57,320 bases of DNA, taken from a virus. Where the stretch lies: positions 1 to 57,320 of the IMG/VR virus record IMGVR_UViG_3300042981_000082, one strand, 5' to 3'. The position numbers and the translations under genes were made by a program. The notes under the pieces are model-generated. The model was given only the letters and a program-made list of their open reading frames with translations, had not been told where the DNA came from and did not search any database. Shown piece by piece: positions 1 through 57,320 of this stretch (position 1 is its first letter; each line of letters begins with the position of its first letter).

Positions 1-27
1 TTTGCTACTTCACATTCTGTCGTGCCG
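1..27. repeat. terminal direct repeat (copy 1), circular closure
   Basis: These 27 bases are identical to the last 27 bases of the window (57294-57320). The end of the tail chaperone gene lies in this copy, and the tape measure start with its Shine-Dalgarno sequence lies just before the other copy, so the structural operon reads through the join. The simplest reading is an assembly overlap of a circular or circularly permuted molecule, giving a unit of 57,293 bp. A genuine short terminal repeat is less likely, because the break splits a co-transcribed gene pair. Confidence 0.9.
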
Positions 28-618
28 AGCGGAACAATTGCATCTCATCCCGCGCATAGTCATCACTTACCTTGTCAGGGTCACGACCGCTCAGTGGCAT
101 CTTGAGGTCCTCAACCCACTTCTCGTAGTTCTCCGGGTCGGCTAGGTGTTCTCCGGCCCATCGGAAGAGGAGGCTGTAGAAGCGGGGTGGTTCGAGGGCG
201 AAGGGGTCAACCCCGTTGAGCGCACACGTCCCGTCGATCTCTTGCCAGAAGCGGGCGGCGTAGGCGGTGAGTCGGACGACGGCTGCGTAGGAAAACCCGA
301 CCACTCCTCCACCAGCCATTCGATGATCTCCACCAGGCCGTCAATGTCGATGATCTTCTTCGCCAGCAGGCGCTCGATGGTGCGGAATCCCGACTCGCCG
401 AGCGTCCCGCGCACGAACGAGAACAGCACCTGGAGGACGTGCTGCTGGTCGTCCTCATCCTCGAAGTCCGTTGCCGCCACCAGGGCCAGCTGGCCGGTGG
501 AGGGCTTGGTGGAGGTCAGCTTGTAGACCTTCTTGGACTCCTCGTCAGTGATCTCGAACGGGATCGATGGCTCCTCCTCGGCACGAGCCGCGGCCTTGAA
601 TGATTTGATTGCGCTCAC
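5..618 (-). CDS. tail assembly chaperone, long form made by -1 frameshift
   Basis: This is the lambda GT-like product. Ribosomes start at 618, read the upstream frame to the slippery site at 292-298, slip back one base and continue in the frame that stops at position 5, giving about 204 residues. The two frames differ by -1 and overlap, as in most siphoviruses, directly before the tape measure gene (which follows across the circular join, with AAAGGAGG ahead of its ATG). The chaperone is expected to coat the tape measure protein during tail assembly and be absent from the virion. The downstream frame also has an ATG at 319, which I think is not used. Recognition rests on position, frame arrangement and slip site. 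Confidence 0.8.
142..618 (-). CDS. tail assembly chaperone, short form
   Basis: The protein is 158 residues and is the unshifted G-like product. It begins with an acidic region typical of actinophage chaperones (residues with EEEPSIPFEITDEE) and a predicted helical middle. After the slippery site the frame continues into a Ser/Pro/Thr-rich tail of low complexity. The short form usually outnumbers the long form and both assist tail tube polymerisation on the tape measure. It lies 30 bp downstream of the HK97 gp10-like gene. The low-complexity C terminus may be incidental sequence read in the wrong frame. Confidence 0.8.
   Translation of the reverse strand: MSAIKSFKAAARAEEEPSIPFEITDEESKKVYKLTSTKPSTGQLALVAATDFEDEDDQQHVLQVLFSFVRGTLGESGFRTIERLLAKKIIDIDGLVEIIEWLVEEWSGFPTQPSSDSPPTPPASGKRSTGRVRSTGLTPSPSNHPASTASSSDGPENT
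292..298 (-). promoter_or_regulatory. programmed -1 ribosomal slippery heptamer GGGTTTT
   Basis: On the minus strand the zero frame reads TCG GGT TTT CCT, so the heptamer G GGT TTT fits the X XXY YYZ rule exactly. After slippage the codons are GGG TTT TCC, which is the frame of the downstream chaperone ORF. No other canonical heptamer was noticed in the overlap. Confidence 0.85.
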
Positions 619-648
619 GATGGCGCTCCTCTCCGTTTGATACGCAGT

Positions 649-1074
649 CTATATACCGTATCGACGCAGAACGGCATCCTTGGCATCGTCCATCCACGGG
701 TTCGGCGGCTGGCCGCGAACGCTCTTGCGCGCGGTGTATGTCGAGTACCAGGAGTGCGGGGCTGGTCGAACCACCATGTAGGGCCTGCCGTAGATCATGG
801 CGGGTGTCCCCTCGTGCACAAAGACAGCGTGATCGGAGTCGTTGTACAGCGTCGTCCGGCAGGACAGCGAGCCGTTCGGCGTGGTCACGAAGCCGTGCTG
901 GCGCTTGAGCTCTCCGGTGCGCGCCGGAGCCTCGGTGACCGCCTCCGCCACCATCTCCACGCCGAGCTTGCGCGCGAAGTCCCACACGTCGCCGCGTGGC
1001 AGGAAGATCGATTCCAGGGCTGCGAGGTTCACCGTGACGCGAACGCGGTTGACCGATGCGATACTAAACGCCAA
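649..1074 (-). CDS. HK97 gp10-like head-tail/tail completion protein
   Basis: The protein is 141 residues and resembles the HK97 gp10-like family: an N-terminal helix, a middle with APARTGELKRQHGF, and a C-terminal helix after a Pro-rich loop (WMDDAKDAVLRRYGI). These proteins sit at the neck or tail terminus. I chose a TTG start at 1074 because GGAGGAG lies five to six bases upstream and the start overlaps the preceding stop (1064-1066), implying translational coupling. No ATG fits this position. The place between connector proteins and chaperones supports a neck role. Confidence 0.7.
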   Translation of the reverse strand: MAFSIASVNRVRVTVNLAALESIFLPRGDVWDFARKLGVEMVAEAVTEAPARTGELKRQHGFVTTPNGSLSCRTTLYNDSDHAVFVHEGTPAMIYGRPYMVVRPAPHSWYSTYTARKSVRGQPPNPWMDDAKDAVLRRYGI

Positions 1075-1603
1075 GGGGTCTCCTCCGCTGGGTGACCGTG
1101 ACGGACCAGGTGCCGCCGAGGCAGCCACCGCCGGGAGGCGTGGGGGTGTAGACGCCGAGCGCGTAGTCCAGGTCCTCGTCGTCCTCGTCGTGGCCCATGC
1201 AGCACTTGATCGCACGCACCATCGCGGCCATGTCAGCCATCTGCAACCGGGTCGCCTCCAGCTGCGCCGACACGCTGGGCGGAACGCCATCCTTGTTCGA
1301 CACCGGGGCGCAGCGCACGATGCCCACCTCGATCACGAACGCAAGCGGCTGATCGCACGTGGCGGACAGCGACTGATTGGGGAAGTTCACCGATGGGTAG
1401 GCGGTGACCAGCCGGGTCCACGCCTGGCCGCACGCGCCCTGGCAGGTGCAATAGTCGAACGCCGCCAGGCCACCGGGAATGACGCCGCAGAAGCAGGTCT
1501 GGGGAAGGCCGGATGCGTTCAACTCCTCGCACACGCAAGTAGCCAGGTCCACCAGCCTCGGATAGACCCAGTAGTCCTCGCGGAAGGGGATCGGCTCGGC
1601 CAC
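1064..1603 (-). CDS. neck/tail-terminator-like structural protein
   Basis: The protein is 179 residues with a GTG start that overlaps the previous stop as TAGTG. It is unusually rich in cysteine (CVCEE, CFCG, CTCQGACG, IKCCMG) and has a helical C-terminal half (residues around QLEATRLQMADMAAMVRAI). Its place between the head-to-tail adaptor and the gp10-like protein is where actinophages carry the stopper or tail terminator. That role is inferred from order only. The downstream part of the frame ends in a Gly/Thr-rich stretch. Confidence 0.55.
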   Translation of the reverse strand: MAEPIPFREDYWVYPRLVDLATCVCEELNASGLPQTCFCGVIPGGLAAFDYCTCQGACGQAWTRLVTAYPSVNFPNQSLSATCDQPLAFVIEVGIVRCAPVSNKDGVPPSVSAQLEATRLQMADMAAMVRAIKCCMGHDEDDEDLDYALGVYTPTPPGGGCLGGTWSVTVTQRRRPLGV

Positions 1604-2394
1604 TATGCGGTCCTCTGTCGGGGGGTGGGAAGGTCGGGACTCAGGATCCTCGGCACGGTCTTGTGCCCGTACGGGTTGAAGATCTTCACCACGGCATCCA
1701 CGTTTGCGATCCCGGTCGTGCCGCCCTCGAACGGGTTGGCGTTCATCTCCATGGTCACGCCCTGGCGCGTGATGGCGGTGACGTTGGCAGGCAGCGCACA
1801 CTCCTGGCCGGTGCAGTCCTTGGCGACCTCGGCGGCGAGCATCCCGGCAGCCATGGTGAACAGCGGGTTTGTCGGATAGCCCTGGATGTAGGTGACCACG
1901 AACGAGCCGACCGTGCCCTCGGGCGCGTTCATGTCTTGGCAGGCAGGCCAGGCGTCGCCGTCCTGGCGCACCAGCCACATGCCGTTGTCCACCCGGTAGG
2001 CGTCCGGGGCGAGGGCGGCACCGTCGATCTCCACCGACACGATGCCGCCGATGGGGCCGATCAGCCTGATCTGCTGGATCGTGGTGCAGCTGCAATCATC
2101 CCCAGCGCAGCCGCACGAGTTGATCCACTGTCCGTTGACCACGCTCGGGTTGAGCGTCCCGTTGCCATAGCCATTGAGGCCGTTGAACTGGGTTGGAGCG
2201 ACGTACCACGTCCCCGCCGAGCAGCGGCGCGAGCATGGCCGCACAGCAACTGGACATTGGTCACCGGGGATCTGGTAGGCCAGGAGCGCGTTCAGCAGGC
2301 TCCAGCCCAGCAACTCGCTGCGCGCCTTGATCTGCGGGTCGAGGCTATCGACGGCTGGATAACACGACCAGTCTGCGGGTGGGTAGCAAGTCAC
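1603..2394 (-). CDS. head-to-tail adaptor
   Basis: The protein is 263 residues and resembles actinophage head-to-tail adaptors. It has an N-terminal helical part (SLDPQIKARSELLGWSLLNA), a Cys-rich middle (CSRRCSAGTW, SCGCAGDDCSC), then a beta-rich core with the AYRVDNGMWLVR-type segment and a C-terminal helix (AAGMLAAEVAKDC). Adaptors bind the portal from below and form the connector ring. The next gene starts within its stop codon. Cysteine clustering here and in the following protein suggests metal binding or disulfide stabilisation of the neck. Confidence 0.65.
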   Translation of the reverse strand: MTCYPPADWSCYPAVDSLDPQIKARSELLGWSLLNALLAYQIPGDQCPVAVRPCSRRCSAGTWYVAPTQFNGLNGYGNGTLNPSVVNGQWINSCGCAGDDCSCTTIQQIRLIGPIGGIVSVEIDGAALAPDAYRVDNGMWLVRQDGDAWPACQDMNAPEGTVGSFVVTYIQGYPTNPLFTMAAGMLAAEVAKDCTGQECALPANVTAITRQGVTMEMNANPFEGGTTGIANVDAVVKIFNPYGHKTVPRILSPDLPTPRQRTA

Positions 2395-2444
2395 GATTCT
2401 CCAATGTTCGGGTCTATTCTCCCTCGCACCTGACGATATCCCGG

Positions 2445-3707
2445 TCAGGCCGAGTCGAGGTCTCCAGACAGGAAGATGGTTCCGTTGCCACCGCCACCAG
2501 CCGTTGCAATTCCTGTCACCCGCGCGACACCACGAGTGAGCGTGGCGACCTTGCCGAGCGGCACCACGATGGTGATCCCGGCGGCAGCCGCGAAGGTGAT
2601 CTTGCGAACGTCAGTGACGAAGGTGAGATCGAGGATGTCTGGGTTGCCGAACGTCGGGAACTTCTGGAACGTGAGCGTCTGTGCGGTGTTGCGCGCGAAC
2701 CAGACATCCCCCGGGTTGCTATTGGCCGGGACGACGTTGCCGGAGACGATTGACACGATCTGCCTCGGGGCGGCAGTGAACGGGGTGAGCTTGTAGAAGG
2801 CGGCACCGGCCAGCGTGTCATATGTGGTGCGCTCGATGTACTCGATGCCCCTATCGCTATCACCCTCGAACTCGATTGTCTGGAATACGGCACCATACAG
2901 ATTCGGATCGCCGATGACGACGGTGAGCCTGGCCCACCTGCCGAAGAACGTTCCGTTCCACAGTGGGTCAACGATTGTCGTGTCGTGCGCCACGGGACCG
3001 GTGTTGGATGGGTCAACCAGTGAGTAGACACCCGGTGTCGTGTAGTCATTCAGGTTCGCCGTGCCAGGGATGATCGGCAGCTGGTCAGCCCAGGAGGTGT
3101 CGAAGTCTGTGGCGGATGCCTTCTTGAGGATCTGGCCGGTCGTGCCACCGGCGGCAACGCCAGGCCCGGCGTCACCCTGTGGCCCCTGTGGGCCGATATC
3201 GCCCTGGGGACCCTCTGGCCCGGTGTCTCCCTTGTCGCCCTTGGTGATCAGTACGCCACCGCTGGAGATCAGCGGAGCAACGACGGTGAGGTCAACTGGG
3301 TTGCCCAGGCCACCGTTGGCGTTGGGGTCCCATGTCTCGACGTTGAACGGGTATCCAGGTAGCTGGACGGCTCGCCCCGCGTTATCGAGGTCGAACGAGA
3401 CCTCCCAGGTGTAGTCCGTTGGGTTGGTCGCCGGGTCATCGGTCGCCAGGATCCAGGCGAACCGCTCGCCGTTGCGGGTGAGGTATCCCTCGCCATCCAG
3501 CGTGCAGACGACCAACTGCGGGACCGCCGACACCGGGACCGGCTGAGCGCTCACGATGCGCAGCAGCGTTGGAGTGGGGCGCAGGTAGATCGAGCCGGAG
3601 AGCGGGACGGCGTTAGGGAAGTCGTCGGGGCTGGTCGTGACGCTCCCGTTGATCGCCATGAAGCGACCAACGACCTTGCCGTACGTCAGCGGCGGCAACT
3701 CGGCCAT
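2445..3707 (-). CDS. collagen-like fibre / minor structural protein
   Basis: The protein is 420 residues. An N-terminal immunoglobulin-like or beta domain (about residues 1-140) is followed by a short collagen-like stretch of Gly-X-Y triplets (GDKGDTGPEGPQGDIGPQ and onward, near residues 155-185). After that comes a GQILKKAS.TDFDTSWAD-type motif often found in phage tail fibres, then a C-terminal beta-rich domain. The architecture suggests a trimeric fibre attached to head or tail. It sits between the major tail protein and the head-to-tail adaptor, so a neck or head fibre is as likely as a receptor-binding tail fibre. Confidence 0.6.
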   Translation of the reverse strand: MAELPPLTYGKVVGRFMAINGSVTTSPDDFPNAVPLSGSIYLRPTPTLLRIVSAQPVPVSAVPQLVVCTLDGEGYLTRNGERFAWILATDDPATNPTDYTWEVSFDLDNAGRAVQLPGYPFNVETWDPNANGGLGNPVDLTVVAPLISSGGVLITKGDKGDTGPEGPQGDIGPQGPQGDAGPGVAAGGTTGQILKKASATDFDTSWADQLPIIPGTANLNDYTTPGVYSLVDPSNTGPVAHDTTIVDPLWNGTFFGRWARLTVVIGDPNLYGAVFQTIEFEGDSDRGIEYIERTTYDTLAGAAFYKLTPFTAAPRQIVSIVSGNVVPANSNPGDVWFARNTAQTLTFQKFPTFGNPDILDLTFVTDVRKITFAAAAGITIVVPLGKVATLTRGVARVTGIATAGGGGNGTIFLSGDLDSA

Positions 3708-3784
3708 GCTGCACCTTTCCCCAGTTGTGGCGAGGAGGCCCGACCCGTGACGAGTCGAGCCTCCTCGCTTACTTCAGCTGATGC

Positions 3785-4729
3785 CTACGGGCCAGTAACG
3801 GTGACGGTCGTACTGACCCAGGTGCCGTTGGTCGATGCCTTGACCGTGTAGGTCCCGGCTGCCGCGTAGGTGTGCGACACGTCGCCCAGGTCCTCGGCAG
3901 GCACATAGTCCCAGGTGCCATCTCCGAAGTCGTAGTACACCGGCTCCGTGACATCGCTGGGCGTGGTGGCGAACGCGACGACCAGGCCGGTCGGCGTGCC
4001 GGTGATGGCGGTGATCGCCGTGGCTGCCGGGTCCAACAGCGGCCTCGTGCCACATGCTGCGGCAGGAGGTGCGACGTTGGTCTCGATCAGACGCAGGGCG
4101 ATGGAGGTGCCAATCGGCGTCACCATGGGACCGGGCAGGCCACCCGAGCCGAGCATGATGTCGTTGTATGGACCGACCCCCCAGGCGTTGCCCTTCTTGG
4201 TGTTCGCGCCGGTGAGCGTGAAGGTGACCGCATCGTTCTCAACGGTGAAGTCACCCACGATGCCGCCGGATGCGAACGGGACCAGGAGGTATCCGTAGCT
4301 ACCCTGTGCACCCTCGGTCGCGCAGGCGTCGCCGCCGGAGACACCGGCCCACAACTCCAGCGCGAATCCCTGACCGGCCAGGTCCACGTCAACGTCGATG
4401 TCGAAGCCGATGACGTTTCCGTCAGGGTCCTCGACGACCGGGTTGCCGGTGACCATGGCGAACAGATCCAGGTCCACCTCGCAGAATGCGATCTCGATCC
4501 CGTAGCCGGTCAGCGTGGTGGCTGCCGGTTCGTAGATGCAGGTCTCGCCAGCGGCGTTCGTGACGTTGATCTCGTCCGAGTCGTTCGTGTTGGCCGAGAA
4601 GTCAACACTGATGAAGCCTTTGCTCACCACGCTCGACGAGTCGCCATAGACCGGACGGCCACAGGCGTCCAACCGGGTCAGGCGAATGCGTCGGCCTTTG
4701 ACGAGCGAGAGGCACTTTGCGGTTGCCAT
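3785..4729 (-). CDS. major tail protein with C-terminal PKD/Ig-like domain
   Basis: The protein is 314 residues. Residues about 1-225 resemble the actinophage major tail (tube) protein, with a CGRPVYG...KGFISV start, a CEVDLDLF segment, and a core containing FALELWAGVSG and YGYLLVPF. The last 85 residues form a PKD-like domain, recognised by YYDFGDGTWDY, a following SHTYAAAGTYTVKA and a terminal TVTVTGP. Such domains usually decorate the outside of the tail tube and may bind carbohydrate. The gene lies upstream of the connector genes, not directly before the chaperones. Confidence 0.7.
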   Translation of the reverse strand: MATAKCLSLVKGRRIRLTRLDACGRPVYGDSSSVVSKGFISVDFSANTNDSDEINVTNAAGETCIYEPAATTLTGYGIEIAFCEVDLDLFAMVTGNPVVEDPDGNVIGFDIDVDVDLAGQGFALELWAGVSGGDACATEGAQGSYGYLLVPFASGGIVGDFTVENDAVTFTLTGANTKKGNAWGVGPYNDIMLGSGGLPGPMVTPIGTSIALRLIETNVAPPAAACGTRPLLDPAATAITAITGTPTGLVVAFATTPSDVTEPVYYDFGDGTWDYVPAEDLGDVSHTYAAAGTYTVKASTNGTWVSTTVTVTGP

Positions 4730-4753
4730 TTTTCCCTCCTGGGAAGTGGTGGG

Positions 4754-5134
4754 TTACTTTTTTGCAGCAGCGGACTTCGCGGCTGGTTTCTTCGCGGGCT
4801 TGGCCTCGTCCTCGGACTTGTCCTCGTCCTTCGCGGGTTCGGCTGCTGGTGCCGCCTGCCCCGCATCGTCGGCTTTGGACTGATCCGCCCCATCCGCCTC
4901 GGTCTTTGTCTCGTCGCCATCCGGCTCCGGGGTGCTCTCCGGCTCGGTCGATTCGGCCTGGTCGAAGCTGCCCTCCTCGAACTTGTCGAGAACGGCGTTG
5001 GGCACCAGGTAGCCATCGGCCACGGTGCGAACGACATCTGCTGGGTAGCCAGCGGCCTCGGCTGCCGCCAGGGCTGCGCGAGCGTTGTCCCGGCCACGAC
5101 CGGGGATGATTCCATATCCTTCTGGGGTTGCCAT
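4754..5134 (-). CDS. small capsid-region protein with Ala/Glu/Lys-rich tail
   Basis: The protein is 126 residues. The first 50 residues form a small folded domain (GYGIIPGRGRDNARAALAAAE...VVRTVADGYLVPN) that recurs in actinophage structural operons. The remaining 75 are a low-complexity tail rich in Glu, Asp, Ala and finally Lys (KKPAAKSAAAKK). The function is unknown. Position between capsid and tail genes suggests a minor structural component or a head-tail assembly factor. The basic end could bind DNA, which is inference only. Confidence 0.6.
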   Translation of the reverse strand: MATPEGYGIIPGRGRDNARAALAAAEAAGYPADVVRTVADGYLVPNAVLDKFEEGSFDQAESTEPESTPEPDGDETKTEADGADQSKADDAGQAAPAAEPAKDEDKSEDEAKPAKKPAAKSAAAKK

Positions 5135-5146
5135 GTCTCTACTCTC

Positions 5147-6142
5147 CTATGGTGTCGAAACGACCGGGTTTGCAGGATCGGTGCTGTCCACCGTGATCCC
5201 TGTTCCTGCGACGACCGACTGCACAACGCCGGGATCGCCCTGGGGTCCAACGAGGGAGGCGAGCCATTCGGTCTCGGTTCCCACGAATCCGTTATCGACC
5301 GCGATCTGGTATGCGGATTCTCCAGCTGGTCCCACGCTTCCACCTCCGGTCAGTGCGGTGTCGATCAGGATTGCCGCCACGATGCACTCGACCGTGACGA
5401 CGTAGGTGCGCTCGGCCAGGGCACGAGCGCGGTTGATCGTGATGTCATCGACCTTCTCGGACAACACCGGCGTGCGCCAGATGTTGACCTGGCCGGTGAC
5501 GTAGGCCCAGTACTGTCCAGCAGCTGGAGCCGCCTGACCGGCGGGACCGGTCGAGAGGTCGTAGCCCGATCCTGCCGCAACCGGCGTGCCAAGCCCGGTT
5601 GACAGCGAGAAGTCGAGGCTGGGGAAGATCACGCTCTCGCTGATGCCCAGGGTCGCCAGGCGCCGGTCGATGTGGATCATCGGCATCCCGGGGTAGTTCT
5701 CGGATGCGTACTGCTCCAGGGCCGCGATGCCCTCCACGATGCCAACCGGCGTCGTGGAGATGATGTCGGTGGCTGCGAGATTGAGCACCGAAAGCTGGAA
5801 GCCCTTCTCGACGCCGTAGGACTCACCATCGGCGTGTGCCTTGCGAGCGCGCGCCTCGTAGTCCTCCGATCCCATCAGGCCGCACTCGACACCGGTGTAG
5901 GTGGCGAACGGGTCTGAGGCAATCGTGTCGATGCCGTCGAAGCTCTTGGTTCCCGTGGTGTTCAGGATGTCCCAGCACAGACCGGGAGCAAACTGCGGAA
6001 GCGTGCAGCCCTCGGTGATGTACGTGATACCCATTGCCGCGTGGGGGTCGCTCTCGTCGATGACGTTCGCCACCGACAGGAGGCCTCCCACGCTGGGACG
6101 ACGCTGCGGAGATTCCACAACGAGGCCGGGTCCTGTAGCCAT
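5147..6142 (-). CDS. capsid-associated protein with C-terminal head-fibre motif
   Basis: The protein is 331 residues and follows the major capsid gene. The first 260 residues look like a globular structural domain, with an ASDPFATYTGVECGL segment typical of actinophage minor capsid proteins. A linker then leads to an ESAYQIAVDNGFVGTETEWL motif followed by GPQGDPG, a combination common in phage head fibres and collagen-like decoration proteins. The C terminus is a short beta segment with VVAGTGITVD. It is probably displayed on the capsid. Confidence 0.55.
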   Translation of the reverse strand: MATGPGLVVESPQRRPSVGGLLSVANVIDESDPHAAMGITYITEGCTLPQFAPGLCWDILNTTGTKSFDGIDTIASDPFATYTGVECGLMGSEDYEARARKAHADGESYGVEKGFQLSVLNLAATDIISTTPVGIVEGIAALEQYASENYPGMPMIHIDRRLATLGISESVIFPSLDFSLSTGLGTPVAAGSGYDLSTGPAGQAAPAAGQYWAYVTGQVNIWRTPVLSEKVDDITINRARALAERTYVVTVECIVAAILIDTALTGGGSVGPAGESAYQIAVDNGFVGTETEWLASLVGPQGDPGVVQSVVAGTGITVDSTDPANPVVSTP

Positions 6143-6206
6143 GTGCCCACCTCCTCTCAGGTTGATGCCGGGGGATCGTGGATGGGCACGACCCCCCGGC
6201 TATCGA

Positions 6207-7865
6207 CTACGGGGTGACGCAGGTCAATTCGGCTGCGCCGGTGACGCCAGCGAGGCAGCTGATGTCGATGGTCACCTTGCGGCCTGAGCCACAGGTGTTG
6301 ACGACCAGGAAGCCCTCTTCGAAGAATGCCGCCGTGTAGGTGTTGGTTGAGAGGCCGGTGGAGTCGTAGACCGTATCCAGGTCGATGACATCCGTGCGTC
6401 CGCGAACGTACGCGCCAGCCGGGTAGATCAGGACCTCAACCGTTGTCGGCCACGCCTGCCCGACCGTTGCACCCGTGGTGGCAATCGGCTGGTAGTCGTA
6501 GACCCACTGGATGGCGATGTTGCGCACCGAGAAGTAGCCCTGGATCTGCGCGTCGGTCACCGCCAGGAGGTCAACGCCATTGCGGCGCGAGAGGTCGCTG
6601 CGCACGATTTCCTTGAGCCACAGCGGGGCGACGACCTCCAGTGTGGCGCTCGGGTCGAGTGCGTACTGGTAGCGGAGCACCACGGCCTGGAGGCTGATGG
6701 CGTCCAGAACATCTGCGGTCGAGCCGCCGATGCCGGTGAATGCCGTTGCCGCGCCGATCAGCGTGGAGATGCGCGAGATGGTCTGCGCGTTCAGCTTGTG
6801 AGCGTGAGCGGCAGCGCCGATCTCCAGGATGCGGCGGGTCAACTCCGGGTAGCCCACGTTGGTCAGGATGCCGTTCTTGACACAGAAGCCGATCACGTCC
6901 AGGCGTACCTCGTCGAATGCCGGGCACTCGATGTCGTAGCAGACCTTCACGGTTCCGGCCTCGGCCTGCGCCTCGGTCTGGAGGAAGCCCCAGTCCGCAG
7001 CCAGCGTCGAGTAGTCAGGACCCTTGGTGTAGCGGATGCCGCCTCGGCGCACATCCACCTCGGGAACGCTGATCAGGCCGGTCACTGTCTCCAGCGAGCA
7101 GAAGTCGTAGACCGTCTCGCTCGGTGCACACCAGCCACCGGCTGCCACCAGGGAGTTGCCCGGGAGGCGAGCTTCCTTGGCCGCGTCCATGATGGTGCGG
7201 TAGGTCGCGTCCTGGTCCATCAGATCGACGGAGAACTCGTTCTTCGCCTTGCGGATCTTGCCGACGCCGAACCGCTCGAAGCGCTCGGGACCGCCGTTGC
7301 CGCCGCCGAGGTTCTTGAAGTTGCGGGAGCGGTTCTGGAATGCCGAGACCATCTGGTCGAAGTCATCCAGTTCCTGACCGGCCTCGAACTCGGCCACGTT
7401 GGCGGCTGCCACCAGGGTGTAGTTCTTCTCTGCCGGTGGGATGACGACCGCTGTTGCCTGGCTTGCGGCCTGGCGAGCAGCGGAACGCTTGGCCGATGCG
7501 GTCACAAGTTCCTTCTCCTCTTCATCGACCAGTTCGCTTGCGTCGTCGGGAACGACGATCTTCTCGTCATCCTCCTCTGTGCTCTCGTCTGCGTCCTCGT
7601 CGGCGGAATCTGCCGCCGTCAGCTTTCCGCGTGCAGCGGCGAGTCGTGTTGCCTTGTCGGCTGCTGCGCTGGCGCGCGATGCCTGCTCGCTCTCGATGGC
7701 GTCCGTGGCGTCCGCCAGGGCCTCGATGTCCGACAGCTGCTCGTCGGTGATGAGCGAGTCCTCGACCTCAAGCAGTTCCTTGGATTCTGCGAGTGCCTCG
7801 GTGATGAGCGACGCAAGCTCTGCGTCGGAGAGGGCCTTGAGGTCCTCGGGAAGCTTGAACTTCAT
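6207..7865 (-). CDS. major capsid protein with scaffold-like N-terminal extension
   Basis: The protein is 552 residues. Residues 1 to about 145 are a strongly acidic, Ala-rich helical region that looks like a fused scaffolding (delta) domain and is probably removed by the protease encoded upstream. The rest matches the actinophage HK97-fold capsid protein, including a Gly-rich NLGGGNGGPERF segment, APSETVYDFCS, and IGAAAHAHKLNAQ followed by the long backbone helix. AGGAG lies upstream of the ATG. Its own leader contains a long inverted repeat, and a terminator precedes it. Confidence 0.85.
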   Translation of the reverse strand: MKFKLPEDLKALSDAELASLITEALAESKELLEVEDSLITDEQLSDIEALADATDAIESEQASRASAAADKATRLAAARGKLTAADSADEDADESTEEDDEKIVVPDDASELVDEEEKELVTASAKRSAARQAASQATAVVIPPAEKNYTLVAAANVAEFEAGQELDDFDQMVSAFQNRSRNFKNLGGGNGGPERFERFGVGKIRKAKNEFSVDLMDQDATYRTIMDAAKEARLPGNSLVAAGGWCAPSETVYDFCSLETVTGLISVPEVDVRRGGIRYTKGPDYSTLAADWGFLQTEAQAEAGTVKVCYDIECPAFDEVRLDVIGFCVKNGILTNVGYPELTRRILEIGAAAHAHKLNAQTISRISTLIGAATAFTGIGGSTADVLDAISLQAVVLRYQYALDPSATLEVVAPLWLKEIVRSDLSRRNGVDLLAVTDAQIQGYFSVRNIAIQWVYDYQPIATTGATVGQAWPTTVEVLIYPAGAYVRGRTDVIDLDTVYDSTGLSTNTYTAAFFEEGFLVVNTCGSGRKVTIDISCLAGVTGAAELTCVTP

Positions 7866-7881
7866 GAGATGTCTCCTGGTT

Positions 7882-7938
7882 GTAGGCGAACGGGTGGTTT
7901 ATGGATTGAGCTACGCTCGGTGATCGCCACCCGCCTAC
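7882..7938 (-). promoter_or_regulatory. inverted repeat in the capsid gene leader
   Basis: On the plus strand, arm GTAGGCGAACGGGTGG (7882-7897) pairs with CCACCCGCCTAC (7927-7938), leaving a few unpaired bases and a loop of about 29 bases. It begins about 16 bases upstream of the capsid start and would form a stable hairpin in the mRNA leader. Possible roles are protection of an abundant transcript or translational control. A minus-strand CATAAT preceded by TG near 7967 could be an extended -10 element, but no clear -35 is visible. Confidence 0.5.
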
Positions 7939-7978
7939 GGCCGGAGTGTGATGTTCTGTCTGCAATTATGCACACACG

Positions 7979-8014
7979 AAAGCCCCGAGGCCAACAATCG
8001 GCTCTCGGGGCTTT
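7979..8014 (-). terminator. hairpin terminator before the capsid gene
   Basis: Arms AAAGCCCCGAG (7979-7989) and CTCGGGGCTTT (8004-8014) form a perfect 11-bp stem with a 14-base loop. On the minus strand it follows the holin-like gene (stop at 8026) and ends in TTT, so it probably ends the packaging/portal transcript and separates it from the capsid transcript. Confidence 0.75.
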
Positions 8015-8025
8015 CGGCGTGTTGC

Positions 8026-8460
8026 TTACTTGAGGTCCGCGTTGCTGCGCAGAACGGGGAGCGCGGCCAGGGCCTTGGCCTGGTTGTTCGGGATGATCCC
8101 GACGCCTGCCGCCACGACGAACGCGAGGATGACAGCTGCCCAGTTCGCTCCGGTGACGGTGCTCCAGCCGGTGGCCGAGGCCACGATCAGCACGAGCGCC
8201 TGGAGTCCGGCCAGCACGCCAGCGGCGATGGCCTTGAGCCACCACTTCTGGCTGAGCCAGGCGACCGGCACGACGGTCACGGCGGCGATGATCGCGTTGA
8301 CGATCAGGGCTGGCGTGATCGGTCCCGCCATCAGGCCGCTCAGCACGATGGTTGCAGCCGAGCCGAAGATGGCGATGATCGCCTTGGTGTATTCACCGGG
8401 CTGGCTATCAGTTACTTCTTGTCCACCCTTGGTTACGATTGCTTTCGGTGCGTTGCTCAT
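8026..8460 (-). CDS. membrane protein, putative holin
   Basis: The protein is 144 residues from the ATG at 8460, chosen because AGAGGGA lies just upstream. A longer frame to 8541 has no ribosome site. Three to four hydrophobic segments are visible (IIAIFGSAATIVLSGLM, IVNAIIAAVTVVPVAWL, GVLAGLQALVLIVASATGW, WAAVILAFVVAAGVGII), with short polar ends. This resembles actinophage holins of about 140 residues. The gene is far from the endolysin and directly before a terminator. Holin function is inferred from topology. Confidence 0.55.
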   Translation of the reverse strand: MSNAPKAIVTKGGQEVTDSQPGEYTKAIIAIFGSAATIVLSGLMAGPITPALIVNAIIAAVTVVPVAWLSQKWWLKAIAAGVLAGLQALVLIVASATGWSTVTGANWAAVILAFVVAAGVGIIPNNQAKALAALPVLRSNADLK

Positions 8461-8836
8461 AATCCCTCTCCCTCGGCTCGCGCCGCTCCTGCTGTTTGCG
8501 GAGTATTTCTCTAACCTTCGCACGTGGCATCGTAGCCGCATCCACCGGCCAGGCCGGGATTGACTCTTCGGGAACGCCGTGCTCGATCATCTTCCGGCGC
8601 AGCAGCGATGAGTACTCGGCCTGCTTGCGACGCACCATGGCTTCGTGATCCAACTCGCGCTCGGCCTCGTCGGCACGGCGCTGGGCCTCGTCCGCCCGGC
8701 GTCGTTCGTATTCGACTGCATCGCGCTCGCGACCAGCCTTGCCGCCGATCCATTTGCCCAGCGACTGGATCAGCCGCAGAAGAACAGCGCCGCCACCCAG
8801 GGCAGAAATGAGGGCAACGATGTCCTGAACGGTCAC
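8408..8836 (-). CDS. membrane-anchored coiled-coil protein, holin-like
   Basis: The protein is 142 residues, starting at GTG 8836 with AGGGGA upstream. Residues 4-30 form one membrane segment (VALISALGGGAVLLRLIQSL). They are followed by a long charged helix with heptad-like repeats (RRRADEAQRRADEAERELD) and a basic C terminus. Its 3' end overlaps the start of the next membrane gene by about 50 bp. Paired small membrane proteins of this type often act in lysis, but no specific family is certain. Confidence 0.5.
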   Translation of the reverse strand: MTVQDIVALISALGGGAVLLRLIQSLGKWIGGKAGRERDAVEYERRRADEAQRRADEAERELDHEAMVRRKQAEYSSLLRRKMIEHGVPEESIPAWPVDAATMPRAKVREILRKQQERREPRERDYEQRTESNRNQGWTRSN

Positions 8837-8842
8837 GGTCCC

Positions 8843-9253
8843 CTACTTTCGTGGCGCTATGAGATACAGCCGAATCTCCCAGGTTCGAAGCACAAACACC
8901 ACGATCCACGCCGAAACAAAGCACCAGAATGCGATGCGCAACGGCACGTCGTCGGTTGGACTGAATGCCAGCAGCACCGAGTAGATGGCGATGCCGACCA
9001 TGATTGAGAGGATTCCCACACGCTCGATGTAGTTCCATCCTGGCAGAACGGCGAGCATCCCCAGCAAGCCGCCGAGCACGAGGAAGCCGCCCCAGACCAG
9101 AGTCTGCAAGCCGCTGATCCCATGGAACAGATTCGGCTCGCCGATGACCACGGCGGAGCCTGCCACGAGGTGGAATCCGTAGAGTACGAAGAAGCCCACC
9201 CGCTGGACGCGGGGCTGGGCGATGCTCCCCCACAATTTGCGAAGCCAGGTCAC
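8843..9253 (-). CDS. four-segment membrane protein
   Basis: The protein is 136 residues from a GTG at 9253, preferred over an ATG at 9325 because GGAGGG lies five bases before the GTG and nothing precedes the ATG. Four hydrophobic segments are visible (GFFVLYGFHLVAGSAVVI, LVWGGFLVLGGLLGMLAVL, ILSIMVGIAIYSVLLAF, IAFWCFVSAWIVVFVL). The function is unknown. The family recurs near portal and lysis genes of actinophages. It is the first of three consecutive membrane protein genes. Confidence 0.6.
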   Translation of the reverse strand: MTWLRKLWGSIAQPRVQRVGFFVLYGFHLVAGSAVVIGEPNLFHGISGLQTLVWGGFLVLGGLLGMLAVLPGWNYIERVGILSIMVGIAIYSVLLAFSPTDDVPLRIAFWCFVSAWIVVFVLRTWEIRLYLIAPRK

Positions 9254-9309
9254 CTCAGCCCTCCGGTGGGAGATCGATGCGCGTTGCGTCCTCGGTGGTG
9301 CTCCCGGGG

Positions 9310-9456
9310 CTACTGTGCTCGCCATGTGCCATGCACCCGTAGGGCAGCGGCTTTGGCTTCAAGCTCAGTGCTGTATGTCTTGGTCGAGCCATCAGGCGAT
9401 TTTACGACGTAGGTCGTCCTGGTGCCGTTCGACTTGTTGCCACATGCGCAGGCCAT
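9310..9456 (-). CDS. 48-residue microprotein, MACxC start and PDGSTKTYSTELEAKA motif
   Basis: This small ORF starts at an ATG with AGGAG six bases upstream and directly follows the MuF/protease stop (9459). The product begins with MACACGNK and continues with TTYVVKSPDGSTKTYSTE and a helical end (LEAKAAALRVHGTW). I recognise the pattern as a small conserved actinophage protein (DUF7196-like) with unknown function, commonly beside capsid maturation genes. The two cysteines could bind metal. Conservation of the pattern and the strong ribosome site make it a convincing gene. Confidence 0.75.
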   Translation of the reverse strand: MACACGNKSNGTRTTYVVKSPDGSTKTYSTELEAKAAALRVHGTWRAQ

Positions 9457-9458
9457 CG

Positions 9459-12095
9459 TTACTCCTCGATCTTGATTCTCTGTCGCACCGCAGCGATGCG
9501 ACGGTCGCGCAGCGCCTTCTTGGCGGGAGCGACGGCAGCCAGGCGCTCCTCGCGCTTGGTCTGGTGGATGTACTCGGCGACCGCGTTGCGGCTGATCGCG
9601 GCCACCCGCTCGTCATCGTTCAGCTTCTGGTAGCTGGATGCCACCATGGAATCGACCATACCGGCAGCCACCAGCGAGATCTGCACCCCGCCGGATGCGG
9701 CCAGGGAGTTGACCGGGATGGGGAAGCCGCCCGAATTGACAACCAGTGCGGCGATCAGTTCCATCGATCCGCCCATCCGCCGCCAGTCACCGGAGAGCCG
9801 ACCCGATGCGCGCAAGTCATGGATCTGCTCTGGCGTCGCCTTGGGTCGCATCGCACCGGCGATCCAGATGCCGAACTCGTCCTCGCCGATAGCCACGTCG
9901 GCCACGGCGGAGCCGGTGTTGTCATAGTGGCTGGCCGCTGCCATGCCGACCATGTCTCCAGGGGCATGTCCCGTGCCCATGGTGATCTGACCGACCCGAA
10001 CGTCTCCTGCATCTGTGCGCACGGTGCCCGTGGCGAAGTATGCGTAATTCGTCGCTGAGTGCGGAGCCGTGCGGCAGATGCCAGGAATCCCGATGTGGCA
10101 CACCCCCCATGCCGCTACGTGGCCGGTGATCCGTCCGTCATCGTCGATTGTGATACCGGTCGGGCCGGAGAACTTGGGGTCCTGGAACCAGGTGGAATCC
10201 AGCACCGGGGCAGCAGCGGACGCCACCAGGGACAGGGCCGGGGCAGTCTCGGTGGAGTGGTGACCCTTGCGGCCACCTGCCTCCTGGCCGGGCCAGACGC
10301 CGATGGCTTCCTTGTGCATGTTCGCGCACAGGCCTGCCAGCCATTCCGGGTTTTGCACGTACTTGGCAAGCTGCTTGCGGCAGCGGTTGAAGTCGCCGGG
10401 GACGCCCCAGCGAATCTTGGCCGCACCCTTGCCGCGAGTCCAGTACCGGCGCAGCCGCTCGGTGGCGCGTGGGTTCGTGATCCAGCCGGGACCGTCGTGC
10501 GTGCCGGGGGCGAACGCCGATGCGGTGATGGCCTCGGGCGGCTCCTCGCCCAGCGTCTTGTACGCGGTGCGCAACGATGCCTTGGCCTTGCTGATCTGCT
10601 CCGGCGAGGCGTCGGTCTGGTTCAGTCGTGCAGCAGCTGCATGGACCCCGGCGCGGGAGAGCTTGCCGGAGGGCGTCTTGATCGGCAGCTTGTTGTCGCT
10701 CTTGACCCGTGAGTCACCGTTGGTGTGGATGATCGTGGCGTTGTACCACTGGTCGTTGTCGTACTTGCCAGCCGAGCCATCCCAGGCACCCTCGTCGATC
10801 TCGGCCAGCTGGTTCTCGAAGTCGAAGTTGGCTCGCCAGGCGTCGTCACCCTCAAGCTCCTCAACCGGCCAGTTGGCAAGCTCGTCGAGGATCTCCGCCA
10901 GCGCCTCCTCGGTCACCGTGTCCTGGTTGCAGCCGCACGCGGCCAGCGCCTGGTCATCCTCGAAGTCGGGGCCGAGCGCGATGTAGGCCTCCTGGAATGC
11001 CGGGATGGACACGATGGTGGCACCGGCAATCCTTGCCTTGGAGAACACGGTCAACTCTGGGCCGAAGATCAAGTCGGCCAAGTCGGCCTCGTCATCCCCG
11101 CTCGGCTCCTCCTGAACCTGGATCTCGATATCATCCACGTCCACCGACAGGCCGCGATAGATGCCCTCGGTGATTCCGGCGATCACGTCCTGGGCTTCCG
11201 GCACGGACTGGGAGAACACGCCGCGCGCACGCCACATGCCATCCTCGCCGCGCCAGGCCTCGTCCATCCGGGCGACTACGACGGAGCCGCCATGGCCCTC
11301 GGATGAGGTGCGCTGGAAGCTGATCGGCAACGGCATCTCGCGCGTCGAAAGAGCGCCAACGGCAAACTGTCGGCCATCGCCGGTTGGCACGCCCTCCGGG
11401 GCGAGTACGGCGTGCCAGGGCACCTCTACGGCGTCATCTACCAGGTCCTCGTTCTCGTCGGCTGGGGCGTCATCGACGTGGATGCCATCGCCCTCTTCCT
11501 CGATGTTTGGATCCTCTTGTGTCGGCGCTGCCGCCGTGATTGCGCTCATTGCCTTCACCTTTCCACCAGCCACCAAGCAGCGGCAATTGATCCAGATATC
11601 CGGGGGGCCGACCGGCTCGCCCGGGAAGTGCAGATGGTATCCGCCTACCTCAAATGTGCCATTCACGGACACTACCTGTCCATCGGCCAGCACGTGTGTG
11701 TGGCGCACCGAGGCGTCGTGCATCGTTACCCAGCGCATGGTGCGCTGACCGGCGGCACGGTTGCCATGGAAGGTCGCCGCGTTGACGACGTAGGTGCCGA
11801 TCCACAGCGTCACCCGATCAACCTGCACTTCGTCGGGCGGGTTGGCCGGGGACGCCGTTTTGGCAAGCGAGGCGCGCAGGTCGTCCTGGAAGTCGGCGAG
11901 GACCTTATCGGGGAATGCATCGGGAGCCTCGCCCTGGAAGATCTCAAGCCAGAGCACGGCGGCGGCTTCCACCACGTCGTCCCAGGTCTTGTCGTTGCCG
12001 AAGTCCTCCAGCGCCTTGCGCACGAACGGACGCATGTCCTCGTCGGCGGAGACCAGGCGCTTGTTGCGGGTGGCAGCGAACTCCTCGACATCCAT
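9459..12095 (-). CDS. MuF-like / capsid maturation protease fusion
   Basis: The protein is 878 residues and multi-domain. The first 190 residues are MuF-like (TMRWVTMHDASVRHTHVLADG and a DIWINCRC end). Residues about 225-400 look like a prohead protease (VPWHAVLAPEGVPTGDGR, MPLPISFQRT, RGVFSQS, IYRGLSVDVDD). A short domain near 480-540 (SDNKLPIKTPSGKLSRAGVHAAAARLNQ) resembles phage KLPIK-type accessory domains. The C-terminal third holds a second beta-rich domain (GRITGHVAAWGVCHIG, GQITMGTGHA, MRPKATPEQIHDLR, SGDWRRMGGSMELIAAL). The family cleaves scaffold and capsid N termini and may be injected. The ATG overlaps the portal stop as TAATG. Confidence 0.8.
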   Translation of the reverse strand: MDVEEFAATRNKRLVSADEDMRPFVRKALEDFGNDKTWDDVVEAAAVLWLEIFQGEAPDAFPDKVLADFQDDLRASLAKTASPANPPDEVQVDRVTLWIGTYVVNAATFHGNRAAGQRTMRWVTMHDASVRHTHVLADGQVVSVNGTFEVGGYHLHFPGEPVGPPDIWINCRCLVAGGKVKAMSAITAAAPTQEDPNIEEEGDGIHVDDAPADENEDLVDDAVEVPWHAVLAPEGVPTGDGRQFAVGALSTREMPLPISFQRTSSEGHGGSVVVARMDEAWRGEDGMWRARGVFSQSVPEAQDVIAGITEGIYRGLSVDVDDIEIQVQEEPSGDDEADLADLIFGPELTVFSKARIAGATIVSIPAFQEAYIALGPDFEDDQALAACGCNQDTVTEEALAEILDELANWPVEELEGDDAWRANFDFENQLAEIDEGAWDGSAGKYDNDQWYNATIIHTNGDSRVKSDNKLPIKTPSGKLSRAGVHAAAARLNQTDASPEQISKAKASLRTAYKTLGEEPPEAITASAFAPGTHDGPGWITNPRATERLRRYWTRGKGAAKIRWGVPGDFNRCRKQLAKYVQNPEWLAGLCANMHKEAIGVWPGQEAGGRKGHHSTETAPALSLVASAAAPVLDSTWFQDPKFSGPTGITIDDDGRITGHVAAWGVCHIGIPGICRTAPHSATNYAYFATGTVRTDAGDVRVGQITMGTGHAPGDMVGMAAASHYDNTGSAVADVAIGEDEFGIWIAGAMRPKATPEQIHDLRASGRLSGDWRRMGGSMELIAALVVNSGGFPIPVNSLAASGGVQISLVAAGMVDSMVASSYQKLNDDERVAAISRNAVAEYIHQTKREERLAAVAPAKKALRDRRIAAVRQRIKIEE

Positions 12096-13861
12096 TACGC
12101 TGGCTCCCTCACGGTGAGGTAGCTCACCATCAGTTCGCGGTTGTGCGGCTTGCGCGTGGCGATGAGCGCACGGGCGTAGCTATCCAGCGACTGGACCAGG
12201 TGATCGGATTGGACGCCGAAGTCTATGCGTTCGCATATTGACCAGGCCCCCTCCAGCAGGTCGTCGAGGTCCGCTGTCGGCACGGTCACCGACTGGTAGA
12301 GATCGATGGCCTCCACGCCATCGGGCATCACGAAGCCCTTGCGGTTCTTGATCCGATTGCCCACCCGCTCCAGCGCACGGAACACCACGGCCTCGGCGGC
12401 AGCGGCCTCGCTGTCCGGCAGGTCACGGCTCGGGTGCCCCAGGAGACTCGGAGTGGGGCGAGCCTCCTGGGTGTCGGGCTGAGTCTGTTGTGGGACGGCG
12501 GCGTCCGGCGGGTTCTCGATCTTCACGCCGAGCAGGCGCAGTGCCTCGGCAACCAGGTCCGGCGTTGTCGAGCCGGATGCCACCTTCTGGACGAACCAGG
12601 CGACGCGCTCCTTGTCGGTCATCGCATCCTGCGGGTCGAAGCCGTTCTCGCGCAGCATCGCCTCGGCGGACAACTGGCCACGGTCGTACAGTTCCTGGGC
12701 TTCCTTGGAACGGTTCGGGCGCAGACGCATCTTGGCGGTGTCTGCCTCGATGGTGAATTCGTGCCAGTTCGTGACGTTCTCGGCGCGCAGTGCCGATTGC
12801 AGATAGCCGGTGGTCAGCGCATTTGTGATGACCTCCAGCAATGGCTCGGTGTGGCTCTTGACCGATGCCTCATCCATCTGCCAGGCCGACCAGTGATTCA
12901 TGTCGCCGGAGCCTTCGAGCGCTTCCGGCGGCATGTCCATGCCCAGCGCCAGACGACGGATCGCCTCGTTGCGCAGCGGGATGGAGTTGGCGTCGAGGTC
13001 GCTCCAGAATTTGATGTGCGTGATCTTGTCCAGAAATTCGCCGGGAGCCTGGATCACGATGGGCACCAGGGCAGAGGCGTCCTCCCGATTGCCGATGGCA
13101 GTGGTCATGGCCTTCTGCAGTGTCTCCATGAAGGCGTCCGCGCCGGTCTTGGGTTGAGCGTTCTCGCCCTCGACGGCGGCAGCGGGACCGACGCCCATCG
13201 TCATCTCGCTGGGGACGGCCAAGATTCCAGCACCGGCCAGGCGCGAGTCGATCTCCGCCGCGATGCGCTTGGCTAGTCCGTCGATCTCGGCCAGCGTCGG
13301 CAGCACGGCACGCGAGGGGGAGTCCGCCTGGTCGCCACGCTCGGGATGCGGCTTCCACATGCGGATGATCAACGGCTTGCCGATGATGGCCTTCTTGCCG
13401 ATCTTGTAGACGCCAGCCTCGAAGCTCAGCTGTGTGGCTGCGACCACCCGCCAGTCGTCGGGATCGTTGTCGTTCGCGCCGGGGATACCGACCAGGTAGT
13501 TCTCCCCGGCCACGGTGAAGTGGATGCCCAGCTGGCGCAGCATCTCCGACTGACCCTCGGGTCCGCCGAACAGGTCCTGGAGCAGATCGAAAGCCGGTCC
13601 AGATGTGACCGGCTTGTTCTTGCCCTTCTGTGCGACGTAGAGCTTGGCTCGCGAGAGCAGGTTGCCGACCCAGTTACACGAATATCGGTACTCGCCGATG
13701 GTGTCGTACCAGCCCCAGGCGATGGCCTGCCACTCTTCGGGGCGGATCGGCTTGGGCTTTTTCGTGGCGGATGTGGCACCAGTGAGGTTGACCGCCGAGG
13801 CGACCATCGAGTTCGGCAGTGGCGAAAGTGTCTCGCTCTTGAATGACTGGTCTTTCGCCAC
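12095..13861 (-). CDS. portal protein
   Basis: The protein is 588 residues, the expected size for an actinophage portal. It forms the dodecameric DNA channel at one capsid vertex and binds terminase and later the adaptor. Recognisable parts are the N-terminal PEEWQAIAWGWYDTIGEYRYS segment, the TQLSF and IRMWKPHPERG clamp region, and the stem/crown region near IKFWSDLDANSIPLRNEAIRRLALGMDMPPEALEG. Start is GTG at 13861 with AGGGGA four bases before it. Downstream it is coupled to the MuF/protease gene, upstream it follows the terminase and a membrane protein. Confidence 0.85.
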   Translation of the reverse strand: MAKDQSFKSETLSPLPNSMVASAVNLTGATSATKKPKPIRPEEWQAIAWGWYDTIGEYRYSCNWVGNLLSRAKLYVAQKGKNKPVTSGPAFDLLQDLFGGPEGQSEMLRQLGIHFTVAGENYLVGIPGANDNDPDDWRVVAATQLSFEAGVYKIGKKAIIGKPLIIRMWKPHPERGDQADSPSRAVLPTLAEIDGLAKRIAAEIDSRLAGAGILAVPSEMTMGVGPAAAVEGENAQPKTGADAFMETLQKAMTTAIGNREDASALVPIVIQAPGEFLDKITHIKFWSDLDANSIPLRNEAIRRLALGMDMPPEALEGSGDMNHWSAWQMDEASVKSHTEPLLEVITNALTTGYLQSALRAENVTNWHEFTIEADTAKMRLRPNRSKEAQELYDRGQLSAEAMLRENGFDPQDAMTDKERVAWFVQKVASGSTTPDLVAEALRLLGVKIENPPDAAVPQQTQPDTQEARPTPSLLGHPSRDLPDSEAAAAEAVVFRALERVGNRIKNRKGFVMPDGVEAIDLYQSVTVPTADLDDLLEGAWSICERIDFGVQSDHLVQSLDSYARALIATRKPHNRELMVSYLTVREPA

Positions 13862-13869
13862 CGTATCCC

Positions 13870-14223
13870 CTATTCTGAACCGGGCTCGTCACGGGCAATG
13901 ATAATGCTGCTGACGTAGGCGAGGGCTAGCCACCCCCAAAACAGCCACCAGATCACTGCAACCCATACGACGACCAACCCGAGGGCGAACCAGCCCAGGG
14001 CCACGAGCATGATCCAGGGTGTCGCGCACCAGAAGCAGTGCACGAGCTTGGACCATGAGCCGTCGTGCGTGATCTTATCCCACCAGATGCGCACGGCGAT
14101 GGAGGGCGGGAACACGTCGTAGGTCAGCACCCGGGAGAGCCGACCGACGCCGAACACCACCACGAGCACGGCAGCCACGATGAGCCAGGGACTGTCGAGG
14201 TAGTGCTGGATTGCTGCGGTCAT
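13870..14223 (-). CDS. membrane protein with CxxC, DUF1360-like
   Basis: The protein is 117 residues with an N-terminal hydrophobic helix (PWLIVAAVLVVVFGVGRLSRVLTYD), a middle containing HCFWC followed by ATPW, and a Trp-rich C-terminal hydrophobic region (MLVALGWFALGLVVVWVAVIWWLFWGWLAL). The LTYD...CFWC arrangement recalls DUF1360-type membrane proteins of actinophages and Gram-positive bacteria, whose role is unknown. It is wedged between terminase and portal and overlaps the terminase stop by four bases. Confidence 0.6.
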   Translation of the reverse strand: MTAAIQHYLDSPWLIVAAVLVVVFGVGRLSRVLTYDVFPPSIAVRIWWDKITHDGSWSKLVHCFWCATPWIMLVALGWFALGLVVVWVAVIWWLFWGWLALAYVSSIIIARDEPGSE

Positions 14224-15641
14224 GCGATTCTCCTCCTGGGAATTGAGTTGACGGAGCGGGTGTGCTGCGTCCTGGGTATTGCTCGCCCGACCGGTGAGGC
14301 GATGGATGTCTCGCCCACCTCGCCTGCCAGTTCACCGATGGCCCACACGGTGGCGTCTACCCGGTTGGGGGAGTCGCCCTTGCCGGGGATCCAGGTGCAC
14401 ATCTCGTCCTCGATGTCGGCGCAGTTGCCGTAGTGCTTGACCTTCTGCTGCTCGTACAGGCCGACAACTGGCTCCGCGCGCAGCTTCTTGGACTTCTGCG
14501 CGGTCGCCACCTTGACCCGCGCGATGATCTTGCGTTCCTTCAGCGCGTTGTCGATGGTGGCCTTGACCATATCCCCGCCGTAGTTCTTCTCGGCCAGGAT
14601 GCAATCGGCCTCGTAGGACTCGTGCAGGTCGATGGCCTTGTTCGCCCAGTCGTTCGGGGTGTACTTGCCGGTTGCGTCGTGCAGCACGTAGTAGCACCCG
14701 CGATAGAGGCCGACGACCACGATGCCGGTCTCGTCGCTGCGCTTGTTCTTGGTGCCAGCCGGGTCGATTGCCACCACGATGCGCTCGCAGTCGTGCCAGT
14801 CGAAGCCGACCTCGGCCTTCTGGAACATCGTGTCATTCCACAGCGCGCCCTCGACATCGTTCAGCACCTGGCCCATCAGTTCCTGCTTGCCCTTGCGGGT
14901 GCCCTCGTACTTGTCGAGGATGTTCTGCCGGAACGTCGGGTCCAGGTTGTCCAGGTTGATGTAGGTGGGCACCGAGATGTGGATCGTCTTGCGATCCGCC
15001 TTGGTCGCCTTCACCCACTTGGATGGCACCGGCGTTGAGGTAGCCAGGATCTTCGCGCCGCCCGGCAGCCCCGGCAGACGCAGGCCGAAGAGCAGGTTGT
15101 CCCAGACCTCCTCGATCAGATCGAAGTGCGCCGGTTCGTCCGCCCAGGCCGCGCCGTGCTGGGGGCCGCGCAGGGTGTCCGGCTCCTCGGCGCTGTAGCC
15201 GAACGCCTTGGCACCGTTGCCGAAGGTGAATTCCTTCTTGGATGGCTGCCAGTCATAGTCAACCCCGGCGCGCTCGCACACCGCGATCAGACCAGACTCG
15301 CCCTCGACCATGGTGCCTCGCACGTCCGGGCCACGACGACCGATCAGCGCGATGCGCGGCACGTACTTGGTGATGGTGCGTACCCACTCGCTGCCGGTGC
15401 GGGTCTTGCCAGATCCGCGCCCAGACAGGATCAGCCAGGTGAGCCAGTCGATCTCGCGCGGGGGCCACTGGTCGCCGCGTGCGTGGGGATACTCGAATCC
15501 CTTGTGCGGCTTGCCATCGCAGATGCGACCGCGCGTGCAATACCAAGCCTTGCGCTCGGGGTTGGCACGGGCACGGGCAACCTCCAGCGCGCGCTTCTTA
15601 TCAGCGGCTGACCAGTTCGCGACATCAGCGACGCTCGTCAC
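14220..15641 (-). CDS. terL: terminase large subunit (ATPase and nuclease)
   Basis: The protein is 473 residues and drives DNA packaging into the prohead. Walker A is SGRGSGKT (73-80), Walker B is AAWADE (164-169), the coupling motif is ATSTP (200-204), and the RNase H-like nuclease begins at VVAIDPAG (289-296). Later acidic residues lie near AEKNYGGD, and a RVDATVW segment near the end. The length and order of motifs are complete, so it should be active. The packaging mode (headful or cohesive ends) cannot be told from the sequence. Confidence 0.93.
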   Translation of the reverse strand: MTSVADVANWSAADKKRALEVARARANPERKAWYCTRGRICDGKPHKGFEYPHARGDQWPPREIDWLTWLILSGRGSGKTRTGSEWVRTITKYVPRIALIGRRGPDVRGTMVEGESGLIAVCERAGVDYDWQPSKKEFTFGNGAKAFGYSAEEPDTLRGPQHGAAWADEPAHFDLIEEVWDNLLFGLRLPGLPGGAKILATSTPVPSKWVKATKADRKTIHISVPTYINLDNLDPTFRQNILDKYEGTRKGKQELMGQVLNDVEGALWNDTMFQKAEVGFDWHDCERIVVAIDPAGTKNKRSDETGIVVVGLYRGCYYVLHDATGKYTPNDWANKAIDLHESYEADCILAEKNYGGDMVKATIDNALKERKIIARVKVATAQKSKKLRAEPVVGLYEQQKVKHYGNCADIEDEMCTWIPGKGDSPNRVDATVWAIGELAGEVGETSIASPVGRAIPRTQHTRSVNSIPRRRIA

Positions 15642-15966
15642 GGTAGTCCTCCATCGAGATGATCTTCCACGGGCCGAAGTCGCCCAGTCCCGACTCCAAC
15701 TGGCGCTCCTGGCTGTTGGTCCCGAACCGGCACATCGGCGGTTCGTCCGCCATGACGGTGAACCAGTCCAGCCCGAGGTCGTAGGTCGCCACGGCCATCA
15801 GCGCGCGGCGCGTGTAGCTGGTCAGCGACATATCGCGCGCGCGGCACGCGGCCACGATGTTCGAATGCATGGACGTGGGGTAGTTCAGACCGATGGATCG
15901 CCGGGGAGGGCGCGTGTCCCGCTCGGCACTGACCTCATCGAGGATTCTCTGCTGCCAATCGAGCAT
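15625..15966 (-). CDS. hypothetical protein with RHH-like segment
   Basis: The protein is 113 residues and sits between the small-subunit-like and large terminase genes, overlapping the latter by 17 bp. Residues about 28-65 (NYPTSMHSNIVAACRARDMSLTSYTRRALMAVATYD) resemble a ribbon-helix-helix unit, which would imply DNA binding. The C-terminal part (WFTVMADEPPMCRF, DFGPWKIISMEDYRDERR) is not recognised. A role in packaging-site recognition is possible from its position only. Confidence 0.55.
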   Translation of the reverse strand: MLDWQQRILDEVSAERDTRPPRRSIGLNYPTSMHSNIVAACRARDMSLTSYTRRALMAVATYDLGLDWFTVMADEPPMCRFGTNSQERQLESGLGDFGPWKIISMEDYRDERR

Positions 15967-15969
15967 TGC

Positions 15970-16569
15970 TTACGGCTCCTCGTCTGCCGGTCCCCAGGTG
16001 ACGCCATCCGGCGCCTGCTCCAGGGTGAAGATGTCGGCCTCCTCGACCTCGCCGCCCATCTCCTGGACGAATTTGTCCACCATCGCGTTGAATTCGTCCA
16101 CCGATGGGTTGGAGACCTCCATCTTGACCGGCGCATCCAGGCCCCAGAGCTTGGCCTTGCGGTCGATGATCGATACCGCCTGGCGAACGTAGGCCAGGTG
16201 CTCGGAATCGTTCTTATCCAGGGCGCGAGCGGCCACGGACTTCATCAGACCGTCCAGCTGGGCTGATGCGATGGCGCGCATCATCTTGTAGTCCACGTCC
16301 GAGTCGCCGGAGTCCGCGATGGCGCGCTCCACGGCGAGGCGAGCCGCCGCTGGCGAGGAGTATTCCTGCAATTGGGCGATCTCGGCGTATGTTGCACCGG
16401 CCAACTTGAGCTTGACCGCCGCCAGGGCCGATCGATCGCTGCGCTTCTTGACCTGGGCGGAGTCTTTGTCATCGCCGAGGTCGTTGACCACGTTCGGCTG
16501 GCCGTCATCGCGCACAGACTCCGTGGTGATCTTCTTTCCCTCGCGTCCGAAGGTGATCGTGTTCGCCAT
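15970..16569 (-). CDS. terminase small subunit-like protein
   Basis: The protein is 199 residues from the ATG at 16569, which overlaps the ParB-like stop as TAATG. An alternative ATG lies nine bases upstream. Residues about 45-90 contain an HTH-like region (LKLAGATYAEIAQLQEYSSPAAARLAVERAIA), followed by a long helical oligomerisation region and a C-terminal acidic tail. This layout fits small terminase subunits that bind the packaging site and recruit the large subunit. The assignment rests on domain pattern and location. Confidence 0.6.
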   Translation of the reverse strand: MANTITFGREGKKITTESVRDDGQPNVVNDLGDDKDSAQVKKRSDRSALAAVKLKLAGATYAEIAQLQEYSSPAAARLAVERAIADSGDSDVDYKMMRAIASAQLDGLMKSVAARALDKNDSEHLAYVRQAVSIIDRKAKLWGLDAPVKMEVSNPSVDEFNAMVDKFVQEMGGEVEEADIFTLEQAPDGVTWGPADEEP

Positions 16570-17219
16570 TATCGCCATGCTCCGATCTCGAATCCGTCAA
16601 GCTCCATCTGGCCCACCCGTTTCAGGCCCAGTGCCTGGCGAATCCGGTTGTAGTCGGTCGAGGTGAATTCCCCGGTGCCGCCACGAGGCTCGATGGTGAT
16701 GGCTGTGCACGCATCGCCGTCCTCGGATCGCTCTGGATACACGTCATAGAGTTCATCCTTGGCGTGCGTGGCCTCCCCGGCTGGCTCCGCCTCGAAGTCG
16801 AGCCGCTCGTCGAGGGAATCCAGCAGGGTTTGTAGTTCGGCGGCGTCGAAGCCGGTTCCCAGCAGTCCCTCGTCGGACTCGCTGATGGCGTCCAGCAGCT
16901 GGGCGAGCCGTGTCGGGTCGTCAATTCCCAGCCGGGTGATCTTGTTGTCGGCCACCATGATGCGCTTGGCCTCGATGTCGTCCACATCCAGGAAGATCAC
17001 CGGGATGGATTCTTCACCAGCGGCCTTCATCACCTCCCAGCGGTGGTTCCCGGCCAGGATGTAGCCGGTCGAGGCCTGCACCAGCACCGGAGCGTAGAAG
17101 CCGGAGATCTCGATGGACTCCGTGAGGGCCTGGATGTCGGATTCGTTGGCGTTGTCGGGGTGTCGCTCGATCTCATCGATGGGGGAGGAGACGACTTGGA
17201 GATTTTCATGCACTCGCAT
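16569..17219 (-). CDS. ParB-like nuclease domain protein
   Basis: The protein is 216 residues from the ATG at 17219, chosen for GAAAGG eight bases upstream. A longer frame reaches 17261. Residues about 10-95 carry the ParB/Srx fold: DEIERHPDNANES, LTESIEISGFYAPVLVQ, AGNHRWEVMKAAGE and VIFLDVDD followed by ADNKITRLG. There is no partner ParA here. In actinophages such proteins often precede terminase and are thought to bind or nick DNA, so a packaging or regulatory role is more likely than partition. Confidence 0.75.
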   Translation of the reverse strand: MRVHENLQVVSSPIDEIERHPDNANESDIQALTESIEISGFYAPVLVQASTGYILAGNHRWEVMKAAGEESIPVIFLDVDDIEAKRIMVADNKITRLGIDDPTRLAQLLDAISESDEGLLGTGFDAAELQTLLDSLDERLDFEAEPAGEATHAKDELYDVYPERSEDGDACTAITIEPRGGTGEFTSTDYNRIRQALGLKRVGQMELDGFEIGAWR

Positions 17220-17409
17220 CGGGTGAGCCTTTCGATTTTTGCGTTCCGAGCCGGTGTCCATCGGCTTTGACGAGGGAGCGGATGTAGGCCGAGCGGTCTG
17301 CGAAGCCGCGCAGCGCCCGTTGACGGTCCAGGCTTGCCTGTTCCGCCTTGGAGAACTTGGTTGTCACCGGCACGGTGCGCGCAACCGGTCCATCGGGTGG
17401 TCGTCCCAT
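17206..17409 (-). CDS. small RHH-like DNA-binding protein
   Basis: The protein is 67 residues from the ATG at 17409. The core (VTTKFSKAEQASLDRQRALRGFADRSAYIRSLVKAD) has the beta strand plus two helices of ribbon-helix-helix proteins. No Shine-Dalgarno is visible, and a possible -10 TACGAT lies only seven to eight bases upstream, so the mRNA may be leaderless. It is the first gene after a terminator and its promoter region carries CGTACTACG, so it could be an autoregulator of the packaging operon. That is inference. Confidence 0.6.
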   Translation of the reverse strand: MGRPPDGPVARTVPVTTKFSKAEQASLDRQRALRGFADRSAYIRSLVKADGHRLGTQKSKGSPDASA

Positions 17410-17418
17410 GGTCCGTAT

Positions 17419-17427
17419 CGTAGTACG
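17419..17427 (-). promoter_or_regulatory. CGTACTACG operator-like site at the packaging operon start
   Basis: On the minus strand CGTACTACG (palindrome CGTA-C-TACG) overlaps a -10-like TACGAT just upstream of the RHH-like gene. The same nine bases lie inside a longer palindrome at 18667-18683, upstream of the divergent early genes. A shared repressor or activator could therefore control both promoters. Confidence 0.45.
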
Positions 17428-17440
17428 CAATCGGCAGGCA

Positions 17441-17485
17441 TAGAAAAACCCCTGATCAGCAGGCATTTTCTGCAGATCAGGGGTT
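17441..17485 (-). terminator. rho-independent terminator
   Basis: AACCCCTGATC and GATCAGGGGTT, with an inner GCAG/CTGC pair and a small loop (17447-17485), are followed on the minus strand by a T tract (17444-17448). It lies nine bases past the stop of the small membrane protein gene, so it ends the short RepL-like/DUF6378/membrane protein transcript before the packaging operon begins. Confidence 0.88.
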
Positions 17486-17493
17486 CGTCGTCG

Positions 17494-17670
17494 TTACCTG
17501 AACGTGACCCGGTAGCGTCGATGGCCTCCGGTGGAGGCCACGAGGAGCCACCACCACCAGCCCACGGTCAGCCAGTAGAACATCGCCAGGCTGAATGCCA
17601 CCGGCCACCACAGCAGCACCGTCACCAGGCCCAATATCCAGTTGCTGGGCAGCCTAAACATCGCGCGCAT
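17494..17670 (-). CDS. small Trp-rich membrane protein
   Basis: The protein is 58 residues from the ATG at 17670, preferred because GAGGTG lies upstream. A longer frame reaches 17727. Two adjacent hydrophobic segments (ILGLVTVLLWWPVAFSLAMF, WLTVGWWWWLLVA) are followed by a short basic tail (GGHRRYRVTFR). The function is unknown. It overlaps the end of the DUF6378-like gene by 17 bp and is the last gene before the terminator at 17441-17485. Confidence 0.55.
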   Translation of the reverse strand: MRAMFRLPSNWILGLVTVLLWWPVAFSLAMFYWLTVGWWWWLLVASTGGHRRYRVTFR

Positions 17671-17986
17671 ACGCCACCTCACCCCCAAGCCCCGCGTATC
17701 CGGCGAGGTCGATCCAGTGATCGGCATTCGTCGGCGAGTATGTGATCCGGGCGATCTTGAGCGCGGCCAGCATCAGTGGGACCTGCCACGGTTCGATCCT
17801 GAAGTCGATGATCGTGGACCATAGCTCGGCGGTCTTGCCGAAGGATTCGTGCGCCCCGCCATATTCGCTTTGACGTTGGCCGGAGATGATGGCTCCAGCC
17901 ATCTGGATGATCTGGTCCCGGTCCATCACTCGGACCATCTTGATGTCACCCTCTTGTGGGTCACCCTCTGTTGTTGTCTTAGCCAT
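17654..17986 (-). CDS. DUF6378-like phage protein
   Basis: The protein is 110 residues from the ATG at 17986, chosen for GGAGAG seven bases upstream. The core (IISGQRQSEYGGAHESFGKTAELWSTII, QVPLMLAALKIARITYS, DHWIDLAGYAGLGGEVAYA) matches a widespread phage family with unknown role, recognised by the YG.....F..IA.LWS pattern and the WIDLAGY end. The start overlaps the RepL-like stop by eight bases, so the two are co-translated. Confidence 0.7.
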   Translation of the reverse strand: MAKTTTEGDPQEGDIKMVRVMDRDQIIQMAGAIISGQRQSEYGGAHESFGKTAELWSTIIDFRIEPWQVPLMLAALKIARITYSPTNADHWIDLAGYAGLGGEVAYARDV

Positions 17987-18461
17987 TGTCGTTCTCTCCG
18001 TTTTCATAGTCTTCTTCTTCGGTTCCGATGATGTTCATCTCGCGCATCACCTTCAAGCGGAGGGGCAGTTCGCCCTTCCACAGGTAGAGCGGGTTGAGCC
18101 GGACCCTGCCGCGCCCGATCTTCACGACCACGCCAGAATCGACGATCCGTTTCACCGCTCGGGACGTGGCAACCGCCGCGTTGGGTCCCTCGGCCACCCC
18201 GATCTCCGCCAGCGTGTAGCGCACGATGCCCGTGTTGAACTCCGCGACATCGCACATCCGCAACAGGATCTTCCAGTCGTTGCCGTTCAGCCCCTGGAGA
18301 TCCTCTAGTCCTCTAGACCACATGAACATATATCCCCTTTGCCCACCCTTCCTGCCGTTTCGCCTGGGTTCCTCCCACTCGTGGGTCTGTATCTCGCCGG
18401 TTTCCCGGATGACGACCTGCTTGGTCTTGTGCACCATGACCGTCCGCCGAGGCTCCTGCAT
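17979..18461 (-). CDS. RepL-like winged-helix replication/regulatory protein
   Basis: The protein is 160 residues from the ATG at 18461 with GGAGAG upstream. An ATG at 18476 lacks a ribosome site. The central region (MFMWSRGLEDLQGLNGNDWKILLRMCDVAEFN, then YTLAEIGVAEGPNAAVATSRAVKRIVDSGVVVKIGRGRVRLNPLYLWKGE) matches the winged-helix fold of RepL plasmid initiators, including the LNP.YLWKGE ending. It could start replication or act as a transcription factor. It is the first leftward gene from the divergent region, so an early regulatory role is plausible. Confidence 0.65.
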   Translation of the reverse strand: MQEPRRTVMVHKTKQVVIRETGEIQTHEWEEPRRNGRKGGQRGYMFMWSRGLEDLQGLNGNDWKILLRMCDVAEFNTGIVRYTLAEIGVAEGPNAAVATSRAVKRIVDSGVVVKIGRGRVRLNPLYLWKGELPLRLKVMREMNIIGTEEEDYENGENDNG

Positions 18462-18476
18462 AGGCTCTCCATCCAT

Positions 18477-18868
18477 GCACCCAATATGGGCCAGTTGTTA
18501 TCGGTTATTGCTATAAGTTTACGCTCATATTGATAGTATCTCCATTCGCAGTTTTTGTACGCTGACCGGGTGTTTTACCCCCATTTTTGAAATTCTCCTA
18601 TATCTATCAGAGGTATCTAAACGGCTATTTTCAGACCCGATTTACGGGGTTTCGTAGTCCCGGATTATTCCGTACTACGGAATGGTTGCGGGTGGTATCC
18701 ACGTGGTAGATCGGGCAGCGTATACAAGCCCCAGCCCCGTACCCGAATCGCTCGGGTGGGGGGCACAAGTCAAGCCCCCCTTTTTGGGGGTGTCCAGGTG
18801 GCTGGACGATCGTCCCGATGGGTGTACGTTGGTATCAATCGCACCACCCAACCGAAGGGATAGGCACC
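18477..18868. promoter_or_regulatory. divergent regulatory region, AT-richer than its surroundings
   Basis: About 390 bp without a gene separate the leftward RepL-like gene from the rightward early operon. The left half is clearly AT-richer than the genome (for example 18495-18620). It contains the palindrome at 18667-18683, a C6/G5 hairpin at 18775-18790, and a rightward promoter candidate: TGGACG (18803-18808), 16-bp spacer, TACGTT (18825-18830), followed by GGTATCAA. The same -10/+1 sequence recurs at 20829. No convincing leftward promoter was identified. Confidence 0.65.
18667..18683. promoter_or_regulatory. perfect palindrome, probable operator
   Basis: ATTCCGTA-C-TACGGAAT has eight-base arms around one base, without mismatch. 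Its core CGTACTACG is repeated at 17419-17427 ahead of the packaging operon. The position between divergent promoters suggests a binding site for a dimeric regulator. Confidence 0.6.
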
Positions 18869-19165
18869 ATGGACATCACACCGGCGTACACTACCGTAGA
18901 AGGCGTGCACGAAGGGGGTCATTTCGGCCCCCGAATGTGCTTCATTCCCGCTTGCGAATGCGGAAATAACGACTTCGATTTGGACTATGCCGGATGCGCT
19001 AGCGATGGCACGTTCGACACCGACGCGATGGACTACTTCGCATGCCGCCTTTGTGGCCGTGTGATGGATGTCACGGACGGGTCCGTCGTGTTCCAATACG
19101 ACGTGGATGCCGCCGATGTTCGCGATGCGTTCAACGTCTACGGGCTTGAAATGGCGGGGATGTAA
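18869..19165 (+). CDS. small zinc-ribbon-like protein, first early gene
   Basis: The protein is 98 residues from an ATG with AAGGGATAGG upstream. CxC at ACECGN and CRLCGR about 30 residues later could chelate one zinc ion. The spacing and the surrounding acidic residues suggest a zinc-ribbon-like fold. The function is unknown. As the first gene of the rightward operon it is likely expressed immediately after infection. Its stop overlaps the next start as TAATG. Confidence 0.65.
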   Translation: MDITPAYTTVEGVHEGGHFGPRMCFIPACECGNNDFDLDYAGCASDGTFDTDAMDYFACRLCGRVMDVTDGSVVFQYDVDAADVRDAFNVYGLEMAGM

Positions 19166-19359
19166 TGGCCGCCATCAAGGGCACGATGCGTGCCGTACGT
19201 AGCGCACGCTTGGTACGCGGCGTTAGCGCCGTTGGACGTGTGGGCATCTCACTTGTGGTCACGTGCGTTGTTGTTGCCGGTGCGGTTTGCGTGGTGCCAT
19301 CGCTAGGTAGCTCATTGCTGGGCATGTTCGCATCGATGGCGCGGATGTTCGGACTCTAG
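19165..19359 (+). CDS. small single-pass membrane protein
   Basis: The protein is 64 residues, coupled to the preceding gene by TAATG. A basic N terminus (MRAVRSARLVRG) precedes one hydrophobic segment (VGISLVVTCVVVAGAVCVV) and a short C-terminal amphipathic stretch. The basic side should face the cytoplasm. The function is unknown. An early membrane protein of this kind could alter the host envelope or exclude other phages, which is speculation. Confidence 0.55.
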   Translation: MAAIKGTMRAVRSARLVRGVSAVGRVGISLVVTCVVVAGAVCVVPSLGSSLLGMFASMARMFGL

Positions 19360-19364
19360 ACATC

Positions 19365-19378
19365 CCCCCGCTTGGGGG
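19365..19378 (+). promoter_or_regulatory. C5/G5 hairpin in an early leader
   Basis: CCCCC-gctt-GGGGG directly follows the end of the membrane protein gene. A very similar C6-T5-G5 hairpin lies at 18775-18790 ahead of the first early gene. It could terminate partly or shape the leader of the next gene. Confidence 0.45.
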
Positions 19379-19418
19379 TATGGCGCGTACCACACGGTGC
19401 GTGCATCATGGATACAAC

Positions 19419-19435
19419 GAGGACATGGTGTCCTC
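19419..19435 (+). promoter_or_regulatory. palindrome upstream of the 262-residue gene
   Basis: GAGGACA-tgg-TGTCCTC has seven-base perfect arms and lies 20 bases before the start codon, just upstream of the ribosome site. It follows a GATACAAC that may be a weak -10. It is either an operator or an RNA hairpin near the ribosome site. Confidence 0.45.
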
Positions 19436-19455
19436 ACGAAAGGAAGGTCAGGATC

Positions 19456-20244
19456 ATGGCCACTGCAACACTCAACAAGCCCGTCATCTCCGGCGACAAG
19501 GCACCGGCGCCCGTTTCGAAGAAGGCGTCCGCGAAGGCGGATGTCGAGGCCAAGCGCTCGGCGGAGGTCGCTGCGGAGGCGGCTGCCGCTGTGTCGGTTC
19601 AGTTCGCTGGACGCATGGCGAAGCTCTTCGACGACACCAAGAGCACGTTCGACCGCGCTCGCCTCAGCCACCAGGCCGTCGCCAAGGGTGCCTCGCTGAC
19701 CATCGTGGCCGATGAACTCTCGATGATCCGCGCTCGTGCCGCGTACCCCGAGGCCACCGAGATCGAGTTGGACTACTACGCGTCCAACGTCACGGGCAAG
19801 GGGGGCACGCAGATCAGCAAGGCGTCCCTGCACGCCTACGCCAGCGCCTGGGAGTCGATCTCCAAGGCGACCCTCGAGCACGACGTGGAGGTGGTGGGGC
19901 TGGCCTTCCGCCTGTACAGCAAGGGGGGCACGGCCTCCGGACGCAAGGAGTCCGAGGTGCGCTGCGCCGCGATGGAGGACAAGGCCGCTGCGCGTGCCGA
20001 GTACATCCGCGCTGCCCACCTGAACCTGCGCGGCGTCAACCCGTACGAGATCACCCCGAAGGTCGCGCCGAAGTCCGAGGACACCAGCGAGGACGAGGAG
20101 ACGGAGGAGGAGCCGCAGTCCAAGGGCTTCAGCCTGGCGCAGGTGCTCTCGACCATCGAGCAGGCCTCCCGGCAGACCTGGAACACCAAGGAGCGCGATC
20201 GTATCCTGGAGGCGTTCAGCGCATTCGTGGATGCCACTGCGTAG
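19456..20244 (+). CDS. Ala-rich helical protein of unknown function
   Basis: The protein is 262 residues from an ATG with GGAAGG upstream. The N terminus is Ala/Lys-rich and helical (KKASAKADVEAKRSAEVAAEAAAA). A central region (YYASNVTGKGGTQISKASLHAYASAWESI) looks folded, followed by an acidic Glu-rich linker and a final helix. No family is recognised. It has its own leader with a palindrome and is followed by three hairpins, so it looks like a separately controlled transcript. Near-optimal GC-ending codons suggest strong expression. Confidence 0.65.
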   Translation: MATATLNKPVISGDKAPAPVSKKASAKADVEAKRSAEVAAEAAAAVSVQFAGRMAKLFDDTKSTFDRARLSHQAVAKGASLTIVADELSMIRARAAYPEATEIELDYYASNVTGKGGTQISKASLHAYASAWESISKATLEHDVEVVGLAFRLYSKGGTASGRKESEVRCAAMEDKAAARAEYIRAAHLNLRGVNPYEITPKVAPKSEDTSEDEETEEEPQSKGFSLAQVLSTIEQASRQTWNTKERDRILEAFSAFVDATA

Positions 20245-20253
20245 TCCCCAGCC

Positions 20254-20348
20254 CCTGGTGGCGAGTCTTACACGGGTGAGGCTCGCCACCAGGCCCAATA
20301 CCGTCATGGCATGACGGCCTCCCAGCCGCTGACCCCCCTCGCGGCTGG
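20254..20348 (+). terminator. three consecutive hairpins after the helical protein gene
   Basis: Hairpin 1 pairs CCTGGTGGCGAG (20254-20265) with CTCGCCACCAGG (20282-20293). Hairpin 2 is CCGTCATG-g-CATGACGG (20301-20317). Hairpin 3 pairs CCAGCCGC (20322-20329) with GCGGCTGG (20341-20348). All arms are perfect. No T tract follows, so these may be terminators without U tracts, RNA-processing sites or protein-binding sites. Confidence 0.6.
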
Positions 20349-20397
20349 GCGGTCTCCACGCCACTACGGCGATCCCTAACCAGATAGGAGATCCACC

Positions 20398-20502
20398 ATG
20401 TCCACCCCTGCCCAACCGCAGGCTCCCCAGACCGTCGAGGAGCCGGAATACAAGAGCGAGGCCCAACTATGGGTCGAGGCCTGGCTGGAGCGCGTGTCAT
20501 GA
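20398..20502 (+). CDS. 34-residue acidic microprotein
   Basis: The ORF starts at an ATG preceded by ATAGGAG with good spacing and ends in an ATGA overlap with the next gene. The product is Pro/Glu-rich at first (STPAQPQAPQTVEEPEY) with a short helical end (SEAQLWVEAWLERV). The function is unknown. Strong ribosome site and coupling support real translation. Confidence 0.6.
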   Translation: MSTPAQPQAPQTVEEPEYKSEAQLWVEAWLERVS

Positions 20503-20801
20503 CGCCGCGATTCCCCTCCAAGGCCCAGCAGCGTGCCTCCGCGCGTGCCGAACGCAACGAACAGTTGCTGGACGAGGTGACCACCGACACCAGCCGCGAG
20601 CGCATGGCGCCGCATCATTCCACGCCAGACGGCCACGAACACGAGATCGTGGTGCGCATCCGCATCCGGCCTCGCACAATCATCACGGTAGGCGTGGCTT
20701 TCGCCATCGGCGTGCTGTGTGGCATGAGCATGGAGGCACAGGCGATGCACGCTGGCATCCCTGCCGATACCGGGAGCACGTTCAGCACCCTGGACAGGTA
20801 G
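20499..20801 (+). CDS. single-pass membrane protein with basic N terminus
   Basis: The protein is 100 residues and coupled to the microprotein by ATGA. Residues 1-65 are polar and charged (SKAQQRASARAERNEQLL, RIRIRPR). One hydrophobic segment follows (TIITVGVAFAIGVLCGMSM), with a short external tail. The topology suggests the charged part is cytoplasmic. The function is unknown. It ends four bases before the -35 of the next promoter. Confidence 0.55.
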   Translation: MTPRFPSKAQQRASARAERNEQLLDEVTTDTSRERMAPHHSTPDGHEHEIVVRIRIRPRTIITVGVAFAIGVLCGMSMEAQAMHAGIPADTGSTFSTLDR

Positions 20802-20804
20802 GAG

Positions 20805-20834
20805 TTGACATCGTGCACCCACTGGGGATACGAT
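20805..20834 (+). promoter_or_regulatory. sigma70-like promoter
   Basis: TTGACA (20805-20810) is a perfect -35. An 18-bp spacer leads to TACGAT (20829-20834). The next bases GGTATCAA match those after the -10 at 18825, suggesting the same start-site sequence is used at two early promoters. It drives the gene at 20859 and probably dprA. Confidence 0.75.
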
Positions 20835-20858
20835 GGTATCAACGACGAAGGGGGCATC

Positions 20859-21131
20859 ATGCTTCAGGTAGTACTGGATCGGCGGCGATTGAAGGACGCC
20901 GACGCTTCGGCAGCACAGGCACAGGCGGAGGTGATCGATCACCCGCGAGAGCGCATCGTGATCGTTCGCCTGCCGCGCATTTCGGCAACAGCGTTCTGGG
21001 GAGCCATCCGTGCATCCAATCAGTGGGCGGATGCCCAGGCGCGCAAGATCAACGGCAAGGCGAGGCTCGTCTCGCACGCCGATACCAACCAGACAGCGCT
21101 CGGCGTGGTCATTCGCCGATACAGCTACTGA
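20859..21131 (+). CDS. hypothetical protein
   Basis: The protein is 90 residues from an ATG preceded by GAAGGGGG. The first part is helical and Ala/Asp-rich (LDRRRLKDADASAAQAQAEV), followed by a beta-like stretch (ERIVIVRLPRISATAFWGAI) and a C-terminal strand (ALGVVIRRYSY). No family is recognised. It is the first gene of the promoter at 20805 and lies 21 bp before dprA. Confidence 0.6.
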   Translation: MLQVVLDRRRLKDADASAAQAQAEVIDHPRERIVIVRLPRISATAFWGAIRASNQWADAQARKINGKARLVSHADTNQTALGVVIRRYSY

Positions 21132-21152
21132 ACGACGACAAGGAGAGCAATC

Positions 21153-22034
21153 ATGACGAACAACTGGAACATGGCCGAGCGGATGGCGCGGATCGCCTGG
21201 AGCACAATCGCGGAGCCCGGAGACCCGTACGTGGACTCCTGGTGCACGGAGGAGGGCGGATACAGCCAGGGCATCAAGGCGCTGGCCGAATACCAGGGGA
21301 AGGCCCATCATGTGCTGCGCTGGCAGGCCCAGATGGAGACCTCGCTGGTCCCGCGCGTGACCAGGCTGCTGGCCGAGCACCAGATCGGCACGCTCATCCC
21401 GGGCGATGTGTACTGGCCGCGTCGAATCGGCGATCTCGGGGGCAACGCGCCCTGGATCCTGTACTTCCGTGGCGCTCCCGAGATGCTGGACGAGGACAAG
21501 ATCGTGGCCGTCATTGGCGCTCGTGCCGCCACTGCGTACGGCGAACACGTGTCCAGGACCTGGAGCCAGGAATTCGCCCGGCAGAACGTGGCTGTCATCT
21601 CCGGCGGAGCCTACGGCATCGATGCGGCAGCCCATCGTGGTGCCCTCGACGAGCACGGAGCCACGATCTCCGTCATGGCTGGCGGACTGGATCGCCTCTA
21701 TCCATCCGGCAACCAGGATCTCCTAGGCACCGTGGCCTACGAGGGGCTGATGGTCAGCGAGATGCCGCCGGGATACGCGCCCACCAAGTCACGCTTCCTG
21801 GCGCGCAATCGCCTGATCGCAGCGCTGAGCGACGTGATGCTCGTGGTCGAGGCAGGTCACCGCAGCGGATCGCTGAATGCGGCGCATCATGCCATCGTCC
21901 TGGACCGCATGCTGTGTGCAGTTCCTGGACCGATCACCTCAGCCGCATCCGGCGGATCGAACGACCTGATCGCCGAGGGCGTGGCCAGGCTGGTCGCCAC
22001 CTCCGGCGATGTGATCAAACTGGGGGGCTGGTGA
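21153..22034 (+). CDS. dprA: DprA/Smf-like single-stranded DNA-binding protein
   Basis: The protein is 293 residues and matches the Rossmann-like DprA core. Visible motifs are VIGARAATAYGEHVSRTW, ISGGAYGIDAAAHRGAL, VMAGGLDRLYPSGNQDL, SEMPPGYAPTKSRFLARNRLIAALSD and VEAGHRSGSLNAAHHA, followed by AVPGPITSAASGGSNDLI. Bacterial DprA loads RecA on incoming DNA. The phage copy keeps the fold but lacks an obvious C-terminal winged helix. It may protect or recombine phage DNA early after entry. AAGGAGAG lies ahead of the ATG. Confidence 0.85.
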   Translation: MTNNWNMAERMARIAWSTIAEPGDPYVDSWCTEEGGYSQGIKALAEYQGKAHHVLRWQAQMETSLVPRVTRLLAEHQIGTLIPGDVYWPRRIGDLGGNAPWILYFRGAPEMLDEDKIVAVIGARAATAYGEHVSRTWSQEFARQNVAVISGGAYGIDAAAHRGALDEHGATISVMAGGLDRLYPSGNQDLLGTVAYEGLMVSEMPPGYAPTKSRFLARNRLIAALSDVMLVVEAGHRSGSLNAAHHAIVLDRMLCAVPGPITSAASGGSNDLIAEGVARLVATSGDVIKLGGW

Positions 22035-22038
22035 GGGC

Positions 22039-22233
22039 ATGAATCCGCACGCCGCGATGGGATGGCTGGCGCTGTGCGGCCTGATAATCATGGCCGTGCT
22101 GCTGCTCATCCTCGCTACCGTGCCGCCACAGGAGGCCGGTACGCGCGTCAGGAATTCCATCTGGCTACCCAGTACCAGCCTGGCTGTTTCAGGCGCTCAG
22201 CTAGGCGCTGGTGGGCAGCCAGCCCATCGCTAG
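22039..22233 (+). CDS. small membrane protein
   Basis: The protein is 64 residues, starting five bases after the dprA stop. One hydrophobic segment (AMGWLALCGLIIMAVLLLILATV) is followed by a polar Ser/Gly/Ala-rich tail. The function is unknown. The C-terminal half has low complexity, so the true gene could be shorter than predicted, though no other start or stop is apparent. Confidence 0.45.
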   Translation: MNPHAAMGWLALCGLIIMAVLLLILATVPPQEAGTRVRNSIWLPSTSLAVSGAQLGAGGQPAHR

Positions 22234-22278
22234 ATCAAGGCATCACCCAACGCAACACCAATTGAACGGAGAATCATC

Positions 22279-22755
22279 ATGGATATGTCACCAGAGCAGT
22301 ACAAGAAGGTCCTCAAGATGGCCAAAACGGAGGGGCTGGGCGACATCGAGCAGTGGTCGATGTCGGAAGGCCTGGCACGCTACGTCGCATTCTCGCCGGG
22401 CCGAGTGATCCTTTATGCAGTCGATGGCGAAGGCAATGCCCTCATCCAGCGGGTCAATACGGACGGACCCTGGGAGTACCTCGATGGCGTTCAGTATCGC
22501 GTGGTCTATCGAGCCTGGCACAACGGCGCATGGCTGGACCTGGTTGCCGTCGATGGCTTCGACTCGCGCAACACCGCGATCAAGCACGCCCAGAACTTCG
22601 TGGGCAAAGGGCTGGCAATGGTCACCTGCCAGATCGGCTCGCGGATCATCAACGAACTCACGCCATACACGATCATCGACGACGCGAAGCTCGAAACGTA
22701 CAGCGCGCTGGCCGGGAGCAACGACCCGCTCGACACGGAGGTCATCGCTCTGTGA
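22279..22755 (+). CDS. hypothetical protein
   Basis: The protein is 158 residues from an ATG with ACGGAG upstream. It begins with a helix (SPEQYKKVLKMAKTEGL), followed by alternating strand-like segments (ARYVAFSPGRVILYAVD, WEYLDGVQYRVVYRAWHNGAW) and a helix (NTAIKHAQNFVGKGLAMV). It may be a small alpha/beta protein. No family is recognised. The next gene starts inside its stop codon. Confidence 0.65.
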   Translation: MDMSPEQYKKVLKMAKTEGLGDIEQWSMSEGLARYVAFSPGRVILYAVDGEGNALIQRVNTDGPWEYLDGVQYRVVYRAWHNGAWLDLVAVDGFDSRNTAIKHAQNFVGKGLAMVTCQIGSRIINELTPYTIIDDAKLETYSALAGSNDPLDTEVIAL

Positions 22756-22988
22756 GGATGCGCGGCACCAGGCTCGTGATCGAGGTGGACCTGGATGCTG
22801 CACGCATAGCCGGATACACCGTGGCGCAGGTGGTGGCGGAGGTCGCCGCCTCGCGCCCGGTGATCCATGGCCGACTGATCCATGACCAGCCGCGCACCCT
22901 GGAAACGGAGGAGGGGATTGCCCTGGCGCGCATCACCCTCCAGAACAAAGCCCACGCGCCGCAACAGGAAGGAAGGTTGAGCGCATGA
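22752..22988 (+). CDS. hypothetical protein
   Basis: The protein is 78 residues from a GTG that overlaps the previous stop (GTGA). GGAGG lies ten bases upstream, and an ATG six bases later is an alternative. A strand-like start (GTRLVIEVDLDAARIAGYTVAQVVAEV) is followed by a variable region. The function is unknown. It ends in an ATGA overlap with the next gene. Confidence 0.55.
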   Translation: MRMRGTRLVIEVDLDAARIAGYTVAQVVAEVAASRPVIHGRLIHDQPRTLETEEGIALARITLQNKAHAPQQEGRLSA

Positions 22989-23350
22989 TCCTCAATCAGA
23001 ACTACAGCCAGGACACGTTCGTCCGAGTGCTGGATGAATGGCAGAAGGAGGCGTACGAGATCGAACAGAAGCTGACCGCGCTGATCTCCGACGTCAAGTA
23101 CGAGCCGGAGGAGGGCGAGCACACGCTCAACCAGGACCTCTCGGCAGCACGCATGACCGCCATTGCCAACCAGGTGGAACGCCTGGCCGAGGGGCTGCGA
23201 GCGCTGCGCTCCCATGCGCGCTACGTCCCAGGCGATCAGCCGCCTGCACCGATCACCGGAACCGTCTCCGTCCAGCAGCTGGGCGGCGATTGGCGAGCCA
23301 AGACGCACCTTCACCTGGTGCCTGACCCCGTAGAGGAACCACCATGCTGA
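22985..23350 (+). CDS. hypothetical helical protein
   Basis: The protein is 121 residues and starts by ATGA coupling. Residues 8-75 are strongly helical with coiled-coil character (DTFVRVLDEWQKEAYEIEQKL, ARMTAIANQVERLAEGLRALR). The C-terminal part is Pro-rich. No family is recognised. It overlaps the next small gene by seven bases. Confidence 0.6.
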   Translation: MILNQNYSQDTFVRVLDEWQKEAYEIEQKLTALISDVKYEPEEGEHTLNQDLSAARMTAIANQVERLAEGLRALRSHARYVPGDQPPAPITGTVSVQQLGGDWRAKTHLHLVPDPVEEPPC

Positions 23351-23487
23351 CCCCGCAAGAGATCAAGGCCAAGCGCGATCTCGATTCGACCGTGACACTC
23401 ATCGCCGACACCGAGTTGCCGTGGGAGGACCAGGACAAGCTGGTCGATACGGCGCTGCGGCTCTTCGACCGCGATTACTTCGCTTGA
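23344..23487 (+). CDS. 47-residue acidic protein
   Basis: This short ORF starts at an ATG with AGAGGAA upstream and ends inside the -35 element of the next promoter. It reads as a compact helical protein (LTPQEIKAKRDLDSTVTL, then DQDKLVDTALRLFDRDYFA). The function is unknown. Codon choice resembles its neighbours. Confidence 0.55.
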   Translation: MLTPQEIKAKRDLDSTVTLIADTELPWEDQDKLVDTALRLFDRDYFA

Positions 23488-23523
23488 CATCGCGCCATCG
23501 TTGGGTATAGATTCTACCCAACG
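23484..23523 (+). promoter_or_regulatory. strong promoter with embedded operator
   Basis: TTGACA (23484-23489), a 16-bp spacer and TATAGA (23506-23511) form a near-consensus promoter. The inverted repeat CGTTGGGTA (23499-23507) / TACCCAACG (23515-23523) has perfect nine-base arms around seven bases and straddles the -10. A dimeric repressor bound there would block polymerase. It drives the DUF932 gene. Confidence 0.8.
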
Positions 23524-23558
23524 GTGACACATTCAACCCCGAACAAAGGAAAGAGATC

Positions 23559-24581
23559 ATGTCGCAAGAAACTTTGGCTTGGCTGCAGGAGAACACCCGC
23601 ATCGGCTTCACGGCCAAGCGCGGCGCAGCCTGGCATGCAGCACGCGGAGCCGATGGCGAGTACCGCAACCACTTCGAGGGACCTGTCCCGCTGGAGGAGG
23701 TCACCGGCCTGATGAGCTATGAGTTGGTCGAGGCGGAGATCACCGCGACCGCGCTCACCCAGGACGGCGTGATCAGCACCGTGGATCCCGACCGCAAGGC
23801 GATCATGCGTGCCGACAACGGCGTGCTGTTCGGCATCTTCAGCAAGCGTGGCTACCGCATTCACGAGCCGCAGAAGTGGTGCGTGGATACCGTCTCCAGC
23901 ATCCTGGACACCTCCTCCTCGGATCTGAACATCGGCTCCGCAGGCCTGCTCAAGCAGGGCGCGCAGGCCTTCGTTCAGTTCGAATTGGCGGACACTTTCG
24001 AGTCCATCGAGGGCGTGAAACACCGGCCATTTCTGACCGCGGCAACATCCCACGACGGTTCGCTGGCCACCACGTACATCACCGGCACGACGGTAGTCGT
24101 CTGCGACAACACGCTGAGCCTGGCTTTGTCCCGTGCGGAGGGCAAATTCAAGGTGCGTCACTCGACCAATAGCCTCAACAAGATCGGCGAGGTACGGGCC
24201 AGCCTGGACCTGGTTGTCGAGGAGGCAGGCGACGCCTTCGACGCCGAGGTGCGCGAACTCATGGCGCAGTCCGTAAGCCAGGACAAGTGGAAGCGCTTCG
24301 TCAAGGCCTACGTCAACCCCTCCGGCAAGGAATTGGAGGGTCGTGGCCTGACCATGGCCGAGACCAAAGAGGCAGCGCTGAACAGGCTCTGGAACTACGA
24401 CGAGCGCGTGGCTCCGTGGCGCGGGAACGCCTTCGGCGTGGTCTCGGCGGTGAACACCTACGTCCATCACGAGCAGAACGTGAAGGGCGTGGGACGTGTC
24501 GAGAGAAATATGTCCAGGATGATCCTGGGCGAATTCGACAAGATCGACTCGTCCACCCTCAAGCTCCTGGAGCGCGTGTAG
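23559..24581 (+). CDS. DUF932 (TIGR03299-like) phage/plasmid protein
   Basis: The protein is 340 residues and matches the DUF932 pattern: WLQENTRIGFTAKRGAAWHA at the N terminus, then VDPDRKAIMRADNGVLFGIFSKRGY, FVQFELADTFESIEG, TSHDGSLATTYITGTTVVVCDNTL, KFKVRHSTNS and WRGNAFGVVSAVNTYVHHEQ near the end. The family is widespread in phages and plasmids, with no established function. A strong, operator-controlled promoter and the following hairpin suggest high, regulated early expression as a single-gene transcript. Confidence 0.8.
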   Translation: MSQETLAWLQENTRIGFTAKRGAAWHAARGADGEYRNHFEGPVPLEEVTGLMSYELVEAEITATALTQDGVISTVDPDRKAIMRADNGVLFGIFSKRGYRIHEPQKWCVDTVSSILDTSSSDLNIGSAGLLKQGAQAFVQFELADTFESIEGVKHRPFLTAATSHDGSLATTYITGTTVVVCDNTLSLALSRAEGKFKVRHSTNSLNKIGEVRASLDLVVEEAGDAFDAEVRELMAQSVSQDKWKRFVKAYVNPSGKELEGRGLTMAETKEAALNRLWNYDERVAPWRGNAFGVVSAVNTYVHHEQNVKGVGRVERNMSRMILGEFDKIDSSTLKLLERV

Positions 24582-24629
24582 CTCCAGAAGCTGGATGCGC
24601 AGCGTCTGGAATCGGGCGCATCCAGGCAG

Positions 24630-24657
24630 GCCGGGGGACGACAGAGACTCCCCCGGC
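24630..24657 (+). terminator. GC-rich hairpin after the DUF932 gene
   Basis: GCCGGGGGA (24630-24638) pairs with TCCCCCGGC (24649-24657) around a 10-base loop. Only TT follows, so it is a weak or U-tract-free terminator. Confidence 0.6.
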
Positions 24658-24691
24658 TTGCACCACCGACACACACGAAACGGAGAGCACC

Positions 24692-24991
24692 ATGGATCAG
24701 ACACAGGATCAGGAACAGGCAACATCGCTAGCCAAGTACTTCATCACCTTCGGGATGCAGTACAGCCACGAGGATCATCCGATCTTCGAGCGCGCACACC
24801 CGGATGGATACGTGGTTATCCTCGCGCCGGATCGGGAGACAGCCAGGCGGATGGCGTGGGGAGCGTTCGGAGATCGCTGGGCATTCGACTACGACGAGAA
24901 CAGCTTCAACGCATCGCTCCATCCCCTCGGCGAGATCGGACGGATCACCTGCGACATGGCGCTGTCCACCAGGCTGCGAGGTGAGGCATGA
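24692..24991 (+). CDS. hypothetical protein
   Basis: The protein is 99 residues from an ATG with CGGAGAG upstream. A polar Gln-rich start is followed by AKYFITFGMQYSHEDHPIFE, GYVVILAPDRETARRMAWGAFGDRWAFDY and a C-terminal helix. The pattern resembles small proteins annotated as unknown in many actinophages. It is coupled to the next gene by ATGA. Confidence 0.6.
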   Translation: MDQTQDQEQATSLAKYFITFGMQYSHEDHPIFERAHPDGYVVILAPDRETARRMAWGAFGDRWAFDYDENSFNASLHPLGEIGRITCDMALSTRLRGEA

Positions 24992-25323
24992 GCACCAGGC
25001 GCAAGATCGAGAAGTCCTACCGAGGCAAGGTCCTGGTGACCATCCCAAAGTTCGGCGTGGAGATGCCCTTCACTGGTGACCACTACGCGGATCAATGGGT
25101 GGCCGAGCGGAACCTCGGCCAGGTGGTCGAGCGTGCCAAGAGCTACGTGAAGAGCCTCAGCCGGGACATGGGATACAACACATTCCAGGCTCACGCCAAG
25201 GCGACCATCGAGTGCTATATCACAACGACCTACATCGAGCAGACCGAAACCAGCACGCTGCACAGCACGCATGACTGGTACGTGGATCGCTCGCAGATCG
25301 GGGAGGCGAGGTCACATGCCTGA
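24988..25323 (+). CDS. hypothetical protein
   Basis: The protein is 111 residues, starting with basic residues (STRRKIEKSYRGKVLVTIP) and containing NLGQVVERAKSYVKSL. Near the C terminus is a Thr-rich strand-like segment (ECYITTTYIEQTETSTLHS). No family is recognised. Its 3' end overlaps the next start by eight bases. Confidence 0.6.
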   Translation: MSTRRKIEKSYRGKVLVTIPKFGVEMPFTGDHYADQWVAERNLGQVVERAKSYVKSLSRDMGYNTFQAHAKATIECYITTTYIEQTETSTLHSTHDWYVDRSQIGEARSHA

Positions 25324-25543
25324 TCCAATGCTCTACGGCGACGTGATGGGCGACGTCCGATGCGACCAGTGTCTGGACGGCGCGCGGGGATTCGAACCGT
25401 TCCCGCAGTGCGACCTCATCCAGCTGGGCGCGATCCTCGCCTCGTTCGGACGTGACCTGGAGTGCAAGTGCGGCGCCGTCAGGTACGACGCAGCAAGCCA
25501 GACGACCACCAGTACAGCCGGGACGGATACCAATGGAACGTAG
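25316..25543 (+). CDS. small putative zinc-binding protein
   Basis: The protein is 75 residues from the ATG at 25316. A CDQC motif near residue 15 and a CKCG near residue 53 could bind one zinc ion. The C terminus is Thr-rich. The function is unknown. It is one of several small Cys-pair proteins in this operon. Confidence 0.5.
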   Translation: MPDPMLYGDVMGDVRCDQCLDGARGFEPFPQCDLIQLGAILASFGRDLECKCGAVRYDAASQTTTSTAGTDTNGT

Positions 25544-25832
25544 GAACTACCACTGGCAGGCCGTGGTCAAGAAGCTGCGGCGCAGGCCGGGCAAGTGGTC
25601 CCTGGAATTCCAGAACGTTCCCGAGCGCAGCGTTCGTCTGGTGCGGCTCAAGCGCCACCCGGCATTGCGCTTCGAGGACGGCTACCTGCAAGCCCAGATG
25701 ACCGAGAGCTATCTCGACGACGAGGGAACGCGACGCGGCAGCCTGTGGGTCAGGCTCGTGTTGTACCAAGATCAACCCACCGATACCATTGGAGAGAGTC
25801 ATGCTCAGGAAGATCAACGCATGGATGAATGA
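25533..25832 (+). CDS. hypothetical basic protein
   Basis: The protein is 99 residues from the ATG at 25533, inside the end of the previous gene. It is strongly basic at first (WQAVVKKLRRRPGKWSLEF, VRLVRLKRHPALRF) and acidic at the end. The alternating pattern suggests a small beta protein, perhaps binding nucleic acid. No family is recognised. Confidence 0.5.
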   Translation: MERRNYHWQAVVKKLRRRPGKWSLEFQNVPERSVRLVRLKRHPALRFEDGYLQAQMTESYLDDEGTRRGSLWVRLVLYQDQPTDTIGESHAQEDQRMDE

Positions 25833-25911
25833 CGATCCGCGCAACGCGGCCAGCGCCATCGCCGTGACGTTCGCCATCCTCCTGATCGTGCTGGCTCTGT
25901 CCACCACCTGA
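25801..25911 (+). CDS. 36-residue single-pass membrane protein
   Basis: This short ORF starts at an ATG with GGAGAG upstream. The product has a charged start (MLRKINAWMNDDPRNAAS) and one hydrophobic segment (AIAVTFAILLIVLALSTT). It overlaps the preceding gene by 32 bp in another frame. The function is unknown. Confidence 0.5.
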   Translation: MLRKINAWMNDDPRNAASAIAVTFAILLIVLALSTT

Positions 25912-25922
25912 AAGGAAAGCCC

Positions 25923-26225
25923 ATGCTTCGAATGAAGATCCGTGTGACCGACGACGAGAAGACGATCATCTCCCGGTACGCGCACGAACAGTACACCGAG
26001 ATGTCCTCGATCATCCGATCGAAGGTCAACGCCTACGGGAAGAAGGGCCTCAAGGGGATCGCGCTGCCCAAGGTGCTCTCCTCGGTGAGCGCATCGCGTC
26101 GCAATCGTCAGCTGTCCTTCGTCATTCCACCCGAGCAGTGGGATCTTGCGCTGGAGAGATCCCGTGCGGACGGCGTGCCGTTGGCGACCATCATCCGTAG
26201 CTCGCTGCTGGAGGATGCCAGGTGA
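25923..26225 (+). CDS. RHH-like DNA-binding protein with two repeats
   Basis: The protein is 100 residues from an ATG with GAAAGGAAAG upstream. Two similar halves can be seen: MKIRVTDDEKTIISRYAHEQ...MSSIIRSKV, and RQLSFVIPPEQWDLALERSR...LATIIRSSLL. Each has the strand-helix-helix look of a ribbon-helix-helix unit, so one chain could form an intramolecular RHH pair. It is coupled to the methyltransferase gene (GTGAG overlap) and may regulate it. Confidence 0.55.
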   Translation: MLRMKIRVTDDEKTIISRYAHEQYTEMSSIIRSKVNAYGKKGLKGIALPKVLSSVSASRRNRQLSFVIPPEQWDLALERSRADGVPLATIIRSSLLEDAR

Positions 26226-26869
26226 GTGAGCCGTACTACGTCGATGAGTACGTGACACTCTTCCTGGGCCGGATGCAGGACAACGACCAGTGGCTGGACG
26301 CCGACGTGCTGATCACCGACCCGCCATACGGGATGCGCTACGTCAGCAACTCCTCCAAGGTCTCCCCGACAGACCCGATCATCGGCGACCAGGACACCAC
26401 CCAGCGCGACATTGCGCTGGCCATGTGGGGCGATAAGAAGGCGGCGCTGGTGTTCGGGACCTGGCGTGCAGATCGTCCGCGAGGCACGCGCCAGTTGCTG
26501 GTCTGGCACAAGGGGGACTCGCCGGGGATGGGCGACCTCACCCTGCCGTGGGGACCCAGCCACGAGGAGATCTACGTGCTGGGCGGACGCGGTGGAGTCG
26601 GCTTCACCGGCAAGCGAGGGCCATCCGTGATCCGCTCCCGGGTGAAGGAAGGCAGCGCGCCCAAGGATCACGATCACCCGACGCCCAAGCCGATCTACCT
26701 GATGCAGACGTTGATCGCCAAGACCACCGGGACCATCGCCGATCCGTTCGCAGGATCGGGAGCAACAGCCGTGGCAGCCAAGATGCTGCGGCGCAAGTGC
26801 ATTGCCGTGGAGTTGGACCGCGGCTATTGCGACACAATCGTCCAGCGACTGGAGCGTATAGAACGATGA
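26222..26869 (+). CDS. DNA methyltransferase (N6-adenine/N4-cytosine, DPPY type)
   Basis: The protein is 215 residues. The catalytic DPPYG is at 33-37 and the SAM-binding DPFAGSG at 174-180, an order typical of the beta class. HPTPKPIYLM precedes the SAM motif, as in other phage DNA methylases. A short target-recognition region lies between the motifs. No restriction partner is visible, so it probably modifies phage DNA against host enzymes. It starts at GTG inside the preceding stop and is coupled to the following SLOG gene. Confidence 0.85.
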   Translation: MSEPYYVDEYVTLFLGRMQDNDQWLDADVLITDPPYGMRYVSNSSKVSPTDPIIGDQDTTQRDIALAMWGDKKAALVFGTWRADRPRGTRQLLVWHKGDSPGMGDLTLPWGPSHEEIYVLGGRGGVGFTGKRGPSVIRSRVKEGSAPKDHDHPTPKPIYLMQTLIAKTTGTIADPFAGSGATAVAAKMLRRKCIAVELDRGYCDTIVQRLERIER

Positions 26870-27369
26870 GCGAGACAGGACAGCCCGATTCCGGGAAGGA
26901 CTGGGCCGAGAATGAGACATCCCAGACCGCAAATGAGACATCGAATGACCCAGATGGGACAACCGAGGCACCATTGCCGGAGCCTGTGTTCCGGCTTCTG
27001 ATCGCAGCCAGCGCGTCATGGGACAATCACGCGGCCATCGGCAGGGCGCTGGAGAACTGGTGGGAGGCCAACGGCAGGCGCTTCGGAACAATGGTGATCG
27101 GCGACACACCGATGGGCGGAGAGCCGATGGCGATGCAGGTCTGGGGCCAGGTGGGGCTGCCGGTGGAGATGCATCACGCCGACCGCGTGTCGATGGAGGC
27201 ACGGGATCGGGGGATGATCGCCTCCGGGATCGACGTGGCAATGGTGTTCATCGTGGATGAATCACCCGGTGCAACCCGTGTCCGAGACCTGGCGATTGCA
27301 GCCGGAATCCCGGTGATCGAGTACCACGTGACGCACCACAAGCCCAAGCGCCCATGGGACTCGCAATGA
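26866..27369 (+). CDS. SLOG/DUF2493-like nucleotide-binding protein
   Basis: The protein is 167 residues. A polar N-terminal 40 residues (NETSQTANETSNDPDGTTEA) precede a Rossmann-like domain: FRLLIAASASWDNHAAIGRAL, TMVIGDTPMGGEPMAMQV, VEMHHADRVSMEARDRGMI, DVAMVFIVDESPGATRVRDLAIAAGIPVIEYHV. This matches the YspA/DUF2493 branch of the SLOG superfamily, proposed to bind nucleotides or nucleotide-derived signals. It is distantly related to DprA, which this phage also encodes. It is coupled to the methyltransferase and followed by a terminator. Confidence 0.7.
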   Translation: MSETGQPDSGKDWAENETSQTANETSNDPDGTTEAPLPEPVFRLLIAASASWDNHAAIGRALENWWEANGRRFGTMVIGDTPMGGEPMAMQVWGQVGLPVEMHHADRVSMEARDRGMIASGIDVAMVFIVDESPGATRVRDLAIAAGIPVIEYHVTHHKPKRPWDSQ

Positions 27370-27404
27370 GCGGATAGCCAGGGCTATGCTCTGAGCACGA
27401 CGAA

Positions 27405-27431
27405 GCCCCGGCTACCGAAGTAGACCGGGGC
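27405..27431 (+). terminator. hairpin terminator
   Basis: GCCCCGG-CTAC-cgaa-GTAG-a-CCGGGGC forms a nearly perfect stem capped by a CGAA tetraloop. It closes the methyltransferase/SLOG transcript and separates it from the lower-GC gene that follows. Confidence 0.75.
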
Positions 27432-27488
27432 ATCGTTCAAGCGTTGGTTTGCCGCCGCGCTTTTCCTTCCAACTAGAAAGGTTCAATC

Positions 27489-28169
27489 GTGAGTATACCC
27501 ACACCGTCAGATAGCTCGCAATCTAGAGACACACCATCTCGTGGTGACAGTGACGCCTCGCCACTAGATGTTGTAGTCCGTGCGCTATCCAAGCTCGACG
27601 ATGCGCAACGCAGACTGGTTAATGAGCAGGCCAATGTCACTGCGGCGCGCGATGTTGTCGAGGCTGAATTACTAAAGCTCGGCAAATACGTCGAGTATCA
27701 CGACATGCCTACGCCGATTGATCTGGTTCGAGAGATCTATTGGCATCAACCAACTGTCAGAGTCAAGGCGATATCCGATTCGTTCCCGACAACCTGGTCG
27801 TACCAGAGCCTTGTTTCCAGGGATATGGGAGAAGGCTCTCGACAGCGAAAGTGTGTCGTATGCGATGCGTTATTTGAGTATCCAGTTTCTGTACGATCCT
27901 GGAGCGGAAGCAAGCCGATCACCTGTTCGCGGGAGTGCAGTGTTGCCTACAACCTGGATGCCGAAGAGAAGGACAGGATGCGACGTGAACGAGAGGCTTG
28001 GGAATTCCGCTCTGCGATCGCCAATGGCAACTATGTGATTAGCAAACAGACAACATCCATTGGTGGAAAAGAAATTGTCTATGAGTATGCAATCATCCTG
28101 ACAACAACTGGTGCTGGATATTCCTATTCGCCCGACGACTTCGAGAAGGAGTTTGGGCATCTGGCATGA
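27489..28169 (+). CDS. lower-GC protein with zinc-finger-like motif
   Basis: The protein is 226 residues from a GTG with AGAAAGG upstream. Codon use is visibly AT-richer than its neighbours (many codons ending in T or A), pointing to more recent acquisition. A polar N terminus and helix (LDDAQRRLVNEQANVTAARDVVEAELLKL) precede CVVC and, 20 residues later, C.REC, a C-x2-C...C-x3-C zinc finger seen in some phage DNA-associated proteins. The gene lies just after a terminator but is ATGA-coupled to the initiator-like gene. Confidence 0.65.
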   Translation: MSIPTPSDSSQSRDTPSRGDSDASPLDVVVRALSKLDDAQRRLVNEQANVTAARDVVEAELLKLGKYVEYHDMPTPIDLVREIYWHQPTVRVKAISDSFPTTWSYQSLVSRDMGEGSRQRKCVVCDALFEYPVSVRSWSGSKPITCSRECSVAYNLDAEEKDRMRREREAWEFRSAIANGNYVISKQTTSIGGKEIVYEYAIILTTTGAGYSYSPDDFEKEFGHLA

Positions 28170-28897
28170 GCATCGAGGCAATGAGATGGGTCTGGGAGAA
28201 CACGACCTATACGGGTAACAAGCTAAATACTCTCGTTGCGATAGCCAGTTTCCTGGACGCGAGCGGACATGGCTACCCAGGCATCGACAAGATTCGTGAG
28301 CGCTGTCACTTATCGAAGAACACCGTGCTCAAATTCATCGCTGAATACGAGGACGAGGGCGTGCTCAGCAGGGATCGTCGCAACGTGGACAAGGGCTATC
28401 GGACGAGCAATGAATACCACTTGACGAGCCTAAGTCCAAAGTCCAACAAGACTGGACCTAGGCCTAAGTCCAGTTTTGAGCAGCCTAAGTCCAGTTTTGA
28501 GCAGCCTAAGTCCAACATGTTGGACCTACATAGGAAAGTAAGTACAGAAAGTCAGAAAGAAAGTCAGTTAACTACGCGCGAGGGATTCGATTCTGTCTGG
28601 GATTCATGGCCTCGGAAAGAGAACAAGCGAGCAGCGAAGAAGGCCTTCGAGATCGCGATGGAGAAGTCGCCCGACGAGCGAGCGGTGATCAATCGCATCC
28701 TCGTATTCGGCCAGATCTTCAGCCGTGGCAATCCGAAGTACGTTCCGGGACTGGCCAGGTGGCTGGACGACGAGCGCTGGAACGACGAGCTACCCAGGGA
28801 GAGAGCGCCCCTGAATGACAGCAACATGGACGCCATGGTCCGGCTCAGTGGCTGGATCAACGCAACACCAGGAACGATTGGAGGGATCACATCATGA
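28166..28897 (+). CDS. HTH replication initiator-like protein (lambda O-type architecture)
   Basis: The protein is 243 residues. Residues 1-85 form a winged-helix/HTH domain (ENTTYTGNKLNTLVAIASFLD, IDKIRERCHLSKNTVLKFIAEYEDEGVLSRDRR). A linker with PKS-starting heptads (residues 91-120) lies over DNA repeats described separately. The C-terminal half (FDSVWDSWPRKENKRAAKKAFEIAM, YVPGLARWLDDERWND) is the module found in phage replication proteins that contact the helicase. The gene precedes a helicase-loader-like protein and a DnaB-like helicase, so it likely marks the origin. Confidence 0.75.
   Translation: MSIEAMRWVWENTTYTGNKLNTLVAIASFLDASGHGYPGIDKIRERCHLSKNTVLKFIAEYEDEGVLSRDRRNVDKGYRTSNEYHLTSLSPKSNKTGPRPKSSFEQPKSSFEQPKSNMLDLHRKVSTESQKESQLTTREGFDSVWDSWPRKENKRAAKKAFEIAMEKSPDERAVINRILVFGQIFSRGNPKYVPGLARWLDDERWNDELPRERAPLNDSNMDAMVRLSGWINATPGTIGGITS
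28429..28567 (+). repeat. iteron-like repeats and AT-rich stretch inside the initiator gene (putative origin)
   Basis: CCTAAGTCC occurs at 28429, 28463, 28484 and 28505, the last three exactly 21 bp apart as part of a 21-bp unit continuing AGTTTTGAGCAG. An inverted near-copy GGACCTAGG abuts the second (28454-28462), and the palindrome TCCAACATGTTGGA follows at 28511-28524. An A-rich tract with two AGAAAGTCAG copies (28546, 28558) comes next. The first copy is in a different codon phase from the others, which suggests DNA-level selection. The layout resembles lambdoid origins inside O genes. Confidence 0.65.
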
Positions 28898-29247
28898 CCA
28901 AGAAAGAAATCGCTGCACTCCTCGGCCTCATCGCCGGGGCTGATGGCCGACAGCCAGATGCACTGATGGCCGAGGCATGGTACGCCGTCCTCGATGGGAT
29001 GGACATCACGTTCCCGCAGGCACGCGAGAAGGTCCTCGCGTTCTACCGTGCCGGACACACCCGGCGCATCCAGATCGGCGACATCACCGCCAAGAAGAAG
29101 ATCACCGAGCAGGACGGCTACAACATCAAGCGCCGGGACCTGTTCGGCGAGCGCCGTCGTTGGCAGGCGGCTCATCCCAACGGCACCGCTGCCGAGTTCG
29201 CCAAGTGGTACGAGGCCACCGACAACCAGATCGAGCCGAAGCCATGA
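28894..29247 (+). CDS. small replication-module protein, possibly G39P-like helicase loader
   Basis: The protein is 117 residues. The N-terminal two-thirds (TKKEIAALLGLIAGADGRQPDALMAEAWYAVLDGMDITFPQAREKVLAFY) resembles the helical domain of SPP1 G39P-type loaders/inhibitors. The rest is basic and helical. It is ATGA-coupled on both sides, between the initiator-like and DnaB-like genes, the usual place for a loader. The family match is a visual judgement. Confidence 0.55.
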   Translation: MTKKEIAALLGLIAGADGRQPDALMAEAWYAVLDGMDITFPQAREKVLAFYRAGHTRRIQIGDITAKKKITEQDGYNIKRRDLFGERRRWQAAHPNGTAAEFAKWYEATDNQIEPKP

Positions 29248-30452
29248 CCGGGACAGTTGCCGAGCAGCACCTGATCGGTGCGGTGATCCTCGAGCCTCGG
29301 TACTACACAAGTCTGGAGCAGCTGGTCACCGGCGACGACTTCAGCGATGCGCGGATGGGCCAGGTCTACGATCGCATCGGCCAGATGCTGCGCGCCGGAG
29401 AGGTGGTCGATCAGATCACCGTCATTGAGGCCATCGAGTCCCTGGACCTGGTGAACTTCGACTCGACCCAGGTGTTCTCCTGGGCGGATGCATCGGTGGC
29501 TCCATCGGCAGCGGTGGACTACGCCAAGGCCGTACGCCGGGACAAGCTGCGTCGTGCCATGGGCGACGTGGTTCAGGTCATGACCGAGCGCGCAGCATCC
29601 GGCGATAGCCCGTTCGACATCGCCAGCGATTCGATGCGTGCGCTGTCCAGCGTGCTGGAAGGGGCGACCTCGGGGCGCTTGCAACCCAAGCGGTTGCGGG
29701 AGATCCTGGATGAGCCAGACAGCTTCGACTGGATCATCCCCGGCTTGCTGGAACGCCAAGACCGACTGATCCTGACCGGAGGTGAGGGCGTGGGAAAGAC
29801 GACATTTGCACGCCAGATAGTCCTGCTTGCTGCCGCTGGCCTGCACCCGCTACGCTTCGAGCGGATGCATCCCGTCCGCTGCCTGGTTGTCGATGCCGAG
29901 AACACCGAGAGGCAGTGGCGCAGGTACGTTCGCTGGCTTGCGCACGATGCTGCTGAGCAGGGCGTCATTGATCCTCGCGATCACGTGTTCATCCAGGCAG
30001 GATCACGAATCGATATCACCAGTGGCAGCGACCTGGCCGAGATCCATCGGCTCATCGATATCCACAAGCCCGACCTGCTGTACATCGGGCCGCTCTACAA
30101 GCTCGTTCCGAAAGCGATCTATTCGGACGACGACGCCGCACCCCTGATCGTGGCATTGGATTCGCTGCGGGACCGGGGCCTGGCGCTGGTCATGGAAGCA
30201 CACGCTGGCAAGGCCAAAGATCACCACGGCGACAGGTCACTGGAGCCGAGGGGGTCGAGCCAGCTACTGGGCTGGCCGGAGTTCGGATTGGGACTCCGGC
30301 AAGACGAGGACGACCCCAAGCGGGTTGACGTTGTGCGCTGGCGTGGCGACCGTGAGGCCGACCGCGAATGGCCCACGGCGATGTACCACGGCAAGACCTT
30401 CCCCTGGATCGATTCGTCGATCCGAAATCAGAACGGAGAACCTGATGAGTGA
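29244..30452 (+). CDS. DnaB-like replicative helicase / RecA-fold ATPase
   Basis: The protein is 402 residues. Residues 1-135 resemble the DnaB N-terminal domain (AEQHLIGAVILEPRYY, DQITVIEAIES, VRRDKLRRAMGDV). The RecA-like core has Walker A GGEGVGKTT (179-187), Walker B CLVVDAEN (213-220), and later MEAHAGKAKDHHGDRSLEPRGSSQLLGWPEFGL. The last part resembles RepA/AAA_25-type hexameric helicases more than full-length DnaB, and the enzyme is somewhat short. It should unwind DNA at the fork. The start overlaps the previous stop. Confidence 0.8.
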   Translation: MTGTVAEQHLIGAVILEPRYYTSLEQLVTGDDFSDARMGQVYDRIGQMLRAGEVVDQITVIEAIESLDLVNFDSTQVFSWADASVAPSAAVDYAKAVRRDKLRRAMGDVVQVMTERAASGDSPFDIASDSMRALSSVLEGATSGRLQPKRLREILDEPDSFDWIIPGLLERQDRLILTGGEGVGKTTFARQIVLLAAAGLHPLRFERMHPVRCLVVDAENTERQWRRYVRWLAHDAAEQGVIDPRDHVFIQAGSRIDITSGSDLAEIHRLIDIHKPDLLYIGPLYKLVPKAIYSDDDAAPLIVALDSLRDRGLALVMEAHAGKAKDHHGDRSLEPRGSSQLLGWPEFGLGLRQDEDDPKRVDVVRWRGDREADREWPTAMYHGKTFPWIDSSIRNQNGEPDE

Positions 30453-30933
30453 CAGCACGGACGACGAGAGGCTCGGGCAGGACCATGCCGGAGCGCTGCT
30501 TCTGCAGTACATCTTCAACGAGGCGCACCGGTCCACGGGCCTGACCGGCAGCCTGTTCTCGCTGGCGATGCCGGAGATGGACGACCACGCCATGCACGTG
30601 TTCACCTACTCGGCGCTCATGACGTTCGGCGAATCCTTCCGTGAGCTTGCCAGGGATAACGGCACCATCGTGGGCCGCGATCCGAGCAAGGGCCAGGCGA
30701 TGCCGACGTTCACCGTCGCAGCCCCGGGCGAGATCCCGGAGCCGGTTCGCCTGATGACGCAGATGATGAATTGCGCGGTGGTCGAGGACGCCGACATGGC
30801 GCACGACATCCTGGAGGTCTGGGAGTCCCGGTTCAGCTGGATGGATCGACGGCAGTCCGTGGTGTTCCTGGTCAACCAGTTCCACGAGATATATCACGGC
30901 AGGCTCACGGTGATCTTCAAGGACAAGCCGTGA
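30445..30933 (+). CDS. hypothetical protein
   Basis: The protein is 162 residues from an ATG with ACGGAG upstream, overlapping the helicase stop. It is helical throughout (DHAGALLLQYIFNEAHRS, HVFTYSALMTFGESFRELARD, SVVFLVNQFHEIYHGRL). No family is recognised. Its place next to the helicase suggests a replication accessory role, by position only. Confidence 0.6.
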   Translation: MSDSTDDERLGQDHAGALLLQYIFNEAHRSTGLTGSLFSLAMPEMDDHAMHVFTYSALMTFGESFRELARDNGTIVGRDPSKGQAMPTFTVAAPGEIPEPVRLMTQMMNCAVVEDADMAHDILEVWESRFSWMDRRQSVVFLVNQFHEIYHGRLTVIFKDKP

Positions 30934-31235
30934 ATGTCCCGGTGCTCGTCCAGGTATCTGGATGGACGGTCAGCATCTGCGTCCTGGCCCGTACCCCCGA
31001 TGGCGTGGCGCTCATGGCGAAGAACACCTACCGACCGATGGGCCACGTCAAGCGCTCGGCACGCCGGGGGGATCACGGCTTTGCGATCACGGTCTGGGAA
31101 TGGACCGACGAGCGCGGCGCTCGTGGCATCGGCAAGACCAAGGCTGACGCGATAGCCAAGATGCTGCACCATGGCGGCTACGTCGAGGTGGACATCAACG
31201 CCACCATCCCAGATCTGTTGGCCGGTCTGGAGTAA
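30930..31235 (+). CDS. hypothetical protein
   Basis: The protein is 101 residues from a GTG that overlaps the previous stop (GTGA). It begins with strands (VPVLVQVSGWTVSICVLAR) and has a basic middle and a final GKTKADAIAKMLHHGGYVEV. No family is recognised. It is the last gene before the surface protein leader. Confidence 0.55.
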   Translation: MNVPVLVQVSGWTVSICVLARTPDGVALMAKNTYRPMGHVKRSARRGDHGFAITVWEWTDERGARGIGKTKADAIAKMLHHGGYVEVDINATIPDLLAGLE

Positions 31236-31251
31236 TCAATCGTCCCGCTGG

Positions 31252-31268
31252 GGCTGCACCGTGCAGCC
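31252..31268 (+). terminator. short perfect hairpin before the surface protein gene
   Basis: GGCTGCAC-c-GTGCAGCC has eight-base perfect arms and lies between the previous stop and the leader of the LAxTG protein. It could be a terminator, an operator or a leader structure. No T tract follows. Confidence 0.5.
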
Positions 31269-31317
31269 GCCTTCGGGATTGCAAGAAATCAGCACCACCG
31301 AATCGAAGGGAAAAATC

Positions 31318-32472
31318 ATGAACATCAAGAGAATCGCTGCGGGGCTCGGCACCGTGGCACTGATCGCGGCAGGGGCGGTGATCGGGTTTGCTGCGCCTGC
31401 TAGTGCACACACGGCGAGCCTCACCGGCTCGGCTGAGTGCGGCGACGATGGCTCGGCGACGATCACCTGGTCGTTGACCAACGACTGGGATCTGTTCGCT
31501 ACCATCACCGACAGCACGCTGGCCGGTGACCTCCGCGCCAACCAGACGCTGGGCGCACACGCCACCAAGACGGCCACCCAGGTCGTGGCCCCTCCGGCTG
31601 CTGGCGCGATCGTTGCCGCCAACGTGTCGGTCAAGTGGTCGGATGGCGTGACGGCGACCTACCAGAACCAGGTCACGATCAGCGACGACTGCGTTGTGCC
31701 ACCGCCTGCCGAGCCGAACCCGGCTGCCAGCATCGACACGACCTGTGGCGCCGCAACCGTGACGGCTACCAACGAACTGGGCGATGCACTGGACCGGCTG
31801 ACCGCAAGCCTTGTGGTCTACGTCGATGGCACAGCAACGCTGTTCCCGACAGTGCCAGCCGGTCAGAGCTACACCTCGGACCCGATCACCTTCGGCGAGG
31901 ACAGCGGCGATCACACGGTGACGGTACGAACCGGGCCAGCGTTCGGCGATGTCGAACTGACAACGGCAACGGTGTCCAGCGACTGCACGGTGCCGGTCAC
32001 CCCGATCATCCCGCTGGATGCCACGGCAACCGTCGCGACGACGGATGCCACGTGTGACGCCGATGGCACGGTGAGCTTCGATCAGGTCAATGCAACCTGG
32101 TCCGACGCTCAGCGTGGCGAGGATGGCGTGTTCAGCCGGATCGCCACCGCCGACGATGGACACCTGTTCAACGCCGGGGATGGCGTCAGCGACGACCAGA
32201 CCACCAAGACGGTGACGTACTCGATCCAGCCTCAGCTGACCGGGGACGACTGCGCAGCCGTGGTCACCCCGCCGACGAGCACGCCGACGACGACTCCGGT
32301 TGCCACGGTGAACGACACGCCGGTTGCCCTGGAGACCCAGAGCGCTGGCCTGGCCGACACGGGATCGAACATCGACGGTGCAATCTGGGTTGCCGGAGGT
32401 GGGCTGGCCGCTGGTCTGCTCATCCTCAGCCTGGTGTTCTGGTCGCGTCGTCGCCAGATCAACCAGCAGTAA
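31318..32472 (+). CDS. secreted, sortase-anchored (LAxTG) surface protein
   Basis: The protein is 384 residues. Residues 1-30 are a signal peptide (basic MNIKR, hydrophobic core, ASA before His31). Three tandem beta-rich domains each carry one cysteine pair: C41/C125, C143/C223 and C246/C312, fitting disulfide-bonded Ig-like folds outside the cell. A Thr/Pro linker leads to LADTG (345-349), a hydrophobic helix (about 355-375) and an SRRRQ tail, the layout of a cell-wall sorting signal. LAxTG is the type used by class E sortases of actinobacteria. It would be displayed on the infected cell, perhaps to block other phages. Confidence 0.8.
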   Translation: MNIKRIAAGLGTVALIAAGAVIGFAAPASAHTASLTGSAECGDDGSATITWSLTNDWDLFATITDSTLAGDLRANQTLGAHATKTATQVVAPPAAGAIVAANVSVKWSDGVTATYQNQVTISDDCVVPPPAEPNPAASIDTTCGAATVTATNELGDALDRLTASLVVYVDGTATLFPTVPAGQSYTSDPITFGEDSGDHTVTVRTGPAFGDVELTTATVSSDCTVPVTPIIPLDATATVATTDATCDADGTVSFDQVNATWSDAQRGEDGVFSRIATADDGHLFNAGDGVSDDQTTKTVTYSIQPQLTGDDCAAVVTPPTSTPTTTPVATVNDTPVALETQSAGLADTGSNIDGAIWVAGGGLAAGLLILSLVFWSRRRQINQQ

Positions 32473-32484
32473 CAATCGACAGAA

Positions 32485-32522
32485 CGGCCCGGCCTCTAGT
32501 GTGCACCAGTGAGGCCGGGCCG
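32485..32522 (+). terminator. strong hairpin after the surface protein gene
   Basis: CGGCCCGGCCTC (32485-32496) pairs perfectly with GAGGCCGGGCCG (32511-32522) around a 14-base loop. It follows the surface protein stop by 12 bases. No T tract follows, so it is a strong pause, a U-tract-free terminator or a processing site. Confidence 0.65.
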
Positions 32523-32546
32523 CTCACCCGAATGGCAGGAAATACC

Positions 32547-32774
32547 ATGCCCAAGAAGTCTCGCACACTTGACAAGCAGAAGCTCGTACAGCACCTGGAA
32601 CACAAGCGCGAGCACTCCAACCTGCTTGTCTACGCAGTGCTGGAGGGACTGCGCACGGCCATCGTGCGTGGTGATTTTGACATCGCCGACGAAGAGGAAG
32701 AAGTAGATGACGGAGACGCTGTTCCTACCACCACACTGCCGGGGCTGCGGCAGGACACCGAACGAGACAGGTGA
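32547..32774 (+). CDS. small charged protein
   Basis: The protein is 75 residues from the ATG at 32547, chosen for AGGAA upstream. A basic helical start (PKKSRTLDKQKLVQHLEHKREH) leads to LLVYAVLEGLRTAIV and an acidic stretch (DEEEEVDDGD). It overlaps the next gene by 68 bp in a different frame. The C-terminal end beyond that acidic stretch may not be important. Confidence 0.5.
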   Translation: MPKKSRTLDKQKLVQHLEHKREHSNLLVYAVLEGLRTAIVRGDFDIADEEEEVDDGDAVPTTTLPGLRQDTERDR

Positions 32775-32928
32775 CTACGACCTGGAGGAGATCGGCATCG
32801 ACGACATCGACGCCAATCACGCCATGGTCAAGTACCGGCTCGATGGCACCTACAACCCGGATACAAACCGGTTCTGGTGTGATCGTTGCTACATCCAGGC
32901 GAGTCAGCCACTGGGGCTGGCTCCGTGA
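32707..32928 (+). CDS. small zinc-ribbon-like protein
   Basis: The protein is 73 residues. CRGC near residue 11 and CDRC near residue 58 form a likely zinc-ribbon pair around a folded acidic centre (YDLEEIGIDDIDANH). Similar small proteins occur in many actinophage early regions with unknown role. The start lies inside the preceding gene. Confidence 0.6.
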   Translation: MTETLFLPPHCRGCGRTPNETGDYDLEEIGIDDIDANHAMVKYRLDGTYNPDTNRFWCDRCYIQASQPLGLAP

Positions 32929-32945
32929 AAAAGGAGAGCAAGGAA

Positions 32946-33359
32946 ATGAAGAAGAAGGATCGGATCGAACAGCTGGAGAGCCTCACCCGTGGACTGCGAG
33001 CACGGGTGGTCAACTACAACAGCCTCATCGATAGCAACAAGTACCTCATCGAGGCGACCACCGCAGAGTTGCGCAAGGCCGAGCGTGAACTGGCCGAGCT
33101 ACATCGCCCGAAGGAACCAAAGCCGGGATCTGTCATCACGTTCTCGCGGACCTATGTCGGGTCTAGGACGACCTACGAGTATGCGGCGCTTCGAGTCGGC
33201 GACACCTGGTACATCACCGGCGCCACGTGCCCTCGGAACGGCTTCACCTGGGGAGCGTTGCTGCAATTCATCAGCGGCAAGAACTTCGGCGCGAACCTGC
33301 TCAGACACAGTGACATCGTGGTGGTCAAGACCGGCAAGGTCATCGAGGTTCCACGGTGA
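32946..33359 (+). CDS. hypothetical protein with N-terminal coiled coil
   Basis: The protein is 137 residues from the ATG at 32946, with AAGGAG upstream. A GTG at 32925 is an alternative. Residues 5-55 are a coiled coil (RIEQLESLTRGLRARV, ATTAELRKAERELAEL). The rest is beta-like (GSVITFSRTYVGSRTTYEYAALRVGDTWYITG). No family is recognised. It overlaps the next start by four bases. Confidence 0.6.
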   Translation: MKKKDRIEQLESLTRGLRARVVNYNSLIDSNKYLIEATTAELRKAERELAELHRPKEPKPGSVITFSRTYVGSRTTYEYAALRVGDTWYITGATCPRNGFTWGALLQFISGKNFGANLLRHSDIVVVKTGKVIEVPR

Positions 33360-33700
33360 CCAGGATCAATGGCCGCCACGTGGTGCAGATGGTCGGTGAC
33401 GACAAGCTCGTGTTCACCGATGATCACACCGGCGTGGAGGTCGTGATGCCGATGGCCGCTATGGAGGCGATCCTCTCGCTGTGGGCACTCGACGTTGCGC
33501 AGGGCAAGACCTTCAACGTGAAGGCCGGTGCGCACGAGCGCATCACGTTTCAGCCAGACGAGTTCGAGTCGGTCAAGCAGGCCGTCGAGTACTTCATCTG
33601 GATCTCCAGAACACCACTGAGCCAGCGTGGCGAGGTGAGCATCGTGTCATTCGACTCCATCGAGGATGCGATGGACTTCTTGAAAGGACAAGGATCATGA
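33356..33700 (+). CDS. hypothetical protein
   Basis: The protein is 114 residues from a GTG (GTGA overlap). It has a strand-rich start (GRHVVQMVGDDKLVFTDDHTGVEVVMPMAA) and a helical region (FESVKQAVEYFIWIS). No family is recognised. It is coupled by ATGA to the following gene. Confidence 0.6.
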   Translation: MTRINGRHVVQMVGDDKLVFTDDHTGVEVVMPMAAMEAILSLWALDVAQGKTFNVKAGAHERITFQPDEFESVKQAVEYFIWISRTPLSQRGEVSIVSFDSIEDAMDFLKGQGS

Positions 33701-34245
33701 CAACAACGCCGGTGCTGGACACGCTGACCTCGATGCTGGAAACGGAGGTTGCGCTGGACGCCTGGGATGTTCCGCCCTGGATCGGCATCCTCTTCGAGGA
33801 CAGGGGCAAGGTCTCCAGCAGGCCGTTCCGATTCTCCACGGAGTTCTGGGGGCTGGCCCATCCTGTCGTAGCGGTGGAGACCATCGCCAAGGCCATCGAG
33901 GCCATCGGCCTGCCGGATCATCTCTACGTGCAGAACGACGAGCAGTACGTCGGCGTCATGCTGTTCAACGAGGGGTGGGGCCTGATCTCATCCGGGGATG
34001 ACCCCGACAGCGATGCGAAGAAGAAGGCTGGCGAGGATCACACCATCCATCTGCGTGATGACCGCATCGAGTTGAAGATCATGAGCGCTGTCGCTCGATC
34101 CGGCACGCGCTACATGGTTCAGGTCGCACGCGGCTCGGAGCATCCCGAGGTGTACGAGGCGACCGACAACACGCTTGAGGGTCGCGTGTTCGATGCGCTC
34201 ACGAAGCTGGAAAGGTCTGTGCGCAATGCCCAGGGAGAGCAATAG
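33697..34245 (+). CDS. hypothetical protein
   Basis: The protein is 182 residues from an ATG with AAAGGACAAGG upstream. Features are LDTLTSMLETEVALDAWDVPPWIG, VVAVETIAKAIEAIGLPDHL and a YVGVMLFNEGWGLIS strand region, followed by a charged C terminus. No family is recognised. The next gene starts 20 bp inside its end. Confidence 0.6.
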   Translation: MTTTPVLDTLTSMLETEVALDAWDVPPWIGILFEDRGKVSSRPFRFSTEFWGLAHPVVAVETIAKAIEAIGLPDHLYVQNDEQYVGVMLFNEGWGLISSGDDPDSDAKKKAGEDHTIHLRDDRIELKIMSAVARSGTRYMVQVARGSEHPEVYEATDNTLEGRVFDALTKLERSVRNAQGEQ

Positions 34246-34540
34246 CCAGCGCGAGCAGCGCGAGTTCCTGGAGTTCATCAGGCGGCAGCAGAAGCAGCAG
34301 GAATTCGAGGCTCAATTCTCGGAGCGCTTCGCCGCCAACCTGGACCGCTACCACCAGGACCCCGAGTTCAAGCACAGGGTCTGGATGCTGCACGAGGTTG
34401 CTGCGCTGGCCAGGTTGCTATGGCCCGAGGTGTTCGGCCAGACCCGTGTCGAGTCGCATGTTGACACCGACATCCCGACGATGATCGCCGTCATGACCGC
34501 GTTGGAGATGGACTTGCTGAGCGACCGCGACAACATCTAA
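34226..34540 (+). CDS. hypothetical Gln-rich helical protein
   Basis: The protein is 104 residues from the ATG at 34226, with AAAGG ten bases upstream. Residues 4-45 are charged and Gln-rich (SQREQREFLEFIRRQQKQQ), then a helix around WMLHEVAALARLLWPEVFG and a final helix (TMIAVMTALEMDLLSD). No family is recognised. It precedes the ssb leader hairpin. Confidence 0.55.
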   Translation: MPRESNSQREQREFLEFIRRQQKQQEFEAQFSERFAANLDRYHQDPEFKHRVWMLHEVAALARLLWPEVFGQTRVESHVDTDIPTMIAVMTALEMDLLSDRDNI

Positions 34541-34551
34541 ACTAGTTACGT

Positions 34552-34568
34552 GCCCGTTGATCACGGGC
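34552..34568 (+). promoter_or_regulatory. short inverted repeat in the ssb leader
   Basis: GCCCGT-tgatc-ACGGGC has six-base arms and ends 23 bases before the ssb start. It may be a leader hairpin or a binding site. SSB autoregulation by leader structure is possible but not shown. Confidence 0.4.
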
Positions 34569-34591
34569 GAGACATTGAGACTGGAGATGAA

Positions 34592-35071
34592 ATGGCACAG
34601 GGCGAAACGCAACTTACGGTGATCGGGAACCTCACCGCCGATGCCGAACTGCGATACACGCAGGCGGGATTGGCCGTGGCGAACTTCACGATCGCATCAA
34701 CGCCCCGCGAATTCGACAAGGCCAGCAACGAGTGGAAAGACGGACAGGCATTGTTCCTCCGGTGCTCCGCTTGGCGCGACCTCGCCGAGAACGTGACCGG
34801 CTCGCTGACGAAGGGATCGCGAGTGATCGCGGTCGGACGCCTCAAGCAGCGCAGCTACGACACCAAGGAAGGCGAACACCGAACCGTCATCGAGATGGAT
34901 GTCGATGAGATCGGGCCATCCTTGCGGTTTGCAACGGTGAGCGTTCAACGCTCGCAGACGAGCCGGACACAGCAGGACAACAGACAGCGCACGCAGACCG
35001 GCACCGATGGTGCCACGCCAGCGGATGATGTCTGGAACGCACCTGGCTACGACGACGAGACTCCGTTCTAG
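34592..35071 (+). CDS. ssb: single-stranded DNA-binding protein
   Basis: The protein is 159 residues. The OB fold covers residues 5-110 ([80 protein letters not shown]). A Gln/Thr-rich linker leads to an acidic tip ending DDETPF, the partner-docking tail of bacterial SSBs. It coats single strands in replication and recombination and opens the recombination block. GGAGATGAA precedes the ATG. Confidence 0.92.
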
Positions 35072-35089
35072 GTCGCCGCAGTCAGCACC

Positions 35090-35122
35090 GGGCCAGGTCG
35101 TTTTTGGGGTACGACCTGGCCC
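35090..35122 (+). terminator. perfect 12-bp hairpin after ssb
   Basis: GGGCCAGGTCGT (35090-35101) pairs perfectly with ACGACCTGGCCC (35111-35122) around a T4G4T loop. It lies between ssb and the next gene in the same direction. With no T tract it may attenuate rather than end transcription. Confidence 0.65.
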
Positions 35123-35149
35123 ACCACCCCGAAGAAAAGGAAAAGGATC

Positions 35150-35803
35150 ATGGCAGAAACACAGGCAGTTGCACCACGCATCGAGATCGATCGCATCCCG
35201 ATTGAGACAATCCGCGTCCCGTTGATCGGACTCAGCCCGTTGATCGTGCACAACTTCAGCGAGAAGTCCAAGCGCCAGATGCTGGAGGCGCAGCAGGGCA
35301 AGAAGAAGGTCAAGGCCGTACGCGATCCAGAAGCTGAATACCTCGCGGCGTTCTATCGCATCCGCGAGATCGGCGACGAGCAGGATCGCTACGGATTCCC
35401 GGTCACCGCCTTCAAGGCAGCGACCACCGGAGCCGCCAGGTTCTATGACAAGTCCATCAGCATGACCGGCCTGCGTCAGTTCCTGTTCTTCCGTGGCATC
35501 CTCACCGATGCGGACCCACAGCAGCTTGTCGAGATCAACGGCGAGCCTCGGATGCGCGAGGACATCGTGCGGCTCGGCGGGGTGTCCCGCTCGGCTGACC
35601 TGCGCTACCGTCCCGAGTTCATCAACTGGACCGCGACGCTGGATGTGACATACGTGGCATCCTCGATCAGCCAGAATTCGGTGCTGTCGCTGATCGACGC
35701 CGGAGGCCTGGGCATCGGCGTCGGCGAATGGCGACCGGAGAAGCGCGGCGAGTTCGGCACCTACGCCATCGACCAGTCCAGGGCGGTCGAGGTTCTGCCA
35801 TGA
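35150..35803 (+). CDS. conserved phage protein of the recombination block, unknown function
   Basis: The protein is 217 residues from an ATG with AAAAGGAAAAGG upstream. It begins with a strand-rich segment (RIPIETIRVPLIGLSPLIVHNFSEKSKRQMLEAQ). Middle and C-terminal regions include FPVTAFKAATTGAARF, LRQFLFFRGIL and GGLGIGVGEWRPEKRGEFGTY. I recognise the pattern as recurrent in phages near recombination genes, but know no activity. It is coupled to the next gene by ATGA. Confidence 0.65.
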   Translation: MAETQAVAPRIEIDRIPIETIRVPLIGLSPLIVHNFSEKSKRQMLEAQQGKKKVKAVRDPEAEYLAAFYRIREIGDEQDRYGFPVTAFKAATTGAARFYDKSISMTGLRQFLFFRGILTDADPQQLVEINGEPRMREDIVRLGGVSRSADLRYRPEFINWTATLDVTYVASSISQNSVLSLIDAGGLGIGVGEWRPEKRGEFGTYAIDQSRAVEVLP

Positions 35804-36216
35804 GCGACCTGCGCGAACACCTCCTGAGCATCCGACGCCAGCACGGAGCGCTCACCCCGCGTGCCGTGCTGGTGGAGGCCGAGCCGGAGGACTCACCGCT
35901 GCATCACCATTTCGAGTGGGACCAGGAGGCGGCGGCGGATGCCTACCGGCTTGAGCAGGCGCGCGAGTTGATCCGTTCCGTGATGGTCGTCTACACCGAC
36001 AGCAAGGCACGCAACCGGAGTGTGCGCGGTTTCGTGAACGTCCAGCAGGCTGGATCTACCGGTCGCGAATACAAGCCCATCGAGGAGGTGGCGCAGGACC
36101 CGTTCGCGCGTCAGCTTGTCCTGCGTGAAGCCGAACGCGACTGGAAGGCACTGCGCTCCAAGTACGGGGACCTCCAGGAATTCATGGATCTCGTGCGCAA
36201 CGATGTCGCAGTCTAG
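35800..36216 (+). CDS. hypothetical protein preceding the pentamer array
   Basis: The protein is 138 residues and starts by ATGA coupling. It begins with LREHLLSIRRQHGALTPRAVLVEAEPED, typical of small actinophage early proteins. A basic loop (DSKARNRSVRGFVNVQ) and a helical end (LREAERDWKALRSKYGDLQEFMDLV) follow. No family is certain. Its stop codon directly abuts the GG(C/T)NN array. Confidence 0.6.
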   Translation: MSDLREHLLSIRRQHGALTPRAVLVEAEPEDSPLHHHFEWDQEAAADAYRLEQARELIRSVMVVYTDSKARNRSVRGFVNVQQAGSTGREYKPIEEVAQDPFARQLVLREAERDWKALRSKYGDLQEFMDLVRNDVAV

Positions 36217-36765
36217 GCAGGCCAGGCTAGTCGAGGCGGGTCGAGTCCAGGCAAGGCGCGGCGAGGCAGGCGAGTCGAGGCATGACGTGGTAGGGCTTGG
36301 CGGGGCTGGGCTAGGCAGAGCGAGGCAGGGCAGGCAGGGTACGGCCTGGTGCGGCCTGGCTGGGCTTGGCGCGTCGAGGCAGGCAAGGCATGGCTCGTCA
36401 GAGCATGGCTCGGCTTGGCACGGCAGGCTGGGCATGGCACGGCAAGTCTGGGTCCGGCAGGGTTCGGTTGGGCGCGGTGTGGCGTGGCAAGGCAGGCACG
36501 GTGCGGCGTGGGGAGGCACGGCGGGGCGCGGCTTGGCAGGCACGGCACGGCTCGGCTAGACATGGCAGGTCTCGGCCCGGCAAGGCAGGCACGGAATGGC
36601 GTGGTTGGGCTTGGCTCGGCGGGGTGTGGCACGGCAGGCGAGGTATGGCTCGGCCTGGCATGGCAGGGCAGGGTTGGGCTGGGTGCGGCAAGGCAGGCTG
36701 GGCATGGAATGGCCAGGCAGGGCAAGGCTGGGCACGGCCGGGCTTGGCGCGGCAGGCAAGGCTGG
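36217..36765 (+). repeat. degenerate five-base GG(C/T)NN array, about 110 units
   Basis: The stretch of about 550 bp is made almost wholly of five-base units GGCNN or GGTNN, with GG recurring every five bases and the last two bases varying freely. Occasional one-base slips change the phase. The plus strand is extremely G-rich and all six frames are nearly open because stop triplets hardly arise. No frame looks like a real protein. GG-N3-GG spacing fits two-layer G-quadruplexes and R-loops during rightward transcription. It lies directly upstream of rusA. Confidence 0.85.
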
Positions 36766-36785
36766 AAGTAACGAAAGGAAACGCA

Positions 36786-37277
36786 GTGGAAATCGCGTTT
36801 GAGGTCGATGGCGTGCCGGGACCGCAAGGGTCGAAGCGGTACGTCGGCAAGCGCAAGAAAGGTCCCCGAGCCGGGCAGGCAATCATGATCGAGTCGTCGA
36901 AAAAAGTTCGACCCTGGCGCGAGGCCGTTCGCCTCGCCGCCATCCAGGCGATGGACGAGGACCCAACCTGGGAACGCGGATTCGATGGACCGGTTGCGCT
37001 GAGCATTTTGTTCTACTTGCCGCGTCCAGAATCTGCACCGAAACGATCACGAATCCGAGCTAAGAGAGTGCCCGACGTGTCCAAACTTTTGCGTGCCACC
37101 GAGGACGCGATCACCGACTCGGGCCTATGGCGGGATGACGCTCGCGTTGTCATCGCCCACGTGGAAAAAACATACGCGATCGGATCGCACCTGAGCGCCA
37201 TCTATCAACTCGACGACCGCGAGATAGCGGGAGCCGAGATCACCATCGAAGCACTGGGAGAAACGGAGGACACATGA
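36786..37277 (+). CDS. rusA: RusA-like Holliday junction resolvase
   Basis: The protein is 163 residues from the GTG at 36786, chosen because GAAAGGA lies just upstream and the sequence before it is the pentamer array. Family landmarks are FEVDGVPGPQGSKR near the start, and RVPDVSKLLRATEDAITDSGLWRDDARV (about 94-121), which holds the acidic metal ligands and the DD pair. RusA dimers cut four-way junctions. Placement with SSB, annealing protein and nuclease fits processing of recombined or concatemeric DNA before packaging. An open frame of 140 more codons upstream is probably not translated. Confidence 0.85.
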   Translation: MEIAFEVDGVPGPQGSKRYVGKRKKGPRAGQAIMIESSKKVRPWREAVRLAAIQAMDEDPTWERGFDGPVALSILFYLPRPESAPKRSRIRAKRVPDVSKLLRATEDAITDSGLWRDDARVVIAHVEKTYAIGSHLSAIYQLDDREIAGAEITIEALGETEDT

Positions 37278-37735
37278 GATTCACCCGAGCACTCGAAGAG
37301 CAGATCGTCGAGGCGATCACGACCAACCCGGAAGATCACATCGTTCTTCCGTCCGAGATGTACCGTCCCGATGGGTTGATCCTGATCCATCGCGACAACC
37401 TGAGCTACGCGATCCATCGCTACCTCTACGGCAAGCTGGTCCGTCCGCTGAAACGCGGCGAGTATCTGCTGCCGCGATGCAAGGTGAGGGGATGCATCAA
37501 TCCCCTGGAGCCGCATCGTAAGCTTTCCAATTCGCCTCACCCCGGCCAGGCGGCAAACAGGACCTGTCCCAACGGCCACGAGTACACCAGGGAGAACACG
37601 CTTCCAGCTTCTGAACGCAACCGCTGCCGACAATGCAAGCAGGAGCGGTTGGCACGTCGTCGAGTGAAAGACGCCGAACGGCGAGCGGCATTGAAACAGC
37701 AACTAGATCGGAGACACGCATCATGGCAAGACTGA
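37274..37735 (+). CDS. HNH-type zinc-finger protein, possible endonuclease
   Basis: The protein is 153 residues, ATGA-coupled to rusA. The N-terminal half has LPSEMYRPDGLILIHRDN and SYAIHRYLYG. The C-terminal half contains CKVRGCINPLEPH, then CPNGHEYTRENT and CRQCK, the zinc-binding frame of phage HNH enzymes. The usual catalytic HH is not obvious near the CINP segment (HRDN and HRYLYG are candidates), so it could be an inactive or DNA-binding relative. Confidence 0.6.
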   Translation: MRFTRALEEQIVEAITTNPEDHIVLPSEMYRPDGLILIHRDNLSYAIHRYLYGKLVRPLKRGEYLLPRCKVRGCINPLEPHRKLSNSPHPGQAANRTCPNGHEYTRENTLPASERNRCRQCKQERLARRRVKDAERRAALKQQLDRRHASWQD

Positions 37736-38382
37736 CCCAGGCACAAATGGTTCGACTGCTCAACCCGGTACGCGAGGATCGCATCGAGGTCAAGCAGGGC
37801 CTCAGCTATGTTCCCCAGCAGGAGGTCCGCGCCGAGTTGAACCGCACCTTCGGGATGGGCAACTGGGACTCGCAGGTCATCCACATGGAGCTTGCCTACG
37901 AGAACACGCAGCCCGGCACCGGCAAGAACGCGGACAAGACCTACTGGATATGCGGCTACGCAGCCGCCGTCCGGCTCCGCGTGCGCAACTACGAGGGCGA
38001 ACCCATCGCGGAGTTCATCGAGTACCACTTCGAGGAGAACGCACCTCAGCCCAACCGTGGCGAGGCTCGCGTCCTGGCGATGACATCCGCCGCCAGCTAC
38101 GCGCTGCGTCGTGCTGCAATCGGCCTGGGCGATGCGTTCGGACTGCACCTCTACGACAGGGGCAACCTCAATCCCATCGTGCGCGGGACGCTGGCCCTCA
38201 CCGACAAGGATTCGCCCACCTACAAGGAACCACAGAAGCCCGCTGGAGCGCCTAGGAATCCCGCCCTGGTACAGGAAGGCCAGGCACCCCAGAACGCGCC
38301 GGAGAGCCCCGTTCCTGCCCCAGCCAGTGGCATCAGCGAATTGGCCGAGGGATTCAATCACCCGGAAGCGAGGCAGTCATGA
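37723..38382 (+). CDS. Rad52-like single-strand annealing protein
   Basis: The protein is 219 residues from an ATG with CGGAG upstream. Residues 1-150 match the Rad52/Rad22 core: VKQGLSYVPQQEVRAELNRTFGMGNWDSQVI, YAAAVRLRVRN and ARVLAMTSAASYALRRAAIGLGDAFGLHLYD. The remaining 70 residues are a Pro/Ala-rich tail, common in phage annealing proteins and used for partner contact. It would pair complementary single strands exposed by the nuclease encoded nearby. Confidence 0.75.
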   Translation: MARLTQAQMVRLLNPVREDRIEVKQGLSYVPQQEVRAELNRTFGMGNWDSQVIHMELAYENTQPGTGKNADKTYWICGYAAAVRLRVRNYEGEPIAEFIEYHFEENAPQPNRGEARVLAMTSAASYALRRAAIGLGDAFGLHLYDRGNLNPIVRGTLALTDKDSPTYKEPQKPAGAPRNPALVQEGQAPQNAPESPVPAPASGISELAEGFNHPEARQS

Positions 38383-38861
38383 GGACACAAGACGAGATCC
38401 GCGCTCGATTGGACACCGTGCGCGCATCCCATCTGGACTTCCTGGGCAAGCGCCAGGAGGTGCTCGTCCAGACGCTGGACTATGAGCACATCAAGGATCT
38501 GCTCACCGATCCCGACCCGGAGAAGTGGGGCGATCCACAGACGCCGTGGGAAACCTCAGCGGCTGCTGGCGAATACCTGGCATTCGCCGTGGAGAAGGCG
38601 ATCGATCACCGGGGCCTCTCGGCCAACCGATCTATCGACGCCTTCACCGAGTACCTGTGGCTGCTCACCGACGACGACACCTGCCGGAAGTTCGATGAGG
38701 TCCGCTACGCCCCGTATGGGATGCCGAAGCTGAAGTTCGCGGCGGAGGCGCTGGGCTTCACGGAGGCCTTCGACGCCATGGGCAAGGAGTACGGAGTCGA
38801 GATGGCGCGGATGGCGGCTGGGCTGTCGTGCAGCGATAACTGCGGGGAGTGTTTCTCGTGA
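38379..38861 (+). CDS. hypothetical protein with Cys-rich C terminus
   Basis: The protein is 160 residues and ATGA-coupled. It is helical and acidic (RTQDEIRARLDTVRASHLDFLGKRQEVLVQTLDYEHIKD is spread over its first 40 residues). It ends in SCSDNCGECF, which might bind metal. It sits between the annealing protein and the Cas4/RecB-like nuclease. The function is unknown. Confidence 0.6.
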   Translation: MRTQDEIRARLDTVRASHLDFLGKRQEVLVQTLDYEHIKDLLTDPDPEKWGDPQTPWETSAAAGEYLAFAVEKAIDHRGLSANRSIDAFTEYLWLLTDDDTCRKFDEVRYAPYGMPKLKFAAEALGFTEAFDAMGKEYGVEMARMAAGLSCSDNCGECFS

Positions 38862-39814
38862 CCGGCGTCGAGGTGATTCAGCGAGGCCAGCGCCTGGCCG
38901 AGCAGATGGTGGCCGATATGGTGCACCACCAGAACAACCGGCCTCGTTCGCTCCAGAGCCAGAAGCGCATCCTGGGTATGAGCGAGATGGGCGGATGCCG
39001 CGAGTACATCCGGGCCACCATCGCCGGGGACAAGAAGATGGACCCGACGCTGTGGAAGCAGGAGGCCGAGTTCGGCACGGCGCTGGGCGACTACATCGAG
39101 AACGCCATCGGCGAGGCGCACGGTGATGACGTGATGCTCCAGCACAGGCTGACGCTGGAGTTGCAGGTGGGCGGTCATCCCATTCGGGTATCCGGCTCCA
39201 CCGACATCATCTACATCACCGACGACGGAGACATCGTTGACCTCAAGTCGAAGAACGGGCTGGGCCTGACCAAGCGCGAGGGACCGACCTTCAAGAACAA
39301 GGCTCAGCTGGCTGGCTACATGGAGGCTGCCGTCCAGGAAGGCCTGGTGAATCCAGAGACAGTAGCTGGACACCTCATGTTCTTCGACCGGGGAGCAGCC
39401 GAGAAGGGCTTCCTGCCGTACTCGATGGACTACGCGCAGGCCAAGCTGATCCTGGAGGCGGTGTCCGAGCGCCTGGAGGATGTTGCCAGCGCGCTATCCA
39501 CAGCCAGGATGGCGACCCGCGATGAGCCGGAGTCCTGGTGCTGGGCGGTGCAGTGCCCGTTCTACAACAACTGCTGGGCTGGCTACATGCCGGATCAGAA
39601 GATCGAGAACCCCGAGGCGCTGGAAGCCATTCGCATCTACGTCGAGGCTCGCCGTGATCGCAATGACGACATCAGCGCGGTCGAGGCTGCCAAGCAGATG
39701 CTGGAGGGAATCGAGGGCGTCACGCCGGACGGTGTTGTCGTGCGCTGGACCGAGGTCATGCCGAAATCCGGCAACGCCTACATGAAGCTCGAAGTGAGGG
39801 AGCCGAAGCAATGA
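38858..39814 (+). CDS. Cas4/RecB-like PD-(D/E)xK nuclease with probable Fe-S cluster
   Basis: The protein is 318 residues from a GTG overlapping the previous stop. The active site is D116 (SGSTD), D128 and K130 (VDLK), followed by Q150-x3-Y154. One cysteine at 47 and three at 228, 233 and 239 fit the 4Fe-4S layout of Cas4 and AddB-like nucleases. The last 70 residues are an extra helical part. It likely resects DNA ends to produce single strands for the Rad52-like protein. GGGAG precedes the start. Confidence 0.8.
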   Translation: MTGVEVIQRGQRLAEQMVADMVHHQNNRPRSLQSQKRILGMSEMGGCREYIRATIAGDKKMDPTLWKQEAEFGTALGDYIENAIGEAHGDDVMLQHRLTLELQVGGHPIRVSGSTDIIYITDDGDIVDLKSKNGLGLTKREGPTFKNKAQLAGYMEAAVQEGLVNPETVAGHLMFFDRGAAEKGFLPYSMDYAQAKLILEAVSERLEDVASALSTARMATRDEPESWCWAVQCPFYNNCWAGYMPDQKIENPEALEAIRIYVEARRDRNDDISAVEAAKQMLEGIEGVTPDGVVVRWTEVMPKSGNAYMKLEVREPKQ

Positions 39815-40266
39815 CTGACGAGACATACGACCTGGACGAGTTGAAGACCGGTGACAAGCTCCAGATGCTGTTCCGCCAGCCCGGGGATGCGTTTCACGTG
39901 AAACAGAACGTGACGCTCCAGGGCGAGGCGGTCTGGCTGCCCGGTCACGGCTGGGGATTCCAGCTGGCGGATGGGGCACTGATGGATCTGCGCGCCATGG
40001 TCGATCAAGAGGGCTGGGTGATCGTCGATCTGGCGCACGCCAAGCTCACCCACGAGCAGGAGCGCCTGGCCGATGCGCTGGACAATCCCGACCTGCGGGT
40101 GGCCTTCCGCGATGACTGCCCCATCGACTCCACGATGATCATCACCGAGCTAGCGATGGGCGAGCCCTTCCCGGTGCTCGTTCTCAACTCGGCGCTGCGC
40201 AAGCAGTGGACGACCGGCAAGCCTGACATGAAGATCCACGAAGGGCTGTTGCCCAATGAGCGCTGA
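39811..40266 (+). CDS. hypothetical protein
   Basis: The protein is 151 residues and ATGA-coupled. A short N-terminal beta region (TGDKLQMLFRQPGDAFHVKQNVTLQGEAVWLPGHGWG) is followed by a helical part (TLEQERLADALDNPD-like) and VLVLNSALRKQWTTG. No family is recognised. The following membrane gene starts inside its end. Confidence 0.55.
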   Translation: MTDETYDLDELKTGDKLQMLFRQPGDAFHVKQNVTLQGEAVWLPGHGWGFQLADGALMDLRAMVDQEGWVIVDLAHAKLTHEQERLADALDNPDLRVAFRDDCPIDSTMIITELAMGEPFPVLVLNSALRKQWTTGKPDMKIHEGLLPNER

Positions 40267-40435
40267 CCTCCTGCTGCCGGTGATCCTGTTCGTGATCGCC
40301 GCCACGATGCCGATAGTTATCGTCATCCAGCTTCTGATCATCGCCTACATCCGCATGCTCCGGCAGTGGAAGTGGAACCACCAAGAGCCGATCCAGTGGC
40401 CTTCACCCTGGACCAACACGAAAGGAAATCAGTGA
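40256..40435 (+). CDS. 59-residue membrane protein
   Basis: This short ORF starts at the ATG at 40256, 11 bases inside the previous gene. The hydrophobic segment LPVILFVIAATMPIVIVIQLLIIAYI is followed by a Trp-rich basic tail. Its stop overlaps the next start as TGATG. The function is unknown. Confidence 0.55.
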   Translation: MSADLLLPVILFVIAATMPIVIVIQLLIIAYIRMLRQWKWNHQEPIQWPSPWTNTKGNQ

Positions 40436-40716
40436 TGCATCCGCTAGTAGCGATTGCGATTGTCGCCGGAATTCTCATCTTCGCGGTGTCGATCGGTTCG
40501 ATCATGTTCGATGCATTCAGAGGATCGATTGACGGTGAGGTCGATGCGACGCTCCGCAAGGTCACGCCATCCTCGGACATGCAGAACAACGATCCAGGGG
40601 TAAAACACCCGATCCGCCGAGCCGCGTACGTGTGGGCCTATCGGCGCGGCTGGAGCAAGCAGATCCGCGAAGAGAACACAGCGCGTCCGCCGCGCATCAT
40701 GCCAAGGGAGAAGTGA
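40435..40716 (+). CDS. membrane protein with basic tail
   Basis: The protein is 93 residues, coupled by TGATG. One hydrophobic segment (LVAIAIVAGILIFAVSIGSIMF) is followed by a polar, basic region (AYRRGWSKQIREENTARPPR). AAAGGAAA precedes the start. The function is unknown. It is the second of a pair of small membrane proteins. Confidence 0.55.
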   Translation: MHPLVAIAIVAGILIFAVSIGSIMFDAFRGSIDGEVDATLRKVTPSSDMQNNDPGVKHPIRRAAYVWAYRRGWSKQIREENTARPPRIMPREK

Positions 40717-40717
40717 G

Positions 40718-41146
40718 ATGCCGATCAAGAACTACACGTCGATCATCGCGGTCAACAAGTCGATGGCTGATATCAACAAGATCCTCCAGGGCCGGGTCGC
40801 CAGCGTGTCCACGCACTACGCGGAGGATGGCTCGCCCTCGGGGCTGGCCTTCAGCATCCGCACCCCACACGGCATCCGCAACTTCATGATGACCGCCAAC
40901 GTGGCCGGTGTGCACGCGACGCTGAACAGCGATCCGAAGGTGGCACGGATGTACCGCACGGTCGAGCACGCTCAGCGCGTGGCCTGGCGGATTATCAAGG
41001 ATTGGCTGGATGCCCAGCTGGCCCTGATCGAGGCGGACCTGGCATCGATGGATCAGGTGATGCTGCCCTATCTCGTCGTCCATCCTGACGGCACCACGCT
41101 CTATGAGAACTACAAGACTCGTGAGCAATCGGCCCTAGAGGCCTGA
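40718..41146 (+). CDS. hypothetical phage protein
   Basis: The protein is 142 residues, starting two bases after the previous stop with GGGAG upstream. MADINKILQGRVASVSTHYAEDGSPSGLAFSIR is strand-like, followed by GVHATLNSDPKVARMYRTVEHAQRVAWRIIKDWLDAQ. Proteins of this kind are widespread in phages and prophages with no known function. It is followed by a hairpin. Confidence 0.6.
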   Translation: MPIKNYTSIIAVNKSMADINKILQGRVASVSTHYAEDGSPSGLAFSIRTPHGIRNFMMTANVAGVHATLNSDPKVARMYRTVEHAQRVAWRIIKDWLDAQLALIEADLASMDQVMLPYLVVHPDGTTLYENYKTREQSALEA

Positions 41147-41155
41147 CCTCAAACC

Positions 41156-41177
41156 CCCAGCGGGGACCACCGCTGGG
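41156..41177 (+). terminator. hairpin before the AAA+ gene
   Basis: CCCAGCGG (41156-41163) pairs with CCGCTGGG (41170-41177) around a six-base loop, flanked by extra possible pairs. It lies between two genes of the same strand and may act as an attenuator. Confidence 0.5.
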
Positions 41178-41203
41178 TAAACAGAAAATGAACGGAGAGC
41201 ACA

Positions 41204-42685
41204 ATGTCGAAGCAGTCTGAATACACTGCGGAGAAGTCAACCTCGGACCTGTTCGCGGAGGTGCTGAAGTCCATCCCGGGACTCGGCGGCAAGGCGATCA
41301 CCGGCGAGGAGGTCGAATTCCACGACGGCAGCAAGATCATCCTGCCGAAGGGAATGACCTACGAGAAGGCGTTCAAGATCCTCAAGCGCCTGGAGGAGGA
41401 AGCCGAGACGACCACCGGCTTCACTCGGATGTTCCGCTACCGTCCCGACGATGGGGCCTACGCCACATTCCAGGTGATCAAGCAGCGCTACGGAATGCTG
41501 CTGGGCAAAGAGATCAACATGGGATTCTTCGGAACCCGGCCACCCGAGATGCGCACGATCAACATCGGGGTCAACCAGTCGATGCAGGTGCCGTGGGGAT
41601 TGATCGAGATCCCGGTGATGCCGGGCATGGAGATCTACATCGGTGAGGCGTCTGACCGTGACTACGGCCAGATCTTCGGCATCCGTGGCGAGGGCCCTCG
41701 CAAGTACAAGGACGAGATCGAGGCTCTCTTCGATGACGTCCAGGAGTATCTGGAGAAGAATTCCATCTACCGTGGCCGTGCCATCGTCGGCTCGGACTCG
41801 CCGGAATTCCTGGATATGTCCAACTTCCGCGCCGATCAGATCGTGTTCTCCGATGAGGTGACCCGCACGCTGGAGGGCACCCTGTGGGCACCGATCCGGC
41901 ACACGGCAACGATGCGCGAGGAGGGCGTTCCCCTCAAGCGTGCCGTGCTGGTCTATGGCCCATACGGAACCGGCAAGACCTCGACCGGTCAGATGACCGC
42001 ACAGGTGGCGACCGACAACGACTGGACCTTCATCGGCGCACGACCTGGCCGGGACAAGATCGAGGATGTACTGCGCACGGCTCGGCTCTACCAGCCTGCC
42101 GTCGTGTTCGTTGAGGACATCGACAACGCGGCATCGACCAGCGACCAGGACGAGGTGACCAAGCTGCTGGAGGCCTTCGATGGCATCACGGCCAAGGGTG
42201 GCGAACTGATGGTTGTGATGACCTCGAACCACATCGAGCGCATCCACCGTGGAATGCTGCGCCCGGGACGCCTGGACGCCGTTGTGGAGATCGCTGGCCT
42301 GGACCCCAACGGCATCGAGCGGTTGATCAAGGTCGTGGTCGATGCAGCCAAGCTGTCGGAGAAGGTGGACTACGCTGCCGTTGCCGAATCGATGGAGGGC
42401 TTTCTCCCGGCGTTCGTTCGTGAGTCGATCACCCGCGCGGTGACGTTTGCGATCAGCCGACTGGACGGTGACGGCAAGTACGTCATCGACACCAGCGACC
42501 TGGTAGATGCCGCTCACTCGCTCAAGCCTCAGCTGGATGCGCTCAACGCAGCCGACGAGGGCGAGAAGCGTCCGGAGATCTCCAGCGCGCTGAACGACGC
42601 GATCAAGGGTGCCGTTGCATCGATGAGCACTTTCGACGGATACAACGATCAGTGGAAGAAGATCGAAGAGCGCAAGGCAAACTAG
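41204..42685 (+). CDS. AAA+ ATPase of the classic (FtsH/Cdc48-like) clade
   Basis: The protein is 493 residues. Residues 1-240 are an N-terminal part without a recognised domain. The AAA core has Walker A GPYGTGKTS (252-260), Walker B VVFVEDID (300-307), sensor TSN (340-342) and MLRPGRLD with arginine fingers R354/R357. A helical lid follows (about 370-450). There is no membrane segment, protease or peptide-chain partner nearby. It probably remodels protein complexes, but its target is unknown. It is preceded and followed by hairpins, and so expressed as a unit. CGGAGAG precedes the ATG. Confidence 0.8.
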   Translation: MSKQSEYTAEKSTSDLFAEVLKSIPGLGGKAITGEEVEFHDGSKIILPKGMTYEKAFKILKRLEEEAETTTGFTRMFRYRPDDGAYATFQVIKQRYGMLLGKEINMGFFGTRPPEMRTINIGVNQSMQVPWGLIEIPVMPGMEIYIGEASDRDYGQIFGIRGEGPRKYKDEIEALFDDVQEYLEKNSIYRGRAIVGSDSPEFLDMSNFRADQIVFSDEVTRTLEGTLWAPIRHTATMREEGVPLKRAVLVYGPYGTGKTSTGQMTAQVATDNDWTFIGARPGRDKIEDVLRTARLYQPAVVFVEDIDNAASTSDQDEVTKLLEAFDGITAKGGELMVVMTSNHIERIHRGMLRPGRLDAVVEIAGLDPNGIERLIKVVVDAAKLSEKVDYAAVAESMEGFLPAFVRESITRAVTFAISRLDGDGKYVIDTSDLVDAAHSLKPQLDALNAADEGEKRPEISSALNDAIKGAVASMSTFDGYNDQWKKIEERKAN

Positions 42686-42693
42686 CCCTATGA

Positions 42694-42720
42694 GGGGGCG
42701 AGGCACTCCGCCTCGCCCCC
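42694..42720 (+). terminator. strong terminator after the AAA+ gene
   Basis: GGGGGCGAGGC (42694-42704) and GCCTCGCCCCC (42710-42720) form a perfect 11-bp stem with a five-base loop, followed by TT. It ends the AAA+ transcript nine bases after its stop. Confidence 0.75.
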
Positions 42721-42740
42721 TTCCAACGATGGAGGGCACC

Positions 42741-42932
42741 ATGCAGAAACGACACGCACGCGAGATCAGGGCCGGGATTCTGGACTCCCGCAGAAGGCGC
42801 TGGAACAGCGAGATCGCTGGACCGTACTTCTTCTTCCAGCCTGGAGCGCGAGCATCTCTATACCGCGACGCCTGGCGTCGCACGGAGGGCACGATGAACA
42901 TCCGCCCTCCACGACAGGAAGCAGGATCATGA
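42741..42932 (+). CDS. small basic protein
   Basis: The protein is 63 residues from an ATG with GGAGGG upstream. It is basic (KRHAREIRAGILDSRRRRWNS) with an aromatic middle (GPYFFFQPGARASLYRDAWRR). The function is unknown. It overlaps the next start by four bases. Confidence 0.5.
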   Translation: MQKRHAREIRAGILDSRRRRWNSEIAGPYFFFQPGARASLYRDAWRRTEGTMNIRPPRQEAGS

Positions 42933-43204
42933 TGGAAACCGAACTACACGGGTGCTCATGCACCGAGTGTGGCTACAAGTTCGATCTGGCCAGCGGCGTC
43001 GGCCAGGCGGAGAATTCCGCCCCCGAGCCTGGCGGCATCTCGCTGTGCATCCGCTGCGGCAACGCAGATGTATTCGATGAGGTCGATGGCGTGCTCACGT
43101 TGCGAGTGCCGACACCCGAGGAGTTGGAATCGATCAACGCCGATTTGACCGTCCGCGCCGCACAGATCGCCATTCGCGGCATGAGGACTTGGAGCAGGAA
43201 ATGA
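42929..43204 (+). CDS. small zinc-ribbon-like protein
   Basis: The protein is 91 residues. CSCTEC near the start and CIRC 30 residues later fit a zinc ribbon, and the rest is helical (TPEELESINADLTVRAAQIAI). AGGAAGCAGGAT precedes the ATG. The function is unknown. It is ATGA-coupled to the following gene. Confidence 0.6.
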   Translation: MMETELHGCSCTECGYKFDLASGVGQAENSAPEPGGISLCIRCGNADVFDEVDGVLTLRVPTPEELESINADLTVRAAQIAIRGMRTWSRK

Positions 43205-43713
43205 AGCTATGGCGCAAGGATGCCGAGATAGCTCGGCTGCGCAAGGAATTGGAATTTGCCAACGGATGCCTGGGTGCGTCGTCGCACAACGAGATCGAGT
43301 TCGGCAAGGCCATCGATGTTCTGCGTGACGTGCTTCACGAAGGGCGAGTGGCGGCTGCATCACTGCTACGCGAGCGTGACGAACTGCTCCAGCAACTGGC
43401 CGCGTCGGTGACAACCGAGTACCACGATGGGATCGTCAATGAAGCTCAGCGCCGGATTCACGAACTTGAGGGGCAACTGGCCGAGGCACAACGTGGCGAT
43501 CTTTGCGACCGCCACTATGGGGATCGTGAGGACGAGCAGGACCATGGCGTGAGTACCTGTATCGACTGCCTACGCATCGCTCTGGCTGAGGCACAAGCGA
43601 CCATCGAGAAGGTGCGCGACTGGAACGAGAAGCACGGGACGCTGACTCTCGGTGAAATCCTGTCCGCTCCCTCGTCTACGGGAGGCAACGATGAGCAACA
43701 ACACCGAGCGTGA
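43201..43713 (+). CDS. coiled-coil protein with Cys pair
   Basis: The protein is 170 residues from the ATG at 43201. Residues 8-115 are a long coiled coil (AEIARLRKELEF, LLRERDELLQQLAASV, EAQRRIHELEGQLAEAQR). A short loop with CDRHYGD and CIDC follows, then another helix. The His/Cys loop may hold zinc. No family is recognised. It overlaps the next gene by 23 bp. Confidence 0.6.
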   Translation: MKLWRKDAEIARLRKELEFANGCLGASSHNEIEFGKAIDVLRDVLHEGRVAAASLLRERDELLQQLAASVTTEYHDGIVNEAQRRIHELEGQLAEAQRGDLCDRHYGDREDEQDHGVSTCIDCLRIALAEAQATIEKVRDWNEKHGTLTLGEILSAPSSTGGNDEQQHRA

Positions 43714-44113
43714 CGAACTAGCGGGAGTGATCGCTGACCGGCTGTCATGGTCCTCCCTGCACTGGGATGTCCATAGTTCAGATATGCACCGCTGTTTGGC
43801 TGACACACTTATCGCTGCCGGTTACCGGAAATCAGCAGCCGCTGAGGGCGATGGAGTTTATGGACCCGAGACACAGGCCGTGATCGCGCGCGCACCAGAG
43901 TATGCGTTCAAGATCATCGCCCAGCAGTGCCAGGATGACCCGCCCAGAAAAGACCGGGGTAAGCGAATCTCCGTGATTGCGCGCACGAGGCAGGGCGCTA
44001 TCCACGAGGCCACGCGACTATTGGGCGAGGCGCAAAGCGGTTGGCACTGGTCCTTCCGGGTTGACGAAGCTGTCGATGCGCGGCTCGTCCGCGAGGAGGG
44101 GAGCCATGGATGA
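43691..44113 (+). CDS. hypothetical protein
   Basis: The protein is 140 residues from the ATG at 43691. The first 45 residues (NTERDELAGVIADRLSWSS, CLADTLIAAGYRK) resemble the N-terminal motif of several small actinophage proteins. It continues with VIARAPEYAFKIIAQQCQDD and VIARTRQGAIHEATRLLGEAQSG. No family is certain. Confidence 0.55.
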   Translation: MSNNTERDELAGVIADRLSWSSLHWDVHSSDMHRCLADTLIAAGYRKSAAAEGDGVYGPETQAVIARAPEYAFKIIAQQCQDDPPRKDRGKRISVIARTRQGAIHEATRLLGEAQSGWHWSFRVDEAVDARLVREEGSHG

Positions 44114-44312
44114 GGTACGAATGTTGGCGTGCATCCTCCTGATCGCCGGGGCATTCGAACTGTTGGCCGTGTACCTCATTGACCGATTCATCCAGAACGG
44201 GCCGAACGACAGGTTCTACGGGCTGAGGATCCTGGGCGGTTCGATTCTCGGGACCATCGGCGTCATGAGCCTGATCTTCGGTGTTGTGCTACTGGTCACG
44301 GGAGGCAAGTGA
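44106..44312 (+). CDS. two-segment membrane protein
   Basis: The protein is 68 residues from an ATG with GAGGGGAG upstream. Hydrophobic segments MLACILLIAGAFELLAVYLI and ILGGSILGTIGVMSLIFGVVLLV flank a short polar loop (NGPNDRFYG). The function is unknown. Its stop overlaps the next start (TGATG). Confidence 0.6.
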   Translation: MDEVRMLACILLIAGAFELLAVYLIDRFIQNGPNDRFYGLRILGGSILGTIGVMSLIFGVVLLVTGGK

Positions 44313-44611
44313 TGAGCAAGAACAACATCTACCGCGATGGCAAGGTTCACGTGCTGAGCCGGGAGTGCGCCACATGCATCTTCAATCCACACACTCGTCC
44401 AGTGGCTGGATCGCGGGTGGCCGAGATGGTGCGGGACACGAAGGACACGGACTCGGCAACGGTCGTCTGCCACTCCACGATCTACCGCGAGGCCAAGGAG
44501 AACGCCATCTGCAGAGGCTGGTTCGACCGGCTCGCGGATCGTGACCCTGTGCTCAGGCTGGCCCAGGCGATGGGGATCCTCGTGGAGCAGGAGCCACCAG
44601 CCCATGACTGA
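44312..44611 (+). CDS. conserved actinophage protein with ECATC motif
   Basis: The protein is 99 residues from the ATG at 44312. SRECATCIFNPHT, VAEMVRDTKDTDSATVVCHSTIY, ENAICRGWFDR and a final RLAQAMGILV form a pattern I recognise from many actinophages, always without assigned function. Four conserved cysteines (ECATC, VVC, AIC) could bind zinc or an Fe-S cluster. Confidence 0.7.
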   Translation: MSKNNIYRDGKVHVLSRECATCIFNPHTRPVAGSRVAEMVRDTKDTDSATVVCHSTIYREAKENAICRGWFDRLADRDPVLRLAQAMGILVEQEPPAHD

Positions 44612-44771
44612 CGACCGCTGCCCAGCGTGCGGCCATCACATGAACTGGGTCGATGGCTACGGGTACATCTGCAACAAGCGCGGCGGATGCGGATCGGAGT
44701 GGGAGATATCCGAGTACGGCGTGGAGATCAGCGAAGAAGAATTCAACAACAGATGCGGAGAGAAGCCATGA
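44604..44771 (+). CDS. 55-residue zinc-ribbon protein
   Basis: This short ORF starts at the ATG at 44604. CPACGHHM and CNKRGGCG are a typical zinc-ribbon pair, followed by an acidic helix (SEEEFNNRCGEK). It is coupled to the next gene by ATGA. The function is unknown. Confidence 0.6.
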   Translation: MTDDRCPACGHHMNWVDGYGYICNKRGGCGSEWEISEYGVEISEEEFNNRCGEKP

Positions 44772-45067
44772 ACGTAGACGAGGCAATGAGCATTGTGGTG
44801 CAGGGCGTCGTGGCGTCAGCAGTGCGTGAGCAGTTGAACTGGGAGAACTACCCGGAGATCGGAGAACGTGACTGGGAAGAGATTCGGCGCCGGGCGTTGG
44901 CTGTCATGGTTCCCCCGATAACGTTCCGTGCGGCTTATGAAATCATCGCCGCACGGGCAGAGCATCTGCCGAGCTATCGTGGCCGACCACCATTCGAGGA
45001 CGCCATACTTGGGGACAACACTGGCCCCTCCGAAGAGGGGCCCGTGTCGCTGGTGGAGGGGTCGTGA
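44768..45067 (+). CDS. hypothetical protein, last gene of the early operon
   Basis: The protein is 99 residues from an ATG preceded by GGAGAGAAG. It is helical (VDEAMSIVVQGVVASAVREQLNWENYPE, WEEIRRRALAVM). The last 15 residues are encoded by a strong hairpin. It ends five bases from the convergent endolysin stop, leaving no room for a separate terminator. Confidence 0.6.
   Translation: MNVDEAMSIVVQGVVASAVREQLNWENYPEIGERDWEEIRRRALAVMVPPITFRAAYEIIAARAEHLPSYRGRPPFEDAILGDNTGPSEEGPVSLVEGS
45018..45047. terminator. hairpin between convergent transcripts
   Basis: ACAC-t-GGCCCCTC-cgaa-GAGGGGCC-c-GTGT forms an eight-base perfect core with a tetraloop and four further pairs. It lies inside the end of the last early gene, near the endolysin end on the other strand. 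It could stop transcription from both sides. Confidence 0.6.
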
Positions 45068-45072
45068 ACGGA

Positions 45073-45945
45073 TTAGAACGCCGCGTCGTTGGCAGCGCCA
45101 GCGCGATCCAGTGCAGCGTTGGTGCCATCGCCGACGATGCCGTCGATGTCTCCGGTGTAACCGTACCGCGCAGCAAGCCAGCGCTGCATCGCCTTGTAGG
45201 TGTTCTCGCCGGGGTCGCCGTCAACCGGGCCGGTGTAGCCCCAGTTGGCCTTGAGGAAGCGCTGCATAGCTGCCCACGTGCCCTGCCCAGGGTCGTTGTC
45301 GATGGCACCGGTGTAGCCGTAGAGCGCCTTGAGCATCTGCTGGATGCCAGCCCATCCGCCGCCACCGGTTGGTGGAGCAGGAGGAGCCGCCGGGAACAGC
45401 GCGGCATCCGTGGCGGGACCATAGACGCCATCGATGTCCAGACCCTTCTGCTTCTGGAACTCGGCGACAGCCGCCGTGGTGTCCTTGCCGTAGATGCCGT
45501 CAACTCCGCTGGAGCCGATGCCGATTCCGGCGTTCACCAGAGCCTGCTGGACATCGCTGGTTGGGCGGCTGGTGATGTTGCCGACCTTGCCACCGCCGGA
45601 GCTTCCGCCGCCAACGTAGATGAAGTGCACGGGGTCGCTGTTGGGCAGATTGTGCTGCCAGCCGAAGTCGCCACAGTGCTGCGCGAATCGGTTGTAGTCC
45701 GTGGTGTCAACGGCATGACCGCCGACGTGCGGACCCGATGCGGCAGGCATGTAGGGCTGATAGAGGTACGGAGGCCGGTTGTAGGTGCCGCCCTGATACC
45801 ACCGGTCGATGAGGTCCTGTTGCTCCTGGACCGTGCGGCCAGCGTCGGTGATGTCGAGCACACCGTACTGAGCCTCGTAGGCGTTGAGTGCATCCGCAGC
45901 CGCGTCGTCGAGCCAGTAGCTAGGGTGATTGGCCAGATACTTCAT
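45073..45945 (-). CDS. endolysin: VanY/M15-like peptidase with peptidoglycan-binding domain
   Basis: The protein is 290 residues. The M15 catalytic domain (1-115) has S70-G-P-H73-V-G-G-H-A-V-D80 and H107 in a VHFIY context, matching the zinc site of D-Ala-D-Ala carboxypeptidases and L-Ala-D-Glu peptidases. A Gly/Ser linker leads to a PG_binding_1 repeat (IGSSGVDGIYGKDTTAAVAEFQ), followed by C-terminal repeats with YGYTG..D.DPG and MQR[FW]L units (about 205-280). It cleaves cell-wall peptides at lysis. It stands alone in its direction, with GAAAGGAAA ahead of the ATG. Confidence 0.85.
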   Translation of the reverse strand: MKYLANHPSYWLDDAAADALNAYEAQYGVLDITDAGRTVQEQQDLIDRWYQGGTYNRPPYLYQPYMPAASGPHVGGHAVDTTDYNRFAQHCGDFGWQHNLPNSDPVHFIYVGGGSSGGGKVGNITSRPTSDVQQALVNAGIGIGSSGVDGIYGKDTTAAVAEFQKQKGLDIDGVYGPATDAALFPAAPPAPPTGGGGWAGIQQMLKALYGYTGAIDNDPGQGTWAAMQRFLKANWGYTGPVDGDPGENTYKAMQRWLAARYGYTGDIDGIVGDGTNAALDRAGAANDAAF

Positions 45946-46018
45946 GCGTATTTCCTTTCAATTCGAGGGGATCGATCCTTTACAGACGATCCTTGCACAC
46001 TGTGATCTGGAGGACATG

Positions 46019-46417
46019 ATGGCAACACGAAAACGCACGGTCCAGAACTTCCCGAAGATGAAGGATCGGCACAAGGGGAGAATGATCCGCAAGGCACGAC
46101 GCGAATTCCTGGCCAACCCAGGGGATGTATTCAAGCGGCTCACCGGGGCATTCTCGGCGGCTGTCGGCGTCATCGGGTTGTGGGCAGAACAGATTGGCGA
46201 GGCAATGAAGGGATTTGGTGAGGCACTTGGACAAGCCAGAGGTGGCATTCATGGAGGGGTTCGAGGCCCTGGCGACCTTGGCCTCGACGTTCACCGGGGT
46301 CAAATCGGAATACCTCCGGCAGGGCTGGAGCGAGCACATGGCGGAGATGATGACGCTCCAGACCTTCAAGTACATGACGGCACAACTCAAGCAGAACGGC
46401 GTGAACGCGCCCACTGA
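46019..46417 (+). CDS. hypothetical basic helical protein
   Basis: The protein is 132 residues from the second of two adjacent ATGs, with GGAGG five bases upstream. Residues 1-75 look genuine (TRKRTVQNFPKMKDRHKGRMIRKARREF, LTGAFSAAVGVIGLWAEQIGEAMKGFGEAL). Beyond about residue 75 the frame is Gly/Arg-rich and may be the shadow of the overlapping gene at 46251. It stands between endolysin and the end of the minor tail genes. The function is unknown. Confidence 0.5.
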   Translation: MATRKRTVQNFPKMKDRHKGRMIRKARREFLANPGDVFKRLTGAFSAAVGVIGLWAEQIGEAMKGFGEALGQARGGIHGGVRGPGDLGLDVHRGQIGIPPAGLERAHGGDDDAPDLQVHDGTTQAERRERAH

Positions 46418-46427
46418 ATCTGAATAG
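46251..46427 (+). CDS. small helical protein overlapping the previous frame
   Basis: The protein is 58 residues from the ATG at 46251, with AGAGGTGG upstream. The frame is open from a TTG at 46215. EGFEALATLASTFTGVKSEYLRQGWSEHMAEMMTLQTFKYMTAQL looks like a real amphipathic helical protein. It overlaps the longer ORF by 167 bases in another frame. Either both are used, the two are joined by frameshifting, or only one is real at this end. Confidence 0.5.
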   Translation: MEGFEALATLASTFTGVKSEYLRQGWSEHMAEMMTLQTFKYMTAQLKQNGVNAPTESE

Positions 46428-46475
46428 ACTGGTCGGGATCGGTTACATTGCTCTCCGTTCTGTCCCGATCACAAA

Positions 46476-46507
46476 GGACCCCCCAGGTTGATCCGCCTGG
46501 GGGGTCC
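46476..46507. terminator. bidirectional terminator between convergent operons
   Basis: GGACCCCCCAGG (46476-46487) pairs perfectly with CCTGGGGGGTCC (46496-46507) around eight bases. On the plus strand TGCTTTCTGTTGTTCT follows. On the minus strand TTTGTG follows. It ends the short rightward transcript and the whole leftward tail operon. Confidence 0.9.
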
Positions 46508-46521
46508 TGCTTTCTGTTGTT

Positions 46522-47004
46522 CTATACCGCTGTGCCCATGGCATCGCGCCAGGTCGCTCCGTCGCTCCAGGCGGGCTTTTGCAGCGTCGTGTCGTAGTAG
46601 GTGCCACCGGCTCCTGCCGAGGCCGCAGTCGGGCGGCTGCCGGTTGCCAGCGGCTGGAAGGGGCGATGGAATTCCCAGTGTCCGTCACCGCCGGAGGTGC
46701 CGACGTAGACCGGGGATTGTCCAGCAACTGGAACGCCGCTCGGGTTGGACACGTCGGACAGCTGCTGGAGCTTGAGCGTGACGTTGCCGGAGAGGATGAA
46801 CGGGTCCTCGTTGGTCCCGCTGCCCAACAGCACCAGGCCGAGCGTTGTCGTGTTCGCCACCGAGAACGAATCGCTCAGGCTCGCGCCGGTGTTCGTGATC
46901 TGGAACGGGCTAGCCGCCGTGCCGATACCGGTAATCCCAATGCCATTGCCAGCGATGATCTGGCAGCCGCAGGTCGATCCACTGCAATTACAGTTGCGAG
47001 CCAT
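46522..47004 (-). CDS. minor tail protein, paralogue of the 47765 gene
   Basis: The protein is 160 residues. Residues 1-95 repeat the pattern of the larger protein encoded two genes upstream: a Cys-rich start (CNCSGSTCGCQIIAGNGIG), GTAASPFQITN, SLSDSFSVANTTTLGLVLLGSG, EDPFILSGN and LSDVSNPSG. The C-terminal part (GGTYYDTTLQKPAWSDGATWRD) is a common distal fibre motif in phages. It is the last gene before the terminator. A host-recognition or fibre-tip role is likely. Confidence 0.6.
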   Translation of the reverse strand: MARNCNCSGSTCGCQIIAGNGIGITGIGTAASPFQITNTGASLSDSFSVANTTTLGLVLLGSGTNEDPFILSGNVTLKLQQLSDVSNPSGVPVAGQSPVYVGTSGGDGHWEFHRPFQPLATGSRPTAASAGAGGTYYDTTLQKPAWSDGATWRDAMGTAV

Positions 47005-47014
47005 GTCCCTATCC

Positions 47015-47761
47015 CTACTTCGTCGTTACCCACGCGCCGCTGACACGTGCGTTCATGATGATGGTTTTCCAGGCTCCGGCGTCCCGGATCCTCCAGCTGG
47101 CCGATGACCACGCTGCGCTCACCCGGATGTGCCCACCGCCGGTGATGGTGTACGGGCCGACCTGGGAGATCGGGCCGGAGCCAACGCCATTGATCGCCCA
47201 GACCCGGAACCGGTAGCTGCCTGGTGGCAGGTTCGCATAGGTGTAGGTTCCGCTGACGTTCGACACATTCCCGGTCCACGCTCCGCCGTCCTTGGAGTAC
47301 TGGATCGTGTAGCTGGAGATGGCCGAGCCGCCGTTGTCGGCAGGGGCGATGAAGGTCACCTTGGCGCTGGAGCCGGTGATCAGCACGGCGAGGTTGCGAA
47401 CCGCTCCCGGTGCCTTGGCGATGCGCGGCGCGCTGCCCGACTGGCTCCAGCCCACCGGGCCTGCATAGGTCTGCGTGCCGGTGTCGTTGACGTAGGCCGA
47501 GATGGTCCAGTTGAGGTAGCCGTTTCCGTCATGGCCGATGTTGACGTTGTAGTTGGCGATCTCGATGCTTGAGCCGTCGAAGCTGAACGTGCCCGAGTTG
47601 GCGTAGGAGCTCCACCCGATCCCGGATGCATAGCCGGACCAGCCACTGTCGGCGATGGCGTAGATGTGGATGTTGAACGTCGAATAGTTCCCGGCCTGGT
47701 TCTGGCTGAGAAGGGTCACATCCAGGTAGAAGGTGGAGTGCCCCGAGCGCGCTGAGGACAT
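47015..47761 (-). CDS. minor tail protein with fibronectin type III domain
   Basis: The protein is 248 residues. An N-terminal beta domain (FYLDVTLLSQNQAGNYSTFNIHIYAIADSG spread over its first 35 residues, a DGNGYLNWTISAYV segment and a G-rich core) resembles tail-surface domains. Residues about 118-210 form an FN3-like domain (APGAVRNLAVLITGSSAKVTFIAP, SSYTIQYSKDGGAWTG, YANLPPGSYRFRVWAINGVG). The last part, WRIRDAGAWKTI...VSGAWVTTK, resembles a terminal fibre motif. It probably binds cell-wall sugar during adsorption. Confidence 0.65.
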   Translation of the reverse strand: MSSARSGHSTFYLDVTLLSQNQAGNYSTFNIHIYAIADSGWSGYASGIGWSSYANSGTFSFDGSSIEIANYNVNIGHDGNGYLNWTISAYVNDTGTQTYAGPVGWSQSGSAPRIAKAPGAVRNLAVLITGSSAKVTFIAPADNGGSAISSYTIQYSKDGGAWTGNVSNVSGTYTYANLPPGSYRFRVWAINGVGSGPISQVGPYTITGGGHIRVSAAWSSASWRIRDAGAWKTIIMNARVSGAWVTTK

Positions 47762-47764
47762 GGC

Positions 47765-48445
47765 TTACCAGCTGATCCAGATGGAGCCATCGGGGACGTT
47801 GCCTGGATCGGCCTGCTGGATGTAGAAGGCGTGGCCGAGGATGCCACCGACGCCGAGCATCTGATCCTGGCCGGTGATGGTCGTGCCCGGCTGGCTGTGC
47901 GCGGACGGCGGGAAGGTCGTTGGCTTGTTCGTGATGTTCGACCAGTCCACGGACAGGCCGCTTCCCGGCAGCGCGCGGAGGTTTCCAGCCGAGTCGGCGT
48001 AGACCTCCAGGCCGGTTGTCGGGCCTCCCTCGTTCGTGCCGACCAGTGCCACCTTCAGCGGCGTGGCTGCGGCGCCGGTGCCCGTGATGCCGGTGGACAC
48101 GTTCACCGTTCCGGCTGGGGCGACCGAGGGGATCTTGAACTCGAACGCCGAGCCGTTCCACACCGGGGACTCACCGACCGATGGGCCACCCTCGGGATCG
48201 TTGATATCCGACAGCCCGGTCAGCGGCATGGTGGCATCCGCGCGGAGGATGAAGCGATCCTCCGGTGTGCCCGAGCCGAACAGGGTGAGGTTGACCGTGG
48301 TCGAGTCCTGGACGGAGAACGACTCGCCCAGCGCGTTGTCAGCCGAGAGGATGTATGGCGATGTCGCCGTGCCCGATCCGGCGACCGATGCGCCGGGACC
48401 GGCCTGGATGACGCAGTTGCATCCGCTGTCGCTGCACCCTGCCAT
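47765..48445 (-). CDS. minor tail protein, duplicated N-terminal domain
   Basis: The protein is 226 residues, starting with a Cys-rich DSGCNCVIQAGPGASVAGSG, then TATSPYILSADN and SFSVQDSTTVNLTLFGSG...EDRFILRADATMPLTGLSDI, matching the 46522 gene. A middle domain and DWSNITNKPTTFPPSAHSQ, a motif typical of phage fibres, precede a final AFYIQQADPGNVPDGSIWISW. GGAGG lies five bases before the ATG. A role in the tail fibre is likely. Confidence 0.65.
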   Translation of the reverse strand: MAGCSDSGCNCVIQAGPGASVAGSGTATSPYILSADNALGESFSVQDSTTVNLTLFGSGTPEDRFILRADATMPLTGLSDINDPEGGPSVGESPVWNGSAFEFKIPSVAPAGTVNVSTGITGTGAAATPLKVALVGTNEGGPTTGLEVYADSAGNLRALPGSGLSVDWSNITNKPTTFPPSAHSQPGTTITGQDQMLGVGGILGHAFYIQQADPGNVPDGSIWISW

Positions 48446-48546
48446 GGGAACCTCCGAATCTCACCGGAGGGCGGATTCGCACCGTCATGGCTCCGGTCCT
48501 AGTGTGGGCTGGCCGTCGTACAGGAACAGACTACAGGCGGGACGGC

Positions 48547-48831
48547 TTATATCCCGACGATTTTGTTGCCGATGATGAAGCCGTTGATCGAGGGGATCAG
48601 ATAGACGCGATCACCTTTGACCGGCGTGTAGTCCGCGCTGTATGGCATCCCTGGCTGGCGCACGAAGCTCTCGCCATCGACCTTCACCAGCGGGTTTCCA
48701 GTTCCTGACCATGACGCATCGACGGTGCCGAATTGTACACGCGCGGCGATGGGACGCCGGTTGAGGTTCTCCATCGTCTTTGCCTGGTCACGCAGGTACT
48801 GTTCGGTTGTCATCGGCTTGGGCCTGCTCAT
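48547..48831 (-). CDS. small tail-associated protein
   Basis: The protein is 94 residues with an N-terminal helix (TEQYLRDQAKTMENLNRR) and a beta-rich remainder (ARVQFGTVDASWSGTGNPLVKVDGESF, VKGDRVYLIPSINGFIIGNKIV). The beta part recalls an OB-like fold found in baseplate hub or spike proteins, but this is a visual judgement. It overlaps the preceding minor tail gene by four bases. Confidence 0.55.
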   Translation of the reverse strand: MSRPKPMTTEQYLRDQAKTMENLNRRPIAARVQFGTVDASWSGTGNPLVKVDGESFVRQPGMPYSADYTPVKGDRVYLIPSINGFIIGNKIVGI

Positions 48832-49925
48832 GCGATGATCGCTCCAATCGGCGCAGGTGACATGCTCACCTGGATCTTCTCGCCCTTGTCATCCTCGCTC
48901 ACGGTCACGGAGTCCAGCTTCTGCCACTGCATGACGAGCTTGCCGTTGATCGTGGCACGTACCGGGATGAACACCCCGGGCACCAGGTCGCCCAGCTGCA
49001 AGGTCCCGTTCGGATTGATCGTGGAGTTGTCCGACACGCGGATCAGCACGGGTGCCGGGTTGTGACCGGCGAGGTTCGCCAGGGCCTGGCTGTCCAACTC
49101 GGCCTGTGTCGGAGGTGGGCCATCGGCTGATTCCTCGGAGGGGGATTGCAGTGCCTCCCACTCGCCGTAGTAGTCATCGATGCCACCCGCTGAGCCGAAG
49201 TTTCCCTGGCCGTCCGTGGAGATGGAGTGCGTGATCAGTTCGCTGCCGTAGCTGGAAACGATCAACCCCTCGCCCAGGAAGTCGTTGTCGGTCAGCGCCG
49301 GGGTCTGGCCGATGTTGTTGTCCGTGTCCCAGAAGATGATCCTGCGACCGACCGTTGTGTAGTCCATCCCCGACTTCGCCGCCATGTCGTCGATGTCGCC
49401 GAACAGCGTTTTCTCGTAGGGCTTGGTCACCCGCGAGGTCTTGGCGTCGTCGGGGGTCTGCACGTAGAGCACGTGGGGCAGCACGTTGATCGGCGGGTCG
49501 AGTGCTTCCTTGCGAGCAAGCTCCGCGTTCATCATCGTCTTGGCCCGGTCGATGACATAGGCGATGTTCGGGTAGGCGTTGGAGTACGCCGCGTGCAGCA
49601 CCGTCTTAGCCATGTAGTAGGTCACGTCGGAGGCGTCCAGCGAGTAGCCGCTGGCCTCGTCCGTGGTGATGCGGATGGGGCCTTCCCACGCGCGCTCCTC
49701 GCCACGATAGATCACGACCTCGTGCCGACCGGCGGAGATGCGATCCAGTGCCGCACGCTGTGAACCGCATGCGGCACTGGAGATCTTGATCGTCGCCTGG
49801 GAGGTGTCGTCCCTGGTGCGCTCGTATTTGACCGAGGTGACGTTGACCAACTCGTCCAGGCGCTGGACGCCACCGCGATCATGGATGAACACACGGTGCT
49901 TGGAAACGCAGGCGATTGCCACCAC
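48828..49925 (-). CDS. minor tail protein (gp37-like tail hub component)
   Basis: The protein is 365 residues from a GTG overlapping the previous stop (TAGTG). It matches the ReqiPepy6 gp37-like family of siphovirus minor tail proteins: VSKHRVFIHDRGGVQRLDELVNVTSVKYERTRDDTSQATI at the start, EVVIYRGEERAWEGPI, a YYMAKTVL region, and a beta-rich C-terminal part with LQLGDLVPGVFIPV. The family is thought to form the tail tip hub. It follows the large modular minor tail gene. Confidence 0.75.
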   Translation of the reverse strand: MVAIACVSKHRVFIHDRGGVQRLDELVNVTSVKYERTRDDTSQATIKISSAACGSQRAALDRISAGRHEVVIYRGEERAWEGPIRITTDEASGYSLDASDVTYYMAKTVLHAAYSNAYPNIAYVIDRAKTMMNAELARKEALDPPINVLPHVLYVQTPDDAKTSRVTKPYEKTLFGDIDDMAAKSGMDYTTVGRRIIFWDTDNNIGQTPALTDNDFLGEGLIVSSYGSELITHSISTDGQGNFGSAGGIDDYYGEWEALQSPSEESADGPPPTQAELDSQALANLAGHNPAPVLIRVSDNSTINPNGTLQLGDLVPGVFIPVRATINGKLVMQWQKLDSVTVSEDDKGEKIQVSMSPAPIGAIIA

Positions 49926-52900
49926 TACTCCTGACTCGTCAGCGCCAAGCTTACTGTCAGGTCATCGGGGGCCGTCGTCGGCACATCGACCGTCATCGTG
50001 TAGCCGACACCGCACGAGAGGCTGGGCCAGGTCATCGGTGCGCCACCGGTGCCATAGAGCAGGTTGGACGCTGGCTGGGGAGCAGCACCGGCCACGGATG
50101 CGTAGGCGCGCTCGACCGTGCCATCCACCGTCAACTCCGCCTCGGCTGGCAGGTAGCTCAGGATGAACTCGGCACAGTAGCTGCACGGGTCCAACTCCTC
50201 CGGTGGCCTGTCGAACGGATTGGCGAAGAAGCGCACCCGGATCGAGCGCACCTCCTGGGTGGCCGAGTTGATCGTGACCGTGGGCAGCGTCTGGCTCCAC
50301 GCCGCCACGTCCTCGGGATGGATCTCCAGGTAGTAGCGCAGCCAGTCGGTGGGCACGCTCAGGCACGGGTTATCCACAACCGGGGCTGTGGGCTTGGGAG
50401 GAGGCTGTGGACAACTCGGATCGACGATGGGCGCATCCGAGGGATCGACCGGGCAGTCAGCCACGTAGACCACCTGCGAGGTGGACAGGTCAGCGCCGCC
50501 GGTCCAGCTGTAGGTGTACGCCGGAGTGTCGGTCATCCCGCCGTCGAAGTAGGGCAGCACGGTGAATCGACCTTCGGTGATCACGACGCCGGTTGCATAG
50601 AGGTGCTGCGTCTCGCCGTCGTCCACGACTAGCGCGAGACCCGCCGTGGTCGCCCCAGCCGGTGCCAAGCCGGAGATGGCGATGCGTCGCCATTCACCGA
50701 TCTGCAATGTGAACGAGGTAACCTCGGAGTTGTCAGCGCCTGGGAACACGAGCCAGGCGTTGAGCGAGATGGGATCGCTTGCCTTCACCCACACCGATGC
50801 GCTGTACCACTGGCCGGGGGTGACAGGCACGGAGCCGGGCGTTGCTGCTCCGCTGATATCAACGCCATAGCTGATCGCGGCCAGGTTGGATGCGCCCCAT
50901 TGCGAGTCGAAGTAGTTCTGGATGTAGGGCGTGGGGCCTCCGTGGATCTGGATCGTCGAGGGGCCGAAGCCGTACCAGTAATTCCCGACGAACGCCAGCT
51001 TCGGGTTGGTCGCCAGGTTGATCCTGGTGTAGCCCGTGTCGCTGTACTCGGCCAGCGGATAGTCGTTCAACGGCGAGAACTGCACAAGCTCTTTCGTCGC
51101 ACCGTAGGCGGCAGGGCTTCCCGCCGTCATGAAGAACTCGATCTCTTTGGCCGCGCCGTTGGCGAGCTTGTAGTCGCGGATCACGCTCGGGCCGGATGTG
51201 ACCGTGACCTCGTGATAGCTGCGCTCGAACCTCTCGGCCTGCTTCTCATCGGGGATGCGCGTCTGACCGCCGACGATGTAGGTCGAGGTCGAGAAGCTGC
51301 CGACGATGACAGAGATGAATGCACGCCAATCTGTGCCACAGATCCAGGGCAGCTGTGCGGTGTGCTCGATGCCACCTCCTGGCTCGTCCGACTTCTCGTA
51401 GAAGTCGCCGATCCATGACCACCGGGACGGTGACAGGTTCGGCTCGCCGAGCCATGACAGCGTGTAGTCGGATCGGATCGCACCCGGCATGGGCAGACCG
51501 TCCGCGTCGTCGCCGTCGAAGTAGTCCAGGAGGGTGTGTGCCTGCTCGAACAGCACCTGGTCGATGTCGAATCCGCCATAGTCGCTGTAGAGGCTGATCC
51601 CCGAGTTGCGGCCATTGGGGACCTGCACTGAGTACCGGGTCCACTCGGGTGTCAACTGGATGACCTGCTGGATCGAGTCGGAGCCGTCCTGCTGGACGAA
51701 GAAATAGACCTGCGCGTTGTCCATCGAGCGCAGATAGAGCGAGACCTGGGCGACGCCGAACAGGCCGTTGACCGGCACGTAGGCATTGCGCGACAGCTGC
51801 ACGCTGGGATATGCGGAGAACAGGCTGGCGTACGCTCCGTCGTCCACGCCACCCGTGGGGATGCGCACGGCTGAAAGCAGGTCACCACTTGCCAGGGAGT
51901 CGGAGTTGTCCGGCGTTCCCTCCCAGGTGTAGAAGATGCCATCCACCGCTGGCGTGTTGCCGTCGAAGTACTCTCCGGTGTAGGGGTGATCAATGTCCGG
52001 GATGTCGATGATCGCCATGTACTGGACATCCAGCTGGTCGCCTCGAACGAACCCATCGCCAGCCCTGCCGACGAAGCCCACGGACGGACCAGTGCCGGAG
52101 TTGACAGCCGTGTAGTTCAGTGTCTGCCACTGCCCCGCCAAGACTGGGTAGATTGTCTCGCCACCGACGCCCTGGCCCTGGTTGATGCGCAGCCGGATGT
52201 TGCCGTTCCACGACGTGCGGAAACGGGTGACCATCGTATACGCCGCACCAGATACCAGGCCGACGACGAGGCTGGCCCCCCATGCCGAGCCGCCCTGGCC
52301 AATGATGTAGCTCGCCCCGATCCCATCGTCGAAGTGGTTCTGGAACCATTTGCCCTGGATGTCTGAGGTCGTGGTGTTCGTCGGGACAAGGCCCTTCTGG
52401 AAGCTGGTCGATGCGTTTGGTGTTCCATTCCAGGCGAACGTGAAGGTCTCGTCCGGCGCAGACGAGCCGTCGAAGTATGGACCAGGAAGCGAGCCGTCCT
52501 CCATCATCACGGCGTCGAACGCGATCTGATCACCGATCAGAACGGGGTCGACGACGTTGATCGAGATGATCGCAAACGTGGTCAGGGGCGGAGCTATGGC
52601 GCTAACGACCATCCGCTCGCGATCCGTCGTGATGGTGGTGGAACTGGCAGTTCCAGTCACCCCTCCGCTGTTGGCGAAGAGTATCTGGATATTGGTGGCA
52701 AACGACTTGTTGACGGCCATCTTGTAGGCCGAGAAGGTGTAGGCGTTTCCGGCCACCACCGGCAACGGATCCGTGTTGATAGCCATCCCCGTTGCGTTCG
52801 AGGTCGCTGTCATCAGTCCACGGCGAGTGCCGAATACCGCTTCCGAACTGACCTGGGACACGAGCGTGCAGAATGAGACGCTCCACTGCGTTGCGTCCGT

Positions 52901-54343
52901 TTCGAAGTTCGGGTTGGGAATGTAGTTCGTGCGCACATTCACGGCAGCCCCGGTCTTGCGGAAGTGGGGGTTGGCGAACTCGTTGCGGTTGATAATCAGC
53001 ATCGAGCTTGAGATCACCTGGAGGCTGCGTGAGGCATTCACCGTGCCATCCCACTCATATGTGAAGTTCTGATCGGCAGGCGTGTTTCCGTCGAAGTAGT
53101 CGCTGGCAACCGGGCTGTTCTCCATCATCGCGTTATCGACGTAGAACACCATTCCACTCTGGGCAGAGTAGACCGAGAAGCGCATCGGGTCGGTGTCCGG
53201 GTTGTGTCCAGTGAACTGCACGCGCTGCCAGGCTCCGTTCCCAGTGAACTGCGCGGAGGTGTCAACGACGTTCACGCCAGCCTTGACCAGGATGAAGTCG
53301 GAGCCGATCAACGCACCGACCGGTGCCTTGAAGTAGAAGGATACCGTCACGGGCCGGTCAGCGCGTGCGCTGGTGGCGGGGCTGATCGTCGGCGAGATGG
53401 CACCGCGCCCCAGCGCGCTAGCCCCGACCTGCATGCAGGCTGGCGAGGACACGAAGTCCCCGGTGTAGCGCGTGGCGGAACCGCCATTCAGCGGGGTCCA
53501 GTCCATGAGCGCCGCGCCGAAGTTCGGGTTCGTCATGTAGTTCGTGTTGACCGTCCTGGTCGTTCCAGGCTCATACGAGTTGAACTGCCAGCCGCGCAGA
53601 TCCTCGGTGAAGGATGGGTTGGCAACGTAGTTCGTGCGCTGCGACATGAACGGGCCGAAGTGCGAGATCTCTTTGGACGACTCCCCGAGCATCTGGCCGT
53701 ACTCGAAGATCGTTCCATCGGTGGGCGGGATGACGAACGTGCCCTGGAGACGCGCGTCGGAGGTGGGCCGGGGCAGGATCAACGGGGAGGAGTCCGGGGT
53801 GATCGGGCCGGTGAACTGCTGGAAGCTGAATCCACCAGACTCGTCGTAGCAGTCCTCGATGATCGGGCAGGCCGAGTAGTAGCAGATCGTGGAGCCACCA
53901 CAGGAGCCGCCGTGCTCCGAGCACGGTGCCGGGTCAAGCGCCGCCTGGAGCCAGACCAGTCCGGCGGAAACGGCGTCCTCGTCCTCGCCCACCAGCACGC
54001 CACGAACACGCATCCCGCGCGTGGCCTTGCGCAGACCGTTGACGAATCCGCCAGCGCCGATGGCCTCCACGACGGTGCCGGTGGTCGTTGACCCCTCGAA
54101 CTTCTCGAACTCCAGCGGGTAGAGGCCGAAGAACTTTCCAGTTGCTGCATTGGCCGGATCGAACCACGGCGCGTCATCGACGATGGGCGATGTGTAGGGG
54201 AGGTGCCCGAGAGCCAGGTGCAGCGTGCCGCACTCCACGCAATTCTGCAATGGGAAGGTGGGCATCACATTGTCGATATACGCCTTGGTGCGCTCGGCGT
54301 TGACGATCTCGACACCCGCCATTTGCAGGAATCCCTGGTACAC
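49925..54343 (-). CDS. large modular minor tail protein (distal tail plus five carbohydrate-binding-like repeats)
   Basis: The protein is 1472 residues. The N-terminal 260 residues are distal-tail-like (VEIVNAERTKAYIDNV, a CVECGTLHLA segment, GLRKATRGMRVRGVLVG). Five repeats of about 150-220 residues follow, each ending in YFDG plus a W.G.....S.S tail: coding positions near 53095, 52472, 51965, 51514 and 50546. Several begin with TNY-x-x-NPxF. The repeats look like galactose-binding/CBM4-9-type jelly rolls. A final domain (about 1330-1472) is conserved in tail proteins. It probably forms the tail tip and binds the cell wall. Confidence 0.75.
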   Translation of the reverse strand: MYQGFLQMAGVEIVNAERTKAYIDNVMPTFPLQNCVECGTLHLALGHLPYTSPIVDDAPWFDPANAATGKFFGLYPLEFEKFEGSTTTGTVVEAIGAGGFVNGLRKATRGMRVRGVLVGEDEDAVSAGLVWLQAALDPAPCSEHGGSCGGSTICYYSACPIIEDCYDESGGFSFQQFTGPITPDSSPLILPRPTSDARLQGTFVIPPTDGTIFEYGQMLGESSKEISHFGPFMSQRTNYVANPSFTEDLRGWQFNSYEPGTTRTVNTNYMTNPNFGAALMDWTPLNGGSATRYTGDFVSSPACMQVGASALGRGAISPTISPATSARADRPVTVSFYFKAPVGALIGSDFILVKAGVNVVDTSAQFTGNGAWQRVQFTGHNPDTDPMRFSVYSAQSGMVFYVDNAMMENSPVASDYFDGNTPADQNFTYEWDGTVNASRSLQVISSSMLIINRNEFANPHFRKTGAAVNVRTNYIPNPNFETDATQWSVSFCTLVSQVSSEAVFGTRRGLMTATSNATGMAINTDPLPVVAGNAYTFSAYKMAVNKSFATNIQILFANSGGVTGTASSTTITTDRERMVVSAIAPPLTTFAIISINVVDPVLIGDQIAFDAVMMEDGSLPGPYFDGSSAPDETFTFAWNGTPNASTSFQKGLVPTNTTTSDIQGKWFQNHFDDGIGASYIIGQGGSAWGASLVVGLVSGAAYTMVTRFRTSWNGNIRLRINQGQGVGGETIYPVLAGQWQTLNYTAVNSGTGPSVGFVGRAGDGFVRGDQLDVQYMAIIDIPDIDHPYTGEYFDGNTPAVDGIFYTWEGTPDNSDSLASGDLLSAVRIPTGGVDDGAYASLFSAYPSVQLSRNAYVPVNGLFGVAQVSLYLRSMDNAQVYFFVQQDGSDSIQQVIQLTPEWTRYSVQVPNGRNSGISLYSDYGGFDIDQVLFEQAHTLLDYFDGDDADGLPMPGAIRSDYTLSWLGEPNLSPSRWSWIGDFYEKSDEPGGGIEHTAQLPWICGTDWRAFISVIVGSFSTSTYIVGGQTRIPDEKQAERFERSYHEVTVTSGPSVIRDYKLANGAAKEIEFFMTAGSPAAYGATKELVQFSPLNDYPLAEYSDTGYTRINLATNPKLAFVGNYWYGFGPSTIQIHGGPTPYIQNYFDSQWGASNLAAISYGVDISGAATPGSVPVTPGQWYSASVWVKASDPISLNAWLVFPGADNSEVTSFTLQIGEWRRIAISGLAPAGATTAGLALVVDDGETQHLYATGVVITEGRFTVLPYFDGGMTDTPAYTYSWTGGADLSTSQVVYVADCPVDPSDAPIVDPSCPQPPPKPTAPVVDNPCLSVPTDWLRYYLEIHPEDVAAWSQTLPTVTINSATQEVRSIRVRFFANPFDRPPEELDPCSYCAEFILSYLPAEAELTVDGTVERAYASVAGAAPQPASNLLYGTGGAPMTWPSLSCGVGYTMTVDVPTTAPDDLTVSLALTSQE

Positions 54344-54351
54344 GTATCCTC

Positions 54352-57282
54352 CTACCCGAGCTTCGCCACAAGGCGGTCGATTGCGCTGGATGCAGTCAAC
54401 TCGCCATCGTCGGACTCGTTGATAACGACGGCGCCAGCCTCCACCGTGATGACCTTCTGTGGACCTGATGATACCTGGCCCTTGCCCTGAGCGATGGCTG
54501 ACAGACCACGCACGCTCGGGTCAACCCGATAGAGGGGTCGATCCAGCGGGACGACGGCCTCGGGACCGGCCTCGCCGATCACCCGCAGTGCGGCCTTGGT
54601 CTCGATGGCACCGGCAGCCAGGCGCGGGATCTTGGGGATCGCCGGGATGCCCAACGCGCCGGTCACGTTGTTCACGCTGCCGATCATCCCGTTGATCAGC
54701 GAGATGAAGCCGTTGATAGCGCCGCGCACCGTGCCCTGAATGCCATCCCACAGCGAGGTGAAGATGCCGATGATGTCGTTCCACGCCGCCGACCAGTTGC
54801 CCTTGAAAACGTTCGTGATGAAGCTGATCACGCCCTGGAGAACGGATGTGATGGTGTTCACCACCGGGACCAGCGTTCCCGAGATCATCTGCACCACGGC
54901 CTCGATCACGGGGATCAGGACCTGGAACGCGAGCATGAGGGGCTTCATAGCAATGTTGATCAGCATCACGATCAGCTGCGACAACGGGCCGAGGATGGGG
55001 CCGATCAGCTGGAGCAGCGGTGCAATCAGAGCCAGGATCGGGGTCAGTAGCTGGATGAACAGATCGATCAGCGGGGTGAGGATCGGCAGGAGCATGGTGA
55101 TCAGGTCGATCAGCGGAGTGAGGATCGCCTGGATGATGGGCAGGAACGCCGCGACAAGCTCAGTGATGACCGGGGCCAGGGCCTGGAATACGGGCAGCAG
55201 CAGCCCGGCCACCTGGGTGATCAGCTGGGCGAAGATCGGGATGAGCGGGGTGAGGGCCTGCACCAGCTGGAGGATCACCGTGGCGACGATCTGGAGCACC
55301 CCGCCTGCCAGCGTGGCGAACACCTCGGCCAGCGGCTGGAAGAGCGGGGTGAGGGCCTGGAGCGCCTGGGCAAGTGGGCCGATCAGTGCCGACACGATGG
55401 GGGCCAGGGCGGTGGCGAAGGACACGATCACCGGCACGAGCGCCTGGAGTACGGTGCCCAGTGCCCCGCCGAGCGCGCCGATCAGATCGGCAACGACCGG
55501 GGCGAGCGGCGCGAAGGCGTTCACCAGGTCACCGATGGGGCCGATCAGTCCCTGGACGAGGGCGGTCATCGGGGTCAGGATCGCCTGGACGAATGAGGAG
55601 AATGCTGGCAGCAGGGCCACGATGATGTTGACCAGGGGGCCGAGGGCCGCACCGGCAAGCTGGACCAGCGCGGTCACCAGCGGCCCGACGACGGCAAGCG
55701 CCTGCGAGAAGTACTGGGCGATGGGGCCAAGGATCGGCAGCAGGGAACTGAGCACGGCGCTGAGTGCGGACATGACCGGCGTGAGCGCGGAGCCGAGGGA
55801 ATCCACCATCAGGCTGATCACGGGGGCAAGCTCGGCACCAAGCTCGGCGATGAATGGGATCAACGGGGCGATGGCGTTGGCGACGACGCCGATTGCCTGG
55901 GCCAGGATGTTGAAGATGTCGAGGTTGCCCAGTGCCTCCAGGATCTGACCGACCACCGGCACGACCGCCGAGAGGGTGTTGATCAGGTTCACCGTGGACT
56001 GGATTGTCTCGGGGGTGACCAGCGCGGCAAGGGTCTTGGCGAGCGAGCCGACCAGGCCGGTGAGCGCGGTGAAGATCTCCCGGCCATGCTCGAAGAACAC
56101 CTGGAGCGCGCTCTGGCCCTCGACCGATTTGGTCCACGTGGCGAACTGGGTTGTCAGGCTGAGCAGGGCCTGGCTGAACAGCACCGTCGTCGGCATCGCC
56201 GCCAGGAAGATCTGGCCGATAGCCTTGCCCAGCTGACCGGCGGTGAGGATGAGGTTGCCGAAGATCGGGGCAAACCCGGTGAGGATGTTCTGGAAGTCCT
56301 TCACACCCTCGGTGGAGGTCAGGCCGTCCAGGATCGTCTTGAATGCGCTGTTGGCACTGGAGGCCAGGGCGACGAAGCCCACCTGGAGTGCGGGGAGCAG
56401 GTTGTCGGTGATCCGCTGGATGGAGGGGGCGAGGCCAGCGAACAGCGCGCCCTGGGTGGCCTGCTGCACGTCGCCGAACGCTGCCCCGATGCCCTTGATG
56501 GCAATGGCCGCATCGCGCGCCTCGGGGGCCACGCCGGAGAGATCCTTGGTGATACCACGGAAGCCCACCAGCAGCGTGCCGATACCGGCGGCGGCAGCAC
56601 CGGCGGCGGTGCCCAGCACAGCCAGTCCGCTTCCAGCAGCTGAACCGAGCACGGCGATGTTGGCACCACCGGAGGCGATGGCCGTTGACCAGAAGATCAC
56701 CTGGCGCGTGTTGGTCCGCAGCCCCGCACCGTTCTTCTTCAGCGATTGCGTGTTGCGATCCACCGAGCGGGTGTGCTTGTCGGTGTTCGTCGTCAACTCG
56801 CGCTCACTGGAGGAGAGGCGTTTCAGCGAGGTGTCCACGTTGTTGTTGCCCCGCGCCCACTGGTCCATCAGGCCGGTGATGTTGCGCACATCGCCATCGG
56901 TGATCTGGCCATTGGCGTGCAGGTCACGCAGCGATGCGTTCAGGTGATCGGTGGCCTCACGGGTGCCGCCGAGCTTCTGCGAGAGCTTGTCGAAGCCCTT
57001 GGGATCGGAAACGACCTGGGCCATTTCTCGGGCCAGGTCGTCGAAGCCCTTAGAGACCTCGGCGTTGAACGCATCGCGGAAGTTGACGCCACCGAGCTTG
57101 CCGTTCTTCTTCAGGTTTCCAGCGATGTTCTTGCCGAAGGTGGACATCCGATCCGACCAGCCCTTGCTGAACGAATCGCCACCGATTGCACCGGCCTCTT
57201 CACCGATGCGCTTGGCGTCTGCCGGGGTGCCCTTACCGTCGAGATCGACCGCGATCTCTGCGCGCCCAACGGTTACAGCCAT
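54352..57282 (-). CDS. tape measure protein
   Basis: The protein is 976 residues and sets tail length. Residues 1-190 are charged and partly coiled coil (MAVTVGRAEIAVDLDGKGTPADAKRIG at the start is typical). Glycine-rich hydrophobic segments follow near 200-260 (FWSTAIASGGANIAVLGSAAG). Residues about 420-880 are a very long hydrophobic, Pro-rich repeat (units like LIPIFAQLITQVAGLLLPVF). The C terminus has NGFISLINGMIGSVNNVTG. Starts with AAAGGAGG directly upstream across the junction. It may also form the DNA-ejection channel. Confidence 0.9.
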   Translation of the reverse strand: MAVTVGRAEIAVDLDGKGTPADAKRIGEEAGAIGGDSFSKGWSDRMSTFGKNIAGNLKKNGKLGGVNFRDAFNAEVSKGFDDLAREMAQVVSDPKGFDKLSQKLGGTREATDHLNASLRDLHANGQITDGDVRNITGLMDQWARGNNNVDTSLKRLSSSERELTTNTDKHTRSVDRNTQSLKKNGAGLRTNTRQVIFWSTAIASGGANIAVLGSAAGSGLAVLGTAAGAAAAGIGTLLVGFRGITKDLSGVAPEARDAAIAIKGIGAAFGDVQQATQGALFAGLAPSIQRITDNLLPALQVGFVALASSANSAFKTILDGLTSTEGVKDFQNILTGFAPIFGNLILTAGQLGKAIGQIFLAAMPTTVLFSQALLSLTTQFATWTKSVEGQSALQVFFEHGREIFTALTGLVGSLAKTLAALVTPETIQSTVNLINTLSAVVPVVGQILEALGNLDIFNILAQAIGVVANAIAPLIPFIAELGAELAPVISLMVDSLGSALTPVMSALSAVLSSLLPILGPIAQYFSQALAVVGPLVTALVQLAGAALGPLVNIIVALLPAFSSFVQAILTPMTALVQGLIGPIGDLVNAFAPLAPVVADLIGALGGALGTVLQALVPVIVSFATALAPIVSALIGPLAQALQALTPLFQPLAEVFATLAGGVLQIVATVILQLVQALTPLIPIFAQLITQVAGLLLPVFQALAPVITELVAAFLPIIQAILTPLIDLITMLLPILTPLIDLFIQLLTPILALIAPLLQLIGPILGPLSQLIVMLINIAMKPLMLAFQVLIPVIEAVVQMISGTLVPVVNTITSVLQGVISFITNVFKGNWSAAWNDIIGIFTSLWDGIQGTVRGAINGFISLINGMIGSVNNVTGALGIPAIPKIPRLAAGAIETKAALRVIGEAGPEAVVPLDRPLYRVDPSVRGLSAIAQGKGQVSSGPQKVITVEAGAVVINESDDGELTASSAIDRLVAKLG

Positions 57283-57293
57283 CCCGGCCTCCT

Positions 57294-57320
57294 TTTGCTA
57301 CTTCACATTCTGTCGTGCCG
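57294..57320. repeat. terminal direct repeat (copy 2), circular closure
   Basis: This is the second exact copy of bases 1-27. The tape measure Shine-Dalgarno sequence lies partly in this copy and the chaperone stop codon is repeated here (57298-57300), which confirms continuity of the operon over the join. Confidence 0.9.

Follow-up and report, generated by a model that had tools for sequence, protein, structure and literature searches.

The gene at positions 31,318 to 32,472 (+ strand) of the window, that is, the whole 57,320-nucleotide stretch of viral DNA analysed here (IMG/VR record IMGVR_UViG_3300042981_000082), encodes a predicted sortase-type surface protein of 384 amino acids which is very probably displayed, anchored, on the surface of the infected cell. 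Judged from sequence comparisons, LAxTG proteins of this kind are a recurrent feature of Microbacteriaceae and Micrococcaceae phages and not the peculiarity of one gene. As regards their role, the preferred reading is that they exclude competing phages or block re-adsorption, which is possible though short of probable, and the whole explanation, wall display by the host sortase together with exclusion and protection of the progeny, is proposed at somewhat under an even chance.

All parts of a cell-wall anchoring layout were located in this frame, for which the coordinates and stop codon given in an earlier note on this DNA were found to be correct. The ATG at 31,318 is preceded by AAGGG, seven bases upstream, and the frame from an alternative in-frame ATG farther 5', at 31,171, does not begin with a signal peptide. 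The signal peptide (31,318-31,407, residues 1-30, MNIKR...APASA, cut before HT) was called by sequence rule alone, without SignalP, and its cleavage site was placed by eye; the ASAHT stretch is conserved in relatives. It is followed by ectodomain 1 (31,408-31,692, residues 31-125, Cys41 and Cys125), ectodomain 2 (31,693-31,995, residues 126-226, Cys143 and Cys223) and ectodomain 3 (31,996-32,262, residues 227-315, Cys246 and Cys312), the six cysteines amounting to one pair per domain and presumably being joined as disulfides. A Thr/Pro-rich stalk (32,263-32,349), the LADTG sorting signal (32,350-32,364, residues 345-349), a transmembrane helix (32,371-32,445) and the basic cytoplasmic tail RRRQINQQ (32,446-32,469) complete the protein, whose most hydrophobic 19-residue segment begins at residue 356; all these features lie on the + strand. 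Both sequence marks of a class E sortase substrate were thus present, namely the N-terminal signal peptide and, near the C-terminus, LAxTG followed by a helix and a basic tail, LAxTG being recognised by class E sortases of actinobacteria according to PMC5148588.

Such a layout is rarely produced by chance. The anchor alone was obtained in 5 of 200,000 shuffles of the protein and the anchor with a signal peptide in none (0/200,000). The full arrangement claimed in the earlier note is confirmed, and only one of the 293 open frames of at least 100 amino acids in the window carries it. The three domains were also compared as possible sequence repeats, which was ruled out, the pairwise scores being reached in 62, 25 and 171 of 300 shuffles. 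No family of Pfam, NCBIfam or PHROGs matched the window protein above cut-off. With TIGR01167 (LPXTG_anchor), it scored 12.8 bits, below the cut-off of 15.9; consequently, the generic LPXTG model alone would miss the anchor, which is supported instead by comparative evidence. This model is not specific either, since 9 of 14 control genomes passed its cut-off; so did 11 of the 26 carrier records and 1 of the 11 comparison genomes.

Structure prediction, suggested earlier as a check on the three domains, gave a well-modelled beta-sandwich for ectodomain 2 (residues ~134-222; means over ten residues mostly 81-91, apart from a block at 65) and no confident model for domains 1 and 3, on which statements of fold are weak because the overall mean is 55 and pTM 0.31. 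The best two structural matches of ectodomain 2 were enzymes of the phospholipase C type (rmsd 2.6; Z 8.8 over 80 residues and Z 8.7 over 89). This agrees with a weak Pfam match, below threshold, to PLipase_C_C (PF05506) that was seen only in Pumpernickel, at 15.1 bits against a gathering cut-off of 24.4, and not in the window protein; solved structures searched with an ectodomain 2 profile gave nothing of weight. Ectodomain 1, modelled at low confidence, matched Fab constant domains at Z about 7, which may reflect merely a common arrangement. Foldseek placed RbmA, a biofilm matrix protein, among its top matches at a low TM-score and this, together with the resemblance of a stalked, modular, repeat-rich ectodomain with a beta-sandwich fold to fibrillar adhesins, raises the question of an anchored adhesin by which infected cells would stick to uninfected kin or to surfaces, releasing progeny near new hosts. 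As no known adhesin family was matched, and long-range colonisation would be of little use to lytic phages that kill in one cycle, this explanation is considered unlikely.

Strong support for anchoring came from the occurrence of this layout in other actinophages. Relatives were located through the ectodomain or the gene position and not through the anchor. With the window protein as tblastn query, the middle domain was matched in nine annotated phage records (E 1e-7 to 1e-2), and further records were reached from the RobinRose protein (94 Microbacterium records, of which only those inspected are covered by any statement on the C-terminus) and from the Kithara protein (3 records). A close-relative scan of viral contigs using the whole window protein found none, whereas the alignment-based scans did find relatives. 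In all 16 named phages inspected (Pumpernickel, Kurnik, FuzzBuster, Magritte, Zooman, RobinRose, Kithara, Hendrix, Squash, Terij, Rie18, Leaf, Margaery, Paschalis, Sunfish and Yappy; phages of Microbacterium, Curtobacterium and Micrococcus), the protein starts with a signal peptide and ends with LAxTG, a helix and basic residues. LAxTG was likewise found in all 12 IMG/VR loci detected by ectodomain (4 + 8), among which L009 ends at the contig edge right after the motif and L027 is identical to Paschalis; a third of these loci, L031, is without its N-terminus and has an end like that of L030. The second place of the motif is A, not P, in every relative, which is the class E signal. Outside the middle domain, ectodomain 1 of the window protein has 36% identity with the first domain of the L033 protein.

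Several of these genes were found to be misannotated. In Pumpernickel gp243 (L002:2951-4960), the annotated start lies too far downstream and moving it upstream restores the signal peptide, while in RobinRose, Squash, Terij, Leaf and Margaery the signal peptide begins at an internal ATG, about 20-30 codons after the annotated start. The relatives are annotated as 'membrane', 'hypothetical' or, wrongly, 'glycosyltransferase', the last label being borne by the LAxTG surface proteins Paschalis gp81 (L024:2836-4161) and Quhwah gp85. No Pfam family was found above cut-off in nine relatives.

The recurrence of the motif bears on a rival explanation, according to which the product is an unsorted type I membrane protein with an incidental LAxTG. 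The many relatives annotated as membrane protein and the score of the window anchor under the curated TIGR01167 cut-off would be consistent with it; it is nevertheless improbable, LAxTG being kept at the same place before the helix in 16 of 16 inspected named phages while the ectodomains differ. On inspection, a full-layout protein was found in none of 11 comparison genomes of the same portal lineage as the window, covered in full or nearly (4 Mycobacterium, 2 Gordonia, 1 Rhodococcus, 1 Streptomyces, 2 Arthrobacter and 1 Microbacterium phages), so that the recurrence of the layout in unrelated phages, together with these 0/11 genomes, lends strong support to the earlier reading of export and class E-type sorting on the infected cell. 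The gene is therefore not universal in this virion lineage, as SadLad (Microbacterium) and Wilde (Arthrobacter) are without a full-layout protein. The layout script, which missed Rie18 because of its longer tail and covered Zipp and Squash up to base 58,000, passed a LAYTG frame of SilentRX (L052:15448-16026), the real frame of which has no signal peptide, and a 96-residue LAATG frame without signal peptide is present in SadLad (L080:14729-15019). These short LAxTG-helix-basic frames sit near the primase or after a glycosyltransferase and are perhaps remnants or a different type of small protein.

A match to the Pfam Sortase family was found in none of the 26 phage records, hence anchoring would have to be carried out by a host enzyme. 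In another reading, an abundant phage substrate floods or decoys the host sortase or export machinery and so strips the host of its own surface proteins. By the class E rule the sorting signal does equal that of host substrates, but large, diverse and fast-changing ectodomains, up to the 877 amino acids of the Magritte LAxTG protein, would be needless for this purpose, and the short LAxTG frames that do exist lack a signal peptide. Such a decoy is judged quite improbable.

The position of the gene supports display during infection over assembly into particles. As stated in the earlier note, it lies among replication genes and not tail genes: a replication initiation protein (28,166-28,897) and a DnaB-like helicase (29,244-30,452) are encoded upstream, and a single-strand DNA-binding protein (SSB, 34,550-35,071), a RusA-like resolvase (36,768-37,277), a recombinase and a Cas4-like exonuclease (38,849-39,814) downstream, the coordinates being of + strand genes, whereas the virion genes (capsid, portal, terminase, tail) occupy the - strand. 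From this position, early expression of the LAxTG gene would be expected. In Kithara, the gene order matches that of the window (replication initiator, DnaB helicase, LAxTG gene gp65, SSB, resolvase, DNA repair, Cas4 exonuclease), yet the gp65 ectodomain gave no match to the window ectodomain despite its equivalent position. Elsewhere, the LAxTG gene is two genes away from the primase/helicase (RobinRose gp77), adjoins the polymerase/primase (Squash), lies downstream of two DnaE genes (Rie18), is close to thymidylate synthase and DNA polymerase (Kurnik) or to a helicase (FuzzBuster), or adjoins a sigma factor gene (Terij, Margaery and Paschalis). A virion component carried on the particles, such as an Ig-like decoration, is highly improbable under these conditions, although Ig/FnIII-like folds are common in tail proteins and minor tail proteins were among the weaker matches in the viral fold library; the best match in that library was the FuzzBuster LAxTG protein itself, the protein carries a signal peptide and a sorting signal, and its gene lies outside the virion operon, which in the window is on the other strand.

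The closest capsids to that of the window belong to Microbacterium phage RobinRose and Curtobacterium phage Kithara, and the portal and terminase are also common to both, so that the host is likely to be in the Microbacteriaceae; it is a soil-type bacterium. A 27-base direct repeat is found at both ends of the window (1-27 and 57,294-57,320), and the record, which carries no completeness estimate, is therefore probably a complete, circularly closed assembly.

Within the RobinRose group, the ectodomains have changed more quickly than the helicase encoded nearby. The RobinRose helicase is 94-95% identical to those of CandC, Kelcole, BirdInFrench and OneinaGillian (its self match was given as 95.2%, a second, weaker piece having been averaged in), compared with 88, 88, 73 and 62%, respectively, for the LAxTG protein. 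Exchange between phages is indicated by Hendrix, a 97-kb phage of another genus with the same host species as RobinRose; its protein matches 78% of the RobinRose protein at 65% identity. Among 38 proteins compared, Kurnik matches the window only in the LAxTG protein, a tape-measure protein and a lysin, and the IMG/VR phage of locus L010 has little else in common with the window. These patterns fit exclusion and do not prove it; fast divergence is compatible with any surface protein under selection.

A G+C-rich hairpin with a 12-bp stem (32,485-32,522, + strand) lies 3' of the stop codon; it is terminator-like, has no U tract and was not called by a U-tract terminator scan. Terminator hairpins without a U tract are usual in actinobacteria. 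The 60 bases 3' of the stop reach a folding energy of at least -29 kcal/mol in strength in 13 of 17 LAxTG genes versus 23 of 276 other genes from 16 of the same loci, for which the Fisher p of 2.8e-10 overstates independence since the phages counted are partly related. Upstream hairpins were not enriched (4/17 versus 7/147; Mann-Whitney p 0.64, with a control leaving out Kithara, RobinRose and Magritte, which are present in the 3' comparison). No sigma-70 consensus promoter match was found, and Rfam gave nothing in the window.

With its own 3' hairpin in 13 of 17 cases and its spread among unrelated phages, the gene could be seen as a host-derived cargo gene (moron), having a surface role that benefits the host rather than the infection. 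Two pattern scans covering the genomes of 84,980 species, however, found no bacterial relative of two ectodomain types, and none was found in plasmids for one of them; distant bacterial relatives may be missed by these scans, which require a degenerate word of about 8-10 residues to be matched exactly. In addition, no tyrosine or serine integrase was found in the window, so there would be no lysogen to profit from such a gene. A moron is thus improbable as well.

For exclusion, the preferred role, the following sequence of events is proposed. During infection, the phage would make a Sec-exported precursor, the LADTG of which would be cut by the host class E sortase, linking the protein to peptidoglycan. 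The infected cell would then display a stalked beta-sandwich array in the wall layer where the glycopolymer receptor is located, and other phages would be excluded by a block of adsorption or of DNA entry. Since the protein would be covalently fixed to the wall, it could also prevent progeny from becoming stuck to wall debris once the cell has lysed. Regarding the receptor, OneinaGillian and KaiHaiDragon, both of which match the LAxTG protein with C-termini outside the inspected set, are described in PMC9224216 as lytic phages whose receptor is periodate-sensitive and proteinase K-insensitive, and therefore likely a wall carbohydrate. The Quhwah group, which includes Paschalis on the basis of its genus, has no repressor or integrase gene according to PMC7302621, a study of 116 Microbacterium phages. 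A wall-fixed, fast-changing protein within a carbohydrate layer would fit the exclusion of rivals or the protection of progeny from debris.

Related strategies are known from other systems. T5 Llp and TP-J34 Ltp are small phage lipoproteins on the infected cell that block further infection or re-adsorption; they are lipid-anchored, whereas a peptidoglycan linkage is predicted for the window protein. SasX, a prophage-carried LPXTG surface protein of staphylococci with a colonisation role in a pathogen, resembles the window gene as a phage-carried gene for a sortase-anchored surface protein, but the present type is found in lytic phages of many genera and has LAxTG. CwpV of Clostridioides difficile is not known to be an LAxTG substrate. 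It is wall-displayed likewise, has variable C-terminal types and blocks phage DNA entry (PMC4737114). Although host-encoded, unlike the window protein, it is a precedent for a wall protein that stops phage DNA entry, and the window protein may have a comparable antiphage role. The chaplins ChpA-C of Streptomyces, class E substrates, have the LAxTG signal and the usual export and anchor layout alike (PMC5148588) and differ in being host-encoded with unrelated ectodomains, while the window protein type is encoded by lytic phages.

Prophage-borne LPXTG proteins are thus already known, whereas the open-licence literature searched gave no account of lytic actinophages with LAxTG or LPXTG proteins, and nothing useful on class E sortase in Microbacterium; the passages of PMC7302621 covered do not mention sortase or superinfection. 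The presence of a similar gene in many unrelated viruses of related bacteria suggests a common but overlooked viral way of altering the infected-cell surface, a process of which little is known for lytic phages of Gram-positive bacteria. It is possible, though short of probable, that covalent re-coating of the infected wall is common among lytic phages of Microbacteriaceae and Micrococcaceae, with a fast-evolving, exchanged and phage-specific ectodomain on a conserved LAxTG chassis and a borrowed host class E sortase, as an undescribed exclusion and anti-readsorption system. If the protein is sorted to the wall, many cultured Microbacterium phages carry a testable single-gene system and, therefore, phage-phage competition, receptor protection and viral use of the host sortase become directly testable in laboratory strains. 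The annotation of genes labelled membrane, hypothetical or glycosyltransferase is also corrected.

Further features of the window were also observed. A DprA-like protein (21,153-22,034) and an N6/N4 DNA methylase (26,222-26,869) are encoded in its early region. At 36,215-36,660, the RusA-like gene is preceded by G+C-rich repeats of low complexity (periods 5, 15, 19 and 20 bases), in which both strands are open. In Kithara (L017), genes 74 and 88 are both annotated as DNA polymerase sliding clamp. Finally, a perfect 21-base repeat of 2.5 copies (28,462-28,514, SSFEQPK units) lies within the replication initiator gene of the window; repeats of such kind mark origins in some phages.
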